NCBI GenBank assembly: GCA_019637075.1 | Contig: JAHBWI010000006.1 | Span: 1 to 64,000, forward strand | Origin: Nitrospiraceae bacterium | GTDB lineage: Bacteria > Nitrospirota > Nitrospiria > Nitrospirales > Nitrospiraceae | Length of the DNA stretch: 64,000 nucleotides | Direction of reading: 5' to 3' | In this document: positions 1 to 64,000 of the stretch, one piece after another | Position numbering within the stretch: position 1 is the stretch's first letter | How the letters are laid out: every line of letters starts with the position of its first letter | The notes under the pieces: generated by a model | Seen by the model: only the letters and a program-made list of their open reading frames with translations | Told to the model about the DNA's origin: nothing | Database searches by the model: none | Position numbers and translations under genes: made by a program

Positions 1-60
1 CGGATTCAGGTCGAAGAGCCGATCTACATTCGGCCGGCCGAACGCGTGACCTGGCTGTAA
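1..60 (+). CDS. C-terminal end of an unidentified protein (partial)
   Basis: The first 60 bases read in frame 1 as 19 residues ending in ERVTWL and a TAA stop. A strong hairpin with a short T-run follows, which fits the 3' end of a gene. Too little is present to name the product. Confidence 0.55.
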   Translation, partial: RIQVEEPIYIRPAERVTWL

Positions 61-82
61 GTTAAGTCAGGGTCGCTTCACT

Positions 83-116
83 GGGGGCGGAGTTCCTTCG
101 GGGCTCCGCCCCCTTT
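83..116 (+). terminator. Rho-independent terminator
   Basis: GGGGGCGGAG (83-92) pairs perfectly with CTCCGCCCCC (104-113) across an 11-nt loop. TTTCATTT follows. It closes the transcript of the partial gene at the left edge. Confidence 0.8.
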
Positions 117-255
117 CATTTAACGGATCGGAATATTCATCCTGATATGGAGTCTCCGTCCGAAGGCATCCGCCTTGAAGCGCCTGGCCTGTTTGGCCCT
201 ACCCCACGCACGCTTCATCAGTCTTTCGGCTCAGCATACCGTGCCATCTGCGCAC

Positions 256-284
256 TTGACGGACATTAGAGCCTCCAGTACAGT
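256..284 (+). promoter_or_regulatory. Sigma-70 promoter
   Basis: TTGACG (256-261) and TACAGT (279-284) are separated by 17 bp. Transcription should begin near 291, so the ATG at 287 cannot be used. This supports the GTG at 341 as the start of the next gene. Confidence 0.65.
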
Positions 285-340
285 GATTGCGTGATTCAGT
301 CTCTCCACAGCGACGACTCCTACACCGAGGTATCCCAAGC

Positions 341-670
341 GTGACCGGCCGTCCGCAGCACTCTACACCATTTGCTGCACAGGCGATTCCCTTTGACGAG
401 TACCTCGCATCGGGAAAGATCCCTGAGGGGTTAATTACCAGCGAGTACATCGGGGAGCAATTCGTCGAGCGACTCGTGCACTACGTCCTGAGCGTCCCGG
501 CGGGCAGCTACACCATGGCGCAGCTCAGCAGGATTCTTGAGCAGCTCGATCCGCGCACGCAGGTATTTTTCTTCAAGCGACTCAAGGAAAACAGTCCGGA
601 GAGCCTCAAAGACTTTGCCCCGCTGTACTACGGTTTTATGAACGAATTCCATTCCCTCCTGTTCACCTAA
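341..670 (+). CDS. Hypothetical protein, 109 aa
   Basis: I do not recognise this family. I chose the GTG start at 341 because GAGG lies about 10 nt upstream and the predicted transcription start is near 291; an in-frame ATG at 287 lies upstream of it. The product is soluble and helical, with hydrophobic helices around residues 30-75 and an aromatic C-terminal third. It has no signal peptide or membrane segment. The next gene has its own promoter, so this is probably a single-gene transcript. Confidence 0.6.
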   Translation: MTGRPQHSTPFAAQAIPFDEYLASGKIPEGLITSEYIGEQFVERLVHYVLSVPAGSYTMAQLSRILEQLDPRTQVFFFKRLKENSPESLKDFAPLYYGFMNEFHSLLFT

Positions 671-694
671 CACCTGGGCAAACAAAAAAAGACC

Positions 695-722
695 TTGTCG
701 CCCGACTATTCTCAGGTATAAT
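695..722 (+). promoter_or_regulatory. Sigma-70 promoter
   Basis: TTGTCG (695-700), a 16-bp spacer and a perfect TATAAT (717-722). The start near 729 gives a leader of about 25 nt with AAGGAGA just before the ATG at 754. Confidence 0.7.
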
Positions 723-753
723 CAAGACACACTCTTATGAGCCAAGGAGAACT

Positions 754-1122
754 ATGAATCCCACGCTGCAACGCGCCGTGACGAGCTTCTACAATCTGGT
801 TTACGAAGCTCAAACGTTTGCCACGACGATGGCCCGAATCGACACCGCTGAACAAGAACACTATGCTGGGCGCATCGAGGGGTTGAACTGGGTCCTGGAC
901 CGTTGCCAGGAACTCGAGGATATGGATGCCAACATTACCCCGACGACGCTGCAGCGAGTGCTGACCGAGGTCAAATCGGATCTGGACCACGAGCTGTCGG
1001 TTCAACGCCGAGAAAAGGGTCGTCGAGCCGATGGACGGGAGGAAGCGCTGACGTTTGTCGCCGATTACCTCTCCAGCCTGATTACGGCCACCGAGATTGA
1101 ATCCGCGAAGACCTCCGTTTAG
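754..1122 (+). CDS. Hypothetical helical protein, 122 aa
   Basis: It starts at ATG 754 behind a strong AAGGAGA ribosome-binding site and a consensus promoter. The sequence is charged and mostly alpha-helical with many Glu, Asp and Arg residues. It has no Cys, signal peptide or transmembrane segment, so a small cytosolic helical bundle is likely. I recognise no catalytic motif. The well-formed expression signals argue for a real gene. Confidence 0.65.
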   Translation: MNPTLQRAVTSFYNLVYEAQTFATTMARIDTAEQEHYAGRIEGLNWVLDRCQELEDMDANITPTTLQRVLTEVKSDLDHELSVQRREKGRRADGREEALTFVADYLSSLITATEIESAKTSV

Positions 1123-1178
1123 CCGCCTTTTGCTTCCACACAAGGCTTCTGCTTGTATGGCCTCCTCCGAGGGTGATG

Positions 1179-1394
1179 ATGGCCCGTGAATGGATCATCT
1201 TCGCTATCTGTCTCGGATTAGGAGGCCATATTGCGCTTGCCGTCGTGCTTCACGCGCCGGATCTCTGGCCTTGGAGCAAGGCATGGCTGTACGGACTCCT
1301 CTCCGGTCTAGCCCTCTACGTCGTCGTCCAAGTCGTTCGTTCCCTCTGGTGGTTCCGCCGCGGAGACGCGGATGGGGATCATGAACCGCAGTAA
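1179..1394 (+). CDS. Small membrane protein with two transmembrane helices
   Basis: The 71-residue product has two hydrophobic helices, about residues 5-25 and 36-55, joined by a Trp-rich loop. An acidic C-terminal tail follows. GTG (1173), ATG (1176) and ATG (1179) are all possible starts; the last is best spaced from GAGGG at 1169-1173. It is an inner-membrane protein of unknown function about 55 nt after the preceding gene. Confidence 0.55.
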   Translation: MAREWIIFAICLGLGGHIALAVVLHAPDLWPWSKAWLYGLLSGLALYVVVQVVRSLWWFRRGDADGDHEPQ

Positions 1395-1432
1395 GGCAGC
1401 CGTCCCAGTCTAAATCGGCGATAGGCCACCTG

Positions 1433-1461
1433 TTGCGCGCCCACTCATGCCCCAGTACAAT
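1433..1461 (+). promoter_or_regulatory. Sigma-70 promoter placing the start codon at +1 (leaderless)
   Basis: TTGCGC (1433-1438), a 17-bp spacer and TACAAT (1456-1461). Only six bases separate the -10 box from an in-frame ATG at 1468, which is where transcription should start. There is no Shine-Dalgarno sequence. Confidence 0.55.
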
Positions 1462-1467
1462 GTCGAC

Positions 1468-1743
1468 ATGAATCGACGCTCTACTCAACCAGGATGGCCT
1501 CCGCAATCGGCACGCCCCGGAACGGGCGTGGGACAGCGGACCCAGAAGCCGCAAGGCCAGTACGATTCGTTTAATGCCTCACTGCTGTACTGCGCGACTT
1601 GCCGGCAGGCCACACCAACCCGCCAGAGATTGCTGCTGGTCTTGCCCAGCGGGAATCTTTACGAGTACCTCTGCGCGCACTGCGGCACCTCCACCGGATC
1701 GAAAACGGAATCGTCCTCAGACGGCGGCATTCTGGCGCCATAA
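1468..1743 (+). CDS. Zinc-ribbon-like small protein
   Basis: The product has 91 residues if translation begins at the leaderless ATG 1468; an upstream in-frame ATG at 1447 precedes the -10 box. The first 40 residues are Pro/Gln/Arg-rich and probably disordered. Then CATC (about residue 42) and CAHC (about residue 69) form a CxxC...CxxC pair separated by hydrophobic strands, typical of a zinc ribbon. A nucleic-acid or protein-binding role is possible but not shown. Confidence 0.55.
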   Translation: MNRRSTQPGWPPQSARPGTGVGQRTQKPQGQYDSFNASLLYCATCRQATPTRQRLLLVLPSGNLYEYLCAHCGTSTGSKTESSSDGGILAP

Positions 1744-1884
1744 CTACCCTGCAGATACGCCACCGCGATCGTTCGCACCACGGTTTCAGCCAAATCACAC
1801 CCCTTCGAAGGAGTGCTCCTAGGCCTGCTATATCGGGCAAATCGCTTTCGAGAGCTGTGGAGGCAAGACGTGGGAAGGAAGGCG

Positions 1885-2172
1885 CTAAGAGACTTGCTCG
1901 AGCGGAATACCTTCGTCAATCAACATGACGGGGATGTCCTCACGAACCGGATAGAGGATTTTTCGATCGGCTCGAATGAGACCACCATCCAGGCGTTCTG
2001 TCACCGGCTTCTGTGCCTTGTTCTTCAGGGTCCCATGATCGATGGCGTTATTGAGCTTCTGAATCAATGCATCTTCAGCAAGCACAACCACCTGCTTCGT
2101 GTCCGGGCAACACAGAATCGCCAACAATTCCTTATCGAGGTTCACCGATTTGCGGCTGTCTTCGGCCATCAT
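1885..2172 (-). CDS. Trm112/UPF0434-like small protein
   Basis: The 95-residue product has the pattern of the Trm112-like family: LLAILCCPDTKQ near the N terminus, then LDGGLIRADRKILYPVR and DIPVML. Bacterial members (E. coli YcaR type) are about 60 aa and structurally resemble the eukaryotic methyltransferase activator Trm112. Here only the first cysteine pair is visible, so metal binding may be lost. It has its own promoter in the divergent region shared with the DUF502 gene. Confidence 0.75.
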   Translation of the reverse strand: MMAEDSRKSVNLDKELLAILCCPDTKQVVVLAEDALIQKLNNAIDHGTLKNKAQKPVTERLDGGLIRADRKILYPVREDIPVMLIDEGIPLEQVS

Positions 2173-2227
2173 GCATCCTAGGAAAAGGTTACAAACCCGC
2201 TTTCCACTAGAATCGAAACATATTCCA

Positions 2228-2256
2228 AATACAATGGGAGATCAAGAAGATATCAA
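2228..2256 (-). promoter_or_regulatory. Promoter of the Trm112-like gene
   Basis: On the minus strand TTGATA (2256-2251) and TGTATT (2233-2228) are 17 bp apart. The -35 box lies inside the left arm of the palindrome at 2247-2279, so a bound factor would block it. Confidence 0.5.
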
Positions 2257-2279
2257 ATGCATGTGACATTTGATATCTT
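2247..2279. promoter_or_regulatory. Perfect 13-bp inverted repeat, probable operator
   Basis: AAGATATCAAATG (2247-2259) is exactly complementary to CATTTGATATCTT (2267-2279) across a 7-nt centre. It is strikingly AT-rich for this genome and lies between two divergent genes. No T-tract follows, so an operator is more likely than a terminator. Confidence 0.55.
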
Positions 2280-2324
2280 ACATCCATCAATACCCTCTCA
2301 AATGCGGAAACTCTCTGAGGCTGT

Positions 2325-2948
2325 ATGGCAGCGCCCCACCAGATTCACCGCCTCTTCTTCGCTGGCTTGTTGATCCTCGTCCCCGCCTGGGGAACATTTC
2401 TGATCCTATCCGCAATGGTCCGAACCCTCGACGCGCTGCTTTCCGATCTCCTCAGTGCACAATTGCAGGCCTACATACCAGGACTGGGTTTGCTGTTGCT
2501 GCTGACTCTCGTCATGAGCATCGGGGCAATCGCTACCCATGTGCTGGGACAACGGCTCTTCGCCTGGACCGAGGCCACCATGGAGCGGATTCCCATTATC
2601 CGCAGCATCTACCTCACGCTCAAGGGAATGACCGACCTGCTGAATTACCGTTCCCGTTTTGGCAATAGTGCGGTGGTCGCATTTCCATTCCCACGGGACG
2701 GTCTCTGGGCCTTGGGATTCGTGATGGGACCGCCGCCAACCTCTCTGAACGCCGCCACCGGCACCGACCTCATGATGGTGTTCGTTCCGACCGCCATCCA
2801 CCCGTTCACGGGATATCTCGCGCTGGTCCCGAAACCCCAACTGCATCTCCTCAATCTTCTTCCGGAGGAAGCGTTGAAGATGGAATTCTCGGCCGGACTC
2901 TATCGACCGCTCGCCGGATGGCTGACCACACCGCCCCGGTTGCCCTGA
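2325..2948 (+). CDS. DUF502 family membrane protein
   Basis: The 207-residue protein matches the DUF502 layout. It has a hydrophobic helix at about residues 9-31, a second at about 48-70, and then a soluble domain with IPIIRSIYLTLKGMTD and VAFPFPRDGLWALGF. A PTAIHPFTGYLALVP segment follows. The family sits in the inner membrane and its function is unknown. The stop codon overlaps the next start as TGATG, so it is translationally coupled to the acetyltransferase. Confidence 0.85.
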   Translation: MAAPHQIHRLFFAGLLILVPAWGTFLILSAMVRTLDALLSDLLSAQLQAYIPGLGLLLLLTLVMSIGAIATHVLGQRLFAWTEATMERIPIIRSIYLTLKGMTDLLNYRSRFGNSAVVAFPFPRDGLWALGFVMGPPPTSLNAATGTDLMMVFVPTAIHPFTGYLALVPKPQLHLLNLLPEEALKMEFSAGLYRPLAGWLTTPPRLP

Positions 2949-3430
2949 TGTCCAAATCCGTGCAAATCATGATTCGACCGGCCACGGAACAGGACGTGGA
3001 CCAGTTGACGGCATTCAGCGCCGCCATGGCGAATGAAACGGAGCACCGTGTACTGGATCGAGCTCGCTTGCGAGCGGGAACGCTTGCCGTGATCCAGCAG
3101 CCCGAACGTGGCAAATTTTATGTCGCCGAAGTGACGAACGGGACGCAGCCTCAAATTGTCGGGCAATTGCTGATTACCTTCGAATGGAGTGATTGGAGGA
3201 ATGCCCAATTTTGGTGGATCCAAAGCGTATACGTTCGACCGGACTGGCGGAGACGAGGTGTATACCGGCAAATGCATGAACGAATTCATGAACTGGCTCG
3301 GAGTCAATCCGACGTCTGTGGGCTTAGGCTTTACGTCGAACGCAACAATCAGACAGCCCAAGCGGCATACCGCACTCTGAAAATGGTCCGGACTCCGTAC
3401 GAAATTTGGGAGGTGGATTTTGCTCTCTAG
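2948..3430 (+). CDS. GNAT family N-acetyltransferase
   Basis: The start at ATG 2948 overlaps the upstream stop (TGATG); an in-frame ATG at 2918 lies inside the DUF502 gene. The 160-residue product begins with IRPATEQDVDQL, typical of GNAT strand 1. Motif A is VYVRPDWRRRGVYRQM, the acetyl-CoA pyrophosphate loop, and LYVERNNQTAQAAYR gives motif B. The acceptor substrate cannot be read from the sequence. The next gene starts within its last codons. Confidence 0.85.
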   Translation: MSKSVQIMIRPATEQDVDQLTAFSAAMANETEHRVLDRARLRAGTLAVIQQPERGKFYVAEVTNGTQPQIVGQLLITFEWSDWRNAQFWWIQSVYVRPDWRRRGVYRQMHERIHELARSQSDVCGLRLYVERNNQTAQAAYRTLKMVRTPYEIWEVDFAL

Positions 3431-3821
3431 CAATCGCCGGGCTAAATCTTCGAGGTCATTCTCAGTTGCCGGCATCCTGGTCGTGGCGATCCTGACTTCG
3501 AGCTGTGCGTTTGTCCGAGGCAACTACGATGATAATTTCAGCCGGGAAGATGTGGAGAACATCAAGGTTGGGACATCGACCAGGCAGGAGGTGGCCAGCC
3601 TCCTGGGAGCGCCGGAGCGGGTCATCGAAGTGCATGGTCAGGAAATCTTTCACTATTACAACTACACTCTCAAATCTGGCACGGTGTTGTTCTTTTCCCG
3701 CACCAATATCGTGGGCAACGATCTGTACGTCTTCTTCGGCCAGGACGGTATTGTCCAGCAGGTCTTGTTCGGGCGGCAAAAGCCCCCGCCCAAGCTCCAA
3801 TTCTGGCCGTTTGGAGACTAG
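3420..3821 (+). CDS. SmpA/OmlA (BamE)-like lipoprotein
   Basis: The start is TTG 3420, overlapping the acetyltransferase 3' end, with GGGAGGTGG just upstream. The 133 residues carry a basic N terminus, a hydrophobic segment and a lipobox ending in TSSC at about residue 29. The mature part has the SmpA/OmlA signature: NIKVGTSTRQEVASLLGAPE, then paired strands. BamE-type proteins assist outer-membrane barrel assembly; a general envelope role is safer here. A related lipoprotein follows 7 nt downstream. Confidence 0.7.
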   Translation: MLSSNRRAKSSRSFSVAGILVVAILTSSCAFVRGNYDDNFSREDVENIKVGTSTRQEVASLLGAPERVIEVHGQEIFHYYNYTLKSGTVLFFSRTNIVGNDLYVFFGQDGIVQQVLFGRQKPPPKLQFWPFGD

Positions 3822-3827
3822 AGAGCG

Positions 3828-4265
3828 ATGCCTTCGACGCGGCAGCTGCTACCAATCATTCTCTGTCTCTTAGCCATTCTCCTAGAAGGCTGTCCCTTAG
3901 CCTGGAGACGCGCGACGCTCAATGACATCATTCGTCCAGAAGATGTCGCGTTTATTGTTCCTGGAACGACAACGATTTCCGAAGTCGTCAAGTATTTGGG
4001 GGCGCCGGGCAGCATACGGTCGGTGGACAACCGCACCGTCGTTCGCTATCACTTCTTGGACACCAAGTACTTCACTATCAATATCACCAAACCGCTGCCG
4101 TTTATCTTCCCGGCTATACAACTCGTGCCCAGCGATCTCTACCAGCTGACATTCACCGGTGGTGGATCAGGCACGGAGGAACTCCAGGTGGAGTTTGATA
4201 GAGATTGGGTGGTTGTGTACTACGCCTTTGCTCACCATCAGCAGGCCAGCCGCTACATCCCCTGA
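3828..4265 (+). CDS. Second SmpA/OmlA-like lipoprotein
   Basis: This 145-residue lipoprotein has a signal peptide and a lipobox LLEGC at about residue 22. IVPGTTTISEVVKYLGAPG parallels the VGTSTRQEVASLLGAPE segment of the preceding protein, and both begin the domain with R/S-x-EDV. The two look like diverged tandem duplicates. The C-terminal half is rich in beta strands and aromatic residues. The function is an unassigned envelope role. Confidence 0.6.
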   Translation: MPSTRQLLPIILCLLAILLEGCPLAWRRATLNDIIRPEDVAFIVPGTTTISEVVKYLGAPGSIRSVDNRTVVRYHFLDTKYFTINITKPLPFIFPAIQLVPSDLYQLTFTGGGSGTEELQVEFDRDWVVVYYAFAHHQQASRYIP

Positions 4266-4336
4266 CCGGCGTCCCGTGCGCCCGTCCTGATATTCCATTC
4301 ACCGGTTGCGTCATCGCTCGCGAGCGATGCGCCTCA

Positions 4337-4365
4337 TTGCCGGAATATATCCTGGTCGCTATAAT
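4337..4365 (+). promoter_or_regulatory. Sigma-70 promoter placing the start codon at +1 (leaderless)
   Basis: TTGCCG (4337-4342), a 17-bp spacer and a perfect TATAAT (4360-4365). Six bases (GCCGCC) separate the -10 box from ATG 4372. The geometry is the same as at 1456-1468. Confidence 0.65.
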
Positions 4366-4371
4366 GCCGCC

Positions 4372-5226
4372 ATGGATTCAGATTCCGCTGACCGTGTCCC
4401 CTCATCTGATCCCCTCGTTCGCTCTACCTCGTATATCCCGGCGGATCGCGACACCGATTTTCTCCAACGGGACGAGTTGCGTCCATTGCGGCTCGGGCTG
4501 GAACTGCTCAAACCTGAGCTTCTGCAAAAGGAACACGGCATCCGGTCCACGATCGTGGTATTCGGAAGTTCCCGTGTCGCCGAACCGGCTGTTGCACGGG
4601 AAGAACTGGAGCGAACGCAGCGCGAAGCCGCTGCCGAACCGCTAAACGAACATGCTCAACACCAGGCCGCTGTCGCAAGGCAACGAGCGACCCTGTCCCA
4701 ATACTATGGCATGGCGCGCGAATTCGGACGATTGGTCTCTTCGGCCTGCCAGCTTGACGGCCAGTGCGACTACGTCATCGTCACCGGCGGCGGACCGGGC
4801 ATTATGGAAGCCGCAAATCGCGGAGCCTCCGATGCCGGCGCCAAGTCGATCGGTCTTAACATCACCCTGCCGCACGAACAGTTCCCGAATCCTTACATCA
4901 CGCCGGATCTGTGCTTTCAGTTTCGATATTTCGCCCTACGGAAGATGCACTTTCTCCTTCGCGCCAAGGCCCTGGTGGTATTTCCGGGAGGGTTCGGCAC
5001 GCTTGACGAGTTATTCGAGACCTTGACGCTGCTCCAGACGGGAAAAGTCACGGGAGTCACAGTCGTTTTGATCGGCCGTACATTCTGGGAACGCCTCATC
5101 AATTGGCGGATGCTGGCCGAGAACGGCCTGATCGGTCCAAGCGACCTTTCTTTGTTCCATTTCGCAGAATCGGCCCAAGAAGCCTGGGATCTCATCAGCC
5201 GCAATCATGGAGGGCCGTCGCGATGA
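4372..5226 (+). CDS. LOG family protein (lysine decarboxylase-like fold)
   Basis: The start is ATG 4372, at the predicted transcription start; an upstream in-frame ATG at 4306 lies before the promoter. The 284-residue protein has the LOG nucleotide-binding signatures TGGGPGIMEAANRGA and FPGGFGTLDELFE. LOG proteins hydrolyse nucleoside 5'-monophosphates to release the base, as in cytokinin activation; bacterial members are often misannotated as lysine decarboxylases. It overlaps the next gene by 4 nt. Confidence 0.85.
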   Translation: MDSDSADRVPSSDPLVRSTSYIPADRDTDFLQRDELRPLRLGLELLKPELLQKEHGIRSTIVVFGSSRVAEPAVAREELERTQREAAAEPLNEHAQHQAAVARQRATLSQYYGMAREFGRLVSSACQLDGQCDYVIVTGGGPGIMEAANRGASDAGAKSIGLNITLPHEQFPNPYITPDLCFQFRYFALRKMHFLLRAKALVVFPGGFGTLDELFETLTLLQTGKVTGVTVVLIGRTFWERLINWRMLAENGLIGPSDLSLFHFAESAQEAWDLISRNHGGPSR

Positions 5227-6620
5227 AACTCTCGTTTCACGGTGCCGCTCGGTCGGTAACCGGTAGCCGCCATCTCCTCGAATTCCCCGGCCACCGTTTA
5301 CTCTTGGATTGCGGCCTGTTTCAGGGACGGCGCCAAGAGGCCGACAAACTAAATCGATACCTAGGATTCGATCCGCGATCGATTCAATCCGTTCTGCTCT
5401 CCCATGCCCATATCGACCACTCCGGCGCCCTGCCGGTCTTGGCCAAACACCAATTCACCGGGCGAGTTCACGTCACGAGAGCCAGTGCTGACCTGGCCGC
5501 AGTCATGCTGGAGGACTCCGCACGTCTGCAGGAAAACGACTGCGCCTATCTCAATCGCAAAGAGGGCCGTAGGGGCAAAGGGTGCCTCCATCCGTTCTAT
5601 GATTCACGGGACGCCAAAGCCATCGTGCGCAGGTTTGAGGGCGCCCGCTATGGAGACACCGTCAAGATCGCACCGCGCTTGACCGCCTCCTTTCATGACG
5701 CCGGCCATATCCTTGGGTCCGCCGCGATCCGGGTCAAATACTCTACGAAAGGCAACAGCACGACCGTCCTCTTTTCAGGCGACCTTGGCCGCTCGAGAAT
5801 GCCGATTCTCCGAGACCCCGAACCGCCGCCCAGTTGCGACATCTTGATAATCGAGTCCACCTACGGCGATCGACTGCACGAGGAAGTCGGCGAGACGTTG
5901 ACGCAGAAGGCTCAACAGCTCGTCGCACATGCCAGGGCGCATAACAGCAAAATCATCGTCCCGGCCTTTGCCGTCGGTCGTACGCAGGATTTGGTCATGC
6001 GCATCAAGGACCTCGTCGCGCAGGGCCGAATCGACCCACTCCCTATCTATATTGACTCGCCGCTCGCATCGAAGGCCACCGAGGTGTTTCGGAAACACCC
6101 GGAATGCTACGACGAGGAAACCCTGCGGACCTTCACCTCGCAAGGCGATCCCTTCGCGGCACGCTTCATCCGATACGTGTCGTCAGTTGAAGAGAGCAAG
6201 CGCCTGAACACCCTCAAGGGTCCTTGTGTAATCATCGCCTCCTCCGGCATGTGCGAAGGCGGCCGCATTCTCCACCACCTCAAGCACACGATTCAGGACG
6301 AAGCCAACATCATCGCGATTGTCGGGTTTCAAGCGGAACATACCCTGGGCCGGCGGCTTGTCGAAGGATGGGACGTCGTGCCGATCTTTGGGATTCCCAC
6401 ACCTCGGCGTGCCCGGGTCGTCGTATTCAATGGCCTCTCGGCCCACGCCGATCGTAATGATCTGCTCGCCTATGTGCGCGCCATTTCACCGGCGCCCGCG
6501 AAGGTCTTTGTCGTCCACGGTGAAGAGAAGCAAGCGCTTTCGCTTGGCGCCGCCATTCAAACCGAACATCCGCGGATGGAGGTAATCGTGCCATCATCCG
6601 GACCGGTTTACGACATCTGA
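5223..6620 (+). CDS. Metallo-beta-lactamase/beta-CASP ribonuclease-type protein
   Basis: The start is ATG 5223 (ATGA overlap with the upstream stop), giving 465 aa. The N-terminal domain has the zinc motif SHAHIDHSG. The DAGHILGSAAI loop and FSGDLGR supply further ligands. The beta-CASP insert has IVPAFAVGRTQDLV and SSGMCEGGRILHHL, and the C terminus has FNGLSAHADRNDLL. This is the CPSF/Ysh1-like RNA-processing architecture. An exo- or endoribonuclease activity is likely, with unknown substrate. Confidence 0.88.
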   Translation: MKLSFHGAARSVTGSRHLLEFPGHRLLLDCGLFQGRRQEADKLNRYLGFDPRSIQSVLLSHAHIDHSGALPVLAKHQFTGRVHVTRASADLAAVMLEDSARLQENDCAYLNRKEGRRGKGCLHPFYDSRDAKAIVRRFEGARYGDTVKIAPRLTASFHDAGHILGSAAIRVKYSTKGNSTTVLFSGDLGRSRMPILRDPEPPPSCDILIIESTYGDRLHEEVGETLTQKAQQLVAHARAHNSKIIVPAFAVGRTQDLVMRIKDLVAQGRIDPLPIYIDSPLASKATEVFRKHPECYDEETLRTFTSQGDPFAARFIRYVSSVEESKRLNTLKGPCVIIASSGMCEGGRILHHLKHTIQDEANIIAIVGFQAEHTLGRRLVEGWDVVPIFGIPTPRRARVVVFNGLSAHADRNDLLAYVRAISPAPAKVFVVHGEEKQALSLGAAIQTEHPRMEVIVPSSGPVYDI

Positions 6621-6677
6621 CCCCGAGGCGCCGAAGCCATCCGATCGTTCATGGTTGATACCGAGGAGTGAATGCTC

Positions 6678-7925
6678 ATGACACGTTGGTACGCAGCTGT
6701 CGCCTCTGTCTGCCTCAGCCTCCTGGGCACGCCCAACACAGGATGGTCCATCGAGGGGATCCCCGCTGAGTCGACGGCAGTGCGCGAGCGACTCCGAGCC
6801 CTCGGCATTACAGTCGGGCATCTGCCGACAGGCCCCCTCAACGCTATTACGGATGTGGCCGGTATCCGGGTGGGACACATCACCCTTCAGCGCGGAGAGG
6901 GGCCACTTCAACCGGGAATCGGACCCGTGCGCACAGGCGTGACCGTCGTCATCCCCCGTGAGGATGTCTGGCACAAGAAGGTGCCAGCCGGCTCGTTCGT
7001 TCTGAATGGGACGGGAGAAATGACAGGACTCGCCTGGGTTGCGGAATCCGGCTTCCTCGAATACCCGATTGCCTTGACCAACACCCTCAACGTCCCGCGA
7101 GTGGCTAACGGCGTCATGAGCTGGATGATCCGGCAATATCCTGAAATCGGCATTACCGACGATACGCTCACGCCCATCGTTGCCGAGTGTGACGACAGCC
7201 GTCTGAACGACATTCAAGGTCGCCACGTCTCGGAGGCCGACGTGATGCGCGCCCTCGATGAAGCGACGGCCGGCCAGGTACCAGAGGGAAGTGTGGGAGC
7301 CGGTACGGGCATGATTTCCTACGGCTTCAAAGGAGGCATCGGCACCTCTTCACGAAAACTGCTCTCTGCCGACGGGGGATACACCGTGGGTGTGCTGGTC
7401 AACGCAAACCATGGGCGGCGCCCGGAATTGGTGGTCGACGGGATCCCGGTGGGCCGGCGCTACGAAGAACCGGCAGGCCGGACAGGAGCCGCGCCGGCTC
7501 TCCCCCCCGCTCTGCTGTCATCGGATGGCCCACTCCTCTCCGGCAGTGCCGAGGGGTCCATCATTGTGATCATCGCCACTGATGCCCCCCTCGATAGCCG
7601 GCAGCTGACACGGCTGGCCAAACGAGCCGCGCTGGGCCTGGCACGGACGGGCGCCACGGCGCGGCATGGGAGCGGCGACTTCATGCTGGCATTCTCCACC
7701 GCAAACGTGATCCCGCATTATCCGAAAGATGCCACCTTCAACATGACTCACTTGGCCGATACCCATTTGAATCCTCTCATCACAGCCACGATTGAAGCGA
7801 CCGAGGAGGCCGTGCTTAACGCGCTGACTTCCGCAACGACAACCGTGGGAAGGGACGGCCATCGCGCCGAAGCCATCTCCCTGTCCCGCCTCCGCTCGCT
7901 CCTCGGATCCGAGGCGACTCACTAG
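6678..7925 (+). CDS. P1 (DmpA) family aminopeptidase, exported
   Basis: ATG 6678 is preferred over 6672 because it is about 9 nt from GAGGAG. The 415-residue product has a signal peptide ending near residue 24. LNAITDVAGIRVGH and GAGTGMISYGFKGGIGTSSR are hallmarks of the DmpA/L-aminopeptidase D-esterase family. These N-terminal nucleophile enzymes activate themselves by internal cleavage before a Ser. The Gly-Thr-Ser region is kept, so activity is expected in the periplasm. It has no operon partner. Confidence 0.85.
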   Translation: MTRWYAAVASVCLSLLGTPNTGWSIEGIPAESTAVRERLRALGITVGHLPTGPLNAITDVAGIRVGHITLQRGEGPLQPGIGPVRTGVTVVIPREDVWHKKVPAGSFVLNGTGEMTGLAWVAESGFLEYPIALTNTLNVPRVANGVMSWMIRQYPEIGITDDTLTPIVAECDDSRLNDIQGRHVSEADVMRALDEATAGQVPEGSVGAGTGMISYGFKGGIGTSSRKLLSADGGYTVGVLVNANHGRRPELVVDGIPVGRRYEEPAGRTGAAPALPPALLSSDGPLLSGSAEGSIIVIIATDAPLDSRQLTRLAKRAALGLARTGATARHGSGDFMLAFSTANVIPHYPKDATFNMTHLADTHLNPLITATIEATEEAVLNALTSATTTVGRDGHRAEAISLSRLRSLLGSEATH

Positions 7926-7969
7926 CCGCAAAGCCTTGATGCAGTGGCCTGATGGCCCCTCACGGTCGC

Positions 7970-7998
7970 TTGCTTTTGCCGGGCCTGGTCGCTATTCT
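7970..7998 (+). promoter_or_regulatory. Sigma-70 promoter (likely)
   Basis: TTGCTT (7970-7975), 17 bp and TATTCT (7993-7998) lie upstream of the 75-aa gene at 8033. Confidence 0.45.
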
Positions 7999-8032
7999 CC
8001 TACCTCGATTTTGCCGGAGGACATGAGGAACC

Positions 8033-8260
8033 ATGGCTGACTATCATATCGGGGGCGGTCTGAATCTCATGACGGCGCTCGACAAAACAGGAAAGTTTTC
8101 CGAGTTTCTCAAGGAGCGTATGGTTCGGGCCTTAGAGACTCAGGACCCCACGGAATTGCATTACCTCCTGGCACAGCTCGACGATTTCCATTCGTATATG
8201 TGGCGGTACTATAAGAAATTGGCGACAGACCGGCCGGAACGGATGAACCCCGGAGTCTAG
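8033..8260 (+). CDS. Small hypothetical protein, 75 aa
   Basis: ATG 8033 is preceded by GGAGGACATGAGGA. The product is a short amphipathic helical protein with a Tyr/Trp-rich segment (YMWRYYKKL) near the C terminus. It has no signal peptide and I recognise no family. The promoter and ribosome-binding site support a real gene. The FIST gene begins 47 nt later on the same strand. Confidence 0.55.
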   Translation: MADYHIGGGLNLMTALDKTGKFSEFLKERMVRALETQDPTELHYLLAQLDDFHSYMWRYYKKLATDRPERMNPGV

Positions 8261-8307
8261 ACCTCTCCATCGCACCAGTATTCACAATTTGTCTGCGAGA
8301 CACCGCC

Positions 8308-9510
8308 GTGATTGCCGCTTCACCATCCACTTTGCGCATCGCCTCTGCCTTGAGCCGACAGACCGAGCCTCACGCGATCGCTGAAGAGCTGATTCGCACC
8401 GTCCGCGGCCAACTTGGTTCAGCACGTATCGACTTGGCCTTCCTGTTCCTCTCCGCGCACCACGCCGGCGAGGCGCAGACCCTCTCCTTAGCCATCCGGC
8501 AAGCCTTGAATCCTCAGACCCTGGTCGGTTGTACCGGAGAAGGCGTGATTGCGACGACGCAGGAAGTCGAGCAGGGACCGGCTGCAACCCTCTGGGCGGC
8601 GCACCTGCCGGAGGTATCGCTGCATCCCGTCAGACTCGCGTTTTCGAGCGTGCACGATCAGTTTTCCCTGAAGGAATGGCCGGAAGAGCAGTTCGGGGGC
8701 GGGCAATCTCCGGTATTCCTCCTTTTTGCAGATCCCTTCTCCACACCCATGCAGGACGTGCTGTCCTTGACGGAAGAACGGTATCCCAGGGCACTGGCCC
8801 TCGGAGGGTTGGCTGGGGGAGGCAAGGATCTCGGGGAAAATCGCCTGCTCCTGAACGATGAGGTCTATTCTGACGGTCTGGTCGGCGTCGCGTTGGCCGG
8901 ACGTGTCTCGATTCGCACGATCATCTCCCAAGGCTGCCGACCCATCGGTGATCGATTCATCGTGACGAAGTCAGACCACAATGTGATCCATGAACTGGGT
9001 GGCGAGCCCGCCCTCTCCTGCCTGGAGAAGGTCTTCGCCGAATTGAGTTCGTCCGAACGAACCCTTGCACAGCGGGCACTCCATATCGGGATCGCAATGG
9101 ATGAACACCGTGCGGAATTCGGACGCGGTGATTTCCTGGTCCGCAATCTCATCGGGGCCGACCAACAGACCGGCGCCGTGGTCATCGGTGACGTGGTACA
9201 AGAGGGACAGACGGTACAGTTTCAGGTCCGCGATGCGGATTCAGCCGATGAGGATCTCCGGCAATTATTGGCCGCTTCTCCCACGAGCGATCGCAACGCT
9301 CCCGTAGGCGCCTTGCTTTTCAGCTGCTGTGGACGCGGCCGTGGACTATTCGGCCATGCGGACCACGACGCCGCCGCAATTCGCGAACAACTGGGACAGA
9401 TTCCGGTCTCAGGATTTTTTGCCCAAGGTGAGGTCGGACCGGTCGGCGGCCGCAATTTCCTTCACGGCTATACGGCCAGCATCGCGATTTTTTCGGAACC
9501 CGGCCCCTGA
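8308..9510 (+). CDS. FIST domain sensor protein
   Basis: It starts at GTG 8308 and gives 400 aa. The FIST N domain (about 35-225) contains [11 protein letters not shown] and ALGGLAGGG. The FIST C domain (about 225-390) contains [16 protein letters not shown] and [20 protein letters not shown], a very typical ending. FIST domains are thought to sense small ligands such as amino acids, usually fused or adjacent to signalling enzymes. This copy stands alone, so its partner is unknown. It is probably cytosolic. Confidence 0.88.
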
Positions 9511-9524
9511 CGGCTGATCGAACA

Positions 9525-9555
9525 CGGGGCCCCGGCTTAGACGGACAGGGCCCCG
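9525..9555 (+). terminator. GC-rich hairpin between FIST and FKBP genes
   Basis: CGGGGCCC (9525-9532) pairs with GGGCCCCG (9548-9555). There is no T-run, so termination would be weak. Confidence 0.35.
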
Positions 9556-9575
9556 CGAGGAACAAGGAGACAGGC

Positions 9576-10019
9576 ATGATCACTCGTTTCCGTTTCATTG
9601 CATGGGGTATGGCAGCCGTTCTATTGACGGCAGGAGGAGGCGCATCCATGGCACAGTCTGAATCAGGCGGTAGCAATGCGGAAGTCACCACCGATTCCGG
9701 TTTGAAATACGTTGATCTGGTAGTTGGAACAGGACGGGAAGCGGCCGTGGGCAATTTGGCCACAGTCCACTACACCGGATGGTTGACGAACGGAAAGAAG
9801 TTCGACAGTTCAGTCGACCGCCGAGAGCCATTCTCGTTCCCCCTGGGCGGCGGCAAGGTCATTCGCGGATGGGATGAGGGTGTGGTCGGCATGAAGGTGG
9901 GTGGAAAGCGAAAGCTCACGATCCCGCCTCAATTGGGGTACGGAGCCAGGGGAGCCGGGGGAGTCATTCCGCCGAACGCCACCTTGGTCTTCGATGTGGA
10001 GCTCTTGGAAGTCCGATAG
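9576..10019 (+). CDS. FKBP-type peptidyl-prolyl isomerase, exported
   Basis: ATG 9576 follows AACAAGGAGA. The 147-residue protein has a signal peptide to about residue 26 and one FKBP domain. The domain carries [61 protein letters not shown] and DVELL. It should catalyse prolyl isomerisation during folding of exported proteins. gcvT starts 12 nt downstream; the two may be co-transcribed without being functionally linked. Confidence 0.92.
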
Positions 10020-10031
10020 GCCGGGACTACG

Positions 10032-11135
10032 ATGAAACACACCGTCTTGATCGACGCCCATCGTGCCGCCCAAGCCAAGCTGGTCGACTTCGCCGGCTGG
10101 GAAATGCCGATCCAATACAGCGGAGTCCTCGACGAGTACCACACGGTCCGCGCCAAAGCCGGCTTGTTTGATGTGAGCCACATGGGCCGGATCAGCGTCA
10201 CCGGCCCCGGATCATTGGCTTTCCTGCAATACGTTACGACGAACGACGTCGCCAAGGTCTCCCTCGGGCAGTCGCAATATTCAATGATCTGCGCGCCGGA
10301 CGGAGGTATCAAGGACGACATTTTCATCTATCACGTCAAACCGTATGAGTTTCTCGTCTGCGTCAACGCCTCGAACCGCGAGAAAATCGTCGCCTGGCTG
10401 CGTGAGAAAGTTGCCCATGCCCAAGGCTGTCGGGTGCAAGACCGCTCGGCGGAATTGGCCCAGATCGCCATCCAAGGCCCTGCCTCTCGGGACATCCTCG
10501 CAGCCGCCGGCGTCTCGACCATCGCCGATCTGAAACTGCGGCATTGCATGGAGACCCATGCATTCGAAACTCCGCTCTTGCTGACACGAACCGGGTATAC
10601 AGGGGAGTTGGGCTACGAACTCTACCTCGGGACTGCTCAGGCAGAGGGAGTGTGGAACCGTCTTCTCCAAGTCGGCAAGCCGCAAGGGATAAAGCCAGCC
10701 GGATTGGGGGCTCGCGATCTGCTGCGCCTCGACATGGCCTACTTGCTATACGGCAACGACATGGATGAGCAGACGACACCGTTGGAAGCAAGCGCAGAGT
10801 GGGTCGTGAGTTTTAACAAGGGAGATTTCATCGGTCGAGCCAAACTGTTGGACCAGCAAACGCAGGGCCTCTCACGGCGTCTGATCGGTTTCGAACTGGT
10901 GGAGAAGGGGGTGCCTCGACACGGATTCCCGATTCACCCTCAACAAGGTGACGGGGCGAAGATCGGTGAGGTGACCAGTGGAAATCTGTCTCCGTTGCTT
11001 CAGAAGGGAATCGGCATGGGGTATCTTCCTCCGGCGCTCGCAACGCCAGGCACTGCGATTACAATCGATATCCGAGGCAAGGCCTGTCCCGCAGTTGTCG
11101 TGAAAACCCCCTTCTATAGAAAACCCAAGAGCTAA
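10032..11135 (+). CDS. gcvT: Aminomethyltransferase (glycine cleavage T protein)
   Basis: The 367-residue protein is full length. It has the N-terminal LVDFAGWEMPIQY, FDVSHMGRISVTG, the central TRTGYTGELGYELY, and LGARDLLRLDMAYLLYGNDMDEQTTPLEA. It transfers the aminomethyl carbon from the H-protein lipoyl arm to tetrahydrofolate and releases ammonia. gcvP lies about 7 kb away on the other strand, and no gcvH is in the window, so the cleavage system is dispersed here. Confidence 0.95.
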   Translation: MKHTVLIDAHRAAQAKLVDFAGWEMPIQYSGVLDEYHTVRAKAGLFDVSHMGRISVTGPGSLAFLQYVTTNDVAKVSLGQSQYSMICAPDGGIKDDIFIYHVKPYEFLVCVNASNREKIVAWLREKVAHAQGCRVQDRSAELAQIAIQGPASRDILAAAGVSTIADLKLRHCMETHAFETPLLLTRTGYTGELGYELYLGTAQAEGVWNRLLQVGKPQGIKPAGLGARDLLRLDMAYLLYGNDMDEQTTPLEASAEWVVSFNKGDFIGRAKLLDQQTQGLSRRLIGFELVEKGVPRHGFPIHPQQGDGAKIGEVTSGNLSPLLQKGIGMGYLPPALATPGTAITIDIRGKACPAVVVKTPFYRKPKS

Positions 11136-11218
11136 TGGCAGATGGCGTACGGCACAAGCGGGAAAACCTGTCGAGTTCTCTCATGCCAAAAGCTATTTGC
11201 TATAGGCCATTCGCTCAT

Positions 11219-11737
11219 ATGACCAAGAACATTTATAACGGCAAAGTCGTCACGCTCAATGTCGACACGGTTCGCCTGCCGAATGGTGTCACGATTGATC
11301 TGGAAGTGATTCGACACCCCGGGGCGGCAGCGGTGGTCCCCCTCAAGGCCGACGGAACCGTCGTGCTAATCCGTCAGTTTCGCCATGCCGCAGGCGGGTT
11401 CATCTACGAAATTCCGGCAGGAAAGCTGCACCGGGGCGAAGATCCGCTGGAATGTGCCGGCCGAGAATTGGAAGAAGAGATCGGCTATCGAGCCGGGCGG
11501 TTCGACTTGCTCTCGAGCATTTTCACCGCGCCGGGATTTGCGGATGAAGTCATCCACGTATACCTGGCAACCGAGCTCGTGAAAGGCGTACAGAATCTCG
11601 ATCAGGACGAAGTCCTGGAAATCGTCGAGATGCCGTTACGTGAGGCGATTGGGAAAATCCAAGACGGATCGATCCGAGACGCGAAGACGATTGTGGGATT
11701 GCAGGCGGTCTATATCCAACAGACCTGCGGTAGGTGA
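11219..11737 (+). CDS. NUDIX hydrolase (ADP-ribose pyrophosphatase type)
   Basis: I prefer ATG 11219 (172 aa) because the family begins about here; in-frame ATGs at 11135 and 11184 would add residues unlike the family. None has a clear Shine-Dalgarno sequence. TATAGG at 11201-11206 would give a very short leader for 11219. The NUDIX box is complete: GKLHRGEDPLECAGRELEEE followed by IGY. Upstream FRHAAGGFIYEIPAGKL matches ADP-ribose pyrophosphatases, which clear ADP-ribose and similar nucleoside diphosphates. Confidence 0.82.
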   Translation: MTKNIYNGKVVTLNVDTVRLPNGVTIDLEVIRHPGAAAVVPLKADGTVVLIRQFRHAAGGFIYEIPAGKLHRGEDPLECAGRELEEEIGYRAGRFDLLSSIFTAPGFADEVIHVYLATELVKGVQNLDQDEVLEIVEMPLREAIGKIQDGSIRDAKTIVGLQAVYIQQTCGR

Positions 11738-11748
11738 AGGACCGGAGA

Positions 11749-11775
11749 GGTCTCCCGCCACGAAGGAGGGAGACC
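11749..11775. terminator. Hairpin between convergent genes
   Basis: GGTCTCCC (11749-11756) pairs with GGGAGACC (11768-11775). It sits between the NUDIX gene and the convergent 54-aa gene and may serve both strands. There is no T-tract on either side. Confidence 0.4.
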
Positions 11776-11810
11776 CCCCAAGCCAGCTAGCCTCGCCAAG
11801 AGACTTCGAG

Positions 11811-11975
11811 TTAGTTCTTCTTCTTCTCTTCCTTCTTCTTCTCCTCGCCAAACACCGTCTGGCTCAGATGTCCGCCCTTCTTCTCTTCCTTCTTCTTATC
11901 CTCACCCGCGAAGGAAGGAGCGCTGAACGCGACCAGCATCGCGACTGCCATCACCGACAAGATCAGCTTCTGCAT
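11811..11975 (-). CDS. Small exported Lys/Glu-rich protein, 54 aa
   Basis: Reading the minus strand from ATG 11975 to TAA 11811 gives 54 residues. An AAGGGGGTG ribosome-binding site lies 8-16 nt upstream. Residues 1-23 form a clean signal peptide ending PSFA. The mature 31 residues are almost all charged and internally duplicated: GEDKKKEEKK and GEEKKKEEKK flank GGHLSQTVF. I recognise no family. The signal peptide and strong ribosome-binding site argue for a real periplasmic or surface peptide rather than low-complexity noise. Confidence 0.7.
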   Translation of the reverse strand: MQKLILSVMAVAMLVAFSAPSFAGEDKKKEEKKGGHLSQTVFGEEKKKEEKKKN

Positions 11976-12199
11976 GCTACGTCACCCCCTTTCAGATTTG
12001 GTTTGTCGTTACCGACGGCTCTGCGTATGAGCAAACTCCTTGCCGAATACCATGCGCACCTAACTCATTGTTTTTCTTCGGAGCAGATAAATGGAGCGCG
12101 ATCACGCTCTTGCGAGACCTCGTGAATCTTGTGGCAAAATGGTGAGGTTCACACTAAACCGCCTCATCCACGTTCCAGTCCAGGCGAAAGCGGGAATCT

Positions 12200-12808
12200 A
12201 TGGATACCGGAAGACGTGATACCTCTTCTTCGGTGATGACACCTGAACCGCTTCACTATCCAGTCATCCCCGCTTTTCCCCTTCTGCCGGACTACCTCGC
12301 ATCTCATCTACGAGTGGTGTTCATCGGCATCAATCCTGGACTACGCTCTGCGGCAGTGGGCCATCACTACGCCGGACCGTCGAATCGATTTTGGAAGCTC
12401 CTGCATGAGGCGCGGCTGGTTTCCAAACCGTTGACCTATCGCGAGGACGCACAGGTACTCCATTGGGGAATCGGGCTCACAAACATGGCAGGGCGCCCAA
12501 CCGGCGGCAGCAACGAACTGCTACCAACCGACTATGAACGGGGTCGGATTGAACTCGTTGAGAAAATCACACGGTTTCAACCCCAGGCGGTGGCTCTCTT
12601 GGGAATTACCCTGTATCCCAAACTCTTTCCAGACCGGGGAAAGCCCCCTCGACCGAGCCTTGGACTCCAACGAGAACTCCTCGGTCACAGCCATGTATTT
12701 CTCTTACCGAACCCAAGTGGGCGCAACGCCGGCTATTCCTATGGGTCGATGTTGGAAGGGTTTCAGCAACTAGCCCGATGGTTGGCGGAAAACCCTCCGC
12801 AGCAGTGA
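12200..12808 (+). CDS. mug: Mug-type mismatch uracil/thymine DNA glycosylase
   Basis: The 202-residue product matches the Mug/TDG family of uracil-DNA glycosylases. VVFIGINPGLRSAAVGHHYA is the active-site motif, with the GINPG Asn expected to position water. NRFWKLLHEA is also typical. The C-terminal LPNPSGRNAGYSY inserts into DNA. It removes uracil or thymine from G:U/G:T mispairs. ATG 12236 is an alternative start, since the first dozen residues are not family-like. Confidence 0.85.
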   Translation: MDTGRRDTSSSVMTPEPLHYPVIPAFPLLPDYLASHLRVVFIGINPGLRSAAVGHHYAGPSNRFWKLLHEARLVSKPLTYREDAQVLHWGIGLTNMAGRPTGGSNELLPTDYERGRIELVEKITRFQPQAVALLGITLYPKLFPDRGKPPRPSLGLQRELLGHSHVFLLPNPSGRNAGYSYGSMLEGFQQLARWLAENPPQQ

Positions 12809-12954
12809 GTATTGCGAGTGGATCAGATTCAATTGCGAGACACCTGTGGCCCGAGCGTGGCGGACTGGACACGGAGCCGCCTGCGCAGAGACTTTTGGGC
12901 TCAAAGCAGCTGCTTGCAATTCCTCTGGTTCGCGGTACTATTCTCGAATGGCAT

Positions 12955-12983
12955 TTGGCATCAGAGTTGCTGTAAATTATTTA
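12955..12983 (+). promoter_or_regulatory. Sigma-70 promoter
   Basis: TTGGCA (12955-12960), 17 bp and TATTTA (12978-12983). The start near 12990 supports translation from GTG 13020 and excludes the ATG at 12846. Confidence 0.55.
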
Positions 12984-13019
12984 GTTTCTGAAGGACCTAC
13001 TTCCACCGAGGGACGAATC

Positions 13020-13664
13020 GTGAAGCGCGCCTGTCTTACCTCCGGATGTCTCGCTACCCTGTTGTTCGTGGCGGGACAGGCCTATGCAGCCGGTTCTGTG
13101 CAGGAATATACCTCCCAAGCGATGAACGAATGTGATCTTGGAAGACGCGCGGAAGACCGAACGTCCAGAGTCGACCACTTCGAAAAGGGTCAAGCCTACG
13201 GCGAACAAGCGGTGGCCGCAGATGATCACTCCCCCGCCGCTCATTTTTCCCTGTTTTGCAACCTCGGGGAACTCATGCGAATCGATGGCGAGACCAGCAT
13301 CGCCTCAGTGCTTGGCTTTCGAAGAATGATGAAGGAGCTGAACCGGACTCTCGAATTGTCTCCCGATCATTTGGATGCCCTATCCGCTAAGGGCACGTTC
13401 CTGGTTCGCTTGCCGGGCTTGCTGGGTGGGGATAGAGACAAGGGCGAGGCCCTGCTTCGCCAAGTCATCGAACGGGAGCCGATGGCGGTCAACGCCCGTC
13501 TCAGCTTGGCAAAAAGTTACTGCGCTGGCGGACGACACGAAGAAGCCATCACGTTGGCGGCCAAAGCGCTCGACCTGGCACAGTCCCTCCAACGAGCCGA
13601 CTTCATCCCGGAAGCCCGTCGGGTCTTGGCTCAACTTCGAGCTCAGGCCGTCAAAGGCAACTAG
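13020..13664 (+). CDS. Exported TPR-type protein
   Basis: GTG 13020 creates a proper signal peptide (MKRACLTSGCLATLL, cleavage after AYA, about residue 23) and agrees with the promoter. The 214-residue product is alpha-helical with TPR-like helix pairs. Pairs are visible around residues 100-120 (NRTLELSPDHLDALSAKG), 130-155 and 165-190. It is a periplasmic scaffold protein of unknown partner, probably monocistronic. Confidence 0.65.
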   Translation: MKRACLTSGCLATLLFVAGQAYAAGSVQEYTSQAMNECDLGRRAEDRTSRVDHFEKGQAYGEQAVAADDHSPAAHFSLFCNLGELMRIDGETSIASVLGFRRMMKELNRTLELSPDHLDALSAKGTFLVRLPGLLGGDRDKGEALLRQVIEREPMAVNARLSLAKSYCAGGRHEEAITLAAKALDLAQSLQRADFIPEARRVLAQLRAQAVKGN

Positions 13665-13700
13665 CTTTCCCACGCACTGCCCCAATCACGTCTGAATCGG

Positions 13701-15023
13701 CTACCCGCTCCGCAAGTCATACAACGCGTCGATCACCCGCTGCACTTCCTCCGGACTGTTGAGCAACCCAGGCGCCAGTCTGGCGTAATGCGTGGCGTAG
13801 GGCGTTACGCTGCCCACGATGGCCCGTTGGCGTAACCGCTCAACGACGACACCTGGGCTCAGGCCCCGAACTTCAAAACAGACGATCCCGGCCGACAGCT
13901 CCTGGCTCAGTGGAGTGTGGAGCGTCACATGGGACATGCCTGCCATGGCGGTCTTGAGCTGGACATTCAAGCTGTATATGCGATCACGAACGCGCTTCTT
14001 CCCGATGGCCTCATGGAAAGCAAATGCGTGATCCAAGGCCCACCGATGTTCGAAGGAATGAAATCCGCCCGGTGTCATGGCGACGGACCGCGGGAGAGGA
14101 CGCGCCGGTAGATCCTGCGTCCACATGTCGTAGGCCTCGGTATTGAACGTGGGGATGATGGGGTTCGCGATCGGCCAGGCGCGCGGATGGCCCCAGACTA
14201 AACCGGTGCCTCGAGGCCCAAACATCCATTTATGGGTGCCGGCAATAAAGAAGTCACATCCCACTTCAGGCAGCCGAATATCTTCCACCCCCAAAGCGTG
14301 AACGCCGTCGACGCAGAAGATGAGGCGGTCTGCTTCCGTCCGTCGCATATTTACCTGTGCGAGCGCCGCCGCCATGTCGCGAATCGGCAACTTCAATCCC
14401 GTGCCCGAATGGACCCAGGTCACGGCCACAATCCTGGTCGCTGGACGGACTTCACGGAGCAACGTTTCGACCAGTTCGTCCTTCGAAACAGCGTGGAGGT
14501 CACGGTACAACGGCACCTGTCTGACCGTCGCACCGGTACGCTCCGCCCGGTGGCGGAGAGACATGTCGGTCGAGTAGTGATCGTGAGTAGTGGTCAGAAT
14601 TTCATGGCCTGAGTGAACCGCAAGCCCGCCGTATAACAAGCCCAACCCCATCGTCGTGCTGTCCGTCAGGGCAATCTCTGTCGGATCCACGCCCAAGTAT
14701 TCCCCAGCGGCTCGCAATACGGAGGCTTCCGCCGATGCCTCGTGCTCCAACCAATATCCGATGGGATCTGCATCGAATCCTCTTCGGTGCCGCTCGATCG
14801 CGGCGGACACCGCAGCAGGATGAGACGCAAGAAAGAAACCGGCCATGTGAATGAGGGCGGGGTTCAACGAGAACTGCGCTCGAATCAGCCCCCACGAGCG
14901 CGCCCCTTCACGCGAGAGGGAAGACGCACCGGCAGCGAACGCTGAACCGGAACGCGCCAGAAGCATTGCACCGAGCGCCAAACCTGTCCGAGTCAGGGCC
15001 TGGCGTCGATTAATCATGTCCAT
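13701..15023 (-). CDS. Tat-exported class V aminotransferase-fold PLP enzyme
   Basis: ATG 15023 lies 8 nt after AGAGGA; ATG 15044 is an in-frame alternative. The 440-residue protein starts with a twin-arginine signal, NRRQALTRTG, then a hydrophobic stretch and SAFAAG. The body is a fold-type I PLP enzyme: CVDGVHALG supplies the cofactor Asp, and AGTHKWMFGPRGTG the Schiff-base Lys. It resembles isopenicillin-N epimerase/cysteine desulfurase-like enzymes. Export of a folded, PLP-loaded enzyme is unusual. The substrate is unknown. Confidence 0.82.
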   Translation of the reverse strand: MDMINRRQALTRTGLALGAMLLARSGSAFAAGASSLSREGARSWGLIRAQFSLNPALIHMAGFFLASHPAAVSAAIERHRRGFDADPIGYWLEHEASAEASVLRAAGEYLGVDPTEIALTDSTTMGLGLLYGGLAVHSGHEILTTTHDHYSTDMSLRHRAERTGATVRQVPLYRDLHAVSKDELVETLLREVRPATRIVAVTWVHSGTGLKLPIRDMAAALAQVNMRRTEADRLIFCVDGVHALGVEDIRLPEVGCDFFIAGTHKWMFGPRGTGLVWGHPRAWPIANPIIPTFNTEAYDMWTQDLPARPLPRSVAMTPGGFHSFEHRWALDHAFAFHEAIGKKRVRDRIYSLNVQLKTAMAGMSHVTLHTPLSQELSAGIVCFEVRGLSPGVVVERLRQRAIVGSVTPYATHYARLAPGLLNSPEEVQRVIDALYDLRSG

Positions 15024-15088
15024 CGCAGGTCCTCTCATGGGCACGATATGAGGAGAGACCGGAATTCCTCACGCTGCTCACCCATCGG

Positions 15089-16009
15089 TCAGGAGGGAAG
15101 ACGGCGGGAACCGCATCGGCGAAGTTCTTCTATCTCTCGCCTGCTCGGTATGGCCTCTTGCGCTCCCCGCTTCGTCGTCGCGAGTGCCCCCGCCGCAGCA
15201 CCGATTTCAATGGCCGTCTCCATGGACTCGCCATCGGCAAGCGCACAGGCCAACGCCCCGTTGAATGCGTCTCCCGCGCCGGTCGAATCGATGGTGTCGA
15301 CGACGAAGGCGGGACAGCGCCGGGTATCCTGACGGCCAACCAGCAAGGCGCCTTCTGCGCCGCAAGTGACAATGACGCTCCCGGCACCACGCTTCACAAG
15401 TATTTTCGCCGCGTCCTCGGGATGAGGCTGACCGGCGAGCACCTGCACCTCTGCGGTATTGGGCGTCAACACATCCACCAAGCTCAAGAGATCGGAAGAC
15501 AAGGGACGGGCTGGAGCCGGGTTCAAGACCGTCATGAGTCGGTTGCGTCGGGCGAGAGTCAGCGCCTCGTGGATTGTCGCCGACTCGATTTCCATCTGCA
15601 CAAGCAGCACCCGGGAACCGGCCATGAGCGTAGCGGCCCGCCGCACATCCTCTGCCGTGAGCAACCGATTGCTGCCCGGGACGACGGCAATCTGATTGTT
15701 CCCCTTGTTGTCGATCCAGACGAACGCGACGCCGCTGGCCGCCTTGTGATCCCGCAGGATCGCCGTAAGGGGCAATCCCTGAGCCGAGAAGTGACGCTCC
15801 AATAGTTTTCCATTGGCGTCGGCTCCAAGCTTCGTCAGGAACACCACATCCGCCCCGGCCCGTTTGGCCGCCACCGCCTGATTGGCTCCCTTACCGCCAA
15901 ACGACTGGACGACATCCCTGGCCATGACCGTCTCGCCTGGTCTGGGAAGCCGTTCCACCGAGACGGTATAGTCGATGTTGCTGGAACCGACAACTATGAC
16001 TTTGGACAT
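15089..16009 (-). CDS. rbsK: Ribokinase (PfkB family)
   Basis: The 306-residue protein has both PfkB signatures: GGKGANQAVAAKRAGADV near the N terminus and DSTGAGDAFNGAL with the catalytic Asp. It opens with VVGSSNIDYTVSVERLP, typical of ribokinases. It phosphorylates ribose to ribose-5-phosphate. It overlaps the nucleoside hydrolase gene by 16 nt, so ribose released from nucleosides is probably fed straight into it. Confidence 0.9.
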   Translation of the reverse strand: MSKVIVVGSSNIDYTVSVERLPRPGETVMARDVVQSFGGKGANQAVAAKRAGADVVFLTKLGADANGKLLERHFSAQGLPLTAILRDHKAASGVAFVWIDNKGNNQIAVVPGSNRLLTAEDVRRAATLMAGSRVLLVQMEIESATIHEALTLARRNRLMTVLNPAPARPLSSDLLSLVDVLTPNTAEVQVLAGQPHPEDAAKILVKRGAGSVIVTCGAEGALLVGRQDTRRCPAFVVDTIDSTGAGDAFNGALACALADGESMETAIEIGAAAGALATTKRGAQEAIPSRREIEELRRCGSRRLPS

Positions 16010-16989
16010 AGGCGATTGCGAATGACAGCCGCCGCCCGATCGACATCCACATCCACCGCGACTCGAACGTTCGGGCGAGACTTGTATTCCGGCTTCAAGG
16101 CCCGCCGGTCGGCGATGGTCATACCGCGCGTGACCCGCCCGGTTGTTTCCACTGCCACGTGCATCGGCTCAAATTTGAACAGCGTCGGATCAATCGCTGC
16201 AAGCACCGCCAGCGGGTCATGGAAATAGAGGCCCCCGTGCCCTTCCACCTTTTCGGCAAAATCAAAGGCGCGGCCCGTCACGTCGACAAGAAATCTCGCA
16301 AGCGGATCACGGGACTCGGCGGCCCAGGCCGCCACCGCGGCACGATCCGCCCTCACTCTGTGGGTGACATCCAATGGGACCAACGTGGTCGGCAGGGAGG
16401 CCTGGAGAATCCGGGACGCGGCATGAGGGTCTACATACATATTGAATTCGGCTCCGGGTGCGACATTCCCAGCCACACCCACCGCCCCTCCCATCACGAT
16501 GATCGAGTGAAATCGCTGCACGAGGGCTGGACTCACCCTCAGCGCAACCGCAAGGTTGGTCAACGGACCAAGCATGATGAGGGAGAGCCCGGAGGGATAT
16601 CGACGCAGAGACTCGTTCCAGACTTCTTGCGCGGTGGAAAGGACACTCGGCAAACGCGGTTGAGGGTACCGTGGCGCACCCTGCGCGTCCAGGAATTGAT
16701 CCAAGTCTCCCAGCCCATCGCTTCCATGGACCTGGGTGGCCGTCACCAACTCTTCTTCAAGAGGTCGCGCCGCCCCCTGCCCAAGGAGCAGGGAGGGTGG
16801 CGTCTTCACCAGACTCAGAACACGAAGGAGATTTCTTGTGGCTTGGCCGACCGGAACATTTCCACAAGTCGTCGTGATGCCCACCACCTCGAGTTCTGGC
16901 GAGGTGACGGCCAACAGGATGGCTATTGCATCGTCAGCGCCTGGATCTGTGTCGATGACGACCCGAGTGGGAGGAAATCCTGCCATCAT
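15994..16989 (-). CDS. Inosine-uridine preferring nucleoside hydrolase
   Basis: The 331-residue protein has the N-terminal calcium-binding motif VVIDTDPGADDAIAILLAV, plus EVVGITTTCGN and IVMGGAVGVAGNVAPGAEFN. The family cleaves the N-glycosidic bond of nucleosides to give base and ribose. Overlap with the downstream ribokinase gene defines a two-step nucleoside salvage operon. Base preference cannot be read from the sequence. Confidence 0.9.
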   Translation of the reverse strand: MMAGFPPTRVVIDTDPGADDAIAILLAVTSPELEVVGITTTCGNVPVGQATRNLLRVLSLVKTPPSLLLGQGAARPLEEELVTATQVHGSDGLGDLDQFLDAQGAPRYPQPRLPSVLSTAQEVWNESLRRYPSGLSLIMLGPLTNLAVALRVSPALVQRFHSIIVMGGAVGVAGNVAPGAEFNMYVDPHAASRILQASLPTTLVPLDVTHRVRADRAAVAAWAAESRDPLARFLVDVTGRAFDFAEKVEGHGGLYFHDPLAVLAAIDPTLFKFEPMHVAVETTGRVTRGMTIADRRALKPEYKSRPNVRVAVDVDVDRAAAVIRNRLCPKS

Positions 16990-17049
16990 GTCCGGTCACA
17001 ATCCCGCGTGGGCGGCCATTAGCAAACGGTCAGCGGTAGAACCGTTCCG

Positions 17050-17760
17050 TCATAAGGGAGCCGCCTCTCCCGTGCTCTTCTGCCCTGCACTCTCAAACCG
17101 CGTCGTGCGCTGCAAGGCCTGCAACACCGTTTCATTCGTGGACAATTCGTCAACGGGCCCCATGATGAAATACATCACACAGACATCGTCCGGACCGAAC
17201 ACGGCCAGTGCTTGCCCGACCATGCCTTCGCCTGAGTAGGACCGGCCGATCGCTTCATTTGTCTCCTTCAGCGATCCGGCTGGTACAAATGCGAGTCCGT
17301 GCAGGAGAGACAGGGGCTCTTCGAGTTGTGCGCGAATCGCATCGCGCGTCATATTTCGAAGAGGGAAAATAAGTCCAAGACTTTGCCCGTCCACAGACAT
17401 CAGCAGCGGCGAATCGGCTTCAGGTGGACGACTACTTTTCCAAGCATCCGGAACGGCAAACGACCAACCGGTCGGCGAGATCAGCAATCTCGTCCCAGCA
17501 CCGTAGACCTGGCCCGGCTCGGCTTGAACAGGTAGATCAGTGGAAGGAACCTCGGCTTCCTTCGGATGGAAGGCTGAACCGGATTCCGGCTGTAGCTCTC
17601 CAGGCCATGCAACCGTCGCCCCCACAGAGATTCCGGCGACGACGAACAGCAACCCGGAGGTGAGAAAGCGGACTGGGGTGGCCCAACGTCGTTGCGTACT
17701 ACGACGAGGCCTCCATCGGCGGGCAGGTGCAGAATAGATTTCGGTCACCATAGGCTTCAT
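17050..17760 (-). CDS. Membrane-anchored hypothetical protein
   Basis: The open frame runs further upstream, but it would then lie within gcvP. ATG 17760 or 17751 is more plausible and overlaps the gcvP 3' end by about 50-60 nt. The 236-residue product has an Arg-rich N terminus and one transmembrane helix (about residues 32-54). A Pro/Glu linker and a soluble domain follow, with [19 protein letters not shown] and a strand-rich C terminus. It is probably periplasmic. I do not recognise a family. Confidence 0.6.
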
Positions 17761-20584
17761 CGATTCGCCCAACGCTCGGCCAAAACTTGTTGTTCCGCAC
17801 CCACGGAGCCGGGAACGCCGCCTGGCTCCTGCTATAGGGTCTGTTCCATTCATCGGCCGTCACCGCGGCGGCCGTATGCGGAGCATTCTTCAGCAAGTTG
17901 CCCCCGCGCGGTTGCCGCCCATCGATAATATCCTGAATCTCGCCTCGAATGGTAATCAACGCGTCGCACAATCGATCGAGTTCCGCTCGGGATTCGCTTT
18001 CTGTCGGCTCGACCATCAAGGTGCCCGCTACTGGAAAGGACACCGTCGGCGCGTGGAATCCGTAGTCCATCAGCCGCTTAGCCACGTCCATCGCCTCAAC
18101 ACCGCTGGACTCCTTGAGGGGACGAAGATCCATGATGAACTCATGCGCGACAAACCCACGTTGCCCCGTATATAGAATCGAGTAGTGCTTCTCCAGGCGC
18201 TTCGCCATGTAATTGGCGTTCAGGATCGCCACCTGGGTCGCCTTGGTCAATCCGTCTCGCCCCATCAAGGCAATGTACACCCACGAGATCGTGAGGATGC
18301 TTGGGCTGCCGTACGGAGCAGCTGACACCGGACCAATCGATTGCGTTCCCCCCAAACCGGTGACCGGATGTCCGGGCAGATAGGGCATCAGGTGCCGCGC
18401 GACGCCAATCGGGCCCATACCGGGCCCGCCACCCCCGTGGGGGATACAGAACGTTTTATGTAAATTGAGATGGCAGACGTCCGCGCCCAAGTCCGCCGGA
18501 CGACAGAGCCCCACCTGCGCATTCATATTTGCCCCGTCCATGTACACCTGACCGCCGTGGGTATGGACGATCTGACACATCCGGCGCACGTCGGCTTCGA
18601 ACACACCGTGAGTTGAGGGGTAGGTAATCATCAAGGCTGCGAGCCGGTCGCGATGCAGGGTGGCTTTTGTTTCCAGATCCCCCACGTCCACATTTCCGTG
18701 GGTATCGCAGGCCACCGGAACAACCGTCATCCCGCACATCGCGGCACTGGCAGGATTCGTTCCGTGTGCGGAGACCGGAATCAAACAGATATTGCGCTGG
18801 GATTCGCCACGATGCCGGTGGTACGCGCGGATGACCATCAATCCTGCGTACTCACCCTGGGATCCTGCGTTGGGTTGGAGAGAAATGCCGGCGAAACCGG
18901 TGACTTCGGCCAGCCAGGCCTCAAGCTGTTGGAACAGCACCTGATAGCCTAGCGTCTGATCAGCCGGCGCAAACGGATGCATCCCGCCGAATTCCGGCCA
19001 CGTCACGGGCAGCATTTCGGCCGTGGCATTGAGCTTCATCGTGCAGGAACCCAACGGAATCATCGAATGCACGAGCGACAGATCCCGAGCCTGCAGCCGG
19101 TTGATGTACCGTAACATCTCATGCTCGGCATGGTAACGGTTGAACACGGGGTGCGTCAGATAGCAACTGGTACGGGCCAGGTTCTTGGGATAACTCGTGT
19201 CGAGAGAACGCCCCAGGGCTTCCAGTTCGCTCTGCGACATAATGTGACCGGTAAAGAGCGCGATCAGCCGGCTCACCTCGCCAAGGTCGCTTCGCTCGTC
19301 GAGAGAAATCCCTACACTGTGGTCTTCATACCGGCGGAGATTGATCTGCTCCTGGCGCGCACGGTTGAGGATCGTGTCGGCTTGCTTCCCCGACAACGGC
19401 ACACGCAGCGTGTCAAACACCGGTTCGAGCCCGACGGTGCAGCCATGGCGTCGAAGGCCCTCCGCCAGGAGAAGGGTCATTCCCCGCACACGATCGGCGA
19501 TTCGTCGTAATCCGTCGGGACCGTGGTAGACCGCATACATCCCGGCCATGATAGCCAACAGCACTTGCGCCGTGCAGATATTGCTGGTGGCCTTCTCCCG
19601 GCGAATATGTTGCTCTCGGGTCTGCAAGGAAAGTCGATAGGCCGCGTGGCCGGTGGCGTCCTTTGACACACCGACGATCCGACCCGGCAACTGCCGGCGG
19701 AATTCATCCTTCGTCGCCATGAACGCTGCGTGCGGTCCGCCGAATCCGAGCGGAACACCGAACCGCTGACTGGAGCCGACCGCGACATCCACGCCGAATT
19801 CTCCCGGCGGACGCAAGAGGGCCAGCGCCAACAGATCGGTCGCCATTACCACGAGAACACCTGCCGCATGGGCTTGCTCAACAAACTCGCTATAGTCCCG
19901 GATATAGCCATCGCTCGTTGGATACTGGAGCAACGCCCCGAAACAGTCGCCGGCCGAGAGATCCAGCGAGGCTAAAGAATCTACCTGCACGACAATGCCG
20001 AGCGGTTCCGCGCGAGTTTGCACGACGGCAATCGTCTGCGGGTGGCAGTCCTCGGACAGAAAAAACTTCTTGCGATCGTGGCCTGCCGACCGCGATGCGG
20101 CCAAACACACGGCCATGGCCTCGGCGGCAGCCGTCGCCTCATCGAGCAATGACGCGTTGGACAGCGGGAGGCCGGTCAGGTCCGACACCATTGTTTGGAA
20201 ATTCACCAACGCTTCCAGCCGACCTTGCGCAATCTCGGCTTGATAGGGCGTGTACTGCGTATACCAACCGGGATTTTCGAGAATATTCCGTTGAATGACC
20301 GGCGGAGTCACACAATCGTAATAGCCCATGCCGATGAGGGATCGATACACCTGGTTTCTTCGCGCGATCTCCCGAAGTTCACCCAGCACACTCTGCTCGC
20401 TTCGCTGAACCGGAAGATTCAGGTGGCCTTGTAAGCGGATATCGGCAGGAACGGTCGTATCCACGAGGGCCTGCAAGGAGGGAAGCCCGACAGACTCCAA
20501 CATATCCTGGATCTCGGAATCCGTGGGACCGATATGGCGCGGAACAAACGAGTCGGTCGAGTCTAAAAAATTCGGTTCTGGCAT
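17699..20584 (-). CDS. gcvP: Glycine dehydrogenase (decarboxylating), P protein
   Basis: At 961 residues this is the fused single-chain form, with both halves. The N-terminal half has [35 protein letters not shown] and [13 protein letters not shown]. The C-terminal half has the PLP site [19 protein letters not shown]. It decarboxylates glycine and loads the aminomethyl group onto the H-protein lipoyl arm. No glycine riboswitch is evident upstream. The Shine-Dalgarno before the ATG is weak. Confidence 0.96.
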
Positions 20585-20689
20585 GGCGTGGATTCCCGGT
20601 GGAGATCAGTACGGCCTCACGAGGCAGCGAGCGATAACGTACCACGCGAGACACAGTTTTCCAAGCATCCTATGCCATAGCCATGCGGC

Positions 20690-20718
20690 TTGTATTCCCC
20701 ATTTTCGTACGGTAATAC
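20690..20718 (+). promoter_or_regulatory. Sigma-70 promoter
   Basis: TTGTAT (20690-20695), 17 bp and TAATAC (20713-20718) in the divergent region between gcvP and the flavoprotein gene. Confidence 0.55.
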
Positions 20719-20782
20719 TGGCCGGAGGTAACCTCGGCGGGTCATCGGACATACAACAACGAATTATCCGACAACGTCATCC

Positions 20783-22438
20783 ATGATCACCCACGATATA
20801 TTGATTGTCGGCGCCGGACTAGCTGGGATGCGAGCAGCCGTGGCTGTCCCTCCTCATCTGGATGTCGCGTTGCTGTCGAAGGTCCACCCCGTTCGCAGCC
20901 ACTCCGTCGCCGCGCAAGGCGGAATCAACGCCGCCATCGGCGAGGACGACTCCTGGGAAGCACACGCATACGACACAGCCAAGGGTGGCCTCTACCTTGG
21001 CGATCAGGACGCCATCGAAGCCATGTGCCGGGAGGCCCCTCAGGACATCCTCGAACTAGAGCGACTGGGGGTAATCTTCAGCCGAACTCCGGAGGGTCGG
21101 ATCGCCCAGCGGCCGTTCGGCGGGGCGGGGTTTCCCCGGACCTGTTATGCCGCCGACCGTACCGGCCATGCCTTGCTTCACGCCATGTATGAACAACTGC
21201 TCAAACGGCAATGTCGCGTCTACGAGGAGTGGTACGTCACCGCCCTCATCATCGAACAAGGGCAATGCTGCGGCGTCGTGGCCTGGGACCTCGTGCGCGG
21301 CGGCCTTGAAATCCTGCGTGCGAAGGCGGTCATTCTGGCTACCGGTGGAAGCGGGCGCGTCTTCTCCACCAGCACGAACGCCGTGATCAATACCGGCGAC
21401 GGGATGGCCCTGGCCTATCGTGCAGGCCTGCCGTTGCAGGACATGGAGTTTGTGCAATTCCATCCCACCACCTTACGGGATACCGGCATTCTCATCACCG
21501 AGGGAGCCCGAGGAGAAGGGGGCTATCTCCTGAATACCCTTGGCGAACGGTTCATGAAACGATACGCGCCCGAACAAATGGAATTGGCCACACGCTCGAC
21601 TGTCTCACTCGCCATCGGACAGGAGATCCTGGAAGGCCGCGGGGTCGACGGGTGCGTCCTGCTGGACCTGCGCCATCTGGGCCGGGCACGCATCCTTGAA
21701 CGGCTGCCGCAAATCCGTGAATTGGCCCTGGAGTTCGCCGGCCTCGATCCGATCGAAACACCGATTCCGATCCGTCCGGGAGCCCATTATCAGATGGGCG
21801 GCGTACGGACGAATAGCTGGGGCGAAACCACGAGCCCCGGTCTGTACGCAGCGGGAGAGTGCGCGTGCGTCAGTGTCCACGGAGCCAATCGGCTCGGCGG
21901 CAATTCTCTCCTGGAAACGATTGTGTTTGGACGCCGCGCAGGTGCCCGGGCAGCGGCCTTCGTCAATGATCGTGCGGTGCCCTCCGTGTCGAGCGACCTG
22001 CTCCACCGGGAAGAACAGCGACTGACCTCCTTGCTGGCCAACGACGGACCTGAACGCTCCTGGCAAGTACGCGACGATCTCGGCAAGACCATGAGCCTCA
22101 ATTTGGGAATCTTCCGCACCAAGGAATCTATGCAGGAGGCGTTGGCCTCCCTTCATCACCTCAGAACACGCGCGACTCAGGTACGGATCGAGGATAAGGG
22201 CCGCATCTTCAATACGGATCTCATTCAAGCCCTCGAACTCCAATGTCTGGTGGACATTGCGGATACGATCGTTGTAAGCGCCCTGCAGCGCGAAGAAAGT
22301 CGCGGAGCCCATTACCGATCCGACTTCCCCAAACGCAACGACGCTGCCTGGCTCCGGCACACCCTGGCCTACCGACGCCCCGAGGGACCGGCGGTGCAGT
22401 ACGCTCCCGTCACCATCACGCGGTTTCAGCCGGCCTAG
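20783..22438 (+). CDS. Succinate dehydrogenase/fumarate reductase flavoprotein subunit
   Basis: The 551-residue protein has the FAD-binding DILIVGAGLAGMRAA. The covalent-FAD His sits in RSHSVAAQGGINAA (about residue 40). YLGDQDAIEAMCREAP, FSRTPEGRIAQRPFGG and ITEGARGEGGYLLN are hallmarks of SdhA/FrdA, and RGAHYRSDFP lies near the end. L-aspartate oxidase (NadB) is the main alternative, but these blocks fit SdhA/FrdA better. No iron-sulfur or membrane-anchor subunit gene is adjacent. In a reductive TCA organism fumarate reduction would be its likely role. There is no good Shine-Dalgarno before ATG 20783. Confidence 0.82.
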   Translation: MITHDILIVGAGLAGMRAAVAVPPHLDVALLSKVHPVRSHSVAAQGGINAAIGEDDSWEAHAYDTAKGGLYLGDQDAIEAMCREAPQDILELERLGVIFSRTPEGRIAQRPFGGAGFPRTCYAADRTGHALLHAMYEQLLKRQCRVYEEWYVTALIIEQGQCCGVVAWDLVRGGLEILRAKAVILATGGSGRVFSTSTNAVINTGDGMALAYRAGLPLQDMEFVQFHPTTLRDTGILITEGARGEGGYLLNTLGERFMKRYAPEQMELATRSTVSLAIGQEILEGRGVDGCVLLDLRHLGRARILERLPQIRELALEFAGLDPIETPIPIRPGAHYQMGGVRTNSWGETTSPGLYAAGECACVSVHGANRLGGNSLLETIVFGRRAGARAAAFVNDRAVPSVSSDLLHREEQRLTSLLANDGPERSWQVRDDLGKTMSLNLGIFRTKESMQEALASLHHLRTRATQVRIEDKGRIFNTDLIQALELQCLVDIADTIVVSALQREESRGAHYRSDFPKRNDAAWLRHTLAYRRPEGPAVQYAPVTITRFQPA

Positions 22439-22523
22439 GCTCCGACGCCTCCCACCAGATTTCCGGCTGTTTTCTTTGGTAATTCGTGGCGTTGCCTTGC
22501 CTTTTTCCCCATCCCTCGATTGG

Positions 22524-22551
22524 TTGCGCTCTTACCGATTTCAGCTATGCT
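22524..22551 (+). promoter_or_regulatory. Sigma-70 promoter
   Basis: TTGCGC (22524-22529), 16 bp and TATGCT (22546-22551), upstream of the zinc-ribbon operon. Confidence 0.5.
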
Positions 22552-22632
22552 TTTCACAGGTCACCCAGTCGGCCTTTTACGGTTCGAAACGTCCATCCAT
22601 ACCGCGGCCTGGGCAAAGAGTAAGAAGGCACC

Positions 22633-23961
22633 ATGGCAACCGTTTCCCCAGGCGGCGCATCTACGGCGCTCTCGTTTCCTCACACATCCGGCCCGATCTA
22701 CACGGTCGACTGTCCGTTCTGCCAAAGCGCCACACCGTATGAGTCGAATGGAGAGGGAAACTGCATACAGATCCCCTGCGGATCCTGCGGAAATAATTTG
22801 ATTCTCCTGCCGCAGGCCGTCGACCAGGCGCCAGTCAAGCACCCAGCACCGCCCCCAACCGAGCCGGCCGAACCGGCCATGTCCCCGGATATTCCGTTCG
22901 CGCAGCGGCGCCTTGGGGTGCTGGTAGCCATTTTGGCCGGCCTCCTGAACTATCTGATGATCGCCTCTCTGGCAGGAGCGGTACTTACGCAAGCGCAAGA
23001 GACCCACGACCCCTACGACGTGGATGAAGCACTCCTCTCCCCCTTCATCCTGCGCTCCAACGGCTGGACTTCGCTGCATCTCGCGGCGGCTCGCGGCGAC
23101 CTTGAAACCGCCGGCGCGTTGTTGGCCGACGGCGTGGAGATCGATGCCCTCAACCGCAGGGGACGCACCCCACTGTATGAGGCTGCCAAACGAGGCCATG
23201 TCGAGGTCGTGACCCTGCTCCTTCAACGTGGCGCCAATCCAAACGTCACGGGGATGCAAGGCTTCACCCCCCTCTTGGCAGCCGCCGACTTTGGGCACGC
23301 GGACGTCATTGCGCTTCTCGCCGCAAAGGGCGCCAACATTTCCGCAACCTGTGATTGTGGAGATTCCGCGCTCCATCGGGCCGTCCGCCACGGACACGTG
23401 CCGGCGACTGAGACGTTGCTTGATCTCGGAATCGGCGTGAACCGGAAGTCACACGGCCAGACGGCGCTGGAGTTGGCCGAGGAAAACGAGGATCAGGAGA
23501 TCATCGAATTATTACGCCTTCACGGTGGTCTCGATTTCAAAGCTGCAAAGGCCCACCAGGCCAGAGGAGTCAGTCTTCAAAAGAAGGGGCTCTACGACGC
23601 CGCGCTCATGGCCTATGCGGAAGCCCTGGCGTTGGACCCGGATTATGCCGACGCCTATTTCAATCGCGGCATGGCCCTCATGGCAAAGGGCTCACATGAT
23701 GAGGCAATCATCGCCTTCCGCACCGTGATGGAGATGGATCCGTTTCGCATCGACGCCTACGGGCATACGGCTTGGATTCTCGGCCAACGCAAGCAGTGGG
23801 ACCAAGGCCTCGCGCTGTGGGAGCGGTATGTGGCACTCAAACCCACGGATGGCCACGGCTGGTACGAACGATCATTTTTCAAGCGGGCCAGCGGAAATAC
23901 CAAGGGCTTCATGGACGACCTGCAACGAGCCTGCACCCTCGGGTTCCAAAAAGCCTGTTAG
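22633..23961 (+). CDS. Zinc-ribbon/membrane/ankyrin/TPR fusion protein
   Basis: This 442-residue protein combines four modules. An N-terminal zinc ribbon has CPFC (about 27-30) and CGSC (about 50-53). One transmembrane helix lies near residues 95-117. Ankyrin repeats (about 140-300) show GWTSLHLAAARGDLE, GRTPLYEAAKRGHVE and GDSALHRAVRHGHV. C-terminal TPRs (about 305-430) include ALALDPDYADAYFNRGMA. The ankyrin and TPR parts lie on the same side of the membrane. It leads an operon with a zinc-ribbon DUF898 protein and an M48 peptidase, suggesting an envelope quality-control scaffold. Confidence 0.82.
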   Translation: MATVSPGGASTALSFPHTSGPIYTVDCPFCQSATPYESNGEGNCIQIPCGSCGNNLILLPQAVDQAPVKHPAPPPTEPAEPAMSPDIPFAQRRLGVLVAILAGLLNYLMIASLAGAVLTQAQETHDPYDVDEALLSPFILRSNGWTSLHLAAARGDLETAGALLADGVEIDALNRRGRTPLYEAAKRGHVEVVTLLLQRGANPNVTGMQGFTPLLAAADFGHADVIALLAAKGANISATCDCGDSALHRAVRHGHVPATETLLDLGIGVNRKSHGQTALELAEENEDQEIIELLRLHGGLDFKAAKAHQARGVSLQKKGLYDAALMAYAEALALDPDYADAYFNRGMALMAKGSHDEAIIAFRTVMEMDPFRIDAYGHTAWILGQRKQWDQGLALWERYVALKPTDGHGWYERSFFKRASGNTKGFMDDLQRACTLGFQKAC

Positions 23962-23969
23962 GAAGCCAG

Positions 23970-25238
23970 ATGTCCCACCCTGTTGCCCCCCCGCACAATG
24001 AGACACCTCGAATCGACTGCCACCAATGCCAGACCCGCTATCGGGTTCGGACTCCCGCAAAGCTGAAACCGTCTGCGCGCAGCACCTGCCCCACGTGCGG
24101 GGCACGCTTCGCCGTGATGGGAATCACTGATGCGCCCCTTGCTCCTCGGTTCGGCGACCAGCCTGTCGCGGTCCTATCCGCGGTGCCCTCGGAGACATCG
24201 GAGACGGAAGCGCCGGAGCGCCCGACTCGTATGGGCCTTTCATTTCACGGCGTCGGCGGGACGCTCTTCGGAATGCAGATCGTGAACGTCTGCCTGACAA
24301 TCCTGACCCTTGGGCTCTATCACTTCTGGGCCAAGGCAAAGATTCGCCGATACATGTTCAGTCAGACCGCCTTCGCCGGCGACCGATTCGCCTATCACGG
24401 GACAGGCAAGGAACTGTACATTGGCTTCCTCAAAGCCATGCTGGTCTTCGGCATTCCATACTTCGGCTTGACCGCGGCGCATGAGTTCCTTGACCTGGGC
24501 CCCTGGGGAACACGCATCATCCGCTGGCTGGCCGGCATGGTGCTGTTCATCTACGTTCCCATCGCGATCGTGAGTGCGAGACGTTATCGCTGCACGAGAA
24601 CCTCCTGGCGGGGTATCCGCTTCTCCTTCCGAGGCAGGCCGGGGGATTTCCTCAAGCTCTATTGCCAAGGCTGGCTGCTGACCGCGCTCTCCCTCGGGAC
24701 CTATTACCCCTACTTCCAAACCAGACGACAAGCCTTTCTGAATTCCCACACGTACTTCGGAAATCAGCGGTTTCAGTTTATTGGCCACGGATCGGGCTTG
24801 GTGGTTCCGTTTGCCGTCACTCTCTTTATCACCTATCTGGTCCTCGGTTTCTGCGCTGTAACTTTTGCCCTTGGCCTCGCCAATGCCGTCTTGGCCTTGT
24901 TGCTCATCCCCCTCATCCTGGGGCCTTTCTGGATCTGGCTGCTGGGCAAGAAGCAAAAGTATTTTTGGGACCACACCACCTTCGGCCGGGCTCGATTCCG
25001 CTCCAATATCACCTGGCAACGGCTCTTCACCCTTTATCTGGGAAATGCTGTGCTGCTCTTGGTCACCGTGGGGTTCGCCTGGCCCTGGGTAACGATCCGA
25101 AACACACGGTTCTTTGCCTCGACCCTCACCCTCGAGGGACCGGTGAATCTGGAAAACATCCTTCAGGAAACGGCCGGATCATCCGTCACAGGAGAAGGCC
25201 TGTCTAACCTCCTCGACACGGGCTTCGAAATGGACTAA
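23970..25238 (+). CDS. DUF898 (YjgN-like) membrane protein with N-terminal zinc ribbon
   Basis: ATG 23970 lies 9 nt after the upstream stop; the frame's earlier ATG is inside that gene. The 422-residue protein starts with a zinc ribbon: CHQC at about residues 17-20 and CPTC at about 41-44. The DUF898 body follows, with several transmembrane helices and three repeats of an FWAKAKIRRYMFSQTAFAGD-type motif. The function is unknown. The next gene is 7 nt away, so it is tightly co-transcribed with the M48 peptidase. Confidence 0.82.
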   Translation: MSHPVAPPHNETPRIDCHQCQTRYRVRTPAKLKPSARSTCPTCGARFAVMGITDAPLAPRFGDQPVAVLSAVPSETSETEAPERPTRMGLSFHGVGGTLFGMQIVNVCLTILTLGLYHFWAKAKIRRYMFSQTAFAGDRFAYHGTGKELYIGFLKAMLVFGIPYFGLTAAHEFLDLGPWGTRIIRWLAGMVLFIYVPIAIVSARRYRCTRTSWRGIRFSFRGRPGDFLKLYCQGWLLTALSLGTYYPYFQTRRQAFLNSHTYFGNQRFQFIGHGSGLVVPFAVTLFITYLVLGFCAVTFALGLANAVLALLLIPLILGPFWIWLLGKKQKYFWDHTTFGRARFRSNITWQRLFTLYLGNAVLLLVTVGFAWPWVTIRNTRFFASTLTLEGPVNLENILQETAGSSVTGEGLSNLLDTGFEMD

Positions 25239-25244
25239 CCGCTG

Positions 25245-26375
25245 ATGGCAACATCCTGGACCGCACACTACTTGGATGGACGGAGCGCAACCCGCCTCCC
25301 GGTCATTCTCCACATCACGCCGCAGGCGCTCCAAATCGTCATTCCGACAGGCGAGATCAAGACTTGGCCTTACGACCACATCCGACAGACTCAAGGGACG
25401 TATGTCGGCGAGACGGCGCGGCTCGAATGCGGCGATGATCCTCCGGAGACGGTCGTGGTGTCATCCGCCTCGTTTCTCAAACACATTCACCAGGTGGCCC
25501 CGTCGCTGGCTGGCCATTTCCACAACCCGACCCGGCGCGAAGCCCGAGTGCGTTGGACCATCGCCGCGGCCGTGACGGTCATCATCTTGATGGCCGGTCT
25601 CTACCGATGGGGCATACCAGGCGTGGCCGCTGCCGTCACACCTCTCGTCCCGGTGGCCTGGGAGGAGAGCCTCGGACAACAGGTGGTCGACCGCATCGCT
25701 CCCATAGACCAACAGTGCCTGGATCCAGAACGGCTGGAAAAACTCTCTCAGATCGTGCGGAAGCTTGGCGACACCGTCCCAGGGGCGCCCTATCGAATCC
25801 GGCTCTACGTGGTCGACGACCCCTCGATCAATGCCTTTGCAGCCCCGGGCGGCCACGTGCTGCTGTTGCGAGGACTGCTCGAACGGACCGAGAGCCCCGA
25901 ACAGTTGGCCGGAGTACTGGCGCATGAACTACAACACGTCTATCACCGGCACACCACGCGTGCGATCCTCGAACAGACCGCCGGCACGCTCTTGCTGACC
26001 GCGGTATCAGGTGATTTTTCCGGCGGAATGGCCTGGGGTCTGGAAGGGGCACGGGCCGTCGGCACCCTTCACTACAGCCGCTCCCATGAGAGCGAAGCCG
26101 ATGTCGAAGGGATCAAGATGATGCAGGCTGCTCGGCTTGATTCAAACGCCATGATCGCGTTCTACGGGATCATGCAGCGGGAGTCGAAGGATCATGACGG
26201 ATCCTTTGCGTTCCTCGAAACCCATCCCGAAATGGCTCAGCGTATCGTCACGCTGCTGACCCTGGCGGACACCACCTCGTCACGGCCATCCACACTGTTC
26301 TCAACCGATGAGTGGAAAGACATCCGCGCGCTTTGCCGCATCAAGCAGAAGTCCTCCGTCACAACGCCGTCTTGA
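25245..26375 (+). CDS. M48 family membrane-anchored metallopeptidase
   Basis: The 376-residue protein has a soluble N-terminal domain of about 100 residues. A transmembrane helix follows (about 106-125), then an M48 peptidase domain. The zinc motif is HELQH, with SRSHESEADVEGIKMM supplying the third ligand Glu. NAFAAPGGHVLLLRGLL is typical of HtpX/BepA-like proteases. The active site should face the periplasm if the N terminus is cytosolic. The probable role is envelope protein turnover alongside its two operon partners. Confidence 0.88.
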   Translation: MATSWTAHYLDGRSATRLPVILHITPQALQIVIPTGEIKTWPYDHIRQTQGTYVGETARLECGDDPPETVVVSSASFLKHIHQVAPSLAGHFHNPTRREARVRWTIAAAVTVIILMAGLYRWGIPGVAAAVTPLVPVAWEESLGQQVVDRIAPIDQQCLDPERLEKLSQIVRKLGDTVPGAPYRIRLYVVDDPSINAFAAPGGHVLLLRGLLERTESPEQLAGVLAHELQHVYHRHTTRAILEQTAGTLLLTAVSGDFSGGMAWGLEGARAVGTLHYSRSHESEADVEGIKMMQAARLDSNAMIAFYGIMQRESKDHDGSFAFLETHPEMAQRIVTLLTLADTTSSRPSTLFSTDEWKDIRALCRIKQKSSVTTPS

Positions 26376-26423
26376 CACCGGACGCGCTCCGCTGCCCGGG
26401 CTTTTCCTCTGCAGTGCCTCTGG

Positions 26424-26429
26424 TATAAT
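26424..26429 (+). promoter_or_regulatory. -10 box of the two-component operon
   Basis: A perfect TATAAT (26424-26429) has only a poor -35 candidate, TTTTCC (26402-26407). The weak -35 suggests an activator-dependent promoter. Confidence 0.5.
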
Positions 26430-26449
26430 CCCCTCACCTACGAGCTCTT

Positions 26450-27121
26450 ATGCGAATTCTCGTTGTCGAGGACGAAACCAAAGTCGGGTGTTTCATCAAG
26501 CGCGCGCTTGAAGAGGAGAGCTACGCCGTCGACCTCTGCGAGAACGGTGCGCAAGGGCTGGACATGGCTCTCAGCGGGAACTATGACCTGATCGTCATCG
26601 ACTTAATGTTGCCGGGGCTGCCGGGGCTGGAAGTCCTCACACGTCTGCGCAAGGAGAAGATCCATACACCCGTGTTGATTCTGACCGCCCAGTCGAAGGT
26701 CGATCAGCGGGTCAAGGGCCTCGACGCCGGCGCCGACGACTACCTCACGAAGCCCTTTGCCATCGACGAACTTCTGGCTCGCGTGCGAGCGCTCTTGCGG
26801 CGGGGGACGTCGGATGTCCCCGGCGTCTTGCAGATCGACGATCTGATCCTCAATCCCGCCACGCGCGAGGTGACTCGAGGGGGACAGCGCATCGACCTGA
26901 CGGTCAAGGAATATGCATTGCTGGAGTACTTCCTCCGCCACGCCGGTCGCGTGTTGACGCGGCCGATGATCTCTGAACATGTATGGAACCAGGACTTCGA
27001 CACCTTTACCAATGTGATCGACGTCTACGTGAACTATCTGCGCAACAAGATCGACCGTGGCCGGTCGCATAAGCTGATCCATACCATCAGAGGCAGTGGT
27101 TACATGCTGAAGGTCGACTGA
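26450..27121 (+). CDS. OmpR-family response regulator
   Basis: The 223-residue regulator has an N-terminal receiver domain (phospho-acceptor D51 in VIDLMLPG, conserved LTKPFA Lys). A C-terminal winged helix follows (about 125-222, DVYVNYLRNKIDRG). It overlaps the kinase gene as TGATG. The adjacent DegP gene, with phased direct repeats before it, is the obvious target. The layout resembles CpxRA/CusRS-like envelope stress systems. Confidence 0.93.
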   Translation: MRILVVEDETKVGCFIKRALEEESYAVDLCENGAQGLDMALSGNYDLIVIDLMLPGLPGLEVLTRLRKEKIHTPVLILTAQSKVDQRVKGLDAGADDYLTKPFAIDELLARVRALLRRGTSDVPGVLQIDDLILNPATREVTRGGQRIDLTVKEYALLEYFLRHAGRVLTRPMISEHVWNQDFDTFTNVIDVYVNYLRNKIDRGRSHKLIHTIRGSGYMLKVD

Positions 27122-28524
27122 TGCCGCTGCGCCTCAGACTCACCCTCTGGTACGGAACGGCCCTCGCCCTGATCCTGCTCACATTTTCGCTGATCCTCTA
27201 CACAGTTACGGCCCGTACCCTGCGCGATCAGGTGGATGAGTCCCTGGACGAAACCGCCACCGCGGCGGTGCGCTCCCTCGAGCAACGCGGATTCCTCCCC
27301 TTGCTCGACGAGGAAGAATTGCTGAGCCAATTTCCTGAACTCGCCCGGATCGATAAGTTCTTTCAGATTTTCAGCCCGACAGGCACGATTACGATCCGGA
27401 GCCCGAACATCCGGCAGCACGACGTGCCCTTAAGCCGCCATGCCCTGGAAGTTGCCTTCACCGGCCGAACCATCTTCGAGTCCGCCAAGTATCCCAACGA
27501 ACCACCGTTGCGCATGGTGTCCGTCCCGATCATTTATCGAGGCTCGCTGCTCTACATCATTCAAGTCGGCACCACACTGGAAGCCGTCGAAGAAACGTTG
27601 CGCCGATTCCTCATCGTGCTGTTGATCATGGCGCCCCTGGCGGTGGCCGTCTCTCTCGTGGGAGGGTGGTTTCTGGCTGGACGCGCGCTACGGCCGATGG
27701 ACGCGATTACGGTGGCGGCACAGCGAATTGCCGGCGGCGATCTGACTCAGCGCCTCACGCCGCCTCGCTCGGCGGATGAAATCGGCCGGCTTACCGACAC
27801 GTTCAATAACATGATCGCCCGGCTCGAAACTTCCTTCGCGCAGATTCGGCAATTCAGCAGCGACGCCTCGCACGAGCTGCGGACGCCGCTGACGGTCATG
27901 AAGGGTGAAACCGAATTGGTCCTCCGACGCACCAGGCCGGTCGCCGAATACGTGGCGGTGCTCGAAAGTAATCTCGAAGAAATCGACCGTATGTCCCGTA
28001 TCGTGGACGAACTGCTGTTTTTGTCGCGCGCGGATCTGGGACAAATCAAGATGGAGTTCGCGCCGGTCAATCTCCAATCTCTTGTCGAGGATATCCAACG
28101 ACAGGCTTGCCTGCTTGGGCAAGAGCGCGGCGTCGAGGTCGTCCTGGGGGAGTCCTCGCCCGCCACCGTGATGGGCGACGAGTTGCGCCTCCGGGAACTG
28201 CTGTTGAACGTGGTCGATAATGCCGTGAAGTATTCCTATACCGGAGGAACGGTAAACATCGACATTCGGCAAGAAGGTCGACACGTCCGAATCGCGGTGA
28301 CCGATCACGGAATCGGCATCCCCCCCGAATATCACAAGCAAATCTTCGACCGCTTCTTCCGCACGGATGGAGCCCGTGCCCACACGAGAAAAGGGACCGG
28401 TCTCGGCCTCTCGATCTGCGCCTGGATCGTCGAAACCCATCACGGCCGAATCGATGTCCGAAGCGAAGCGGGCAAAGGTTCCACGTTTACGATCACTCTC
28501 CCGCTCGCGCCCCCCAAATCTTAA
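27121..28524 (+). CDS. Sensor histidine kinase with HAMP domain
   Basis: The 467-residue kinase has transmembrane helices near residues 7-30 and 160-185 around a periplasmic sensor of about 130 residues. HAMP comes next. HisKA has FSSDASHELRTPLTVMKGE with the phospho-His. HATPase_c has the N box NVVDNAVKYS, G1 DHGIGIPPE and G2 GTGLGLSI. It pairs with the regulator upstream. The signal is probably periplasmic; the sensor domain itself is not recognisable. Confidence 0.93.
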   Translation: MPLRLRLTLWYGTALALILLTFSLILYTVTARTLRDQVDESLDETATAAVRSLEQRGFLPLLDEEELLSQFPELARIDKFFQIFSPTGTITIRSPNIRQHDVPLSRHALEVAFTGRTIFESAKYPNEPPLRMVSVPIIYRGSLLYIIQVGTTLEAVEETLRRFLIVLLIMAPLAVAVSLVGGWFLAGRALRPMDAITVAAQRIAGGDLTQRLTPPRSADEIGRLTDTFNNMIARLETSFAQIRQFSSDASHELRTPLTVMKGETELVLRRTRPVAEYVAVLESNLEEIDRMSRIVDELLFLSRADLGQIKMEFAPVNLQSLVEDIQRQACLLGQERGVEVVLGESSPATVMGDELRLRELLLNVVDNAVKYSYTGGTVNIDIRQEGRHVRIAVTDHGIGIPPEYHKQIFDRFFRTDGARAHTRKGTGLGLSICAWIVETHHGRIDVRSEAGKGSTFTITLPLAPPKS

Positions 28525-28547
28525 TCACTTTTAATCCCGGCTTAATC
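28521..28547 (+). promoter_or_regulatory. Three phased TTAATC direct repeats, probable response-regulator site
   Basis: TTAATC occurs at 28521-28526, 28531-28536 and 28542-28547, spaced 10 and 11 bp, one helical turn each. OmpR-family regulators bind such head-to-tail repeats. They lie about 80 bp before degP; the first overlaps the kinase stop codon. Confidence 0.55.
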
Positions 28548-28627
28548 CTCGTCTCATTCCCGATTGTTAGCCTTCATGCGTGATGTGTCACAGCCGCACA
28601 TCAAACGTCTATCTAGAGGAGGGAGCT

Positions 28628-30115
28628 ATGAGACGAATGACCCAGTCAGTCGGCACGTTTCTCGCCGTGGCCGTCGTCGGCACGGCCCTCGTCGCCAGCT
28701 ATGCCGGACTCACGATGTCGCATGCATCCGGATCGTCGCCGACCGTCGAACCACAACAGCCAACTGTGCAGTCGGCCTTACCGACAAACGGTTTTACCGA
28801 TGTCGCCAAATCCGTCACCCCGGCCGTCGTCAATATCGTCACGACCGGAGCGGAGCGCATCTCGGACCAGGGGAACCCGCGGGACCGCATGGAGGAATTC
28901 TTCGGATCGCCCTGGGGCCCCTCCGGGCCTCGACGGCATGGTCCGCCGTCAGAGCCGCGTGAACCGAGGGGAGGCGGCCAAGGCTCCGGTGTCATCGTCA
29001 CGCCTGATGGATATGTCCTCACCAACAACCATGTCATTGCGGGCGCCCGCACCTTGACCGTCACGCTGCCCGACAAACGGGAATTCAAAGGGCGCGTCAT
29101 CGGCACAGACCCCAAGACCGACGTCGCCGTGATCAAGATCGACGGGAGCAATCTGCCCACCGTCCCCTGGGGCGATTCATCGAAACTGCAGGTCGGTGAG
29201 TATGTCCTGGCGGTCGGAAACCCATTCGGTCTGAATTCCACCGTCACGCTTGGCATCGTCAGCGCACTCGGACGTGGGCGCATGGGTATTACCCAATATG
29301 AGGACTTCATCCAGACGGACGCCGCCATCAATCCCGGCAATTCCGGCGGAGCGTTGGTGAACACGCGGGGCGAGCTGGTCGGCATCAACACGGCCATCTT
29401 TTCTCAATCCGGCGGGTACCAGGGAGTGGGCTTCGCCGTTCCCACCGGGATGAGCAAACCGATTTATGAGAGCCTGGTGAAAACCGGAAAAGTCGTGCGC
29501 GGCTATCTCGGTGTCGGCATCCAGGATCTGACGCCTGATTTGGCCAAATCCTTCGGCCTCGGCGACAGCAAAGGCGCGGTCGTCACGGACGTGAAGGAGG
29601 ACGGCCCCGCCGACCGAGCGGGACTCAAGCAGGGGGACGTCATTACGACGTATCAGGGGACCGCCATCGAGGATGCGATCGGGTTGCAACGGGCGGTGAC
29701 CCGAACCGCCGTAGGGAACAACGCGTCGGTGACGGTGATGCGTGACGGGCGCAAGAAAGACCTGACCGTCACCCTCGGGGAACTTCCTGAGCAGACCCAA
29801 GTCGCCAAGGCTGAAACCGGAGGGACCGATCACCCCCTGGCCGGACTCGCCGTCCAGGATCTCGATCGGAACACGGCACAGGAGCTGGGGCTCAAAGGTA
29901 AGACACAGGGAGTCGTGGTGATGACTGTGGAGCCGGACAGTGCCGCCGAACGGGCCGGCATCATGCCCGGGGACGTCATTCGTGAGATCAACCGGCAGCC
30001 GGTCGCGTCGACCAAAGACTATGACCGTGTTGCGGGCGGCCTCAAGAAGACCGAGCAGGTGCTCGTGCTGGTCAACCGACGGGGGGCCTCGCTCTATCTC
30101 AGTGCCAAGATCTGA
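28628..30115 (+). CDS. DegP/Do-like periplasmic serine protease
   Basis: ATG 28628 follows a GAGGAGGGA ribosome-binding site. The 495-residue protein has an N-terminal signal/anchor (about 8-30). The trypsin-like domain keeps the triad H135 (LTNNHVIAG), D165 (DPKTDVAVIK) and S239 (NPGNSGGAL). Two PDZ domains follow, about 295-390 and 405-490. It degrades or refolds damaged envelope proteins. A 48-nt longer frame lacks a ribosome-binding site. It is probably controlled by the two-component pair directly upstream. Confidence 0.95.
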   Translation: MRRMTQSVGTFLAVAVVGTALVASYAGLTMSHASGSSPTVEPQQPTVQSALPTNGFTDVAKSVTPAVVNIVTTGAERISDQGNPRDRMEEFFGSPWGPSGPRRHGPPSEPREPRGGGQGSGVIVTPDGYVLTNNHVIAGARTLTVTLPDKREFKGRVIGTDPKTDVAVIKIDGSNLPTVPWGDSSKLQVGEYVLAVGNPFGLNSTVTLGIVSALGRGRMGITQYEDFIQTDAAINPGNSGGALVNTRGELVGINTAIFSQSGGYQGVGFAVPTGMSKPIYESLVKTGKVVRGYLGVGIQDLTPDLAKSFGLGDSKGAVVTDVKEDGPADRAGLKQGDVITTYQGTAIEDAIGLQRAVTRTAVGNNASVTVMRDGRKKDLTVTLGELPEQTQVAKAETGGTDHPLAGLAVQDLDRNTAQELGLKGKTQGVVVMTVEPDSAAERAGIMPGDVIREINRQPVASTKDYDRVAGGLKKTEQVLVLVNRRGASLYLSAKI

Positions 30116-30126
30116 GCAAGGCGAGT

Positions 30127-30163
30127 AGGGCTACCGCCGGGGCCTGGCCTCAGCGGTAGCCCT
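30127..30163. terminator. Hairpin terminating degP, overlapping the rimO 3' end
   Basis: AGGGCTACCGC (30127-30137) pairs perfectly with GCGGTAGCCCT (30153-30163). The right arm includes the last codons of convergent rimO (stop at 30150). T-tracts are poor on both strands. Confidence 0.55.
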
Positions 30164-31589
30164 GCCCGAGTTTCTTGGGGGTCAACAGGGTTGGACCAGG
30201 GGAGGAGGCGCGCCCCTGAGCAGGATGCCCGATCAAATCGTACCCAGCCACGTCGGTAACGGTCACAGCCGCAAAGTCCCCCGGCGAACCGGCATCCCGA
30301 TCGCAATACACGACGCCGTCGATCTCAGGTGCCAATCCCTCGTGCCGTGCTTCCAACAGGCGGTCCGAGTCCTCGGACAGACCGTCGATCAAGACCTGCA
30401 GGGTCTTGCCCACATACTGTTGATTCTTCCTCGTGCTGATCGATTCCTGCAACGCCAGCAGCTCGTTGCGCCGCTCATCCATGACATCGGAGTCCACCTT
30501 GTCGCCAAGATCGATGGCCGACGTTCCTTCCTCATCGGAATAGAGAAACACCGCCGCGCGATCGAACTCCATGTCGGCCAGGAATTCCCGCAACTCATCG
30601 AAGGCTGCGTCCGTTTCACCAGGAAACCCCACAATGAACGCCGTTCGAAAAAACACGCCGGGAATCTTCTTCCGGATTCGATCCACCAGCGCCGTGAGGT
30701 GCTTCCGGTCGCCCAGCCGATGCATGCGCTTGAGCATAGCATTGTTGATGTGTTGCAGAGGCATGTCGATGTACTTGGTGATCCGCGCCTCATCCGCATA
30801 CAAGTCCAACAACTCCTCGGTGACCTGCTGCGGGTAGAGATAAAAGGGCCTGATCCAGCGCGCGCCGTCGACCTTGAGCAGAGCACGAAGGAGCGAGACG
30901 AGCCCGTGACGGAGTCCGAGGTCCACCCCGTAGTTGATCGTGTCCTGGGAGATGAGATTCAGTTCCTTGACGCCCTCGCCGACCAGCCGTTCGGCTTCGG
31001 CCACGATAGACTCAATGGGACGGCTTCGCTGCTTCCCTCGCATGATGGGAATCGCACAGAACGCGCAGTTCCGGTTACAGCCTTCCGCGATCTTCACATA
31101 GGCACTGTGCAAGGCTCCCAATCGAATTCGAGGCGTCGAGGCGTCGTAGAGATAGGGTGGTTCACCGATCCACAGCCGCTGTTGTCGCCGTGTAGGCGCG
31201 AGCAACTTCCGGCAGATCTCGGCGATTCGTCCGAATTCTCCGGTGCCGACCACCCCGTCCAGTTCGGGCAACTCCTTCAGCAGCTCGCCCTGGTAACGCT
31301 GCGCCAGGCAACCCGCAGCGATCAAGACGCGGCAAGAGCCGGTCTTTTTCAGACGCCCATGCTCGATGATGCTATTGATGGATTCTTGTTTGGCTTCTTC
31401 AATGAAGCTGCAGGTATTGATGATGACCACCTGCGCTTTTCTGGCGTCGCCGGTCAGCTCGAATCCGCCGGATACAAGAGTCCCCAGCATGACTTCGGAG
31501 TCGACCTGGTTCTTCGAACAACCGAGGTTGACGAATCCGATGGTCGGTTTGGCGGTGGGCCGGCCTGGCTTGATGAGAGGGGACGCCAT
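30150..31589 (-). CDS. rimO: Ribosomal protein S12 methylthiotransferase
   Basis: The 479-residue protein has the N-terminal methylthiotransferase domain (FVNLGCSKNQVDSEVMLG). The radical-SAM cluster motif is CNRNCAFCAIPIMRGKQRSR. A C-terminal TRAM domain completes it. RimO converts a conserved Asp of ribosomal protein S12 to 3-methylthio-Asp. MiaB is the main homologue, but the SKNQVDSE block and the RG-rich loop fit RimO. It is divergent from the carbonic anhydrase gene. Confidence 0.93.
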   Translation of the reverse strand: MASPLIKPGRPTAKPTIGFVNLGCSKNQVDSEVMLGTLVSGGFELTGDARKAQVVIINTCSFIEEAKQESINSIIEHGRLKKTGSCRVLIAAGCLAQRYQGELLKELPELDGVVGTGEFGRIAEICRKLLAPTRRQQRLWIGEPPYLYDASTPRIRLGALHSAYVKIAEGCNRNCAFCAIPIMRGKQRSRPIESIVAEAERLVGEGVKELNLISQDTINYGVDLGLRHGLVSLLRALLKVDGARWIRPFYLYPQQVTEELLDLYADEARITKYIDMPLQHINNAMLKRMHRLGDRKHLTALVDRIRKKIPGVFFRTAFIVGFPGETDAAFDELREFLADMEFDRAAVFLYSDEEGTSAIDLGDKVDSDVMDERRNELLALQESISTRKNQQYVGKTLQVLIDGLSEDSDRLLEARHEGLAPEIDGVVYCDRDAGSPGDFAAVTVTDVAGYDLIGHPAQGRASSPGPTLLTPKKLGQGYR

Positions 31590-31638
31590 ACGACCAGCAG
31601 TCTACGAGACGCCGGAAAAGCCTGTCAAACCTCCGCTC

Positions 31639-31668
31639 TTGCTATTCCCCGTCGGCCTGTCCTAGATT
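31639..31668 (+). promoter_or_regulatory. Sigma-70 promoter placing the start codon at +1 (leaderless)
   Basis: TTGCTA (31639-31644), an 18-bp spacer and TAGATT (31663-31668). The ATG at 31676 lies 7 nt after the -10 box. There is no Shine-Dalgarno sequence. Confidence 0.5.
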
Positions 31669-31675
31669 CAATCGC

Positions 31676-32215
31676 ATGATCCGCACGTTTCAAGGCATCA
31701 AGCCCACGATCCCTGAGTCCTGCTTCATCGAAGACACCGCCGTGGTCATCGGCGACGTCATCATGGGCGAAGACTGCAGCGCCTGGTTTCATGCCGTGAT
31801 CCGAGGTGACGTCAATTACATCCGCATCGGGCACCGGACGAACGTCCAGGACCTATGCATGCTTCATGTGACTCACGATACTCATCCCCTCATCATCGGA
31901 GACGACGTGACCATCGGGCACCATGTCGTCCTGCACGGCTGTACGGTGAAGGACCGCGTGTTGGTCGGGATGGGCGCCATTATTATGGACGGCGCCGTGA
32001 TCGGCGAGGATTCGGTCATCGGCGCGGGCGCCCTCGTGACCGAAAATACGATCGTGCCTCCGAAGAGTCTGGTGTTAGGATCTCCTGCGAAGGTCAAGCG
32101 CCCGGTCAGCGAAGAGGAGCTGGCCTGGATCAGAGAATCGGCGCAGAACTACGTTCGGTACGCCCGCCAATATATGTCCGGACCTGAAAAAAGCCGCCCG
32201 GGTTTCTGGGTGTAG
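31676..32215 (+). CDS. Gamma-class carbonic anhydrase family protein
   Basis: The 179-residue protein is a left-handed beta-helix built from hexapeptide repeats. Metal ligands are visible as H64 (MLHV), H82 and H87 (IGHHVVLHGC). W-F-H-A-V-I-R-G-D at 37-45 supplies the conserved Arg and Asp. Members may hydrate CO2 or be catalytically silent (YrdA/PaaY). Without the acidic loop of archaeal Cam the activity is uncertain. Confidence 0.9.
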   Translation: MIRTFQGIKPTIPESCFIEDTAVVIGDVIMGEDCSAWFHAVIRGDVNYIRIGHRTNVQDLCMLHVTHDTHPLIIGDDVTIGHHVVLHGCTVKDRVLVGMGAIIMDGAVIGEDSVIGAGALVTENTIVPPKSLVLGSPAKVKRPVSEEELAWIRESAQNYVRYARQYMSGPEKSRPGFWV

Positions 32216-32239
32216 CCTGCCGGTTTCCGAGTCGGACGA

Positions 32240-32968
32240 TCAACGTCGGGACTTCAGCCGTCCGCTCTTGGTTCCAAGACCAACAAAACAGATGGGATCG
32301 CCCACCGTTGGCGACGGATACGTTCGTTCCTCAATGTGATAGGGAATCCCATGTCGATGACACCACTCGGCGATCCAGACGGCCTCCTCGACCGTCGTCG
32401 TGACCAGCCCGGGAAGTTTCAAGCGGCTGAGACAGCGGTCGACGAGGCGTGCCACCGCCCGTTGCTCGGGGAGGAATCTCCGCGCGTTGAATGTCACCGG
32501 GTTGGCTCGGCCATAGGACAGCGCCGACAGCTCAGGAAATCGTTCGGGGTCGTTCGCCACGCTCACCAACCACAGGTGGTCATAGCCCGCCCGAACAGAG
32601 CCGCCGTCTCGAGCCTCGAAGCGGCAGGACACATCTCGGCAGGCCCGATTCAGCACCGCCACTTCATTCTTTCGTAGATTGCACGCGGTTACGGTTCGAC
32701 CCAACTCCAGCTGCTCGAGGACGACCAGCGGAATCTCGGCCACACCAGCTCCCACATAGAGACTTGCCCCGTTCCTTCCGAGTCGAGTGAGCAGAGCTCG
32801 ACCGAGTCGCATCCCCAGCCGGCGACAGAGTTCCCGTTTGACCGACCAAAACTCGTCGCCTCCTTCGTCACAGTAGATGGGGCCCAAGGCCTTGTAGTCG
32901 AGGCGCTCAAAGACTTCGCTGACCGCCCGTCTCGATGCTGGCTGTATCGTCCAGGTGCTAGGTGTCAT
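32240..32968 (-). CDS. Conserved-looking protein with a possible SAM-binding fold
   Basis: The 242-residue protein is not recognised by name. GASLYVGAGVAEIPLVVLEQ followed by TVTACNLRKNEVAVLN looks like the glycine loop and acidic/Asn strand of a class I methyltransferase. YDHLWLVSVANDP would be strand 4. The canonical E/D after strand 2 is missing. It overlaps the M28 peptidase gene by 11 nt. Confidence 0.6.
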   Translation of the reverse strand: MTPSTWTIQPASRRAVSEVFERLDYKALGPIYCDEGGDEFWSVKRELCRRLGMRLGRALLTRLGRNGASLYVGAGVAEIPLVVLEQLELGRTVTACNLRKNEVAVLNRACRDVSCRFEARDGGSVRAGYDHLWLVSVANDPERFPELSALSYGRANPVTFNARRFLPEQRAVARLVDRCLSRLKLPGLVTTTVEEAVWIAEWCHRHGIPYHIEERTYPSPTVGDPICFVGLGTKSGRLKSRR

Positions 32969-33824
32969 GTCGCTCCACTGCTGCCCACCGTCTCGCCGTA
33001 TCGGTCACCAATCGCGTGACCAGGGCAACAAACTCCAGATTCAATGTGTCAATCGTATCGGTCGACTTATGGTAATGAGGATTTCGAAAATTGGCCGTAT
33101 CCGTCAGCATGATCGCCGGATATCCCTCGTCCCAGAATGCCGCATGGTCGCTACGCCTTGTATCAGGTAACTGCTCGCCCCGACCCGGCACGACCAATGG
33201 AATCAGGGGAAGCTCGCTTACCGTTTGCCGACCGGCTTCGGTCAACAGGCCGACGAGCGGAAGGGCAGTCTGGTTACCGATGACGGCCAGAAAGTTTCCG
33301 ACGGTGGGAACGGCGATGGGAACGTGGGGAGGGGCCATCTGCGTCCCTGCTTCCGATCGCGCATACCCGACGCATTCGAGAATAATGGCGCCGGCCAGCT
33401 GTTCATGGGCGCGCTTCAGAGCGGCCGCGTAAGCCCGGCTGCCGATCAGATCCTCTTCCTCAAGGCAGAACGCGATCCACCGAATGGGGCGCCCCATGGG
33501 CTCGCGGCTCAGGACGCTCGCGCTTTCCAGCAGCACAGCCAGCGCACTCGCGTTGTCGTCGGCCCCTGGCGAACCCGGCACGGTGTCATAATGGGCTCCG
33601 ACCAACAGGGGCGGACCCGAAGGGCGAACCGCGGCCGGAAGCTCCGCCACGATATTGCGATAGACGCCTCCCATACCTTCAAAGGCATGGCGCTCGACTT
33701 CATATCCCATTCGCTGGAACTGGTCGCTGAGATACTCTTCGGCGGCGAGCAGGGAAGCAGCAGCCGTGTGGGGGTGCCGTTCTCCGACGAGGGCGCGCAG
33801 GTGGGCAAGCAGACGGTTCGTCAC
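32958..33824 (-). CDS. M28 family metallopeptidase
   Basis: It begins at GTG 33824, 3 nt after the argB stop, giving 288 aa. The zinc-binding core is present: VGAHYDTVPGSPGADDNASA, FCLEEEDLIGS and RRSDHAAFWDEGYPAIMLTD. No signal peptide is seen, so it is probably cytosolic. Aminopeptidase or glutaminyl cyclase-like activity is possible. It sits at the end of the hslVU-argB transcript, and its start lacks a good ribosome-binding site, suggesting coupling to argB. Confidence 0.85.
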   Translation of the reverse strand: MTNRLLAHLRALVGERHPHTAAASLLAAEEYLSDQFQRMGYEVERHAFEGMGGVYRNIVAELPAAVRPSGPPLLVGAHYDTVPGSPGADDNASALAVLLESASVLSREPMGRPIRWIAFCLEEEDLIGSRAYAAALKRAHEQLAGAIILECVGYARSEAGTQMAPPHVPIAVPTVGNFLAVIGNQTALPLVGLLTEAGRQTVSELPLIPLVVPGRGEQLPDTRRSDHAAFWDEGYPAIMLTDTANFRNPHYHKSTDTIDTLNLEFVALVTRLVTDTARRWAAVERHDT

Positions 33825-33827
33825 GAC

Positions 33828-34718
33828 CTACGAGACGATCTCGGTGCCGATGCCCTTGTGGGTAAAAATCTCCAGCAAGATGGCATGCGGCACTCGCCCG
33901 TCGATGATATGCGCCTTCCCGACTCCGCCCGCGAGTGCGTCCAAGCAGGCATGGACCTTCGGCAACATCCCCTCGCTGATCGTGCCCCGTTTGACCATCC
34001 GCTGCACGTCTTTCCTGGAGACCGTCGAGAGGTGACGGCCGTTGGCATCCCGGATTCCCTTCACGTCGGTCAACATCACCAACTTTTCCGCTTTCAAGGC
34101 GGCGGCAATCGCGCCGGCCACGAGGTCGGCATTGATGTTATACGTGTTGCCCTCCCGATCGGTGCCGATCGGGGCGATGATCGGAATGTAATGGTCTTCC
34201 TGTAGCTTGAGCAGCAGCGTGGGATCAACGGATTTCACGTCACCCACCAACCCGAAGTCTCCCGCTTCGTCATCCAGGTCTTTTTCCAGACTCTCCGCCC
34301 AAGCCTTCACCGTCAACGGCTTCGTGAGCATCAGCCCGCCGTCCTTACCGCTGAGCCCCACCGCTTTGCCGCCGTGGCGGTTCAGCAGATCAACGATTTC
34401 CATGTTGATGCGACCGGCCAGCACCATCTCGACGATCTCCATGGTCACGGGATCGGTAATCCGCACGCCATGTTTGAATTTGGCTTCGATCCCGAGCCGA
34501 TCGAGCATCTTGTCGATCTGAGGACCGCCGCCGTGCACGATCACCGGGTTCAGGCCGACGTACTTCAACAGCACCACGTCCTGCGCGAACCGCTCCTTGA
34601 GGGACGAGTCCGTCATGGCGTGGCCGCCGTACTTGATGACGACGGTCTTGCGCTGAAACGTCCGGATGTAGGGCAGCGCCTCGATCAGGACATTGGCTTT
34701 CTTGATAAGTTTGTTCAT
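33828..34718 (-). CDS. argB: Acetylglutamate kinase
   Basis: The 296-residue kinase has VVIKYGGHAM, the substrate loop NPVIVHGGGPQID and NINADLVAGAIAAALKAEKL. LTDVKGI and the C-terminal HIIDGRVPHAILLEIFT are also typical. It phosphorylates N-acetylglutamate, the second step of arginine biosynthesis. An AAGGAG site lies just before the ATG. Its position after hslU suggests read-through from the protease operon; no other arg gene is in the window. Confidence 0.95.
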   Translation of the reverse strand: MNKLIKKANVLIEALPYIRTFQRKTVVIKYGGHAMTDSSLKERFAQDVVLLKYVGLNPVIVHGGGPQIDKMLDRLGIEAKFKHGVRITDPVTMEIVEMVLAGRINMEIVDLLNRHGGKAVGLSGKDGGLMLTKPLTVKAWAESLEKDLDDEAGDFGLVGDVKSVDPTLLLKLQEDHYIPIIAPIGTDREGNTYNINADLVAGAIAAALKAEKLVMLTDVKGIRDANGRHLSTVSRKDVQRMVKRGTISEGMLPKVHACLDALAGGVGKAHIIDGRVPHAILLEIFTHKGIGTEIVS

Positions 34719-34741
34719 GCGTCGCTCCTTCCGGCCGGCGA

Positions 34742-36145
34742 TCAGAGAATATACCGGCTGAGGTCCTGATCCTTCACGATATCCTGCAACCGTTGCGTCA
34801 CGTACCGCGCATCGATCATGATCGATTTCTCGGGGCTGTCGGATCCGTCGAAGGAGACCTGCTCCAACAATCGCTCCATGATCGTGAAGAGGCGGCGCGC
34901 GCCGATATTTTCCGTCCGTTCGTTCACCTGGACGGCGGTCGCGGCGATCTGATCCAGCCCGTCCTTCGCAAACTCCACCGTGAGCCCTTCGGTCGCCATC
35001 AAAGCCCTATACTGCTGCACCAGCGCCCCGCGAGGCTCCGTCAGAATGCGCACGAAATCTTCCTGCGTGAGCGCGGCCAATTCGACGCGGATGGGAAACC
35101 GCCCCTGCAACTCTGGAATCAGGTCGGAAGGTTTGGCCACATGAAACGCGCCGGCGGCGATGAACAGGATGTGATCGGTTTGAACCGGGCCATGCTTTGT
35201 GTTGACCGTGGAACCTTCCACGATGGGAAGGAGGTCGCGCTGCACCCCTTCTCGCGACACGTCCGGACCGGCGGTTCGTTCGCGGCCGGCGATCTTGTCG
35301 ATTTCATCCAGAAATACGATGCCGGTTTGCTCCACTTTTCGAATCGCCTCGCGCACGACCTCATCCATGTCGATCAACTTCTGCGCCTCTTCCTGCGTGA
35401 GCAGCTTGAGCGCGTCCGGCACTTTCATGGATCGTTTCTTGCGTTTCCCCTGGAACATTCCGCCCAGCATGTCGCGGAGGTTGCTTTCCAAGTCCTCCAG
35501 ACCGCCGACGTTCGAGACGACGCCCACCGGCAGCGACCGTTCCTTGACCTCGACCTCGACGGATCGCTGGTCGAGTTTACCTTCCCGCAACAGCAGCCGT
35601 AATTTGGAACGTGTGGCATCGGTGGACTCCGCCTGGTCGGGCGTGTCCGGCTTCGCTTCGCCCTGATCGACGAATCCCGGCGTCGTCTTCGGGGCGGGGC
35701 CCGGCAGTAACAGATCCAACAACCGTTCCTCCCCCATCCGCTCCGCCCGCTGCTGCACGTCGACGAGCCGCTGGGACTTGACCAGATTGATCGACAGCTC
35801 CGTCAGGTCACGAATGATGGACTCGACGTCACGCCCCACATAGCCGACCTCGGTAAACTTCGAGGCCTCGATCTTGATGAACGGGGCTTCCGCCATCTTG
35901 GCCAATCGCCGCGCGATCTCCGTCTTCCCCACGCCGGTGGGGCCGATCATGATGATATTTTTCGGCATGACCTCGTCGCGCAATTCCGGCGTCAATTGCT
36001 GACGGCGCCATCGGTTCCGCAACGCAATCGCCACCATGCGCTTCGCCTCCCGCTGACCGATGACATACCGATCCAGCTCGGCGACGATCTGCCGGGGCGT
36101 CAAATTGTTTACGTTCACAGGCAACGAGGGTGTTTCAGCACTCAT
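34742..36145 (-). CDS. hslU: ATP-dependent protease ATPase subunit HslU
   Basis: The 467-residue AAA+ unfoldase has Walker [17 protein letters not shown] and Walker [12 protein letters not shown]. An Asp/Glu-rich I-domain follows in the middle, and the end is the DLSRYIL tail that docks into HslV. It unfolds proteins and feeds them to HslV. The gene order trmFO-xerC-hslV-hslU matches Bacillus and relatives. Confidence 0.96.
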
Positions 36146-36156
36146 GGGTCGGCATC

Positions 36157-36693
36157 CTAACGCGACAACTCCTCAATCACAATCTGTTGATTCGTGTAGA
36201 TGTCGATCGCTCCGGCAATCAACATTGCCTCCTGCACCACCTGCCGCGCCGGCAATGACGAATGGCCCAGGAGCGCCCGGGCGGCCGCCAAGGCATACGG
36301 GCCGCCTGAGCCGATGGCCAGGATCCCATCCTCCGGCTCTACCACGTCGCCGGTGCCGGAAATGATGAAGGAATGCTCCAAATCGGCGACGGCCAGCAAC
36401 GCCTCCAAGCGGCGCAAGACGCGATCCGTCCGCCAATCCTTGGCCAACTCCACCGCCGCTCTGGTCAAGTTGCCGCGGTACTCGGCCAACTTGGCCTCGA
36501 ATTTCTCGAAAAGCGTGAAGGCATCGGCGGTCGCGCCGGCAAAACCGGCCAACACGCGATCTCCGTGCATCCGCCGCATCTTCTTGGCATTGTGCTTCAT
36601 GACCGTCGTTCCGACGGTCACCTGGCCGTCACATCCCATCGCCAACTGATGGTCTCTTCTGACTGCCAGGATGGTGGTCGAACGGATGATCAT
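36157..36693 (-). CDS. hslV: ATP-dependent protease peptidase subunit HslV
   Basis: The start is ATG 36693; the longer open frame lies within xerC. The product has 178 residues. The catalytic N-terminal Thr lies at residue 6 or 7 ([14 protein letters not shown]), so a five- or six-residue propeptide must be removed; E. coli HslV loses only Met. [18 protein letters not shown] and [19 protein letters not shown] are diagnostic. hslU starts 11 nt downstream. Confidence 0.95.
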
Positions 36694-36709
36694 GCGAGAT
36701 GGTTCTCCT

Positions 36710-37636
36710 TCACGGCTTCTTGTTGCCTGCGGATTTCCCGGCCCGTGGGTGCGCCCGATCGTAGACAGCCAACAGCTGGTCGGTAGCCAAATGGGTATAT
36801 TTCTGAGTCGTACTGAGCGACGCATGCCCCAACATCTCCTGAATGGCACGAAGATCGGCCCCTTCGTCGAGCAGATGGGTCGCAAAGGAATGCCGCAACG
36901 TATGCGGGCTGACGGCACCGCCCGCAAGCTGCTGCGAGTATCGCCCGACGATACGTGCGATACTTCTCGCCGTCAGCCGCCCCCCGCGCTGGTTTTGGAA
37001 AACCGGACGCTGCCCCTGCATGGGCCCTGAGGCTCGGCCGACCCCGGCCGAAGCCTGCGCATGGTACTCCGTGATCGCCGCTAGGGCAACGGATCCGATC
37101 GGCGCAATACGCTCTTTGTTTCCTTTACCGCGAAGACGAACGATGCCCTGGGTCCGGTCCAGATCCGCGACATTCATCCCCGCCAACTCACTCACGCGGG
37201 CGCCGGTGGAGTAGAGCGTCTCCAATACGGCTCGGTCACGCAGAAACTGCCCGGTGCCAGGCGAGGGGAATTCCATCAGAGCGGCGGCATCATCCTTCGT
37301 CAACACGCGGGGCAAGTGCTTGGGGAGCTTCGGTGCCCTCACGTCTTCCGCCGGATTATCCTTCGCCTCGCCGTTTCGGATCAGATAGCGATAGAAACTT
37401 CGGAGACAGGCGAGCTTTCTCGCCAAGGATGCCTTCTTCTCTCCTTGCCGGTCCAACGAAGCCAGAAACCCGCGCACCTGTTCGGGAACAATGGCCGCGG
37501 GGGAGACGGGTTTACGCCCCGCCTTCACGAACAGGTGGAACTGGTGGAGATCGGAACCGTAGGCACGGATGGTTTGCAGAGACGCACCCTGTTGCACTTC
37601 GAGGTAGCCTAAGAAAGCCCGGATTGCGCGATCCAT
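36710..37636 (-). CDS. xerC: Tyrosine recombinase XerC
   Basis: The 308-residue recombinase has a SAM-like N-terminal core-binding domain ([20 protein letters not shown]). The catalytic domain has the first Arg in [32 protein letters not shown] and [14 protein letters not shown] carry the His/Arg and nucleophile Tyr. It resolves chromosome dimers at dif. The start overlaps trmFO by 28 nt. Linkage to trmFO and hslVU marks it as the housekeeping recombinase and not a phage integrase. Confidence 0.94.
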
Positions 37637-38925
37637 GCGTCGAAATCCTTGAGAGCCCGTTGCTGAATCAGTCGGCGCTTTTGTTCCTTATCACGCACCC
37701 TGTTTGGCAAAGGCGGAAACAATCCGAAGTTCGTATTCATCGGTTGAAAGTGCTTCGGGTCGCTTCCGGCAATGTGTCCGACAAGGCAACCATGCGCGCT
37801 GTTCGGCGGTGGGGTCACAAGAGGCAGCTCCTTGAGTCCCCTCGCGGCATTGATCCCGGCCAGCCCCCCCATGGCGGCCGATTCCGTGTACCCCTCGACC
37901 CCGACCAACTGCCCGGCAAAGAAAAGGCTGGTTCGCATTTTCGACTGCAGGGTATTGCGCAAGACCTGGGGGGAATTGATGAACGTGTTTCGGTGCAGAC
38001 TGCCGAACCGCAAGAACTCCGCCTGCTCGAGTCCAGGAATCATCCGAAAGACACGCTTCTGCTCCGGATAGGTCAGTTTGGTTTGGAAGCCGACCAGGTT
38101 ATAACAAGTGCCGTGCACGTTTTCTGTCCGCAACTGGACGACGGCGTAGGGCTGGGTTCCTGTGCGAGGGTCTTGCAAGCCAACCGGCTTCAGCGGGCCG
38201 AATTGCATAGTCTGACGTCCGCGCTCCGCCATCACTTCGATCGGGATGCAGCTCTCGAAATAGGGCACCTTTTCAAAATCTTTCGGCTGCACCTTCTCGG
38301 CCGCCATCATCGCATCGTAGAACGCATCGTACGCCGCCTGGTCCATCGGGCAGTTCAAATAGTCATCGCCGCCCTTGCCGTATCGCGACGCCCGAAATGC
38401 GACGGTCATATCGATCGAGTCGGCGTCCACGATCGGCGAGATGGCATCGAAGAAATACAGATGCTTTTCGTGGGTCAGGTCGGCAATGGCCTTGGACAAC
38501 TTGTCAGAGGTCAGAGGTCCGGTCGCGATGATGACCACCGCATCGTGAGGAATGTCCGTGACCTCCTCACGAAGGATCCGCACATTTGGGTGGCCTTCCA
38601 ACGCCTGAGTGATGGCCCTGGCAAATCGCTCACGATCCACGGCCAACGCAGAACCGGCAGGAACCCGAGCCTCCTCCGCGGAACGGATGATCAGGGAATT
38701 CAGCCGGCGCATTTCGTCTTTCAGGATTCCAGGCGCGCTGAACGAATCCGTCGACCCTAAGGAATTGGAACAGACCAACTCGGCCAAATCGCCGGTCTTA
38801 TGGGCCTTGGTGGCTTCCTTCGGTCGCATCTCATAGAGCGTGACCTTGGCCCCTCGGTTGGCAGCCTGCCAGGCTGCCTCGGACCCGGCCAAGCCGCCCC
38901 CAATGATTACAATATCTTCGCGCAT
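37609..38925 (-). CDS. trmFO: Folate/FAD-dependent tRNA (uracil-54) methyltransferase
   Basis: The 438-residue protein has the GidA-like FAD motif [36 protein letters not shown] and the ending [19 protein letters not shown] define TrmFO. It makes m5U54 in the T-loop of tRNA using methylenetetrahydrofolate. It is the first gene of the minus-strand run trmFO-xerC-hslV-hslU-argB. tRNA-Val is encoded about 225 bp upstream on the opposite strand. Confidence 0.95.
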
Positions 38926-39066
38926 GAACTGATGACCTCAGGCAGGTGAAAAGACGCCCATTCTAGGAATCACGTTTTCTTGATGTCAAGGAATGCCGGC
39001 CGCACGATTCCTGTTGCCGCATCGCGCTTGCCCGATCCCCCGCTGACTGTCGTTGTAACAAAGATT

Positions 39067-39157
39067 CGCCGGCGTGGGCGATTGGGAAACGAGAGTCCTG
39101 CGCTCTTTGTTGAACAGGCTCAGTAGACCGTGTTAGACTCCGCCGGCGTGGGCGATT
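39067..39157 (+). repeat. 17-bp direct repeat including the tRNA-Val 5' end
   Basis: CGCCGGCGTGGGCGATT occurs at 39067-39083 and again at 39141-39157, where its last eight bases are the first bases of tRNA-Val. The first copy is not followed by a tRNA. It may be a relic of a partial tRNA duplication. Confidence 0.6.
39110..39139 (+). promoter_or_regulatory. Promoter of tRNA-Val
   Basis: TTGAAC (39110-39115), an 18-bp spacer and TAGACT (39134-39139). The start near 39146 is just before the mature tRNA. Confidence 0.6.
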
Positions 39158-39224
39158 AGCTCAGTGGGAGAGCGCTTCCTTCACACGGAAGAGGCCACAG
39201 GTTCGATACCTGTATCGCCCACCA
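39150..39224 (+). tRNA. tRNA-Val (CAC anticodon)
   Basis: The 75-nt gene has acceptor GGGCGAT pairing with ATCGCCC, and a D arm. The anticodon stem CTTCC/GGAAG carries loop TTCACAC, so the anticodon is CAC. The T arm CAGGTTCGATACCTG and encoded CCA complete it. It reads GUG valine codons. Confidence 0.95.
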
Positions 39225-39314
39225 TCCTTTCATCCCTTGCATTGAATCCCGCACCACCGCTCTAACCTATCGATTTTCCTAGGCGCCTCGAGCAGGCTCG
39301 GGGATTACGCTTCG

Positions 39315-39350
39315 GCTGGACAGAATCAGCCCCCTCGGCTAGACTTTTTT
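39315..39350 (+). terminator. Possible terminator after tRNA-Val
   Basis: GGCTG...CAGCC forms a short stem near 39315-39333. A T6 run follows (about 39344-39349). It is weak but the only candidate before the next gene at 39411. Confidence 0.3.
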
Positions 39351-39410
39351 CAACAGGCATAGCTGTTTCCAGCTTCCGATCTCCCGTCACGAGAGAAAGA
39401 GAGGGACTGT

Positions 39411-39740
39411 ATGCGCGGCACAATGGCAGCTCTCATGTTCGGTATTCTCCTCACCACTGGCTGCGCCAGCACCCAGCAGCCTGCGATGAATGACCAAAGC
39501 TACAATGCTCCGGTCAGCATCTACAGCGCGATGGACAGCACCTCCTTGGTCTATACGGACCCGGCAGCTGCCGCTCCGGTGGGTGACAACCCCTATCGGT
39601 GGATGGGATTCATCTTGCATCCTGTCGGGCAATTCTTCGACTACACCGTCAATCGTCCGCTGTATACCCTTTCATCGATCAACCCGCGGCTCTTCGGCTA
39701 CACGTCCGAAGACGCGATGGTCGATTCACAGCGCCGTTAG
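39411..39740 (+). CDS. Small lipoprotein, hypothetical
   Basis: The 109-residue protein has a signal peptide and lipobox LTTGC (Cys about residue 18), so it should be lipid-anchored. The mature part contains VGDNPYRWMGFILHPVGQFF and a Tyr-rich segment ending RLFGYTSEDAMV, which suggests an extended surface or periplasmic chain. I recognise no family. It lies downstream of tRNA-Val. Confidence 0.6.
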   Translation: MRGTMAALMFGILLTTGCASTQQPAMNDQSYNAPVSIYSAMDSTSLVYTDPAAAAPVGDNPYRWMGFILHPVGQFFDYTVNRPLYTLSSINPRLFGYTSEDAMVDSQRR

Positions 39741-39880
39741 AGTCGTCTGTGTCGCCCTGCCTCCGGGCCACCGGCAGGCGGGGCGGCTCCACCCCTCGCT
39801 CTCCTTCTGTTCCCAGTCCCCTACGTCTGATATATTCTCAGCAACGCAATTCCTGAACCGCACCAGGCAACCAACCCTGC

Positions 39881-41020
39881 ATGCATGGTCGACGCGCATT
39901 CCTCACTTTTGTGGCCGCCGGTTGGCTGATTGTCTCAGGATGCCAGACGCCGCCTGTCAAGCCACCGCTCCCCCCTTCAGAGTCCGACCTGGATCTTCTG
40001 AAGTCCACCAAGCTCTGTGACGCCAAGACCGCATTCCGCGCGGCACACTCCGGCATCATAGTAGAGACGCGACCCTGGGGAAGTGGCGAGGAACTCCGTA
40101 TTCCGGCAGACAACAGTGCCACAAAGGCGGATGAGTCCTATTTCTTCGATGAGGACGGGACCCTCGTCGGACTGTTGTTCGTGTATAAATCGGGGTTGGA
40201 TCTCGGCCCCTATAAGACGCTTCGTTACACGTTGTCGCGTCTCAAACCGGCACTTGAGTTCTATCTGACCGTGGCGCAGCTGGCGGATCGGCAAAACATG
40301 GAGGCCAGCACGCTCTACGAAACCGGGGACGAAAAGACCACCACGCGCTATCTGGTCTTGGGAGACCGGAGCCACCAACGCCTGCTGGAAGCCTCCTTTA
40401 CGATCGACCCCTATGTGAAATTGTTCTCCCCCTACCGGAAAGAATTCCTGGACCGGCTTCGCAATGTCGAGGGCCAGGCCGGCGGCCAACGGCTGGACAG
40501 CCAAGGGGCCGAGGACAAGGAGCCATTCCCTTCCCTGCAGCAGTTCGCACGAGGACAAGCAGCCCAACTGGCCTATTGCGGCGCCAAGAACGACAAGATT
40601 GCCCTGGATGCCTATCAGAAGGCCGAAGCCAGCGGATTTACCAACAAAGTCTGGCAGGCGGAACTGCGTCACCGGCTGGGTGTGTCGTGGGAGGCCGCCG
40701 GGAACCTGGAGAAGGCCAAATCTGAGATGCTCCAATCCCTGACCCTACGACCGAATACTCCGGAAGTCCTGAATAATCTTGGGACCGTATACGGAAAGCT
40801 GGGAGACAAGAAGAACGCCCTCGCATCCTTCGAGAAAGCCGTCACACTCCGTCCCAACTACGCCAGGGCTCGCTTCAATCTGGCGGAAGCCCTTGAGCGG
40901 GACAATCCTCGTCGTGCCATCACCGAATACGAGACCTACCTTGCCCTAGTCGAGGGCGACCCCGAGGAGGACGACCGGTCCGCCCTCGCCCAAGCGCGCG
41001 TCAAAGAGCTGAAGCGCTGA
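39881..41020 (+). CDS. TPR-containing lipoprotein
   Basis: The 379-residue protein has a lipobox VSGC (Cys at about residue 21). The N-terminal domain (about 30-200) of mixed strands contains YFFDEDGTLVGLLFVYKSG. C-terminal TPRs (about 245-375) include LTLRPNTPEVLNNLGTVYG and AVTLRPNYARARFNLAEAL. It is anchored in the membrane and presents TPRs for protein contacts in the periplasm. The partner is unknown. No clear Shine-Dalgarno precedes ATG 39881. Confidence 0.75.
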   Translation: MHGRRAFLTFVAAGWLIVSGCQTPPVKPPLPPSESDLDLLKSTKLCDAKTAFRAAHSGIIVETRPWGSGEELRIPADNSATKADESYFFDEDGTLVGLLFVYKSGLDLGPYKTLRYTLSRLKPALEFYLTVAQLADRQNMEASTLYETGDEKTTTRYLVLGDRSHQRLLEASFTIDPYVKLFSPYRKEFLDRLRNVEGQAGGQRLDSQGAEDKEPFPSLQQFARGQAAQLAYCGAKNDKIALDAYQKAEASGFTNKVWQAELRHRLGVSWEAAGNLEKAKSEMLQSLTLRPNTPEVLNNLGTVYGKLGDKKNALASFEKAVTLRPNYARARFNLAEALERDNPRRAITEYETYLALVEGDPEEDDRSALAQARVKELKR

Positions 41021-41140
41021 CAGCCGCACCCACACACACTACGTAGCGACTCCTTCGACATGTCGCCCCGCATCACCGCCTAGCGTTTCCTACGGTAGGT
41101 GCTACACTTACCAGTATTACAAGCAACCAGGGAGTGCAGA

Positions 41141-41902
41141 ATGTGCCACCACCGCTTGATCGCGTGGGCATGCTGGTTCAGCGTGATACTGTTTGCGTGG
41201 AGCGTCCAGGAGGTACGGGCGGAACGCGAATGGGAGTTTTCAATCGCCGGGTACGGCGGGAAAGCCTTCCACTCCAACGAAGACATGAAAATCAACTCCG
41301 GGGACAACGGCGATCCATTCCACGGAACGATTCATCGGGTGAATCTGAATGATTCGGGGGCATGGGGAGCCAAGATCTCGGCGTGGCACCTCCCCAAAAA
41401 GTACGATTGGCAGCCACAAGTTGGATTCGAATTGGACTATTCTCGATTCACTGCAGATCTGCACCCCCAAAGGGCCCCAGCCTCAGGCACCGTCAGCCAA
41501 CCGGGCTTTGAGCTGGCGGGTGTCATATTTACGTCCGGGCGTGACGTCAGCATCCAGAACCTGACCGTCAATATGCTCTTTCGATACGCCCTTGCGGCAA
41601 CCCCGCAACTCCCGCAGGGACGATTGTCGCCTTACATCGGCGGTGGCGTGGGGGTACAGCGGGCACACCTGACAGATCCGTCGTCGGGAGGATTTCAAGA
41701 GACCGACTATGCACCGGCCCTGCAGGGGATCGCAGGCGTGAAGTTCTTTCTCACGCGAAACCTTGCGTTGTTCACGGAATACAAACGCATCTGGTCACGG
41801 CACACATTTGACTATTCGCCGACGATCACTCCGCCGGGGTACAGCGAACGTTGGACCGTGTCGACGAACTTGATCAGCGCCGGCGCGGCGTTGCATTTCT
41901 GA
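41141..41902 (+). CDS. Outer-membrane beta-barrel protein (OmpA/OmpW-like)
   Basis: ATG 41141 follows CAGGGAG; the in-frame ATG at 41099 lacks a site. The 253-residue product has a signal peptide to about residue 27 (EVRA). Alternating amphipathic strands follow, including LSPYIGGGVGVQRAH and FLTRNLALFTEYKRIWS, and it ends in a terminal Phe (GAALHF). This is the C-terminal signature for Bam-dependent insertion. It is probably an eight-stranded barrel of unknown function. Confidence 0.8.
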   Translation: MCHHRLIAWACWFSVILFAWSVQEVRAEREWEFSIAGYGGKAFHSNEDMKINSGDNGDPFHGTIHRVNLNDSGAWGAKISAWHLPKKYDWQPQVGFELDYSRFTADLHPQRAPASGTVSQPGFELAGVIFTSGRDVSIQNLTVNMLFRYALAATPQLPQGRLSPYIGGGVGVQRAHLTDPSSGGFQETDYAPALQGIAGVKFFLTRNLALFTEYKRIWSRHTFDYSPTITPPGYSERWTVSTNLISAGAALHF

Positions 41903-41929
41903 GAAGGGGATGGGAGAGAGGGCCGCGCA

Positions 41930-42337
41930 CTACCGGCGAGATTTTTCTTCTTCTTCCTGGTTGGTCTTACAGTTGATGCAGAGGGTGGTGACCGGACGGG
42001 CTTTGAGCCGCTTATAGGGGATATCCCCTTCGCACCGCTCGCAAACCCCGTAGGTGTCGGTAGAGAGCCGGTTCAAGGCCTCGTCGATCTTCTTTAGGAG
42101 TTTTCGTTCGCGGTCGCGAATGCGGAAGGAGAAGTTTTGGTCAGCTTCCGCGGAAGCTTGGTCGCTGACGTCGGGAAAGCTTTCCATGCCCGACCGTTTG
42201 GTCAGGACACCTTCCACTTCCTGAATAATGGCTTGGCGTTGACGCTCCAAGTCCCGCTGAATATCGGGATACTTGACCCCGTTCGCCTTGCTACGCTTCG
42301 CACGAACCGGAGCGGCACGCTTTACTCGAGTCTTCAT
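41930..42337 (-). CDS. DksA/TraR-type C4 zinc finger protein
   Basis: The 135-residue protein has a basic N terminus and then a coiled-coil region (about 30-95). The C4 finger is CERC and CINC, at about residues 98-101 and 118-121, in YGVCERCEGDIPYKRLKARP. DksA-like proteins bind the RNA polymerase secondary channel with ppGpp. The coiled coil keeps acidic residues but has no clear DxxDxA tip, so its exact role is uncertain. It has its own promoter. Confidence 0.85.
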   Translation of the reverse strand: MKTRVKRAAPVRAKRSKANGVKYPDIQRDLERQRQAIIQEVEGVLTKRSGMESFPDVSDQASAEADQNFSFRIRDRERKLLKKIDEALNRLSTDTYGVCERCEGDIPYKRLKARPVTTLCINCKTNQEEEEKSRR

Positions 42338-42392
42338 CGGCTACTCGGTGATAATACGCCGGTATCGCTTCCAGACCCCGTCTAGCAGGTCG

Positions 42393-42422
42393 ACTATACC
42401 AGCCTCAAACAGTGAGGGTCAA
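42393..42422 (-). promoter_or_regulatory. Promoter of the DksA-type gene
   Basis: On the minus strand TTGACC (42422-42417) and TATAGT (42398-42393) are 18 bp apart, giving a leader of about 50 nt. Confidence 0.6.
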
Positions 42423-42473
42423 TCTGATCTGACTGGGCAAACGGCACCATCGCCATCCTCGGCCGGCCGCCTA

Positions 42474-43079
42474 TCACGAGAGTGCCCGTCTCCCCTCGAT
42501 AGACTTCATAAGTGTCACCTCGTCCGCGTACTCGATGTCCATACCGACCGGAATGCCATAGGCGATCCGCGAAACCAGCACATTGTATGGTTTGAGCAGT
42601 CGAGTCAGATAAATCGCGGTCGCCTCGCCTTCGATGGTGGGATTCGTTGCCACGATCACCTCGGTCACCTCGCCCGTCTTGACCCGCTCCAGCAATTCTT
42701 CTGCACGAATGTCCGACGGTCCGACTCCGTCGAGCGGAGACAGCGTCCCCAGCAGAACATGGTAGAGCCCACGGAAACCTCCGGCACGCTCGATGGCATA
42801 GAGCGTACTCGGCTCCTCGACGACCAAGATCTTACTCCGATCGCGTTTCGGATCTCGGCAAAACTCACACAGCTCGCCTTCCGCAATGTTCCGGCACTGA
42901 CGGCAAAAGGAAAGCCCATCTTTCACGGCATGGATCGCCTCCGCCAGCCTCAGGGCATCCTCACGTTCCGCCTTGAGGATATGAAATGCAATCCGCTGCG
43001 CGCTCTTCTGGCCGATCCCAGGAAGCCGAACCAATTCCCGCACAAGCTTCGGCAATAAACCCTGTTGGTCAACAGCCAT
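42474..43079 (-). CDS. recR: Recombination protein RecR
   Basis: The 201-residue protein has the helix-hairpin-helix LVRELVRLPGIGQKSAQRIAF and zinc finger CRQCRNIAEGELCEFC. The Toprim domain has ILVVEEPSTLYAIERAGGF, and ATNPTIEGEATAIYL follows. It loads RecA at gaps together with RecF/RecO. It is the last gene of dnaX-ybaB-recR, a widely conserved order. Confidence 0.96.
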   Translation of the reverse strand: MAVDQQGLLPKLVRELVRLPGIGQKSAQRIAFHILKAEREDALRLAEAIHAVKDGLSFCRQCRNIAEGELCEFCRDPKRDRSKILVVEEPSTLYAIERAGGFRGLYHVLLGTLSPLDGVGPSDIRAEELLERVKTGEVTEVIVATNPTIEGEATAIYLTRLLKPYNVLVSRIAYGIPVGMDIEYADEVTLMKSIEGRRALS

Positions 43080-43145
43080 AACGTTCCATCATTGGGACCT
43101 GGAGTCGCTCCTTCGGGTGCTGCCCTCGTATCCAAGAGGGATGCA

Positions 43146-43469
43146 CTAGAACAGGCCCGGAATCTTCATCCCCCCGGTGACCGATTTCATTTCCTCAGCC
43201 ATCATCTCGCGGGATTTCTTCAGCGCATCGTTTCCCGCAGCGACGACCAGGTCCTGCAGCATGTCGACATCGCCGGCCTTGACGACTTCCGGGTCGATTT
43301 TCACACTGACCAGATCCATGGCTCCGTTCACCGTCACCGTGACAATGCCGCCCCCCGCGGTGCCGGACACCGTTTTCGCCGCCGCCTGTTCCTGGATTTT
43401 GGCCATCTGTTCCTGCATGGCCTGGGCTTGCTTGAGAATATTGGACATGTTGCCGAACGGATTCTTCAT
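43146..43469 (-). CDS. ybaB: YbaB/EbfC nucleoid-associated protein
   Basis: The 107-residue protein starts NPFGNMSNILKQAQAMQEQM and contains GGGIVTVTVNGAMDLVSVKIDPEVV and VAAGNDALKKSREMM, all typical. It forms tweezer-shaped dimers that bind DNA. The ATG overlaps the dnaX stop by 4 nt (ATGA), so the two are translationally coupled. Confidence 0.94.
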   Translation of the reverse strand: MKNPFGNMSNILKQAQAMQEQMAKIQEQAAAKTVSGTAGGGIVTVTVNGAMDLVSVKIDPEVVKAGDVDMLQDLVVAAGNDALKKSREMMAEEMKSVTGGMKIPGLF

Positions 43470-45316
43470 TCCTGTACCTCCTGAGTCGGGAAGGTCGTTC
43501 GCACGTCGGCCAATTCCCCCCCGAACATTTCCAATGCTTGCTTCACGAGTGGGTGGGCCTTCGCCCGCTGAAACAGTACAAGGCGCTGCTCTTGCGCCTT
43601 CGCCTCGCGGATCTGCCTCATCGTTGGAGGGGCGCTCTTCTCATCCTCGGTCGCCTCGATCACGCGAACACGGATGGCCCGGCCATAAAGTCGTTCACCC
43701 AGCGCCGATAACGCATGCAGGTTGTCCGGCTTTTCCAACATCCCTCGCGCGACCATTGCCTGCTTGGGAAATGCCAGCGTCACCAACGTCCCTTCGATTC
43801 CGACCAACCGCCCCATTTCGAGGAATGGCGCGATATTCGGATGGTTGGCAGTGACCTCCTCTTGGAATCGCTCCCAATGCAACTCGACCGGATCAGGGGA
43901 GGTCGGTGCTGCCTCGGCATCCAACTGGACGGGAATAGGCGGAGCCGTCACGGAACCAACGATGTCATCGGACTTCGCCTGGGTAGGTTTGGGCGCGGCC
44001 TGAATGGGCTCGCGAGGCACCACTGGCTTCTGGACCAGGGGCCGATTCGGAGCCTCGGGTCGAGCGGAGCTGGGACTCTGCTTTGAAACGGGTGCACCCG
44101 TCGACTTGGGGTTCTGGGGCGTCAGCGGCGCTTTTGCAGTCGTTCCCTTGTCTGCCGCCGGCTGTTGGGCTGTCGTGCTTCTGTCCGCCGTGCTCGGGGC
44201 ACTGACCGCGTCGCGACTTCCCAACAATCGCGTTGCCCGGACCGAAGCGGATTCCAACACAAAGCGGGGATGGGCGCTGGACCGCAGACTATCCTCCGCA
44301 GCGGTAAACACACGAAAGAGTTCCTGAACCTGCTCAACGCTGCAACGCCGGGCATCGGCTGACAGTTGCGCCAAATCCTCATCTGTAGCCTCGATCAATC
44401 CACGCAAGTCCTGCTCGGAGGGGACGACCGAGGCGACCAACATATTGCGGATATACTCGACCAAGTCGGCGCAATAGGCGCGGAGATCGTGGCCCTGATC
44501 GAGTAATTCGGCAATGACCTGCAGCCCCTGACGGCTATCTTGCGCCATCACGGCCTCGATCATCGCCCTGACACGCTCCTGTGGCACCGCACCCAGCAAC
44601 GTTTCAAGATCCTGATGCCGGATGGTCGTACCGCCGAATGCGATCACCTGATCCAGCAGGCTGAGGGCGTCCCTCATGCTGCCTTCGCTTGCGCGGGCCA
44701 AGGCCATCAGGCTGCGATCTTCAATCGACAGACTGTCCAGCCCGGCGACATGCCGAAGCCGTTGGACGATCTCGGCTTTGGAGATCCGGCGAAAGTTATA
44801 GTGTTGGCAGCGGGACAGAATCGTCGCGGGAATCTTATGAATCTCGGTCGTGGCAAAAATGAACACGACATGGGGCGGCGGCTCCTCCAATGTCTTCAGC
44901 AGTGCATTGAAGGCCGAATTGGACAACATGTGCACTTCATCGATGATGTAGACACGGTAGTGCCCTCGAAACGGGGTGAACTTGACGTTCTCGCGAATCT
45001 CCCGCACATCGTCGACGCTGGTATTGGAAGCCCCGTCGATCTCGACTACATCGACGGAAGTGCCCTGAGTGATCTCAGCGCAGTTTGGACAGGTATTGCA
45101 GGGGGTCCCGGTCGGACCCTGTTCGCAGTTCAACGCCTTCGCCAGGATCCGAGCCATCGTCGTCTTGCCCACCCCCCGGGTGCCGGAGAAGAGAAAGGCA
45201 TGGGCGATACGCTGGCTGGTAATCGCATTCTGGAGGGTCTGCACCACATGCGCCTGCCCGACAACGTCATCGAAGGTGCCGGGCCGGTATTTGCGGGCGG
45301 AGACTTGGTAATCCAT
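43466..45316 (-). CDS. dnaX: DNA polymerase III subunits gamma/tau
   Basis: The start is ATG 45316, giving 616 aa (a GTG at 45334 would add six residues). The clamp-loader AAA+ domain has SGTRGVGKTTMARI and the zinc module CEQGPTGTPCNTCPNC. IIDEVHMLS and the SRC sensor are also present. A Pro/Ser/Thr-rich linker (about 385-480) and a C-terminal tau-like domain follow. I see no A-rich frameshift site that would make a separate gamma. ffs lies just upstream. Confidence 0.95.
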   Translation of the reverse strand: MDYQVSARKYRPGTFDDVVGQAHVVQTLQNAITSQRIAHAFLFSGTRGVGKTTMARILAKALNCEQGPTGTPCNTCPNCAEITQGTSVDVVEIDGASNTSVDDVREIRENVKFTPFRGHYRVYIIDEVHMLSNSAFNALLKTLEEPPPHVVFIFATTEIHKIPATILSRCQHYNFRRISKAEIVQRLRHVAGLDSLSIEDRSLMALARASEGSMRDALSLLDQVIAFGGTTIRHQDLETLLGAVPQERVRAMIEAVMAQDSRQGLQVIAELLDQGHDLRAYCADLVEYIRNMLVASVVPSEQDLRGLIEATDEDLAQLSADARRCSVEQVQELFRVFTAAEDSLRSSAHPRFVLESASVRATRLLGSRDAVSAPSTADRSTTAQQPAADKGTTAKAPLTPQNPKSTGAPVSKQSPSSARPEAPNRPLVQKPVVPREPIQAAPKPTQAKSDDIVGSVTAPPIPVQLDAEAAPTSPDPVELHWERFQEEVTANHPNIAPFLEMGRLVGIEGTLVTLAFPKQAMVARGMLEKPDNLHALSALGERLYGRAIRVRVIEATEDEKSAPPTMRQIREAKAQEQRLVLFQRAKAHPLVKQALEMFGGELADVRTTFPTQEVQE

Positions 45317-45334
45317 GCTGCGTCGACCGTCCAC

Positions 45335-45386
45335 CGTGAAGCGTAGCTTGTCGAAGAGTCGGGCGCTTCACGGATGACGCTTCACG
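45335..45386. repeat. Short CGTGAAGCG repeat cluster between ffs and dnaX
   Basis: CGTGAAGCG occurs at 45335-45343 and its complement CGCTTCACG at 45364-45372 and 45378-45386. Extended by a base, the first two can pair as a 10-bp hairpin in the dnaX leader. Confidence 0.5.
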
Positions 45387-45406
45387 AGAGCCATCATCTG
45401 AAAAGC

Positions 45407-45507
45407 GGGGCCAGGTGATCCTGCGGCACACAGAACGATCCGCTTACCGTTGCTTCCTTCCGGACCTGGCGGGGTTCACAGGGTTCTGTTGCACAGGGCC
45501 CGGCCCC
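45407..45507 (-). ncRNA. ffs: Signal recognition particle RNA (4.5S type)
   Basis: The minus strand reads GGGGCCGGGCCC... and ends ...CACCTGGCCCC, so the ends pair. In the middle GGTCCGGAAGGAAGCAACGG is the invariant SRP domain IV tetraloop/asymmetric loop bound by Ffh. The length of about 101 nt fits the bacterial small SRP RNA. The context, tRNA-Ser upstream and dnaX-ybaB-recR downstream, matches other bacteria. Confidence 0.95.
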
Positions 45508-45883
45508 TATGCTGCAAAAATCTCAAGGGGAAGGATACAAGGGCTCCGTCGCGCCGGACGTGGCTCCTTCTACCGTTCGCCTTACGGGAACTCGTTCACT
45601 TGAGGTAACTATGCGGTCTGAGCCGCCGATCATTCAAGGCCATCGTCTAGCGGGTCCGCCTGCCAGGAGCCCGACCGAGCACGGCTGTTTGGCGAGAGGG
45701 TGGGCATTCTCGAACTCGCACGAGCCACCAGCTCGCGCCCCCACTGAGGGGGCCAACCCCCTCGTATCTCTCCACACGGGGGAATGTTTCCCCCGCGGCC
45801 CCCTTGTTCGAATCCCTCGTGGGAGATTCAGGGCAACTGCCTGTTGGCTCAGGCTGCGCACGCCGGAACCAGTCGCGACATTT
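45508..45883. other. Gene-free, hairpin-rich interval between ffs and tRNA-Ser
   Basis: No convincing gene is seen. Besides the tRNA-like relic (45690-45773), a GGGGGAA/TTCCCCC-type hairpin lies near 45778-45795. A TTGTTCGAATCCC stretch near 45804-45816 resembles a T arm on the plus strand. Other open frames here are low-complexity. Confidence 0.5.
45690..45773 (-). pseudogene. Degenerate tRNA-Ser-like relic
   Basis: The minus strand begins GGAGAG and ends CCCACCCTCTCGCCA. The functional tRNA-Ser 110 bp away begins GGAGAGG and ends CCCACCCTCTCCGCCA. The T arm keeps GTTCGA but its stem no longer pairs, and no normal 7-nt anticodon loop is present. It is probably a decayed duplicate or recombination scar. 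Confidence 0.5.
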
Positions 45884-45973
<90 letters not shown>

Positions 45974-46124
45974 GCTCGTGGACGACTGCGAAGCGCAGCA
46001 TCTTAGCACGCGGGTTTTCGAGCGGCAAGGAGGCGCAACCGCCGGTGAGGAACCAGATCGTGCTCGACGGACGATATATCTTTCAGGCTTCCATACGGCT
46101 CCAAGTCCATATTCTCCCTGTTCA

Positions 46125-46153
46125 TTGACCGTTCTTGTCTCTCTACCTATACT
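46125..46153 (+). promoter_or_regulatory. Strong sigma-70 promoter
   Basis: TTGACC (46125-46130), exactly 17 bp and TATACT (46148-46153). ACGGAGGG precedes the ATG at 46180. Confidence 0.75.
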
Positions 46154-46179
46154 TGGCAGAATCTTACGGAGGGTCTTAG

Positions 46180-48288
46180 ATGAAAATTCTGGCGGGGGTC
46201 GGTGCCGCACTTCTCCTCCTCCTCGTCCTTATCGTCTCGCTTCCGTTTCTGATCGATCTCAACAAATATCAGGATCGATACCGGCCGCTCATTGAAGAAG
46301 CGCTGAATCGGAAGGTGGACCTGAAGGACATCCGGTTGACGATCTGGCCGCGAATCGGTGCCAGGGTCGGCGGCTTTACCGTTCATGACGATCCAGCCTT
46401 TCGCAGCGGTCCCTTCGCTTCCCTTTCTTCACTCGACGTGGGCGTCAAGTTGCTGCCGTTGTTGAGCGGAAAGGTGGAGGTGGAGGAGATTACCCTGCGC
46501 GATCCCGTCATCACGGTACTCAAGAACAAAAAGGGGCTGTTGAACGTTTCGACCATCGGTGCCACGAGCACAACGCCCGCCCCCACCAAACCCGAAGCCC
46601 CCCCGAGCCAGCCGGCTGGCAGCCCCTTACGAGCCCTGGCCTTGCTCGCCGTGGATCGCGTGTCCATCGACGGCGGAAAACTGACCTATCGCGACGAATC
46701 CACTCCGAAACCGACGGAGTATGTCGTCAACGATCTGGAGTTTCTGCTGAAATCGGTTCACCTGGGCGACAGTCCGACGATTCACCTGGCGGCGACGATC
46801 CTGCCCCTCAATCTACCGATCCGGCTAGACGGCGCGTTTGGCCCTCTGGTGGAGACTCTGGATATAAAGTCCTTCGCCTTCGACTTGGGGGCGGGCAAGC
46901 TGTCGGTCGGGCTCAAGGGCAGCGCCGTGGGGGGTAATATTGACGCCACCGTAACATCAGCCTCGATCAACACCACGGATCTACCTATTGCCGTGCCCCT
47001 CGCCAAGCCGGTTCAGATCAAGGACCTGCATGTGACCGTGCACACGGTGTATCCGGCGCCGCCTGATGCAGCCCCAGTGGAACTGCTGGACGTCCGAGAC
47101 CTCGGCATGGCCGTGGTGATGGGAGGCTCCTCCATCAATATCAAGGGCACGGCGGCGAAGGGATTGGCCAACCTGACCATTGCCTCGGCCAGCATCAATT
47201 CCTCTGATCTCCCCGTCGCGCTGCCCCTGAGCAAACCGGTCGAGATCAAAGACCTCCATATGAGCGCCAGGGCGAAGTATCCTCCTAAGGAGGGTACTCC
47301 GCCGCTCGAACTGGCCGACGTCACGGATTTGGGACTCACTCTGGCCATGGGCGCGTCACGCATCGAAGCCAAGGGTACGGTCATCGGCGGGCTGGCCAAG
47401 ATCGTCGCGAATTCCAAACTCATCAACAGCGCCGATTTGCCTGCGACTCTTCCGGTGAAAAAACCGGTGGAGATCAAGGACCTTCAGGTCGCCGCGGAAA
47501 TGAAGGGAAACGACGCGCGGCTCACGAACCTCTCACTGCAGGTCTTCAACGGGCTGCTGCGCGGACAGGGCACTCTCGGCATAGGATCGGCAACGCCACC
47601 ATTTTCCGGCAAAGTCTCCCTGCAAGGCCTCCAGCTAGGGCCGGCCCTGCTGGCGCTAGGGACCGAGCAGGTTTCGATGAGTGGCACGGCAGCCGGAGAG
47701 GTGACGATGAGCGGACGTGGGTTCGCACAGCCGGATCTCGTCAAAGCCTTGGAAGGTTCGGGCCATATCGCAGTGAAGGACGGTCGCCTGGAAGGGATCA
47801 ATCTCCTGCAGGAGGCCGCGACCCTGCTCAAGGTAGCCGGTGTTACCCTGGACAATGTGAAAGCCACCGCGTTCTCGACGATCGAAAGCGATTTTGCCGT
47901 AAAACAGGGGTTGATCAACGTGCAGCGTCTGCTGATGGACAGCCATGACTTTCAGGCGACCGGCGGCGGAACGATCGGACTCGACCAGTCGCTCAACGTC
48001 AAACTCAACCTAAACCTGTCGCAGGCCTTGAGTCAGAAAATCGCAGCCGGTTCCCCGATCGCCAAGGTCGCGATGTCCGGCGGCCGGCTCTCGCTGCCGC
48101 TGCTGATTACCGGAAGTACGCAGGCCCCGGCCTACGGCCTCGATACCAAGATGTTCGCAGGGAAGGTGCAGGAGCAGGTCAAGGAGAAGGTGAAGGGTGC
48201 GGTCGACGACCTCATGAAGGGTAAGGCGAAGCCGGAGGACTTGAAGCAGCAGGGAAAAGACCTGCTGAAAGGTCTGTTGGGACGGTAG
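46180..48288 (+). CDS. AsmA family protein with internal 76-residue repeats
   Basis: The 702-residue protein has an N-terminal transmembrane helix (about 3-24) and the AsmA start FLIDLNKYQDRYRPLIEEAL. The C-terminal AsmA_2 region (about 470-650) includes VSMSGTAAGEVTMSGRG and GSGHIAVKDGRLEGINLL. Between them a module starting INxxDLPxxxPLxKPVxIKDL repeats at residues 263, 339 and 415. AsmA-like proteins are implicated in lipid traffic to the outer membrane. A likely two-gene operon with mscS follows. Confidence 0.85.
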   Translation: MKILAGVGAALLLLLVLIVSLPFLIDLNKYQDRYRPLIEEALNRKVDLKDIRLTIWPRIGARVGGFTVHDDPAFRSGPFASLSSLDVGVKLLPLLSGKVEVEEITLRDPVITVLKNKKGLLNVSTIGATSTTPAPTKPEAPPSQPAGSPLRALALLAVDRVSIDGGKLTYRDESTPKPTEYVVNDLEFLLKSVHLGDSPTIHLAATILPLNLPIRLDGAFGPLVETLDIKSFAFDLGAGKLSVGLKGSAVGGNIDATVTSASINTTDLPIAVPLAKPVQIKDLHVTVHTVYPAPPDAAPVELLDVRDLGMAVVMGGSSINIKGTAAKGLANLTIASASINSSDLPVALPLSKPVEIKDLHMSARAKYPPKEGTPPLELADVTDLGLTLAMGASRIEAKGTVIGGLAKIVANSKLINSADLPATLPVKKPVEIKDLQVAAEMKGNDARLTNLSLQVFNGLLRGQGTLGIGSATPPFSGKVSLQGLQLGPALLALGTEQVSMSGTAAGEVTMSGRGFAQPDLVKALEGSGHIAVKDGRLEGINLLQEAATLLKVAGVTLDNVKATAFSTIESDFAVKQGLINVQRLLMDSHDFQATGGGTIGLDQSLNVKLNLNLSQALSQKIAAGSPIAKVAMSGGRLSLPLLITGSTQAPAYGLDTKMFAGKVQEQVKEKVKGAVDDLMKGKAKPEDLKQQGKDLLKGLLGR

Positions 48289-48301
48289 GAGGCACGCGCG
48301 T

Positions 48302-49102
48302 ATGTCTGTGGCTAACTTGTTGACGCAGTATGTCGTTCAGTATGGATTCCGGCTGCTCGGCGCCGCGGTCATTCTCGCGGTGGCGGCATTTGTAGCCCGC
48401 TCGATCGGTGCGATCCTCGAAAAATGGCTGGATCGTCAAGACCTCGAGCCGCCCGTCCGGCTGCTGCTGCTGCGTCTCGTCAAGGTAATCATCATCGCCT
48501 TGGGGCTGCTGATCGCACTCGATCAGTTGGGTTTTCAGATCGCACCGCTGATCGCCGGGCTCGGGGTCGCCGGCCTGGGCGTCGGCCTCGCGTTGCAAGG
48601 CGTACTGAGCAACGTGGTGGCGGGCCTCTCGATCATTTTCACCAAGCCGTACCGCGTCGGCGAACATATCGCCCTGCTCGGAGTTCACGGCGACGTGGTC
48701 AAGATCGACATTTTCACCACTATCCTGATGCATCCGGACCGCTCTCGCATCGTCATTCCAAACCGCAAGATCGTCGGAGAGATTCTCCACAACTTCGGCT
48801 CCGTCAGGCAATTGGACCTGTCTGTCGGCGTGGCCTACCGGACCGATCTCACGAAAACACTGGCCGTGGTACGGGACATCCTTCACCGGCACCCTCACGT
48901 ATTGAAAGAGCCGGTCGCTGCGGTCGGGGTCGGCGGCTTCGCCGATTCCGCCGTCACCATTTCGATACGCCCCTGGGTCCCCGTGGCACATGTCGAATCG
49001 ACGGAAGCCGAGATCAATCAAGCGATTTTTGAAGCGTTTCGGCAGCACGACATCGAAATTCCCTTCCCGCAGCAGGAAGTACGTCTCCTCAACCAACCCT
49101 AA
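48302..49102 (+). CDS. MscS family mechanosensitive channel
   Basis: The 266-residue protein has three transmembrane helices. The pore helix has GLGVAGLGVGLALQGVLSNV, with the Gly/Ala packing typical of TM3. The beta domain has FTKPYRVGEHIALLGVHGDV and VIPNRKIVGEILHNF, and the C-terminal alpha/beta domain completes it. It opens under membrane tension to release solutes on osmotic downshock. It is 13 nt from asmA. Confidence 0.93.
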   Translation: MSVANLLTQYVVQYGFRLLGAAVILAVAAFVARSIGAILEKWLDRQDLEPPVRLLLLRLVKVIIIALGLLIALDQLGFQIAPLIAGLGVAGLGVGLALQGVLSNVVAGLSIIFTKPYRVGEHIALLGVHGDVVKIDIFTTILMHPDRSRIVIPNRKIVGEILHNFGSVRQLDLSVGVAYRTDLTKTLAVVRDILHRHPHVLKEPVAAVGVGGFADSAVTISIRPWVPVAHVESTEAEINQAIFEAFRQHDIEIPFPQQEVRLLNQP

Positions 49103-49154
49103 CCAAGACCTTCGTCCCCCATCGGCCCCGGCCAATTTCCGAGGCTCCCCTGGC

Positions 49155-49183
49155 TTGTTGCGACAAAGAGGCTAGTGTTATCA
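49155..49183 (+). promoter_or_regulatory. Sigma-70 promoter of the GTPase cluster (likely)
   Basis: TTGTTG (49155-49160), 17 bp and TTATCA (49178-49183). A CAGGGAG ribosome-binding site lies before ATG 49230. Confidence 0.45.
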
Positions 49184-49229
49184 TCTACAGCCTTTCCGGT
49201 GGACACATTCTCGTTCAGGGAGACTGACC

Positions 49230-49835
49230 ATGAGCACATCCGCTGATTTGAGTCACGTGCCGACATCCGAGAACAACCTGATCGAGGATGCCGACGGCCC
49301 CTCCGGTGGAGAGCCGGCCTCCGAGGTCCAGAGTCTCGACAAGATCCGGGACATACTTTTCGGCGCGCAGGTTCGGGACCACGAACGGCGTTTTGCTCGC
49401 CTGGAAACCCAACTCCTGGCCGAGGCGGCCCAGCTGCGCACTGATTTGAAACAACGGTTCACGGCGCTGGAACAATACATCCGAAACGAGGTCGACGGCC
49501 TGACGGCACGTCTCCAGAGCGAGCAGCAGAGTCGAACGAGCAGCATCCACCAGGTTTCGGCGGATCTGCAAAACCTCGCCGAGGCCCTCCGCGTTAGTGC
49601 CGCTTCCCTCCAGGAGCGAGGCGAGCAGGCCGATTCGCAAATCCGGCAGGAATTGCAGGCCGAGGCCAACGCGCTCAAAGAGTCCTTTGTCCAACGGCAC
49701 ACGGAACTGTCGGCGACGATGGAATCGGCCGTCGAGCGGCTGTCCGCCCAGAAAACCGACCGAGCCTCGCTCGCAGCGTTGTTTCAGGAACTCTCAATCA
49801 AGCTCTCGGATGATCGCCGCGCCGCGCAACGCTAG
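49230..49835 (+). CDS. Coiled-coil protein of the GTPase/OmpA cluster
   Basis: The 201-residue protein has a disordered acidic N terminus (1-35). LDKIRDILFGAQVRDHERRF (36-55) then leads into a long coiled coil to the end. There is no signal or transmembrane segment. The I-R-D-I-L-F-G-A-Q helix resembles ELRNLLLAPEQSRLEALQEQ at the N terminus of the next protein. A cytosolic adaptor for that membrane protein or the GTPase is the most economical role; I do not know a named family. Confidence 0.7.
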   Translation: MSTSADLSHVPTSENNLIEDADGPSGGEPASEVQSLDKIRDILFGAQVRDHERRFARLETQLLAEAAQLRTDLKQRFTALEQYIRNEVDGLTARLQSEQQSRTSSIHQVSADLQNLAEALRVSAASLQERGEQADSQIRQELQAEANALKESFVQRHTELSATMESAVERLSAQKTDRASLAALFQELSIKLSDDRRAAQR

Positions 49836-49921
49836 ACGCAACGAGAGAGCGGCGGCAGCCGGGCGGGCGGCCCGGCGAGGTCGCGTGGCTGGTCCACCCC
49901 GACAGAATTTGCGAAGGCACC

Positions 49922-51652
49922 ATGGCACGCCCGACTAGAGAGCGAACAGGCTCCGAGCCGAATGAATACTCCGAACTGCGCAATTTGCTGTTAGCGCCAG
50001 AACAGTCCCGCCTCGAAGCTCTGCAGGAACAGGTTCAGCGCCTCGATCTCAACGCGCGCAACCTCAGCCGTATCCTCCCCGACGCCATTGAACTCCGAGG
50101 TACGCACGACACGCATTTGTCCCATGCGCTCACGCCGCACGTCTCAGACGCACTGGGCGTGTCGGTCCGCAAACGCCCGCAGATGATCGTAGACGCTATC
50201 GCCCCGATCATGATGCCGGCCATCCGGCAGGCCATCGCCAACGCCCTGCGCGGCATGGTCCAATCGCTCAATCAGACGATCGAGCACAGCCTGTCGATCC
50301 GAAGCCTGCGTTGGCGGTTGGAAGCCTATCGAACTGGCAAGCCCTTCGCCGAGATCGTCCTCCTGCACACCCTGCTGTACCGAGTGGAACAGATCTTTCT
50401 GATCCATAAGGATTCCGGCCTCCTCCTCGCCCATGTTGGCGGCGACAGCGCCGCTCTGCAGGACCACACCCTCGTCTCCGGCATGTTGTCGGCCATCCGA
50501 AGTTTCGTGCAGGATTCTTTCGGAACGGACCCGGAGCAATCGCTCAACACATTGCGTGTGGGCGAACTTACGGTCTGGATCGAACAAGGACCTTCGGCGA
50601 TGCTCGCAGCGGTTATACGCGGAACTCCCCCTGAGACACTGCACAGCACCCTGCAAGATACCCTCGATCGGATTCACGTTGACCGGATGGAGCCGCTCTC
50701 GACCTTCGCAGGGGATGTCACCCCCTTCAGCAGCACGAAGCCTCTCCTCGAAGAATGCTTGCACGCGCGCTTTGACCAGCGGGCGCGCCGGACCTCCCCG
50801 TTGGTATGGATGCTCCTCGCCGGAATCGTCGTCGCGGGAGCGCTGTGGGGGCTCTCTTCCTATCGCGAACGAGAACAGTGGCATTCCTACCTCGACCGAC
50901 TCGCAGCGGAGCCTGGGCTGATCGTCACCGCCACAGACTCCGAATCGGGACGTTTCACTTTGAGAGGGCTGCGCGATCCCCTGGCTGCCGACCCCCTGCC
51001 GCTCCTTGCCGAATCGGGACTGGCCGCTGATCGCGTTATCCAAACCTGGAGCCCCTTCTATGCGTTGGATCCCGCACTTATTCTGAAACGGACTCGCCAT
51101 CTTTTACAGCCGCCACCGACAGTTCGTTTCACCTTAGAAGAATCGCGGCTGGTCGCAGCGGGCTCGGCTCCGATCGAGTGGATCCAACGCAGCCGATCGC
51201 TTGCGCCAGTGATCCCGGGGTTGATGGCCTACGACGACGGCCCGCTCGTGAGCGGCTCCATCACCGGACTTGCTCAAGACTTACGGGACACGCGCATCCT
51301 CTTCGAGGTTGGGGGCGGCAGGATTCTCTCCCCTCAGCAGCTGGACGAAATAGGACGTCTCTCGGAGATCTTGCGCCGTCTCGACTCCCTCGCCCGGATC
51401 TCGAACCACACCGTGTCAGTCTCGATCGTCGGGCAATCGGATGCCCTTGGCACCACCGACTACAACCGGCGACTCAGTCAGTTACGGGCTCGCACGGTCC
51501 GGGAGGCGCTCCGTCCGGGAGACTATGAGCGGATTACGCTCCAAGCCACGGGCCTCGGCACCGCCGGATCAACAGAGCAAGCTGCCACGACACCGATTGG
51601 TGCCCGAGAGCGGCGTGTGTCCTTTCAGGTCTCCATCGAGCCCACCCCTTGA
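49922..51652 (+). CDS. Transmembrane protein with roadblock/longin-like and OmpA domains
   Basis: The 576-residue protein starts ELRNLLLAPEQSRLEAL and runs as helices to about residue 145. A domain at about 150-260 (LLYRVEQIFLIHKDSGLLLA, then ELTVWIEQGPSAMLAAVIRG) has the strand-helix pattern of roadblock/LC7 or longin-type GTPase partners. One transmembrane helix lies at 303-320. Next are two BON-like segments (about 330-435). The C-terminal OmpA-like peptidoglycan-binding domain (about 450-576) has SIVGQSDALGTTDYNRRLSQ. The GTPase gene follows 5 nt later. It should link the cell wall to cytosolic signalling. Confidence 0.8.
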   Translation: MARPTRERTGSEPNEYSELRNLLLAPEQSRLEALQEQVQRLDLNARNLSRILPDAIELRGTHDTHLSHALTPHVSDALGVSVRKRPQMIVDAIAPIMMPAIRQAIANALRGMVQSLNQTIEHSLSIRSLRWRLEAYRTGKPFAEIVLLHTLLYRVEQIFLIHKDSGLLLAHVGGDSAALQDHTLVSGMLSAIRSFVQDSFGTDPEQSLNTLRVGELTVWIEQGPSAMLAAVIRGTPPETLHSTLQDTLDRIHVDRMEPLSTFAGDVTPFSSTKPLLEECLHARFDQRARRTSPLVWMLLAGIVVAGALWGLSSYREREQWHSYLDRLAAEPGLIVTATDSESGRFTLRGLRDPLAADPLPLLAESGLAADRVIQTWSPFYALDPALILKRTRHLLQPPPTVRFTLEESRLVAAGSAPIEWIQRSRSLAPVIPGLMAYDDGPLVSGSITGLAQDLRDTRILFEVGGGRILSPQQLDEIGRLSEILRRLDSLARISNHTVSVSIVGQSDALGTTDYNRRLSQLRARTVREALRPGDYERITLQATGLGTAGSTEQAATTPIGARERRVSFQVSIEPTP

Positions 51653-51657
51653 GGCCC

Positions 51658-52194
51658 ATGCCGATAACTGATGCCAAAGTTTGCATGCTGGGCGCCTTTG
51701 CGGTGGGGAAAACGAGCCTCGTCCGCCGTTTCGTCACCAGTCAATTTTCGGATCAGTACCACACCACTATCGGGGTCAAGGTCGACAAGAAAACCCAGAC
51801 GGTCGACGGCCACTCGGTCAATCTAATCCTGTGGGACCTCTACGGCGAAGACGATTACCAGAAGCTCCGGCTCTCATATTTGCGTGGAGCCTCGGCCTAC
51901 CTCCTGGTGTTGGACGGCACGCGCAGAACCACGCTGAATGTGGCGCGGCAACTTCAGCGCATGGCCGAGGATGCATTGGGATCGGTACCGTTCATCGTGC
52001 TGGCCAATAAGGCGGACTTGGTGGACGAATGGGAAGTCACACAGGAAGAGCTCGACGAGCTCGTGCGGCCGGGCTGGCGACTCGTCACCACCAGCGCCAA
52101 GACTGGTGAGGGGGTGGAACAGGCTTTCCAGCTGCTGACTGAATCGCTCATTCGGAGCGATAGGGCGAATACCTCCGCCCCGAAAGCACCATGA
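51658..52194 (+). CDS. Ras/Rab-like small GTPase
   Basis: The 178-residue protein (ATG 51658; TTG 51649 possible) has all G motifs. The P-loop is GAFAVGKTS (12-20) and switch I has T37 in HTTIG. G3 is DLYGED (60-65), G4 NKAD (117-120) and G5 TSAK (145-148). The position equivalent to Ras Gln61 is Glu64, so intrinsic hydrolysis may be slow or need a partner residue. No lipid-modification Cys is at the C terminus. Neighbours suggest the roadblock-like protein and the sigma-54 activator as partners. Confidence 0.9.
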   Translation: MPITDAKVCMLGAFAVGKTSLVRRFVTSQFSDQYHTTIGVKVDKKTQTVDGHSVNLILWDLYGEDDYQKLRLSYLRGASAYLLVLDGTRRTTLNVARQLQRMAEDALGSVPFIVLANKADLVDEWEVTQEELDELVRPGWRLVTTSAKTGEGVEQAFQLLTESLIRSDRANTSAPKAP

Positions 52195-53987
52195 ACTCCA
52201 CCACCTCGGTGCCGCACACGGCGTTGCTCGCCGGGCTGGTGAAGTCTCTCAACGTCGCCGTAATGGAGCCGACGGCCGAGGGTCGGTTCCGGCTGCTCGG
52301 CGAACCGCCGGCTTGGCTCGCGACGGTCTATCCGGCCGCCGCGCGGGACCAGCCGTTCACGATCGGTGAGAATCTGCCAGTTCTCCATAACTTCCTAACC
52401 GATGCGGCCGACATCTGGCGCCTGGAAGACGGGGCGGTTCTCGACTCAGGATTGTGGACCGAGGAGGACGCCTCCGGTCGACCATGGCACCTGGAAGCCA
52501 CGGCGCTGAGATCGGCCGGGCGAAATCTTCTGCTGCTTCGCGAGTGCGGGGCTGAATTCGAGCGCCGGCACAACTTCCTGCAGGCCGCACGCACCCAGAT
52601 GTTGAGCCAGGAAACGGAACGGCGCGGACAACACCGAAGCCAACGCGCCCTCTCCGCCAGACTGGAGGAGACTGAACAGGTTCGCAACGACGTCTTGACG
52701 ATCTTGCAGCAATTCAGTCTCGCCATCGCGCTGATCGACCAGGATGGCAAAGTGCGCTTCTTGAGCAGCGCGGCCGCTCGTCTCCTTGAGCTGCCGAACC
52801 CGCCACCTCGTAACGCGCCATGGAATTCCCTCCTTCGACTGGCCAAGCCGGATCGCCTCACGCTCCACACATTGCTTGAGGGCATGGCCGTCCCGGATCC
52901 AGCTCGTCTCTCTTGTGGGGTCGAAACCCAAAAAGGCACCCGTCTGTGGCTCGACATCGATGTTCATAACGACCCGCGAGATGCGCGCACGAAAATGGTC
53001 TGCCTGCATGACCGGAGTGAGGTCCACCACTTGCGTTCGCTCCTCGATGAGAAGGCACGATTTTACGACCTGATCGGCAGAAGCTCCGGGATGCTCCGAA
53101 TCTACCAGAAGATTCAGGACCTGGCGCGCGTGGAATCCACCGTGCTGATCGAAGGTGAAACCGGCACCGGCAAGGAGCTGGTGGCCCGAGCCCTCCACGC
53201 GTCGAGCCCCAGGAACGAAGGTCCCTTCATCGCCGCCAACTGCGCCGGCTTGACCGACTCGCTCCTCGGCAGCCAACTCTTCGGGCATAAGCGGGGTGCG
53301 TTTACGGGAGCGATCGACGACCATCAGGGCCTATTCGAAGCCGCCCACGGAGGGACGCTGTTCCTGGATGAGATCGGAGACATTCCCCCTCACGTCCAGA
53401 CAAGCCTGCTTCGCGTTTTGCAGGAAAAAGAAGTTACTCGGCTGGGGGAATCCCGTCCTCGAAAAGTGAACGTACGGGTGCTGGCCGCCACGCACCATGA
53501 TCTGGCCCACGATGTCGCCAAAGGCAGTTTCCGTGCGGACTTGCTGTATCGCATCCGCGTCGCCCGGATTCACCTGCCCGCGCTACGCGATCGAAAAGAA
53601 GACATCCCGTTGCTGGTGACCAAGTTCCTCGGCGATGCCCGTGCGGCGATGGGCAAGCCGGTGCAACACGCGACGCCGGCGGCCATTGCACGGCTCCTGG
53701 AATATGATTGGCCCGGCAATATCCGTGAGTTGAAAAGCGCCATCGACTGCGCAGTGATACACTGCCGCACTTCTGGGATCGATCTGGCGGACCTTCCACC
53801 CGAGATTCGTACCGAAGGTATCGGTCTCTCCTCTTCGGCCATCGGCTCGAACGTAAACCTGCGTGGCCGTATTGAGGCCACCCTTCTCCGCACCAACGGC
53901 AACCGGACAGAAGCGGCGCGCCAACTTGGAATGAGCCGCGCCACCTTCTATCGTCGTCTCTCGGAACTCGGTTTCCCGCAAGACTAG
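52191..53987 (+). CDS. Sigma-54 activator with unusual N-terminal sensor and PAS
   Basis: The 598-residue protein overlaps the GTPase gene by 4 nt. The first 130 residues form an unnamed PAS-like sensor ([37 protein letters not shown]). A coiled coil (about 130-165) and a PAS domain (about 170-285) follow. The AAA+ domain (about 295-525) has Walker [15 protein letters not shown] for sigma-54 contact and DEIGDI. A Fis-type helix-turn-helix ends the protein ([20 protein letters not shown]). It lacks a receiver domain, so control probably comes through ligand or GTPase binding. Confidence 0.9.
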
Positions 53988-54019
53988 GCTCTACGCCTCC
54001 ATCCCTACGGCACCATCGC

Positions 54020-54058
54020 TGTCTCAGTGAGACAACGATGAGACAGCCTGCTGTCTCA
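54020..54058 (+). promoter_or_regulatory. Tandem TGTCTCA/TGAGACA palindromes, probable enhancer
   Basis: TGTCTCA (54020-54026) and TGAGACA (54028-54034) form one palindrome. TGAGACA (54039-54045) and TGTCTCA (54052-54058) form a second in the opposite arrangement. All four half-sites are perfect. They start 33 bp after the sigma-54 activator stop and end 82 bp before the sigma-54-like promoter, the usual enhancer distance. Confidence 0.65.
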
Positions 54059-54139
54059 TGTACCCGGTCGCTCCGCAAGCCCCACCACCGCATGCTTATA
54101 ACTGATTGAAAACTCACGCACCTGTCCGCCCGCGCCTTC

Positions 54140-54153
54140 GGCACGACATTTGA
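54140..54153 (+). promoter_or_regulatory. Sigma-54-like promoter
   Basis: TTCGGCACGACATTTGAT contains GG (54140-54141) with the GGCACG block and TTTGA at the -12 side. N10 separates GG from GA in place of the canonical GC. It would drive the LuxR-type gene at 54228. Confidence 0.45.
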
Positions 54154-54227
54154 TCTACGGTCATCATCGTAGGGACAGTCACGAAAGGCACAGTCCTAGG
54201 GCCTCAGCAAAAAGAATAGGAGACAAG

Positions 54228-54512
54228 ATGGAGAGGTTGATCCCGATCGCACAGGAACGCCCCGAACGACCGACGGCACGAGAACGGCAAATTCTCGATC
54301 TGATTTGGGCGGGACTTACCAATCAGGAAATCGCCGGCCGCTTGGGCATCGCCGCCAAGACAGTCGAATCGCACCGCGCCAATCTCATGAGAAAATTCCG
54401 TGCCGGCAACACCGCGCAGTTGCTCCGCGAGGCGCTGCTGCAAGGCATGTTACGTATGCCTCCATCCGCCGGGCCCGGCACAGAGCTAGAACGGGACGCC
54501 GCATCGAGATAG
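54228..54512 (+). CDS. Small LuxR-type HTH regulator
   Basis: ATG 54228 follows ATAGGAGA; an upstream in-frame start at 54150 overlaps the sigma-54-like promoter. The 94-residue protein is essentially one GerE/LuxR helix-turn-helix: TARERQILDLIWAGLTNQEI and IAAKTVESHRANLMRKF. It has no receiver or autoinducer domain. Such stand-alone factors can act as DNA-binding output or as co-regulators. It sits immediately downstream of the predicted sigma-54 enhancer, so it is the likely first target of the signalling cluster. Confidence 0.82.
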   Translation: MERLIPIAQERPERPTARERQILDLIWAGLTNQEIAGRLGIAAKTVESHRANLMRKFRAGNTAQLLREALLQGMLRMPPSAGPGTELERDAASR

Positions 54513-54712
54513 CCCCCTCCCGCACTGTCGCATTGTGAATCATGCCGCCATCGATCTCACGCACTGGCACGCAGGCCACCAGACCGACACTTACCACCGA
54601 GCATTTACGTATGCATGGGAAATCCCGCTCCAGGCGGCCGATTGCGAGGATTGCCACGCCTTCCGCAGGCAGAGTAACTGCGCTGTGCCGGAATCGACAC
54701 AGCGCTTTGGTA

Positions 54713-54741
54713 TTGACCTCCTACGAAGAATATTTTATAGA
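54713..54741 (+). promoter_or_regulatory. Strong sigma-70 promoter
   Basis: TTGACC (54713-54718), 17 bp and TATAGA (54736-54741), with a leader of about 50 nt to ATG 54801. The rest of 54513-54712 shows no convincing gene. Confidence 0.7.
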
Positions 54742-54800
54742 ACGCGCGAGTTTTCAGTTCATATGCGATCGGCAGCCAGGCCTAACATGAGGAGCATCGA

Positions 54801-55925
54801 ATGAGACGACCCTCCCTTCAGATTCTTCAGATCCTTGGCATCGTGCTGGCCATTTTGCTGCAAACCGCAGCCTTCGCCGATGAACCGGCTGCGACCGCCG
54901 ACGTGCCGCAAGCGGCACCGGCGCTTGATGCAGTCACCCTGAAGGACGGCAGCGTAATCTACGGCCAAGTCCTTGGGATGATCGCCGGTGAACTGCATGT
55001 GAAAACGGGCTTTGGACCGACAGCCGGCAACGACGTGGTCAAGATCCTATGGCCGAACGTCGCCAAGATCGTGGTCAATCGACCCATTCCCTTTTCGCTG
55101 AAAGAAGGCACGACGGTCGTGGGCACCGTGCAACCAGGTGACCCCGGCACGATGCTGCTTACGGCAGCACCAACCGGCACACCCATGACCGTCCCTCTCG
55201 ATGCAGTCTTGGGAGTCAATCAGCCGGCGGTCATCTACACCGGTGCGCTGCAAGCTGGGTTTTCTCAGAGCACCGGCAACAGCCACCTGCGCAACGCCAG
55301 CCTCTTGGGAGACCTGTCGGCTAGGAGCGAATCACTGCGACTGACCATCCTTGGGCGCTATGTCTACGGCGATGACGCGGGACGACTGATTGTCCGCAAC
55401 GGCCGCGGCACCATCAAACTGGACTTCTTCTTGACCAAGCGGCTGTACTGGTTTGCTTCCGCCTACTTCGAACAGGATACGTTTCAGGACCTGAAGCTAC
55501 GTACCTCACTCTCAACCGGCCCCGGTTATCAGCTCTTGGATACCGGCGACATCTCCTCCGGCATCTTCAAGGGCATGACGCTCTGGGTAGAAGCCGGCGC
55601 CGCCTATTTCAACGAAGACTTTCGAGTGGCGGACGACCGAAGCAGCACGCGCGGCCGTTGGGCGGCAAAATGGAATTGGCCGCTCTGGGGCGGCGATCAG
55701 GTGACGCTGTACCATTTCCAAGAAGGCTTTCAATCGTTCGCCAACACGAAAGACCTTTACGTCACGGCAGACACCGGCGTGCGCTTCAAGATCATCGGTG
55801 GACTCGTCAGCGGCTTTCAGTGGACCGTTCGCTACAACAAGAATCCCCCGGTCGGCGTATCCGACACCGACAATCTTTACCTGGTCACCCTGGGCTACAG
55901 CTTTGATACGAGCCGCAAGCAATAG
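54801..55925 (+). CDS. DUF481 (YdiY-like) outer-membrane beta-barrel protein
   Basis: The 374-residue protein has a signal peptide (cleavage after AFA, about residue 26). An N-terminal strand-rich domain (about 40-145) includes VTLKDGSVIYGQVLGM. A DUF481 barrel follows (about 155-374), starting GALQAGFSQSTGNSHLRNAS and ending YLVTLGYSFDTSRKQ. The family is in the outer membrane with unknown function. It has a strong promoter, and mscL follows 50 nt later. Confidence 0.85.
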   Translation: MRRPSLQILQILGIVLAILLQTAAFADEPAATADVPQAAPALDAVTLKDGSVIYGQVLGMIAGELHVKTGFGPTAGNDVVKILWPNVAKIVVNRPIPFSLKEGTTVVGTVQPGDPGTMLLTAAPTGTPMTVPLDAVLGVNQPAVIYTGALQAGFSQSTGNSHLRNASLLGDLSARSESLRLTILGRYVYGDDAGRLIVRNGRGTIKLDFFLTKRLYWFASAYFEQDTFQDLKLRTSLSTGPGYQLLDTGDISSGIFKGMTLWVEAGAAYFNEDFRVADDRSSTRGRWAAKWNWPLWGGDQVTLYHFQEGFQSFANTKDLYVTADTGVRFKIIGGLVSGFQWTVRYNKNPPVGVSDTDNLYLVTLGYSFDTSRKQ

Positions 55926-55975
55926 GAGCCTAGGCACACAGCAGCTCACAGAAGTCCACAAAAGGAGGGGGCACC

Positions 55976-56401
55976 ATGGGTATGATGCAGGAATTCAAAG
56001 AATTTGCCATGAAGGGCAATGTGCTCGACATGGCAGTCGGCGTCATCATTGGCGGCGCGTTTGGAAAGATCGTGTCCTCATTGGTCAGCGACATCCTCAT
56101 GCCGCCCATCGGGCTGCTCATGGGGAAAGTCGACTTCTCCAGCCTGTTCATTCCGCTGTCGGAAGAAGCCAAGGGCAAATCCCTGGCCGCCGCGAAAGCG
56201 GCCGGCGCCGCAACGATCAATTACGGTGTCTTCCTCCAAACGATGCTGGACTTTGCCATCTTGGCCTTCGTGATCTTCATGGTCGTAAAACAGATGAATC
56301 GATTTAAGAAGGAAGTTCCCCCGGCGCCGCCGGCGGCGCCCCCAAAACAGGAAGTGCTGTTGACCGAGATTCGCGATATTTTGAAAGGACAGCGTCACTG
56401 A
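55976..56401 (+). CDS. mscL: Large-conductance mechanosensitive channel
   Basis: The 141-residue protein has the N-terminal helix [20 protein letters not shown] with the constriction [21 protein letters not shown] second transmembrane helix follows (about 83-103), and the C-terminal bundle starts [10 protein letters not shown]. It opens near lytic tension. With the MscS gene at 48302, both osmotic safety valves lie within 8 kb. An AAGGAGGGGG site precedes the ATG. Confidence 0.96.
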
Positions 56402-56464
56402 TCCATCCGGGCGGCGCAGGCGCAACTGGCCCTACCGCTCATTGGTGGATAGGAGGAGGAAGTT

Positions 56465-57748
56465 ATGAAGTACCGGCATCTCGCATATTGGGCTCTGATC
56501 GCCGTGACCGTCGCAGGCTGTGCGACGGGTACGGCCCCGAACGATTCCGCGAGTCGCGCGTTAAACGAAATGAAGGCCAGCCCGCGCCCCATCCCACCCA
56601 AGCCGGATCCTCGCGACGGGCGCATTGCGGAACTGGAACGCGCATTGTCGGATCGCCAGAGTGAAATCGATCGCTTGCGTGGAACTGCCGGGCAGGTGTC
56701 CTCCCTGGAGGATCAGCTCCGTCGCAAGGACCAGGAAATCTCCTCCCTGCAGTCTCTCTCGAGTGAGCGGGACCGACTGACCAGCGAAAAAGACCGACTG
56801 ACCAGCGAAAAAGACCGACTGGCCAGCGAAAAAGACCGACTGGCCAGCGAAAAAGACCGACTGACCGGCGAAAAAGACCGACTGACCGGCCGCATCGCTG
56901 ACCTTGAACAGCAACTGTCGTCCAAAGACCAGGAACTCGGCGGTCTGCGTGGGCAGGCAGCGGATAGCAACCGAACGGCGCAACAGCTCGCAGCCCTGCA
57001 GGGCCAGTTGTCGACGAAACAACAGGAGTTGGCCGCATTGAAAACCGGTGCAGAAGACCGGAATCGGTTATCCTCCGAGCTGGCGCAGGCCAAGCAGCGC
57101 GTCGCGGAGCTGGAGCGACAGCTGATGGCAAAGGACCAGGAGTTAGCTGCGCTCAAGGGCGCAGCCGCCGACCGGGATCGCGTGACCGCAGACCTCGCCG
57201 CGGCTCGACAGCGGTCCTCCGATCTGGAGGGCGAGCTCTCCCGACGCGACCAGGAAATGGCCGGCCTGAAGGGCGCCCTCGACCAACAGCGCACGACCCT
57301 AGCCCAGGCGAAGGATGACCTCTCGAAGCTCCTGCAGGCTGAGGTGGCTAAAGGCAATGTCACGATGAAACAGTTGGGAGACCAATTGACGCTCGGCCTG
57401 GCCACGACGCTGCTGTTTGATTCCGGAGAATCGAGCCTCAAGCCCGGGGGCATGGATGTCTTGAAGCGTATCGGCGGAGTGCTCAAACAATACCCGGACC
57501 GTTCGATCCACGTGGCAGGCCACACGGACAATGTGCCAATCAGAGGCGCATTGGCCAAGAAATTCCCGACCAACCAAGAACTCTCACAAGCTCGGGCAGA
57601 AAGTGCGCGTCAGGCATTGATCGAGGGCGGGATGACCGTCGACCGCATCGATGCGATGGGGCATGCCGACAGCCGCCCGATCGCCTCTAATTCAACCGTC
57701 GAAGGCCGCCAACGGAACCGACGCGTCGAAATCGTGGTCAAACAGTAA
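56465..57748 (+). CDS. OmpA family lipoprotein with long coiled coil
   Basis: The 427-residue protein has a lipobox VAGC (Cys about residue 19). A coiled coil of about 240 residues includes six near-identical DRLTSEK heptads (about 103-143), encoded by a 21-bp tandem repeat. The C-terminal OmpA domain (about 300-425) contains LLFDSGESSLKPGGMDVLKR and VAGHTDNVPIRG. It should span the periplasm between membrane lipid and peptidoglycan. A paralogue follows at 57965. Confidence 0.88.
   Translation: MKYRHLAYWALIAVTVAGCATGTAPNDSASRALNEMKASPRPIPPKPDPRDGRIAELERALSDRQSEIDRLRGTAGQVSSLEDQLRRKDQEISSLQSLSSERDRLTSEKDRLTSEKDRLASEKDRLASEKDRLTGEKDRLTGRIADLEQQLSSKDQELGGLRGQAADSNRTAQQLAALQGQLSTKQQELAALKTGAEDRNRLSSELAQAKQRVAELERQLMAKDQELAALKGAAADRDRVTADLAAARQRSSDLEGELSRRDQEMAGLKGALDQQRTTLAQAKDDLSKLLQAEVAKGNVTMKQLGDQLTLGLATTLLFDSGESSLKPGGMDVLKRIGGVLKQYPDRSIHVAGHTDNVPIRGALAKKFPTNQELSQARAESARQALIEGGMTVDRIDAMGHADSRPIASNSTVEGRQRNRRVEIVVKQ
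56771..56893 (+). repeat. 21-bp in-frame tandem repeat (about six copies)
   Basis: The unit GACCGACTGACCAGCGAAAA plus A runs as five complete copies (56771-56875) and a partial sixth. It encodes one heptad (DRLTSEK/DRLASEK/DRLTGEK) per copy. Copies pair as AA, BB, C, suggesting slippage or unequal exchange. Confidence 0.95.
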
Positions 57749-57780
57749 TTCACTTCCCCCCGGTCAGACTTGCAAGCCCA

Positions 57781-57816
57781 ACCGGGAAAGCGCTACAGTA
57801 ACAGCGCTTTCCCGGT
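57781..57816 (+). terminator. Perfect 14-bp hairpin after the OmpA gene
   Basis: ACCGGGAAAGCGCT (57781-57794) pairs with AGCGCTTTCCCGGT (57803-57816) across eight bases. It is followed by CGCGACG with no T-tract. It may be a terminator or a 3' stabilising structure. Confidence 0.55.
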
Positions 57817-57964
57817 CGCGACGACTGTGAGTTCCTGTGGCCATGTCGTTTGACGGGTTGCGTCTTCTCTTCTGCTGCTGCCGCTCTTCGTGCCTGGCAC
57901 TCTTTACCGGCGACAATCCCTTCCCGGGACATTCTAGCTATGTCCGTTTTCATTGGGAGGTCTC

Positions 57965-59521
57965 ATGAATCGCCTTGGATGGTTTCCTTTACTCTGCATC
58001 ATGACCGCCGGCTGCAGCGCCGGTCCTGCATCCACACAGAGCACGGGAATGCCCGTGCCGCAGGAGCGGCCCGTCGCTCGTTCAGCTACGGATCTCAAAC
58101 TGATGGCCCTGCAGGAGGAACGCGAGCAATTGCTTGTCACGCTCGGTGAGTTCCATGACCGCATCGGGGAACTGGAAAGTATGTTGGCTGACCAAAGCGG
58201 TCGGCCGGTCGGAAAATCTTACGATGAACTGTTGGCCGCCAAAGAAGCCGAACTGGCGGACCTTCGCAAGTTGATTCCGGAACGGGACAAGCAAGCTGCG
58301 CAGCTCGTCGCCGTGACTGCGTCCCTCGATACCGCCCGTCAGCGGCACGCCACACTAGAGCAACAGCTCGCTGCGCGCGACCAGGAATTGGCGGCCGTTC
58401 GCACCCAGGTGAACGCGATCACCGAGCTGGAGGCGGCACGCCGTCGAGTATCGGAACTGGAAACGCGCACGGCCACGCATGAAATGGACCTACGGGCCCT
58501 GAAGAGCAGCGGCGCCGAACGGGAAAGCCTTGTCGCCCAGCTGCAGACCGCAACCTCCACGCTTGAGAAGATGAAAGAGCGCATCGCAGCACTGGAGCAC
58601 CAGCTTGCTGATCGCGAGCAAGCCTTCACGGCATTGCGGGCCGGCCTCGGTGAACGAGACCGGCTTGCCATCCAAGCAAAGGGACTTTCCACTGACGTGC
58701 AGCAATCGAAAGTGAAAATCTCTAGCCTTACGGGACAATTGGCCGAGAAATCACGCGAGTTGGAGTCACTTCGAGGTGTGATCGCTGAACGCGACAAGTT
58801 GTTGTCGCAGCTCAATGCCAGAAATGCCGAGCTGGGGCAAGCCAAGCAGCTGATGAACGAAATGGCACGACAAGGAAACGGAAAGCCCGGTCCGCCCCCG
58901 ACTCATCCCGGGCGCAATCCAACGAGTACTACCGCCACAGCATCCACGACCCAGGCTGCCCGCTCGCCCCAAACCGGGTTGAGTCAAACGAAGGCTGACT
59001 TGATAAGACTGCTTGCAAACGAAGGGGGACCTGACGGGGTACTGGTCGGGGAACGGGGAGGGAGAGTCACAGTTGCGCTCCCATCACACCTGCTGTTCTC
59101 ACCGGGAGAGGTAACGCTCAAGCCTGAAGGCATCGCGATTCTGAAGCGTATCGGCAACGTGCTGGGCCAACGCCCCGAGGCATTGGTGCAGGTCGCCGGC
59201 CATACGGATAATCAGCCGCCCAGCAAAACCCTACGGAAGTCGTTTCCAAACAATAAGGCGCTTTCGTGGGCGAGGGCGGAGAATGCGCGTCGCGCTCTGA
59301 TAACCGGCGGTCTACCGGCCGATTCGACAAAGGCCATGGGGCTGGCCGATTCTCATCCGATCGCCACAAACAAGACCGAGGAAGGACGCCAGAAAAATCG
59401 GCGCGTGGAACTCGTCATCGCCCCATCGGCAATGACCGGTTCCGCCACCCAAGACCGCCAAACGCCCGACGGTCACCATGTTGCGGCACTATCCAACGCC
59501 GACTCCTCGCCCACGCACTAA
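57965..59521 (+). CDS. OmpA family coiled-coil lipoprotein (second copy)
   Basis: ATG 57965 follows GGGAGGT; an in-frame TTG at 57953 lies in the ribosome-binding site. The 518-residue protein has a lipobox TAGC (Cys about residue 17) and a coiled coil (about 45-300). A Pro/Thr/Ser linker follows, then an OmpA domain (about 345-480) with LLFSPGEVTLKPEGIAILKR and VAGHTDNQPPSK. The linker is longer than in the preceding paralogue, and a C-terminal tail of about 35 residues is added. The two proteins probably form tethers of different length. Confidence 0.87.
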   Translation: MNRLGWFPLLCIMTAGCSAGPASTQSTGMPVPQERPVARSATDLKLMALQEEREQLLVTLGEFHDRIGELESMLADQSGRPVGKSYDELLAAKEAELADLRKLIPERDKQAAQLVAVTASLDTARQRHATLEQQLAARDQELAAVRTQVNAITELEAARRRVSELETRTATHEMDLRALKSSGAERESLVAQLQTATSTLEKMKERIAALEHQLADREQAFTALRAGLGERDRLAIQAKGLSTDVQQSKVKISSLTGQLAEKSRELESLRGVIAERDKLLSQLNARNAELGQAKQLMNEMARQGNGKPGPPPTHPGRNPTSTTATASTTQAARSPQTGLSQTKADLIRLLANEGGPDGVLVGERGGRVTVALPSHLLFSPGEVTLKPEGIAILKRIGNVLGQRPEALVQVAGHTDNQPPSKTLRKSFPNNKALSWARAENARRALITGGLPADSTKAMGLADSHPIATNKTEEGRQKNRRVELVIAPSAMTGSATQDRQTPDGHHVAALSNADSSPTH

Positions 59522-59547
59522 GGCGGAAGGAGCCGACCTGTCTCAGG

Positions 59548-60792
59548 TCACAGATGGCAGAGACTGCTTTCAGGAGAACCCGCCACCGTTTCGCCAGACA
59601 CCGTGGCCAGGATCCTGTAGTGGCCAAGTCCAAGTTCTTTTCCAAAAGCCTCACCGACCAGAACATCTTGCACGTGCTGATGGTCTGTCGCACGGAAATA
59701 GGAACGCCCTTCCTTGAGCCCATCGAACTCATGCCCATCGAGCGCTTTGATCAGCGCGCTCGCCTCGGTCGTGCCCGCACGTTGAATCGCTTCTAGGATT
59801 TGGGTCATCGCGGCATAGCCCAAATAGCAGCGCGACGTCGGGGTATGGTTGTACTTCTCGACGACGCCTTGAATGAATCGACGGGAACCCTCCGTATTGA
59901 TCTTGGGATCCCAGATGAGCCCCCAGATTCCGGCGTTGTTGGCATATCCGAGCGGGCGTCCGATCTGTTCGCCGCTGATCATGCCTCCGACTCCTATCTT
60001 CTCCTTGGCCAACTCCAGTTTGCTGTAGGCCTTGAGCGCGTTGACGAGATCCCAGCCATATAAATTGAGGAGGATCCCCTGCGGTTTCGCATTCTTGGCA
60101 TCCGTCATGGCGTTGGTGAAATCGGTCGTTCCGAAAGTTGTCGTCGCAGAGCCGATGATTTCTCCCCCAGCCCCTCTGAGCGCCTCCGCCATAGCATGAT
60201 CGGCGGCCCGTCCGTCGAATGTGTCGGCCGTAATGGCATACCACTTGTTTCCATAAGCCTTCACCAGATGAGGCACCACCGCCTGCGCTAGCATTCTGGC
60301 ACTCGGCATGAACACAAATGTATGGCTCTCACATTTTGCCCCGGTCAGGTCCGGAACGTAGGAACCGGTGACCATGAATAATTTCCGTTCCTGCTTAGCA
60401 ATCTCAGACACTGCCAACGCCACGTCCCCGTTGAATGTGCCCATCAGGACATCGACACGGTCTTCCTTGATGAACTTCATGGCTGCCTTCACGGCCGCCT
60501 GTGGGTTGGAGGCATCGTCGGCCTCAAGTATCATGACTTGTCGCCCTAACACCCCGCCTCGTTTATTGAACAAATCCACCGCCACATTGGCGCCGTGGAC
60601 ATCATGAATCGAGGAAGTCTTATAGGGGCTCGAAAGCGGATCGAGGATTCCGATCTTAATCGGTTCGGCGGCATGAACCTGATTTAGTGGCCGCAACCGC
60701 CAGAAGTCTGGAAGGGAGAGAGTTCCCAGCACCATCGCCCCGCCCGTGGCAGCGGAGAGGCGCAAGAATTGTCGGCGCGACATGGTTTTCAT
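59548..60792 (-). CDS. Tat-exported ABC-type substrate-binding protein
   Basis: ATG 60792 follows GTGGAGAAACCC; the in-frame GTG at 60804 is the ribosome-binding site. The 414-residue protein begins with twin-Arg SRRQFLRLSA and a hydrophobic stretch ending VHAAE. The mature part is a type 1 periplasmic binding protein (PIKIGILDPLSSPYKTS, AVDLFNKRGGVLGRQVMILE), similar to UrtA/AmiC/LivK-like proteins. No permease or ATPase gene is adjacent, so it may act as a sensor or use a distant transporter. The ligand, perhaps urea or amide, is unknown. Confidence 0.82.
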   Translation of the reverse strand: MKTMSRRQFLRLSAATGGAMVLGTLSLPDFWRLRPLNQVHAAEPIKIGILDPLSSPYKTSSIHDVHGANVAVDLFNKRGGVLGRQVMILEADDASNPQAAVKAAMKFIKEDRVDVLMGTFNGDVALAVSEIAKQERKLFMVTGSYVPDLTGAKCESHTFVFMPSARMLAQAVVPHLVKAYGNKWYAITADTFDGRAADHAMAEALRGAGGEIIGSATTTFGTTDFTNAMTDAKNAKPQGILLNLYGWDLVNALKAYSKLELAKEKIGVGGMISGEQIGRPLGYANNAGIWGLIWDPKINTEGSRRFIQGVVEKYNHTPTSRCYLGYAAMTQILEAIQRAGTTEASALIKALDGHEFDGLKEGRSYFRATDHQHVQDVLVGEAFGKELGLGHYRILATVSGETVAGSPESSLCHL

Positions 60793-60804
60793 GGGTTTCT
60801 CCAC

Positions 60805-61016
60805 ATTATTATCGTGATAATCCTGACGCCCTGCTGCTGCCTTTTTGGTACAGCTGCGTCGGAGAGACTTGTAGCACCGACGTCCATACCGGTCAAACGG
60901 TAGACAGAGCGGCTGGGGGAACGCTGGCTGGGAATTCCAACAACCAATACTGACACCGACAGGAGTCTAGGCAGGCAAAGCCGTGCAGGTTGGATCAAGA
61001 AGGGGACAACACACGA
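60805..61016. other. Intergenic region between two minus-strand genes
   Basis: It is about 210 bp with no convincing gene and holds the upstream signals of the 60792 gene. I see no clear repeat or terminator. Confidence 0.4.
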
Positions 61017-62093
61017 TTAACTGTATTGGTCCCACGTATCACATTGCTTAATAGCCCAAAATACTGCCTCTTTTAGTCGCTTGAGGGCCATATTATCAGG
61101 ATCCCTGATTGCCTGAAGTTTCTTGTCGAGGTCGTATAGCGGCTGAATAGACCGCTTGTCGGGGATCTTGCCGAGGGCCCACGCCACCTCCGTCAACACG
61201 GCCCAATCGGTCTTGGGGTCCTGCAGCTTCGCGAGCAGCGGCAACACGACTGACGCATCGCCATGTATTCCACCCAACTGCCCGAGCCCCTTAGCCGCCG
61301 CCGCTTGAAGTTCGATCTGCGGAGCTGAATCCAGCATTTCGACAAGCAAGGGAACGCCATCCTTCCCCATGTTTCCCATGGCGACCAAGGCCTGGTTAGC
61401 CAAATCGCGATCCTGCAGCGCTTCCCGCAGTTTCGGCAGAGCGGTATCAGCTTGCATCTCACCGAGAAGGGCAATAACTTTCAGCTTTCGGGCCTGTGAT
61501 GTGTCGGAAGAATCCAGCACCTTGAGTAACCGGTCCGGCTGTCCCCATTCAGCCGCCAGTAACAGGGGAAATTCATACTTCTCGAGCCCCTCGCGCAGCG
61601 CAGCCATCGCATAGGGAGCTGCGTCTCCAGCCTGGGCCACCTGCGCCGCTTTCCCTGCATCCTCGAAGTCGGTGCGGACCTCCTTCTGCCATCGGACCTT
61701 CATCCCGCCCAAGGCATAGGTCAGCTGACAAGCAGGCCCCTTCCACAAACGGGACGGTGCATCGGGGAGATCATTGTCTCCCCCGGAAGAAGCCGTACCT
61801 TCCCACGTCTTCCGTTGCTCACATTTCACACGGAAGACCACATCATGGGGCTTAGCTGAATCGGTTACGACGGTATAGCCCAGGCTGGATAGCCGGCGCG
61901 CGATGACGTCGGCAAACTCACGCGGATCGCCTGGCCCCTTCTCGGACAACACCAGGGCCTCCACGAGCACGGTCTGAATTCGGCTGAGTTGGGCTTTTTG
62001 CTCTTCGGTGAAGTAGTCACGATAGGCCCAGGCACCGGTTATGGCGCCGAACAGGATGGCCGCACTCGCCGCAAGACTTGATAGCCGCTTCAT
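61017..62093 (-). CDS. Exported HEAT-repeat protein
   Basis: ATG 62093 follows GGAGGG by 9 nt; a longer frame (62114) lacks a site. The 358-residue product has a signal peptide (MKRLSSLAASAAILFGAI, cleavage near TGAWA). An N-terminal domain (about 30-175) shows DVVFRVKCEQRKTWEGT. HEAT repeats (about 190-345) include KLKVIALLGEMQADTALPKL and LLVEMLDSAPQIELQAAAAK. It is a periplasmic scaffold of unknown partner. Confidence 0.75.
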   Translation of the reverse strand: MKRLSSLAASAAILFGAITGAWAYRDYFTEEQKAQLSRIQTVLVEALVLSEKGPGDPREFADVIARRLSSLGYTVVTDSAKPHDVVFRVKCEQRKTWEGTASSGGDNDLPDAPSRLWKGPACQLTYALGGMKVRWQKEVRTDFEDAGKAAQVAQAGDAAPYAMAALREGLEKYEFPLLLAAEWGQPDRLLKVLDSSDTSQARKLKVIALLGEMQADTALPKLREALQDRDLANQALVAMGNMGKDGVPLLVEMLDSAPQIELQAAAAKGLGQLGGIHGDASVVLPLLAKLQDPKTDWAVLTEVAWALGKIPDKRSIQPLYDLDKKLQAIRDPDNMALKRLKEAVFWAIKQCDTWDQYS

Positions 62094-62421
62094 CGCCAGT
62101 CCCTCCAGGTTCACCAGTACGCCGGACGGTGCTGCGTGGCGGGTCCCCCGCCCATCTATCTATTATATCCTCTCAGTTAGTGCCACTCCACCCATTTGCC
62201 AATCGGAATGTCCCGTCACCGCACACGCGCCAACCCGCAACGCCCATCGGCGAGGAGGTACCCGTCTATAGCCGTCTCAAATGCTGGAATTGAGACGGTG
62301 CCCCACCTGTGTATGGGTTGACAGGTATGCTCATTCGACGGTACAAAATGCCATTATCTAACGGGTCTTTCCACACGCAGGCAGCTGGTAAGGCATCCGG
62401 ATACGCGATGCTCAGCGTCGT
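62094..62421. other. Gene-free region upstream of tRNA-Leu
   Basis: It holds a 9-bp hairpin, CCGTCTCAA (62272-62280) and TTGAGACGG (62290-62298), and the tRNA-Leu promoter. I find no convincing open frame. Confidence 0.5.
62318..62347 (+). promoter_or_regulatory. Promoter of tRNA-Leu
   Basis: A perfect TTGACA (62318-62323), an 18-bp spacer and TACAAA (62342-62347). The start near 62354 gives a 5' leader of about 68 nt to be removed by RNase P. Confidence 0.55.
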
Positions 62422-62504
62422 GCGAGAGTGGCGGAACTGGCAGACGCGCGAGACTTAGGATCTCGTGGGCAACCGTGGGGGTTCAAGTCCCCCCTCTCGC
62501 ACCA
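62422..62504 (+). tRNA. tRNA-Leu (TAG anticodon)
   Basis: The 83-nt class II tRNA has acceptor GCGAGAG pairing with CTCTCGC. The anticodon stem CGAGA/TCTCG has loop CTTAGGA, so the anticodon is TAG. A variable arm, the T arm GGGGGTTCAAGTCCCCC and encoded CCA follow. It reads CUA and related leucine codons. Confidence 0.95.
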
Positions 62505-62565
62505 TTTCCCGAAGATCTCACAGCATCCATAATCTCACTCGGTATCCGGAGGGTTCGATCTCAAC

Positions 62566-63888
62566 ATGAAGATGGAAGTGACAGAGCTTGGCCCGATGAA
62601 ACGGGCTCTAAAAATTGAAGTGCCCGCCGACGAAGTCAATCTGCGATTCAAAACTGCCTATTCCGAGCTGAACCGACAAGTCCGAATTCCGGGGTTCCGG
62701 CCTGGCAAGGCGCCGTTGCATCTCCTCGAACAACGCTACGCCAAGTCTGTTGAAGAAGATGTCATCCGCAGCCTGGTTCCAGACTATTATGATCGCGCCG
62801 TCCGTCAAGCAGGGATCGTTCCGGTGCTGGTTGAAATTCCTCCGCTCGAGCGGGTCAAGATCAAGAAAGATACGCCCTTTACGTTTACTGCAACCGTAGA
62901 GATCAAACCTACATTCGAGCTGCGGGACTACAAAGCACCGAATCCGATCTCCCTCAAGAAGGATGAGCGAACGGTCAGCGACGAACAAGTGCAGAAGGCG
63001 CTCGATGTGCTGCGGGAACAGATGGCGCAGTTGCATCCGGCACCCGAGACTGCTGCACTATCCGAAGGGGACTACGCGGTCCTCGACATCACCGGTACTC
63101 TCGATGGCCAGCCGCTTGAAGGAACTAAGAAGGAAGGCCATCTACACAAGGTAGGCTCAAAGGCCGCGGTCCTCGGGATCGATATCGAACCACACCTGCT
63201 GGGCAAGAAGCAGGGCGAGACGATCACCATCCCCCAGGCCTATCCTCCGACCCACCCAGACGCGCGTGTGGCTGGAAAGACGGTGACGTTCACCTGCACC
63301 GTGAAGTCGATCAAGCAGAAACAACTTCCCAAACTTGACGACGAGTTCGCCAAAGACTGCGGCCCATACCAATCATTGGATGAGATTCGCACCAAGTTGC
63401 GCACGGAAATCGAGCGCGCCCTTGCAAGAGACGTCGAGGAATCATACAAAGATACGATCTTGAAGCGACTCTCCGAGACACACCACTTCGACCTCCCGGA
63501 AACCCTCGTGGAGCGCGAACTCTCCGCCATGGTGCGGCAGCAACTCCAGAGCCGGCAGCGTCAGGCCGATGAGCCGACGGATCCCACCGCGTCGTCCCGA
63601 ACCGAAGAAATCACTAAGCTTCAGACTGACTATCGTCCGGAGGCCGAACGCCGCGTGAAGGTCAGTTTGGTTCTGGAAGCCATCGCAGAGAAAGAAGGGC
63701 TCTCCGTCACGAACGAAGATTTCAATGCAGAGATTTCTCGTCTGGCCGCCGAAGTGAAACTCTCAGTCGAGGAAATTACCCGCATGATTCAGGCGGGAGG
63801 ACGGGACTCGATTGATGACCTCAAGTCCAGAATTCTGGCGGACAAGGCGCTGGACTTCGTATATCGCCACGCCATGATCCAAGGGTAA
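62566..63888 (+). CDS. tig: Trigger factor
   Basis: The 440-residue chaperone has the three usual domains. The ribosome-binding domain (1-115) carries the signature GFRPGKAPLHLLEQRY. The FKBP-like isomerase domain (about 150-240) has LSEGDYAVLDITGTLDG. The helical C-terminal chaperone arms complete it. It binds nascent chains at the ribosome exit near L23. The typical tig-clpP-clpX order would put clpP just beyond the window. The Shine-Dalgarno (GGAGGG about 15 nt upstream) is loosely spaced. Confidence 0.96.
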   Translation: MKMEVTELGPMKRALKIEVPADEVNLRFKTAYSELNRQVRIPGFRPGKAPLHLLEQRYAKSVEEDVIRSLVPDYYDRAVRQAGIVPVLVEIPPLERVKIKKDTPFTFTATVEIKPTFELRDYKAPNPISLKKDERTVSDEQVQKALDVLREQMAQLHPAPETAALSEGDYAVLDITGTLDGQPLEGTKKEGHLHKVGSKAAVLGIDIEPHLLGKKQGETITIPQAYPPTHPDARVAGKTVTFTCTVKSIKQKQLPKLDDEFAKDCGPYQSLDEIRTKLRTEIERALARDVEESYKDTILKRLSETHHFDLPETLVERELSAMVRQQLQSRQRQADEPTDPTASSRTEEITKLQTDYRPEAERRVKVSLVLEAIAEKEGLSVTNEDFNAEISRLAAEVKLSVEEITRMIQAGGRDSIDDLKSRILADKALDFVYRHAMIQG

Positions 63889-63902
63889 AATTTGTATGGA
63901 TC

Positions 63903-63940
63903 GTCAACGTCGAGTCCACAATGGTGCCGTCGACGTTCAC
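63903..63940 (+). other. Imperfect inverted repeat after tig
   Basis: GTCAACGTCGA (63903-63913) and TCGACGTTCAC (63930-63940) are complementary at 10 of 11 positions across 16 nt. It may be a terminator or an operator of the gene beyond the window edge. Confidence 0.4.
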
Positions 63941-64000
63941 TGTAGCGACCATGTAGACTGAAACACGTGCTCGCACTGGGCCTTTAGCGGAAAGGACTTG

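Follow-up and report, generated by a model that had tools for sequence, protein, structure and literature searches.

TGTCTCA half-sites as the probable enhancer of an adjoining sigma-54 activator encoded behind a Rup-like GTPase cassette in Nitrospirales

Four exact copies of a 7-bp half-site, TGTCTCA or its complement TGAGACA, lie directly behind the gene of a sigma-54 activator in a Nitrospiraceae bacterium. From their arrangement and conservation we consider it highly probable that they form the upstream activating sequence of this activator and serve the predicted promoter at 54139-54154 of gene 54228. Because the genome encodes about 31 sigma-54 activators, the pairing of this activator with these sites rests on position and co-conservation. 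Taken alone, the enhancer is an ordinary, well-supported member of the NtrC-type class. All coordinates refer to the window, the whole stretch of 64,000 nucleotides that was analyzed; loci in relatives carry L numbers.

52191-53987, plus strand: sigma-54 activator with PAS-helix-PAS (residues 1-290), AAA+ (294-461) and Fis-type HTH (560-592, recognition region SRATFYRRL)
54020-54026 and 54052-54058: TGTCTCA half-sites
54028-54034 and 54039-54045: TGAGACA half-sites
54020-54034, no strand: converging palindrome TGTCTCA-G-TGAGACA, two outer half-sites of the putative enhancer (from sequence and genome search)
54039-54058, no strand: 20-bp unit TGAGACA-GCCTGC-TGTCTCA, the most recurrent unit of the putative enhancer (from sequence and relatives)

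Read directly, positions 54020-54058 are TGTCTCA-G-TGAGACA-ACGA-TGAGACA-GCCTGC-TGTCTCA, four exact half-sites in the order > < < >. The perfect half-sites of a preliminary description of this DNA hold in position and identity, as do its two palindromes with centers of 1 bp and 6 bp. Its distances were each 1 bp too long: 32 bp, not 33, lie between the stop codon of the activator gene (53987) and the first half-site, and 81 bp, not 82, separate the last half-site from GGCACG (54140). The same description would have abandoned the enhancer reading if the 7-mer proved randomly placed. The lone 7-mer is indeed near its chance level in the 64-kb window (10 copies found, 7.0 +/- 2.8 expected), yet the four-copy cluster is unique in the genome. 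No other 7-mer in the window has 4 non-overlapping copies in 40 bp, and 60 replicas drawn from a first-order Markov model of the window contain no 7-mer that does. In a scan of the 4.06-Mb genome, exact TGTCTCA-N-TGAGACA, TGAGACA-N(3-12)-TGTCTCA and TGAGACA-N6-TGTCTCA occur at this locus only, and the runner-up matches to the 15-bp and 20-bp palindromes carry 2 mismatches each. When 3 mismatches were allowed in the 20-mer, the whole genome gave 85 matches versus 45 in the control. The consensus had also been offered as a means of finding the regulon; the scan returned one target, the present locus, and since no other 20-mer match in the 4.06-Mb genome is better than 2 mismatches, we claim no further target there. 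Elsewhere in the window, at 28550-28590, three half-sites with at most 1 mismatch lie near the start of the 28580 open reading frame and may be due to chance.

Phylogenetic footprinting carries most of the argument. We searched the 300 bp after each activator gene for at least 3 half-sites, each with at most 1 mismatch, within 60 bp. Such clusters stand behind 32 of 37 orthologous activators and behind 1 of 85 other sigma-54 activators, with a Fisher p of 5e-23 that overstates independence because the orthologs are related. The controls were paralogous sigma-54 activators, the best matches of an activator protein scan of the genome contigs, and randomized sequence yields such a cluster in approximately 1 to 2% of cases. 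Four of the five remaining orthologs have the cluster further downstream, in L117 and L120 behind the next gene, and the fifth (L189) retains two exact half-sites. The orthologs, 45 to 65% identical and from other genera and families, have TGTCTCA/TGAGACA clusters in the intergenic region behind the gene, followed by a -24/-12 element, and the half-sites are kept while the intergenic flanks have diverged. Aligning the window with L115 and 22 same-family relatives shows islands of conservation at the block of half-sites and at GGCAY-N5-TTG; the distance from the start of the last half-site to the -24 GG is 91 to 94 bp in most of the 22 relatives and 88 bp in the window. L182 and L183, the closest relatives (65%), share the order > < < > with the window, provided that TGACACA, which differs from TGAGACA at one position, is taken for the second copy. 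We searched 236 genomes from the order: 19 contain the exact 20-mer, at 20 places in all, and 13 of these places lie within 1.6 kb 3' of an activator ortholog. The 20-mer is present in 16 of 104 genomes with an activator ortholog versus 3 of 132 without one. The enhancer arrangement appears to be conserved throughout what seems to be the order Nitrospirales.

The putative promoter and the gene behind it are as follows.

54139-54154, plus strand: predicted sigma-54 -24/-12 promoter CGGCACG-ACAT-TTGAT, with GG at 54140-54141 (from sequence; GGCAY-N5-TTG[AT] is kept in 22 same-family relatives)
54228-54512, plus strand: mini LuxR gene, the predicted target, encoding a 94-aa LuxR/GerE helix-turn-helix protein that lacks a receiver domain (Pfam GerE, E-value 9e-19)

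The element was described earlier as GGCACG...TTTGA; its GG and TTTG are in place, whereas the -12 part has GA instead of the usual GC, so that it reads GG-N10-GA, and it is GGCAY-N5-TTG that relatives keep. Sequence alone does not make the promoter match significant: with 1 mismatch allowed, the sigma-54 pattern gave 53/55 versus 50/54 for the reversed control, with no enrichment in the genome. The support for a promoter at 54139-54154 is its conservation in relatives, not the pattern match. The genome encodes a single rpoN (one PF04552 match, 194 bits, G000:C8). The LuxR mini gene stands first behind the promoter in the window and its closest relatives; its product is 69% identical in L115, and this gene is very probably the target. 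In L115 and L184-L204, the stretch from the -12 element to the LuxR start codon contains a conserved leader block, AAACCACTGCGTGCAA, that is absent from the window.

Does the promoter also serve the genes further downstream? The order after the LuxR mini gene is DUF481, MscL and an OmpA coiled-coil protein.

54713-54741, plus strand: separate sigma-70-like promoter TTGACC-N17-TATAGA before DUF481, outside the sigma-54 unit (from conservation)
54801-55925, plus strand: DUF481 outer-membrane protein, a conserved neighbor (domain match and gene order in relatives)
55976-56401, plus strand: MscL mechanosensitive channel, a conserved neighbor (domain match and gene order in relatives)

In relatives, the DUF481 promoter is TTGATC-N17-TATACA or a near variant, a strongly conserved element of the TTGA[TC]C-N17-TATA type. 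The preliminary description had assigned the sigma-54 promoter to the cluster as a whole. That assignment is supported for 54228; for the whole cluster it is unsupported, because this conserved sigma-70-like promoter intervenes and DUF481-mscL-ompA has it for its own. Sigma-54 control of DUF481 is possible through read-through alone. Many of L184-L204 (e.g., L184 at approximately 4215-4240) have an inverted repeat, GGCAAC-N9-GTTGCC, in the DUF481 5' leader after the TTGATC promoter; it may be a hairpin or an operator, the latter perhaps bound by the LuxR mini regulator, and it is not evident in the window.

The genes behind the sites differ in other genera. Family f3 has these sites before the sigma-54-like promoter of a CheY-like response-regulator gene and, as a second site-plus-promoter combination, before that of a small Cys-rich gene. 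The predicted target in L116 and L119 is a short open frame with a NarL-type regulator after it; L117 has a response regulator, behind DUF481, in that role. Given these targets and the LuxR mini gene, the output of the activator would usually be another regulator.

These variable targets also bear on who binds the half-sites. Sites of this kind can be used by more than one protein and a LuxR-type gene adjoins them, so that they might be occupied by a different regulator, such as a repressor or the LuxR product, while the sigma-54 activator acts elsewhere. We regard this as unlikely: the LuxR gene is absent at this place in family f3 and in L116-L119, where the activator and the sites persist. 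Moreover, and in line with the NtrC-type enhancer proposed in the preliminary description, the sites track orthologs of the activator, hold their distance to the -24/-12 element within the roughly 80 to 150 bp expected of an enhancer, and are absent behind other sigma-54 activators. Less probable still is that the inverted repeats act in RNA, as a hairpin that terminates or attenuates the activator transcript. Two hairpins are indeed predicted, with a fold z-score of -2.5. However, there is no T-run and no terminator-like site at the repeats; relatives retain GTCTC/GAGAC while varying the order, orientation and spacing of the copies, which a conserved hairpin would not tolerate; and in several genomes the sites lie far from the 3' end of the activator gene, before another sigma-54-like promoter. 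We therefore reject a terminator or RNA hairpin. A chance or mobile repeat devoid of function would fit the single 7-mer, which is not enriched in the window, but is rejected with near certainty by a cluster that occurs nowhere else in the genome, arises in 0 of 60 random replicas, and is kept across genera behind 32/37 orthologs versus 1/85 controls.

For the upstream activating sequence, we hypothesize the following course of events. The Fis-type HTH of the activator would bind TGAGACA-N6-TGTCTCA and the extra half-sites, where the AAA+ domain would oligomerize. DNA looping would then bring the activator to the sigma-54 polymerase at 54139-54154, and this contact would start transcription of the mini LuxR regulator at 54228-54512. 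The diverging TGAGACA-N6-TGTCTCA, the second palindrome of the earlier description, is the most widely recurring unit. The extra half-sites lie approximately 10 to 13 bp apart in mixed orientation, with 3 to 5 copies in all and with order and spacing that differ between genera; we infer that several dimers may be aligned along the same face of the helix. The recognition helix offers a weak but consistent hint, as its sequence appears to agree with the half-site type: TGTCTCA sites accompany activators with SRATFYR or SRATLYR, whereas TGAAACA repeats accompany the paralog with SRVTLYR (L132).

The activator itself has matches to PF00158 (AAA+ sigma-54 interaction, 9e-67) and PF02954 (Fis-type HTH, 7e-11). 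Its N-terminal part is arranged as PAS-long helix-PAS, with fold matches that include the NifL-NifA and DhaR complexes. The genes upstream encode AsmA, MscS, a coiled-coil protein, an OmpA-domain protein and a Ras-like GTPase, the last three of which we describe as a GTPase cassette.

49230-49835, plus strand: coiled-coil cytoplasmic protein of 201 aa, which matches the coiled-coil member of Group 1 Rup neighborhoods as described in PMC4316618
49922-51652, plus strand: 576-aa protein with an unknown N-terminal domain, a hydrophobic segment at approximately residues 294-312 and a C-terminal OmpA peptidoglycan-binding domain
51649-52194, plus strand: Ras-superfamily small GTPase, Group 1 Rup-like, with the G3 motif DLYGEDD that lacks the catalytic Gln (Pfam Ras, E-value 3e-33)

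The gene order of coiled coil, unknown-TM-OmpA, GTPase and output is common to the window and seven relatives, in which the G3 motif reads D-L-[YH]-G-[ED]-[DE] and likewise lacks the catalytic Gln. The GTPase gene adjoins the activator gene in 8 of 8 examined neighborhoods that have this N-terminal domain and in 0 of 9 neighborhoods, among those with enough flank, of shorter activators with no match to that region. In an alignment of 23 orthologs, from which L197 was left out for its broken frame, Gln131 is the sole invariant Gln in residues 1-290 of the activator.

The survey by Wuichet and Sogaard-Andersen that named the Rup GTPases (PMC4316618) describes Group 1 neighborhoods as a coiled-coil gene, a gene with unknown domain, TM segment and OmpA domain, a GTPase in which the G3 Gln is missing, and an output protein that has an N-terminal invariant Gln; the outputs are typically c-di-GMP enzymes (diguanylate cyclase or phosphodiesterase) or a histidine kinase. 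It reports no experimentally characterized interactions of Rup GTPases. The present cassette shares the neighborhood, the GTPase without the G3 Gln and the N-terminal invariant Gln, the last likened by its presence and not by its position in the published logo. What sets it apart is its output, a sigma-54 enhancer-binding protein for which a target promoter can be identified. We call the cassette Rup-like and not a standard member because its output is neither a c-di-GMP enzyme nor a histidine kinase, although in the survey such outputs are typical and not defining. A sigma-54 activator as a Rup output appears to be new: we found no mention of one in the passages of PMC4316618 that were consulted, and a literature search found no paper linking Rup GTPases to sigma-54.

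As a reasoned proposal built on the gene order, the matched architecture and the conserved Gln, we tentatively suggest, at somewhat less than even chances, that the Group 1 Rup-type cassette senses the cell wall or membrane and gates the PAS-helix-PAS activator at this enhancer, with Gln131 perhaps completing the active site of the GTPase. The PAS-helix-PAS part would then be the output end of the coiled-coil/OmpA/Ras-GTPase cassette, and a cell-wall or membrane signal would reach the promoter through the GTPase switch. Since the last gene of this Rup-like system encodes a DNA-binding activator, and since one predicted target promoter of it is clearly marked, the output could be read with a reporter gene.

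In its site architecture the enhancer resembles the NtrC-type systems of Desulfovibrio (PMC4641369), where regulons of one to four operons are usual and the sites are inverted repeats with N6 centers (yGTCA-N6-TGACr) in regions with multiple half-sites; in both cases inverted half-sites adjoin the activator gene upstream of a -24/-12 promoter, here a predicted one. Unlike in Desulfovibrio, the half-site here is TGAGACA/TGTCTCA, in 3 to 5 copies of mixed orientation, apparently across the order Nitrospirales. The activator is strongly related to NifA, DhaR and PrpR in its AAA+ domain and Fis-type HTH and shares their PAS-type N-terminal folds. Among the named NCBIfam families listed, however, there is none whose curated cut-off it reaches, and its PAS-long helix-PAS arrangement coupled to a GTPase cassette sets it apart from these proteins. 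In the papers searched we found neither Nitrospira activator sites of this kind nor the TGTCTCA half-site. The present locus provides a defined candidate motif for one of the approximately 31 sigma-54 activators in a group that is ecologically important and genetically little studied.

One activator paralog in the genome is 84% identical to its counterpart in a Nitrospira MAG, which suggests a Nitrospira-like lineage. Several further loci carry related arrangements. In L125, L127, L131 and L149, a small Cys-rich protein (CxxCGGL...RCVQCGDIVD) with no Pfam match is encoded behind its own TGTCTCA cluster and a TGGCACG-N4-TTTGAT-like promoter. A paralogous activator at G000:C7:58827-59768 (L134) and the one in L135, both with an SRRTFYRR helix, lie near a sigma-54-like promoter and small genes of the LuxR type. 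The promoter in L134 comes after a TGTGTC/TGACACA repeat, which suggests a sister circuit with a shifted half-site.
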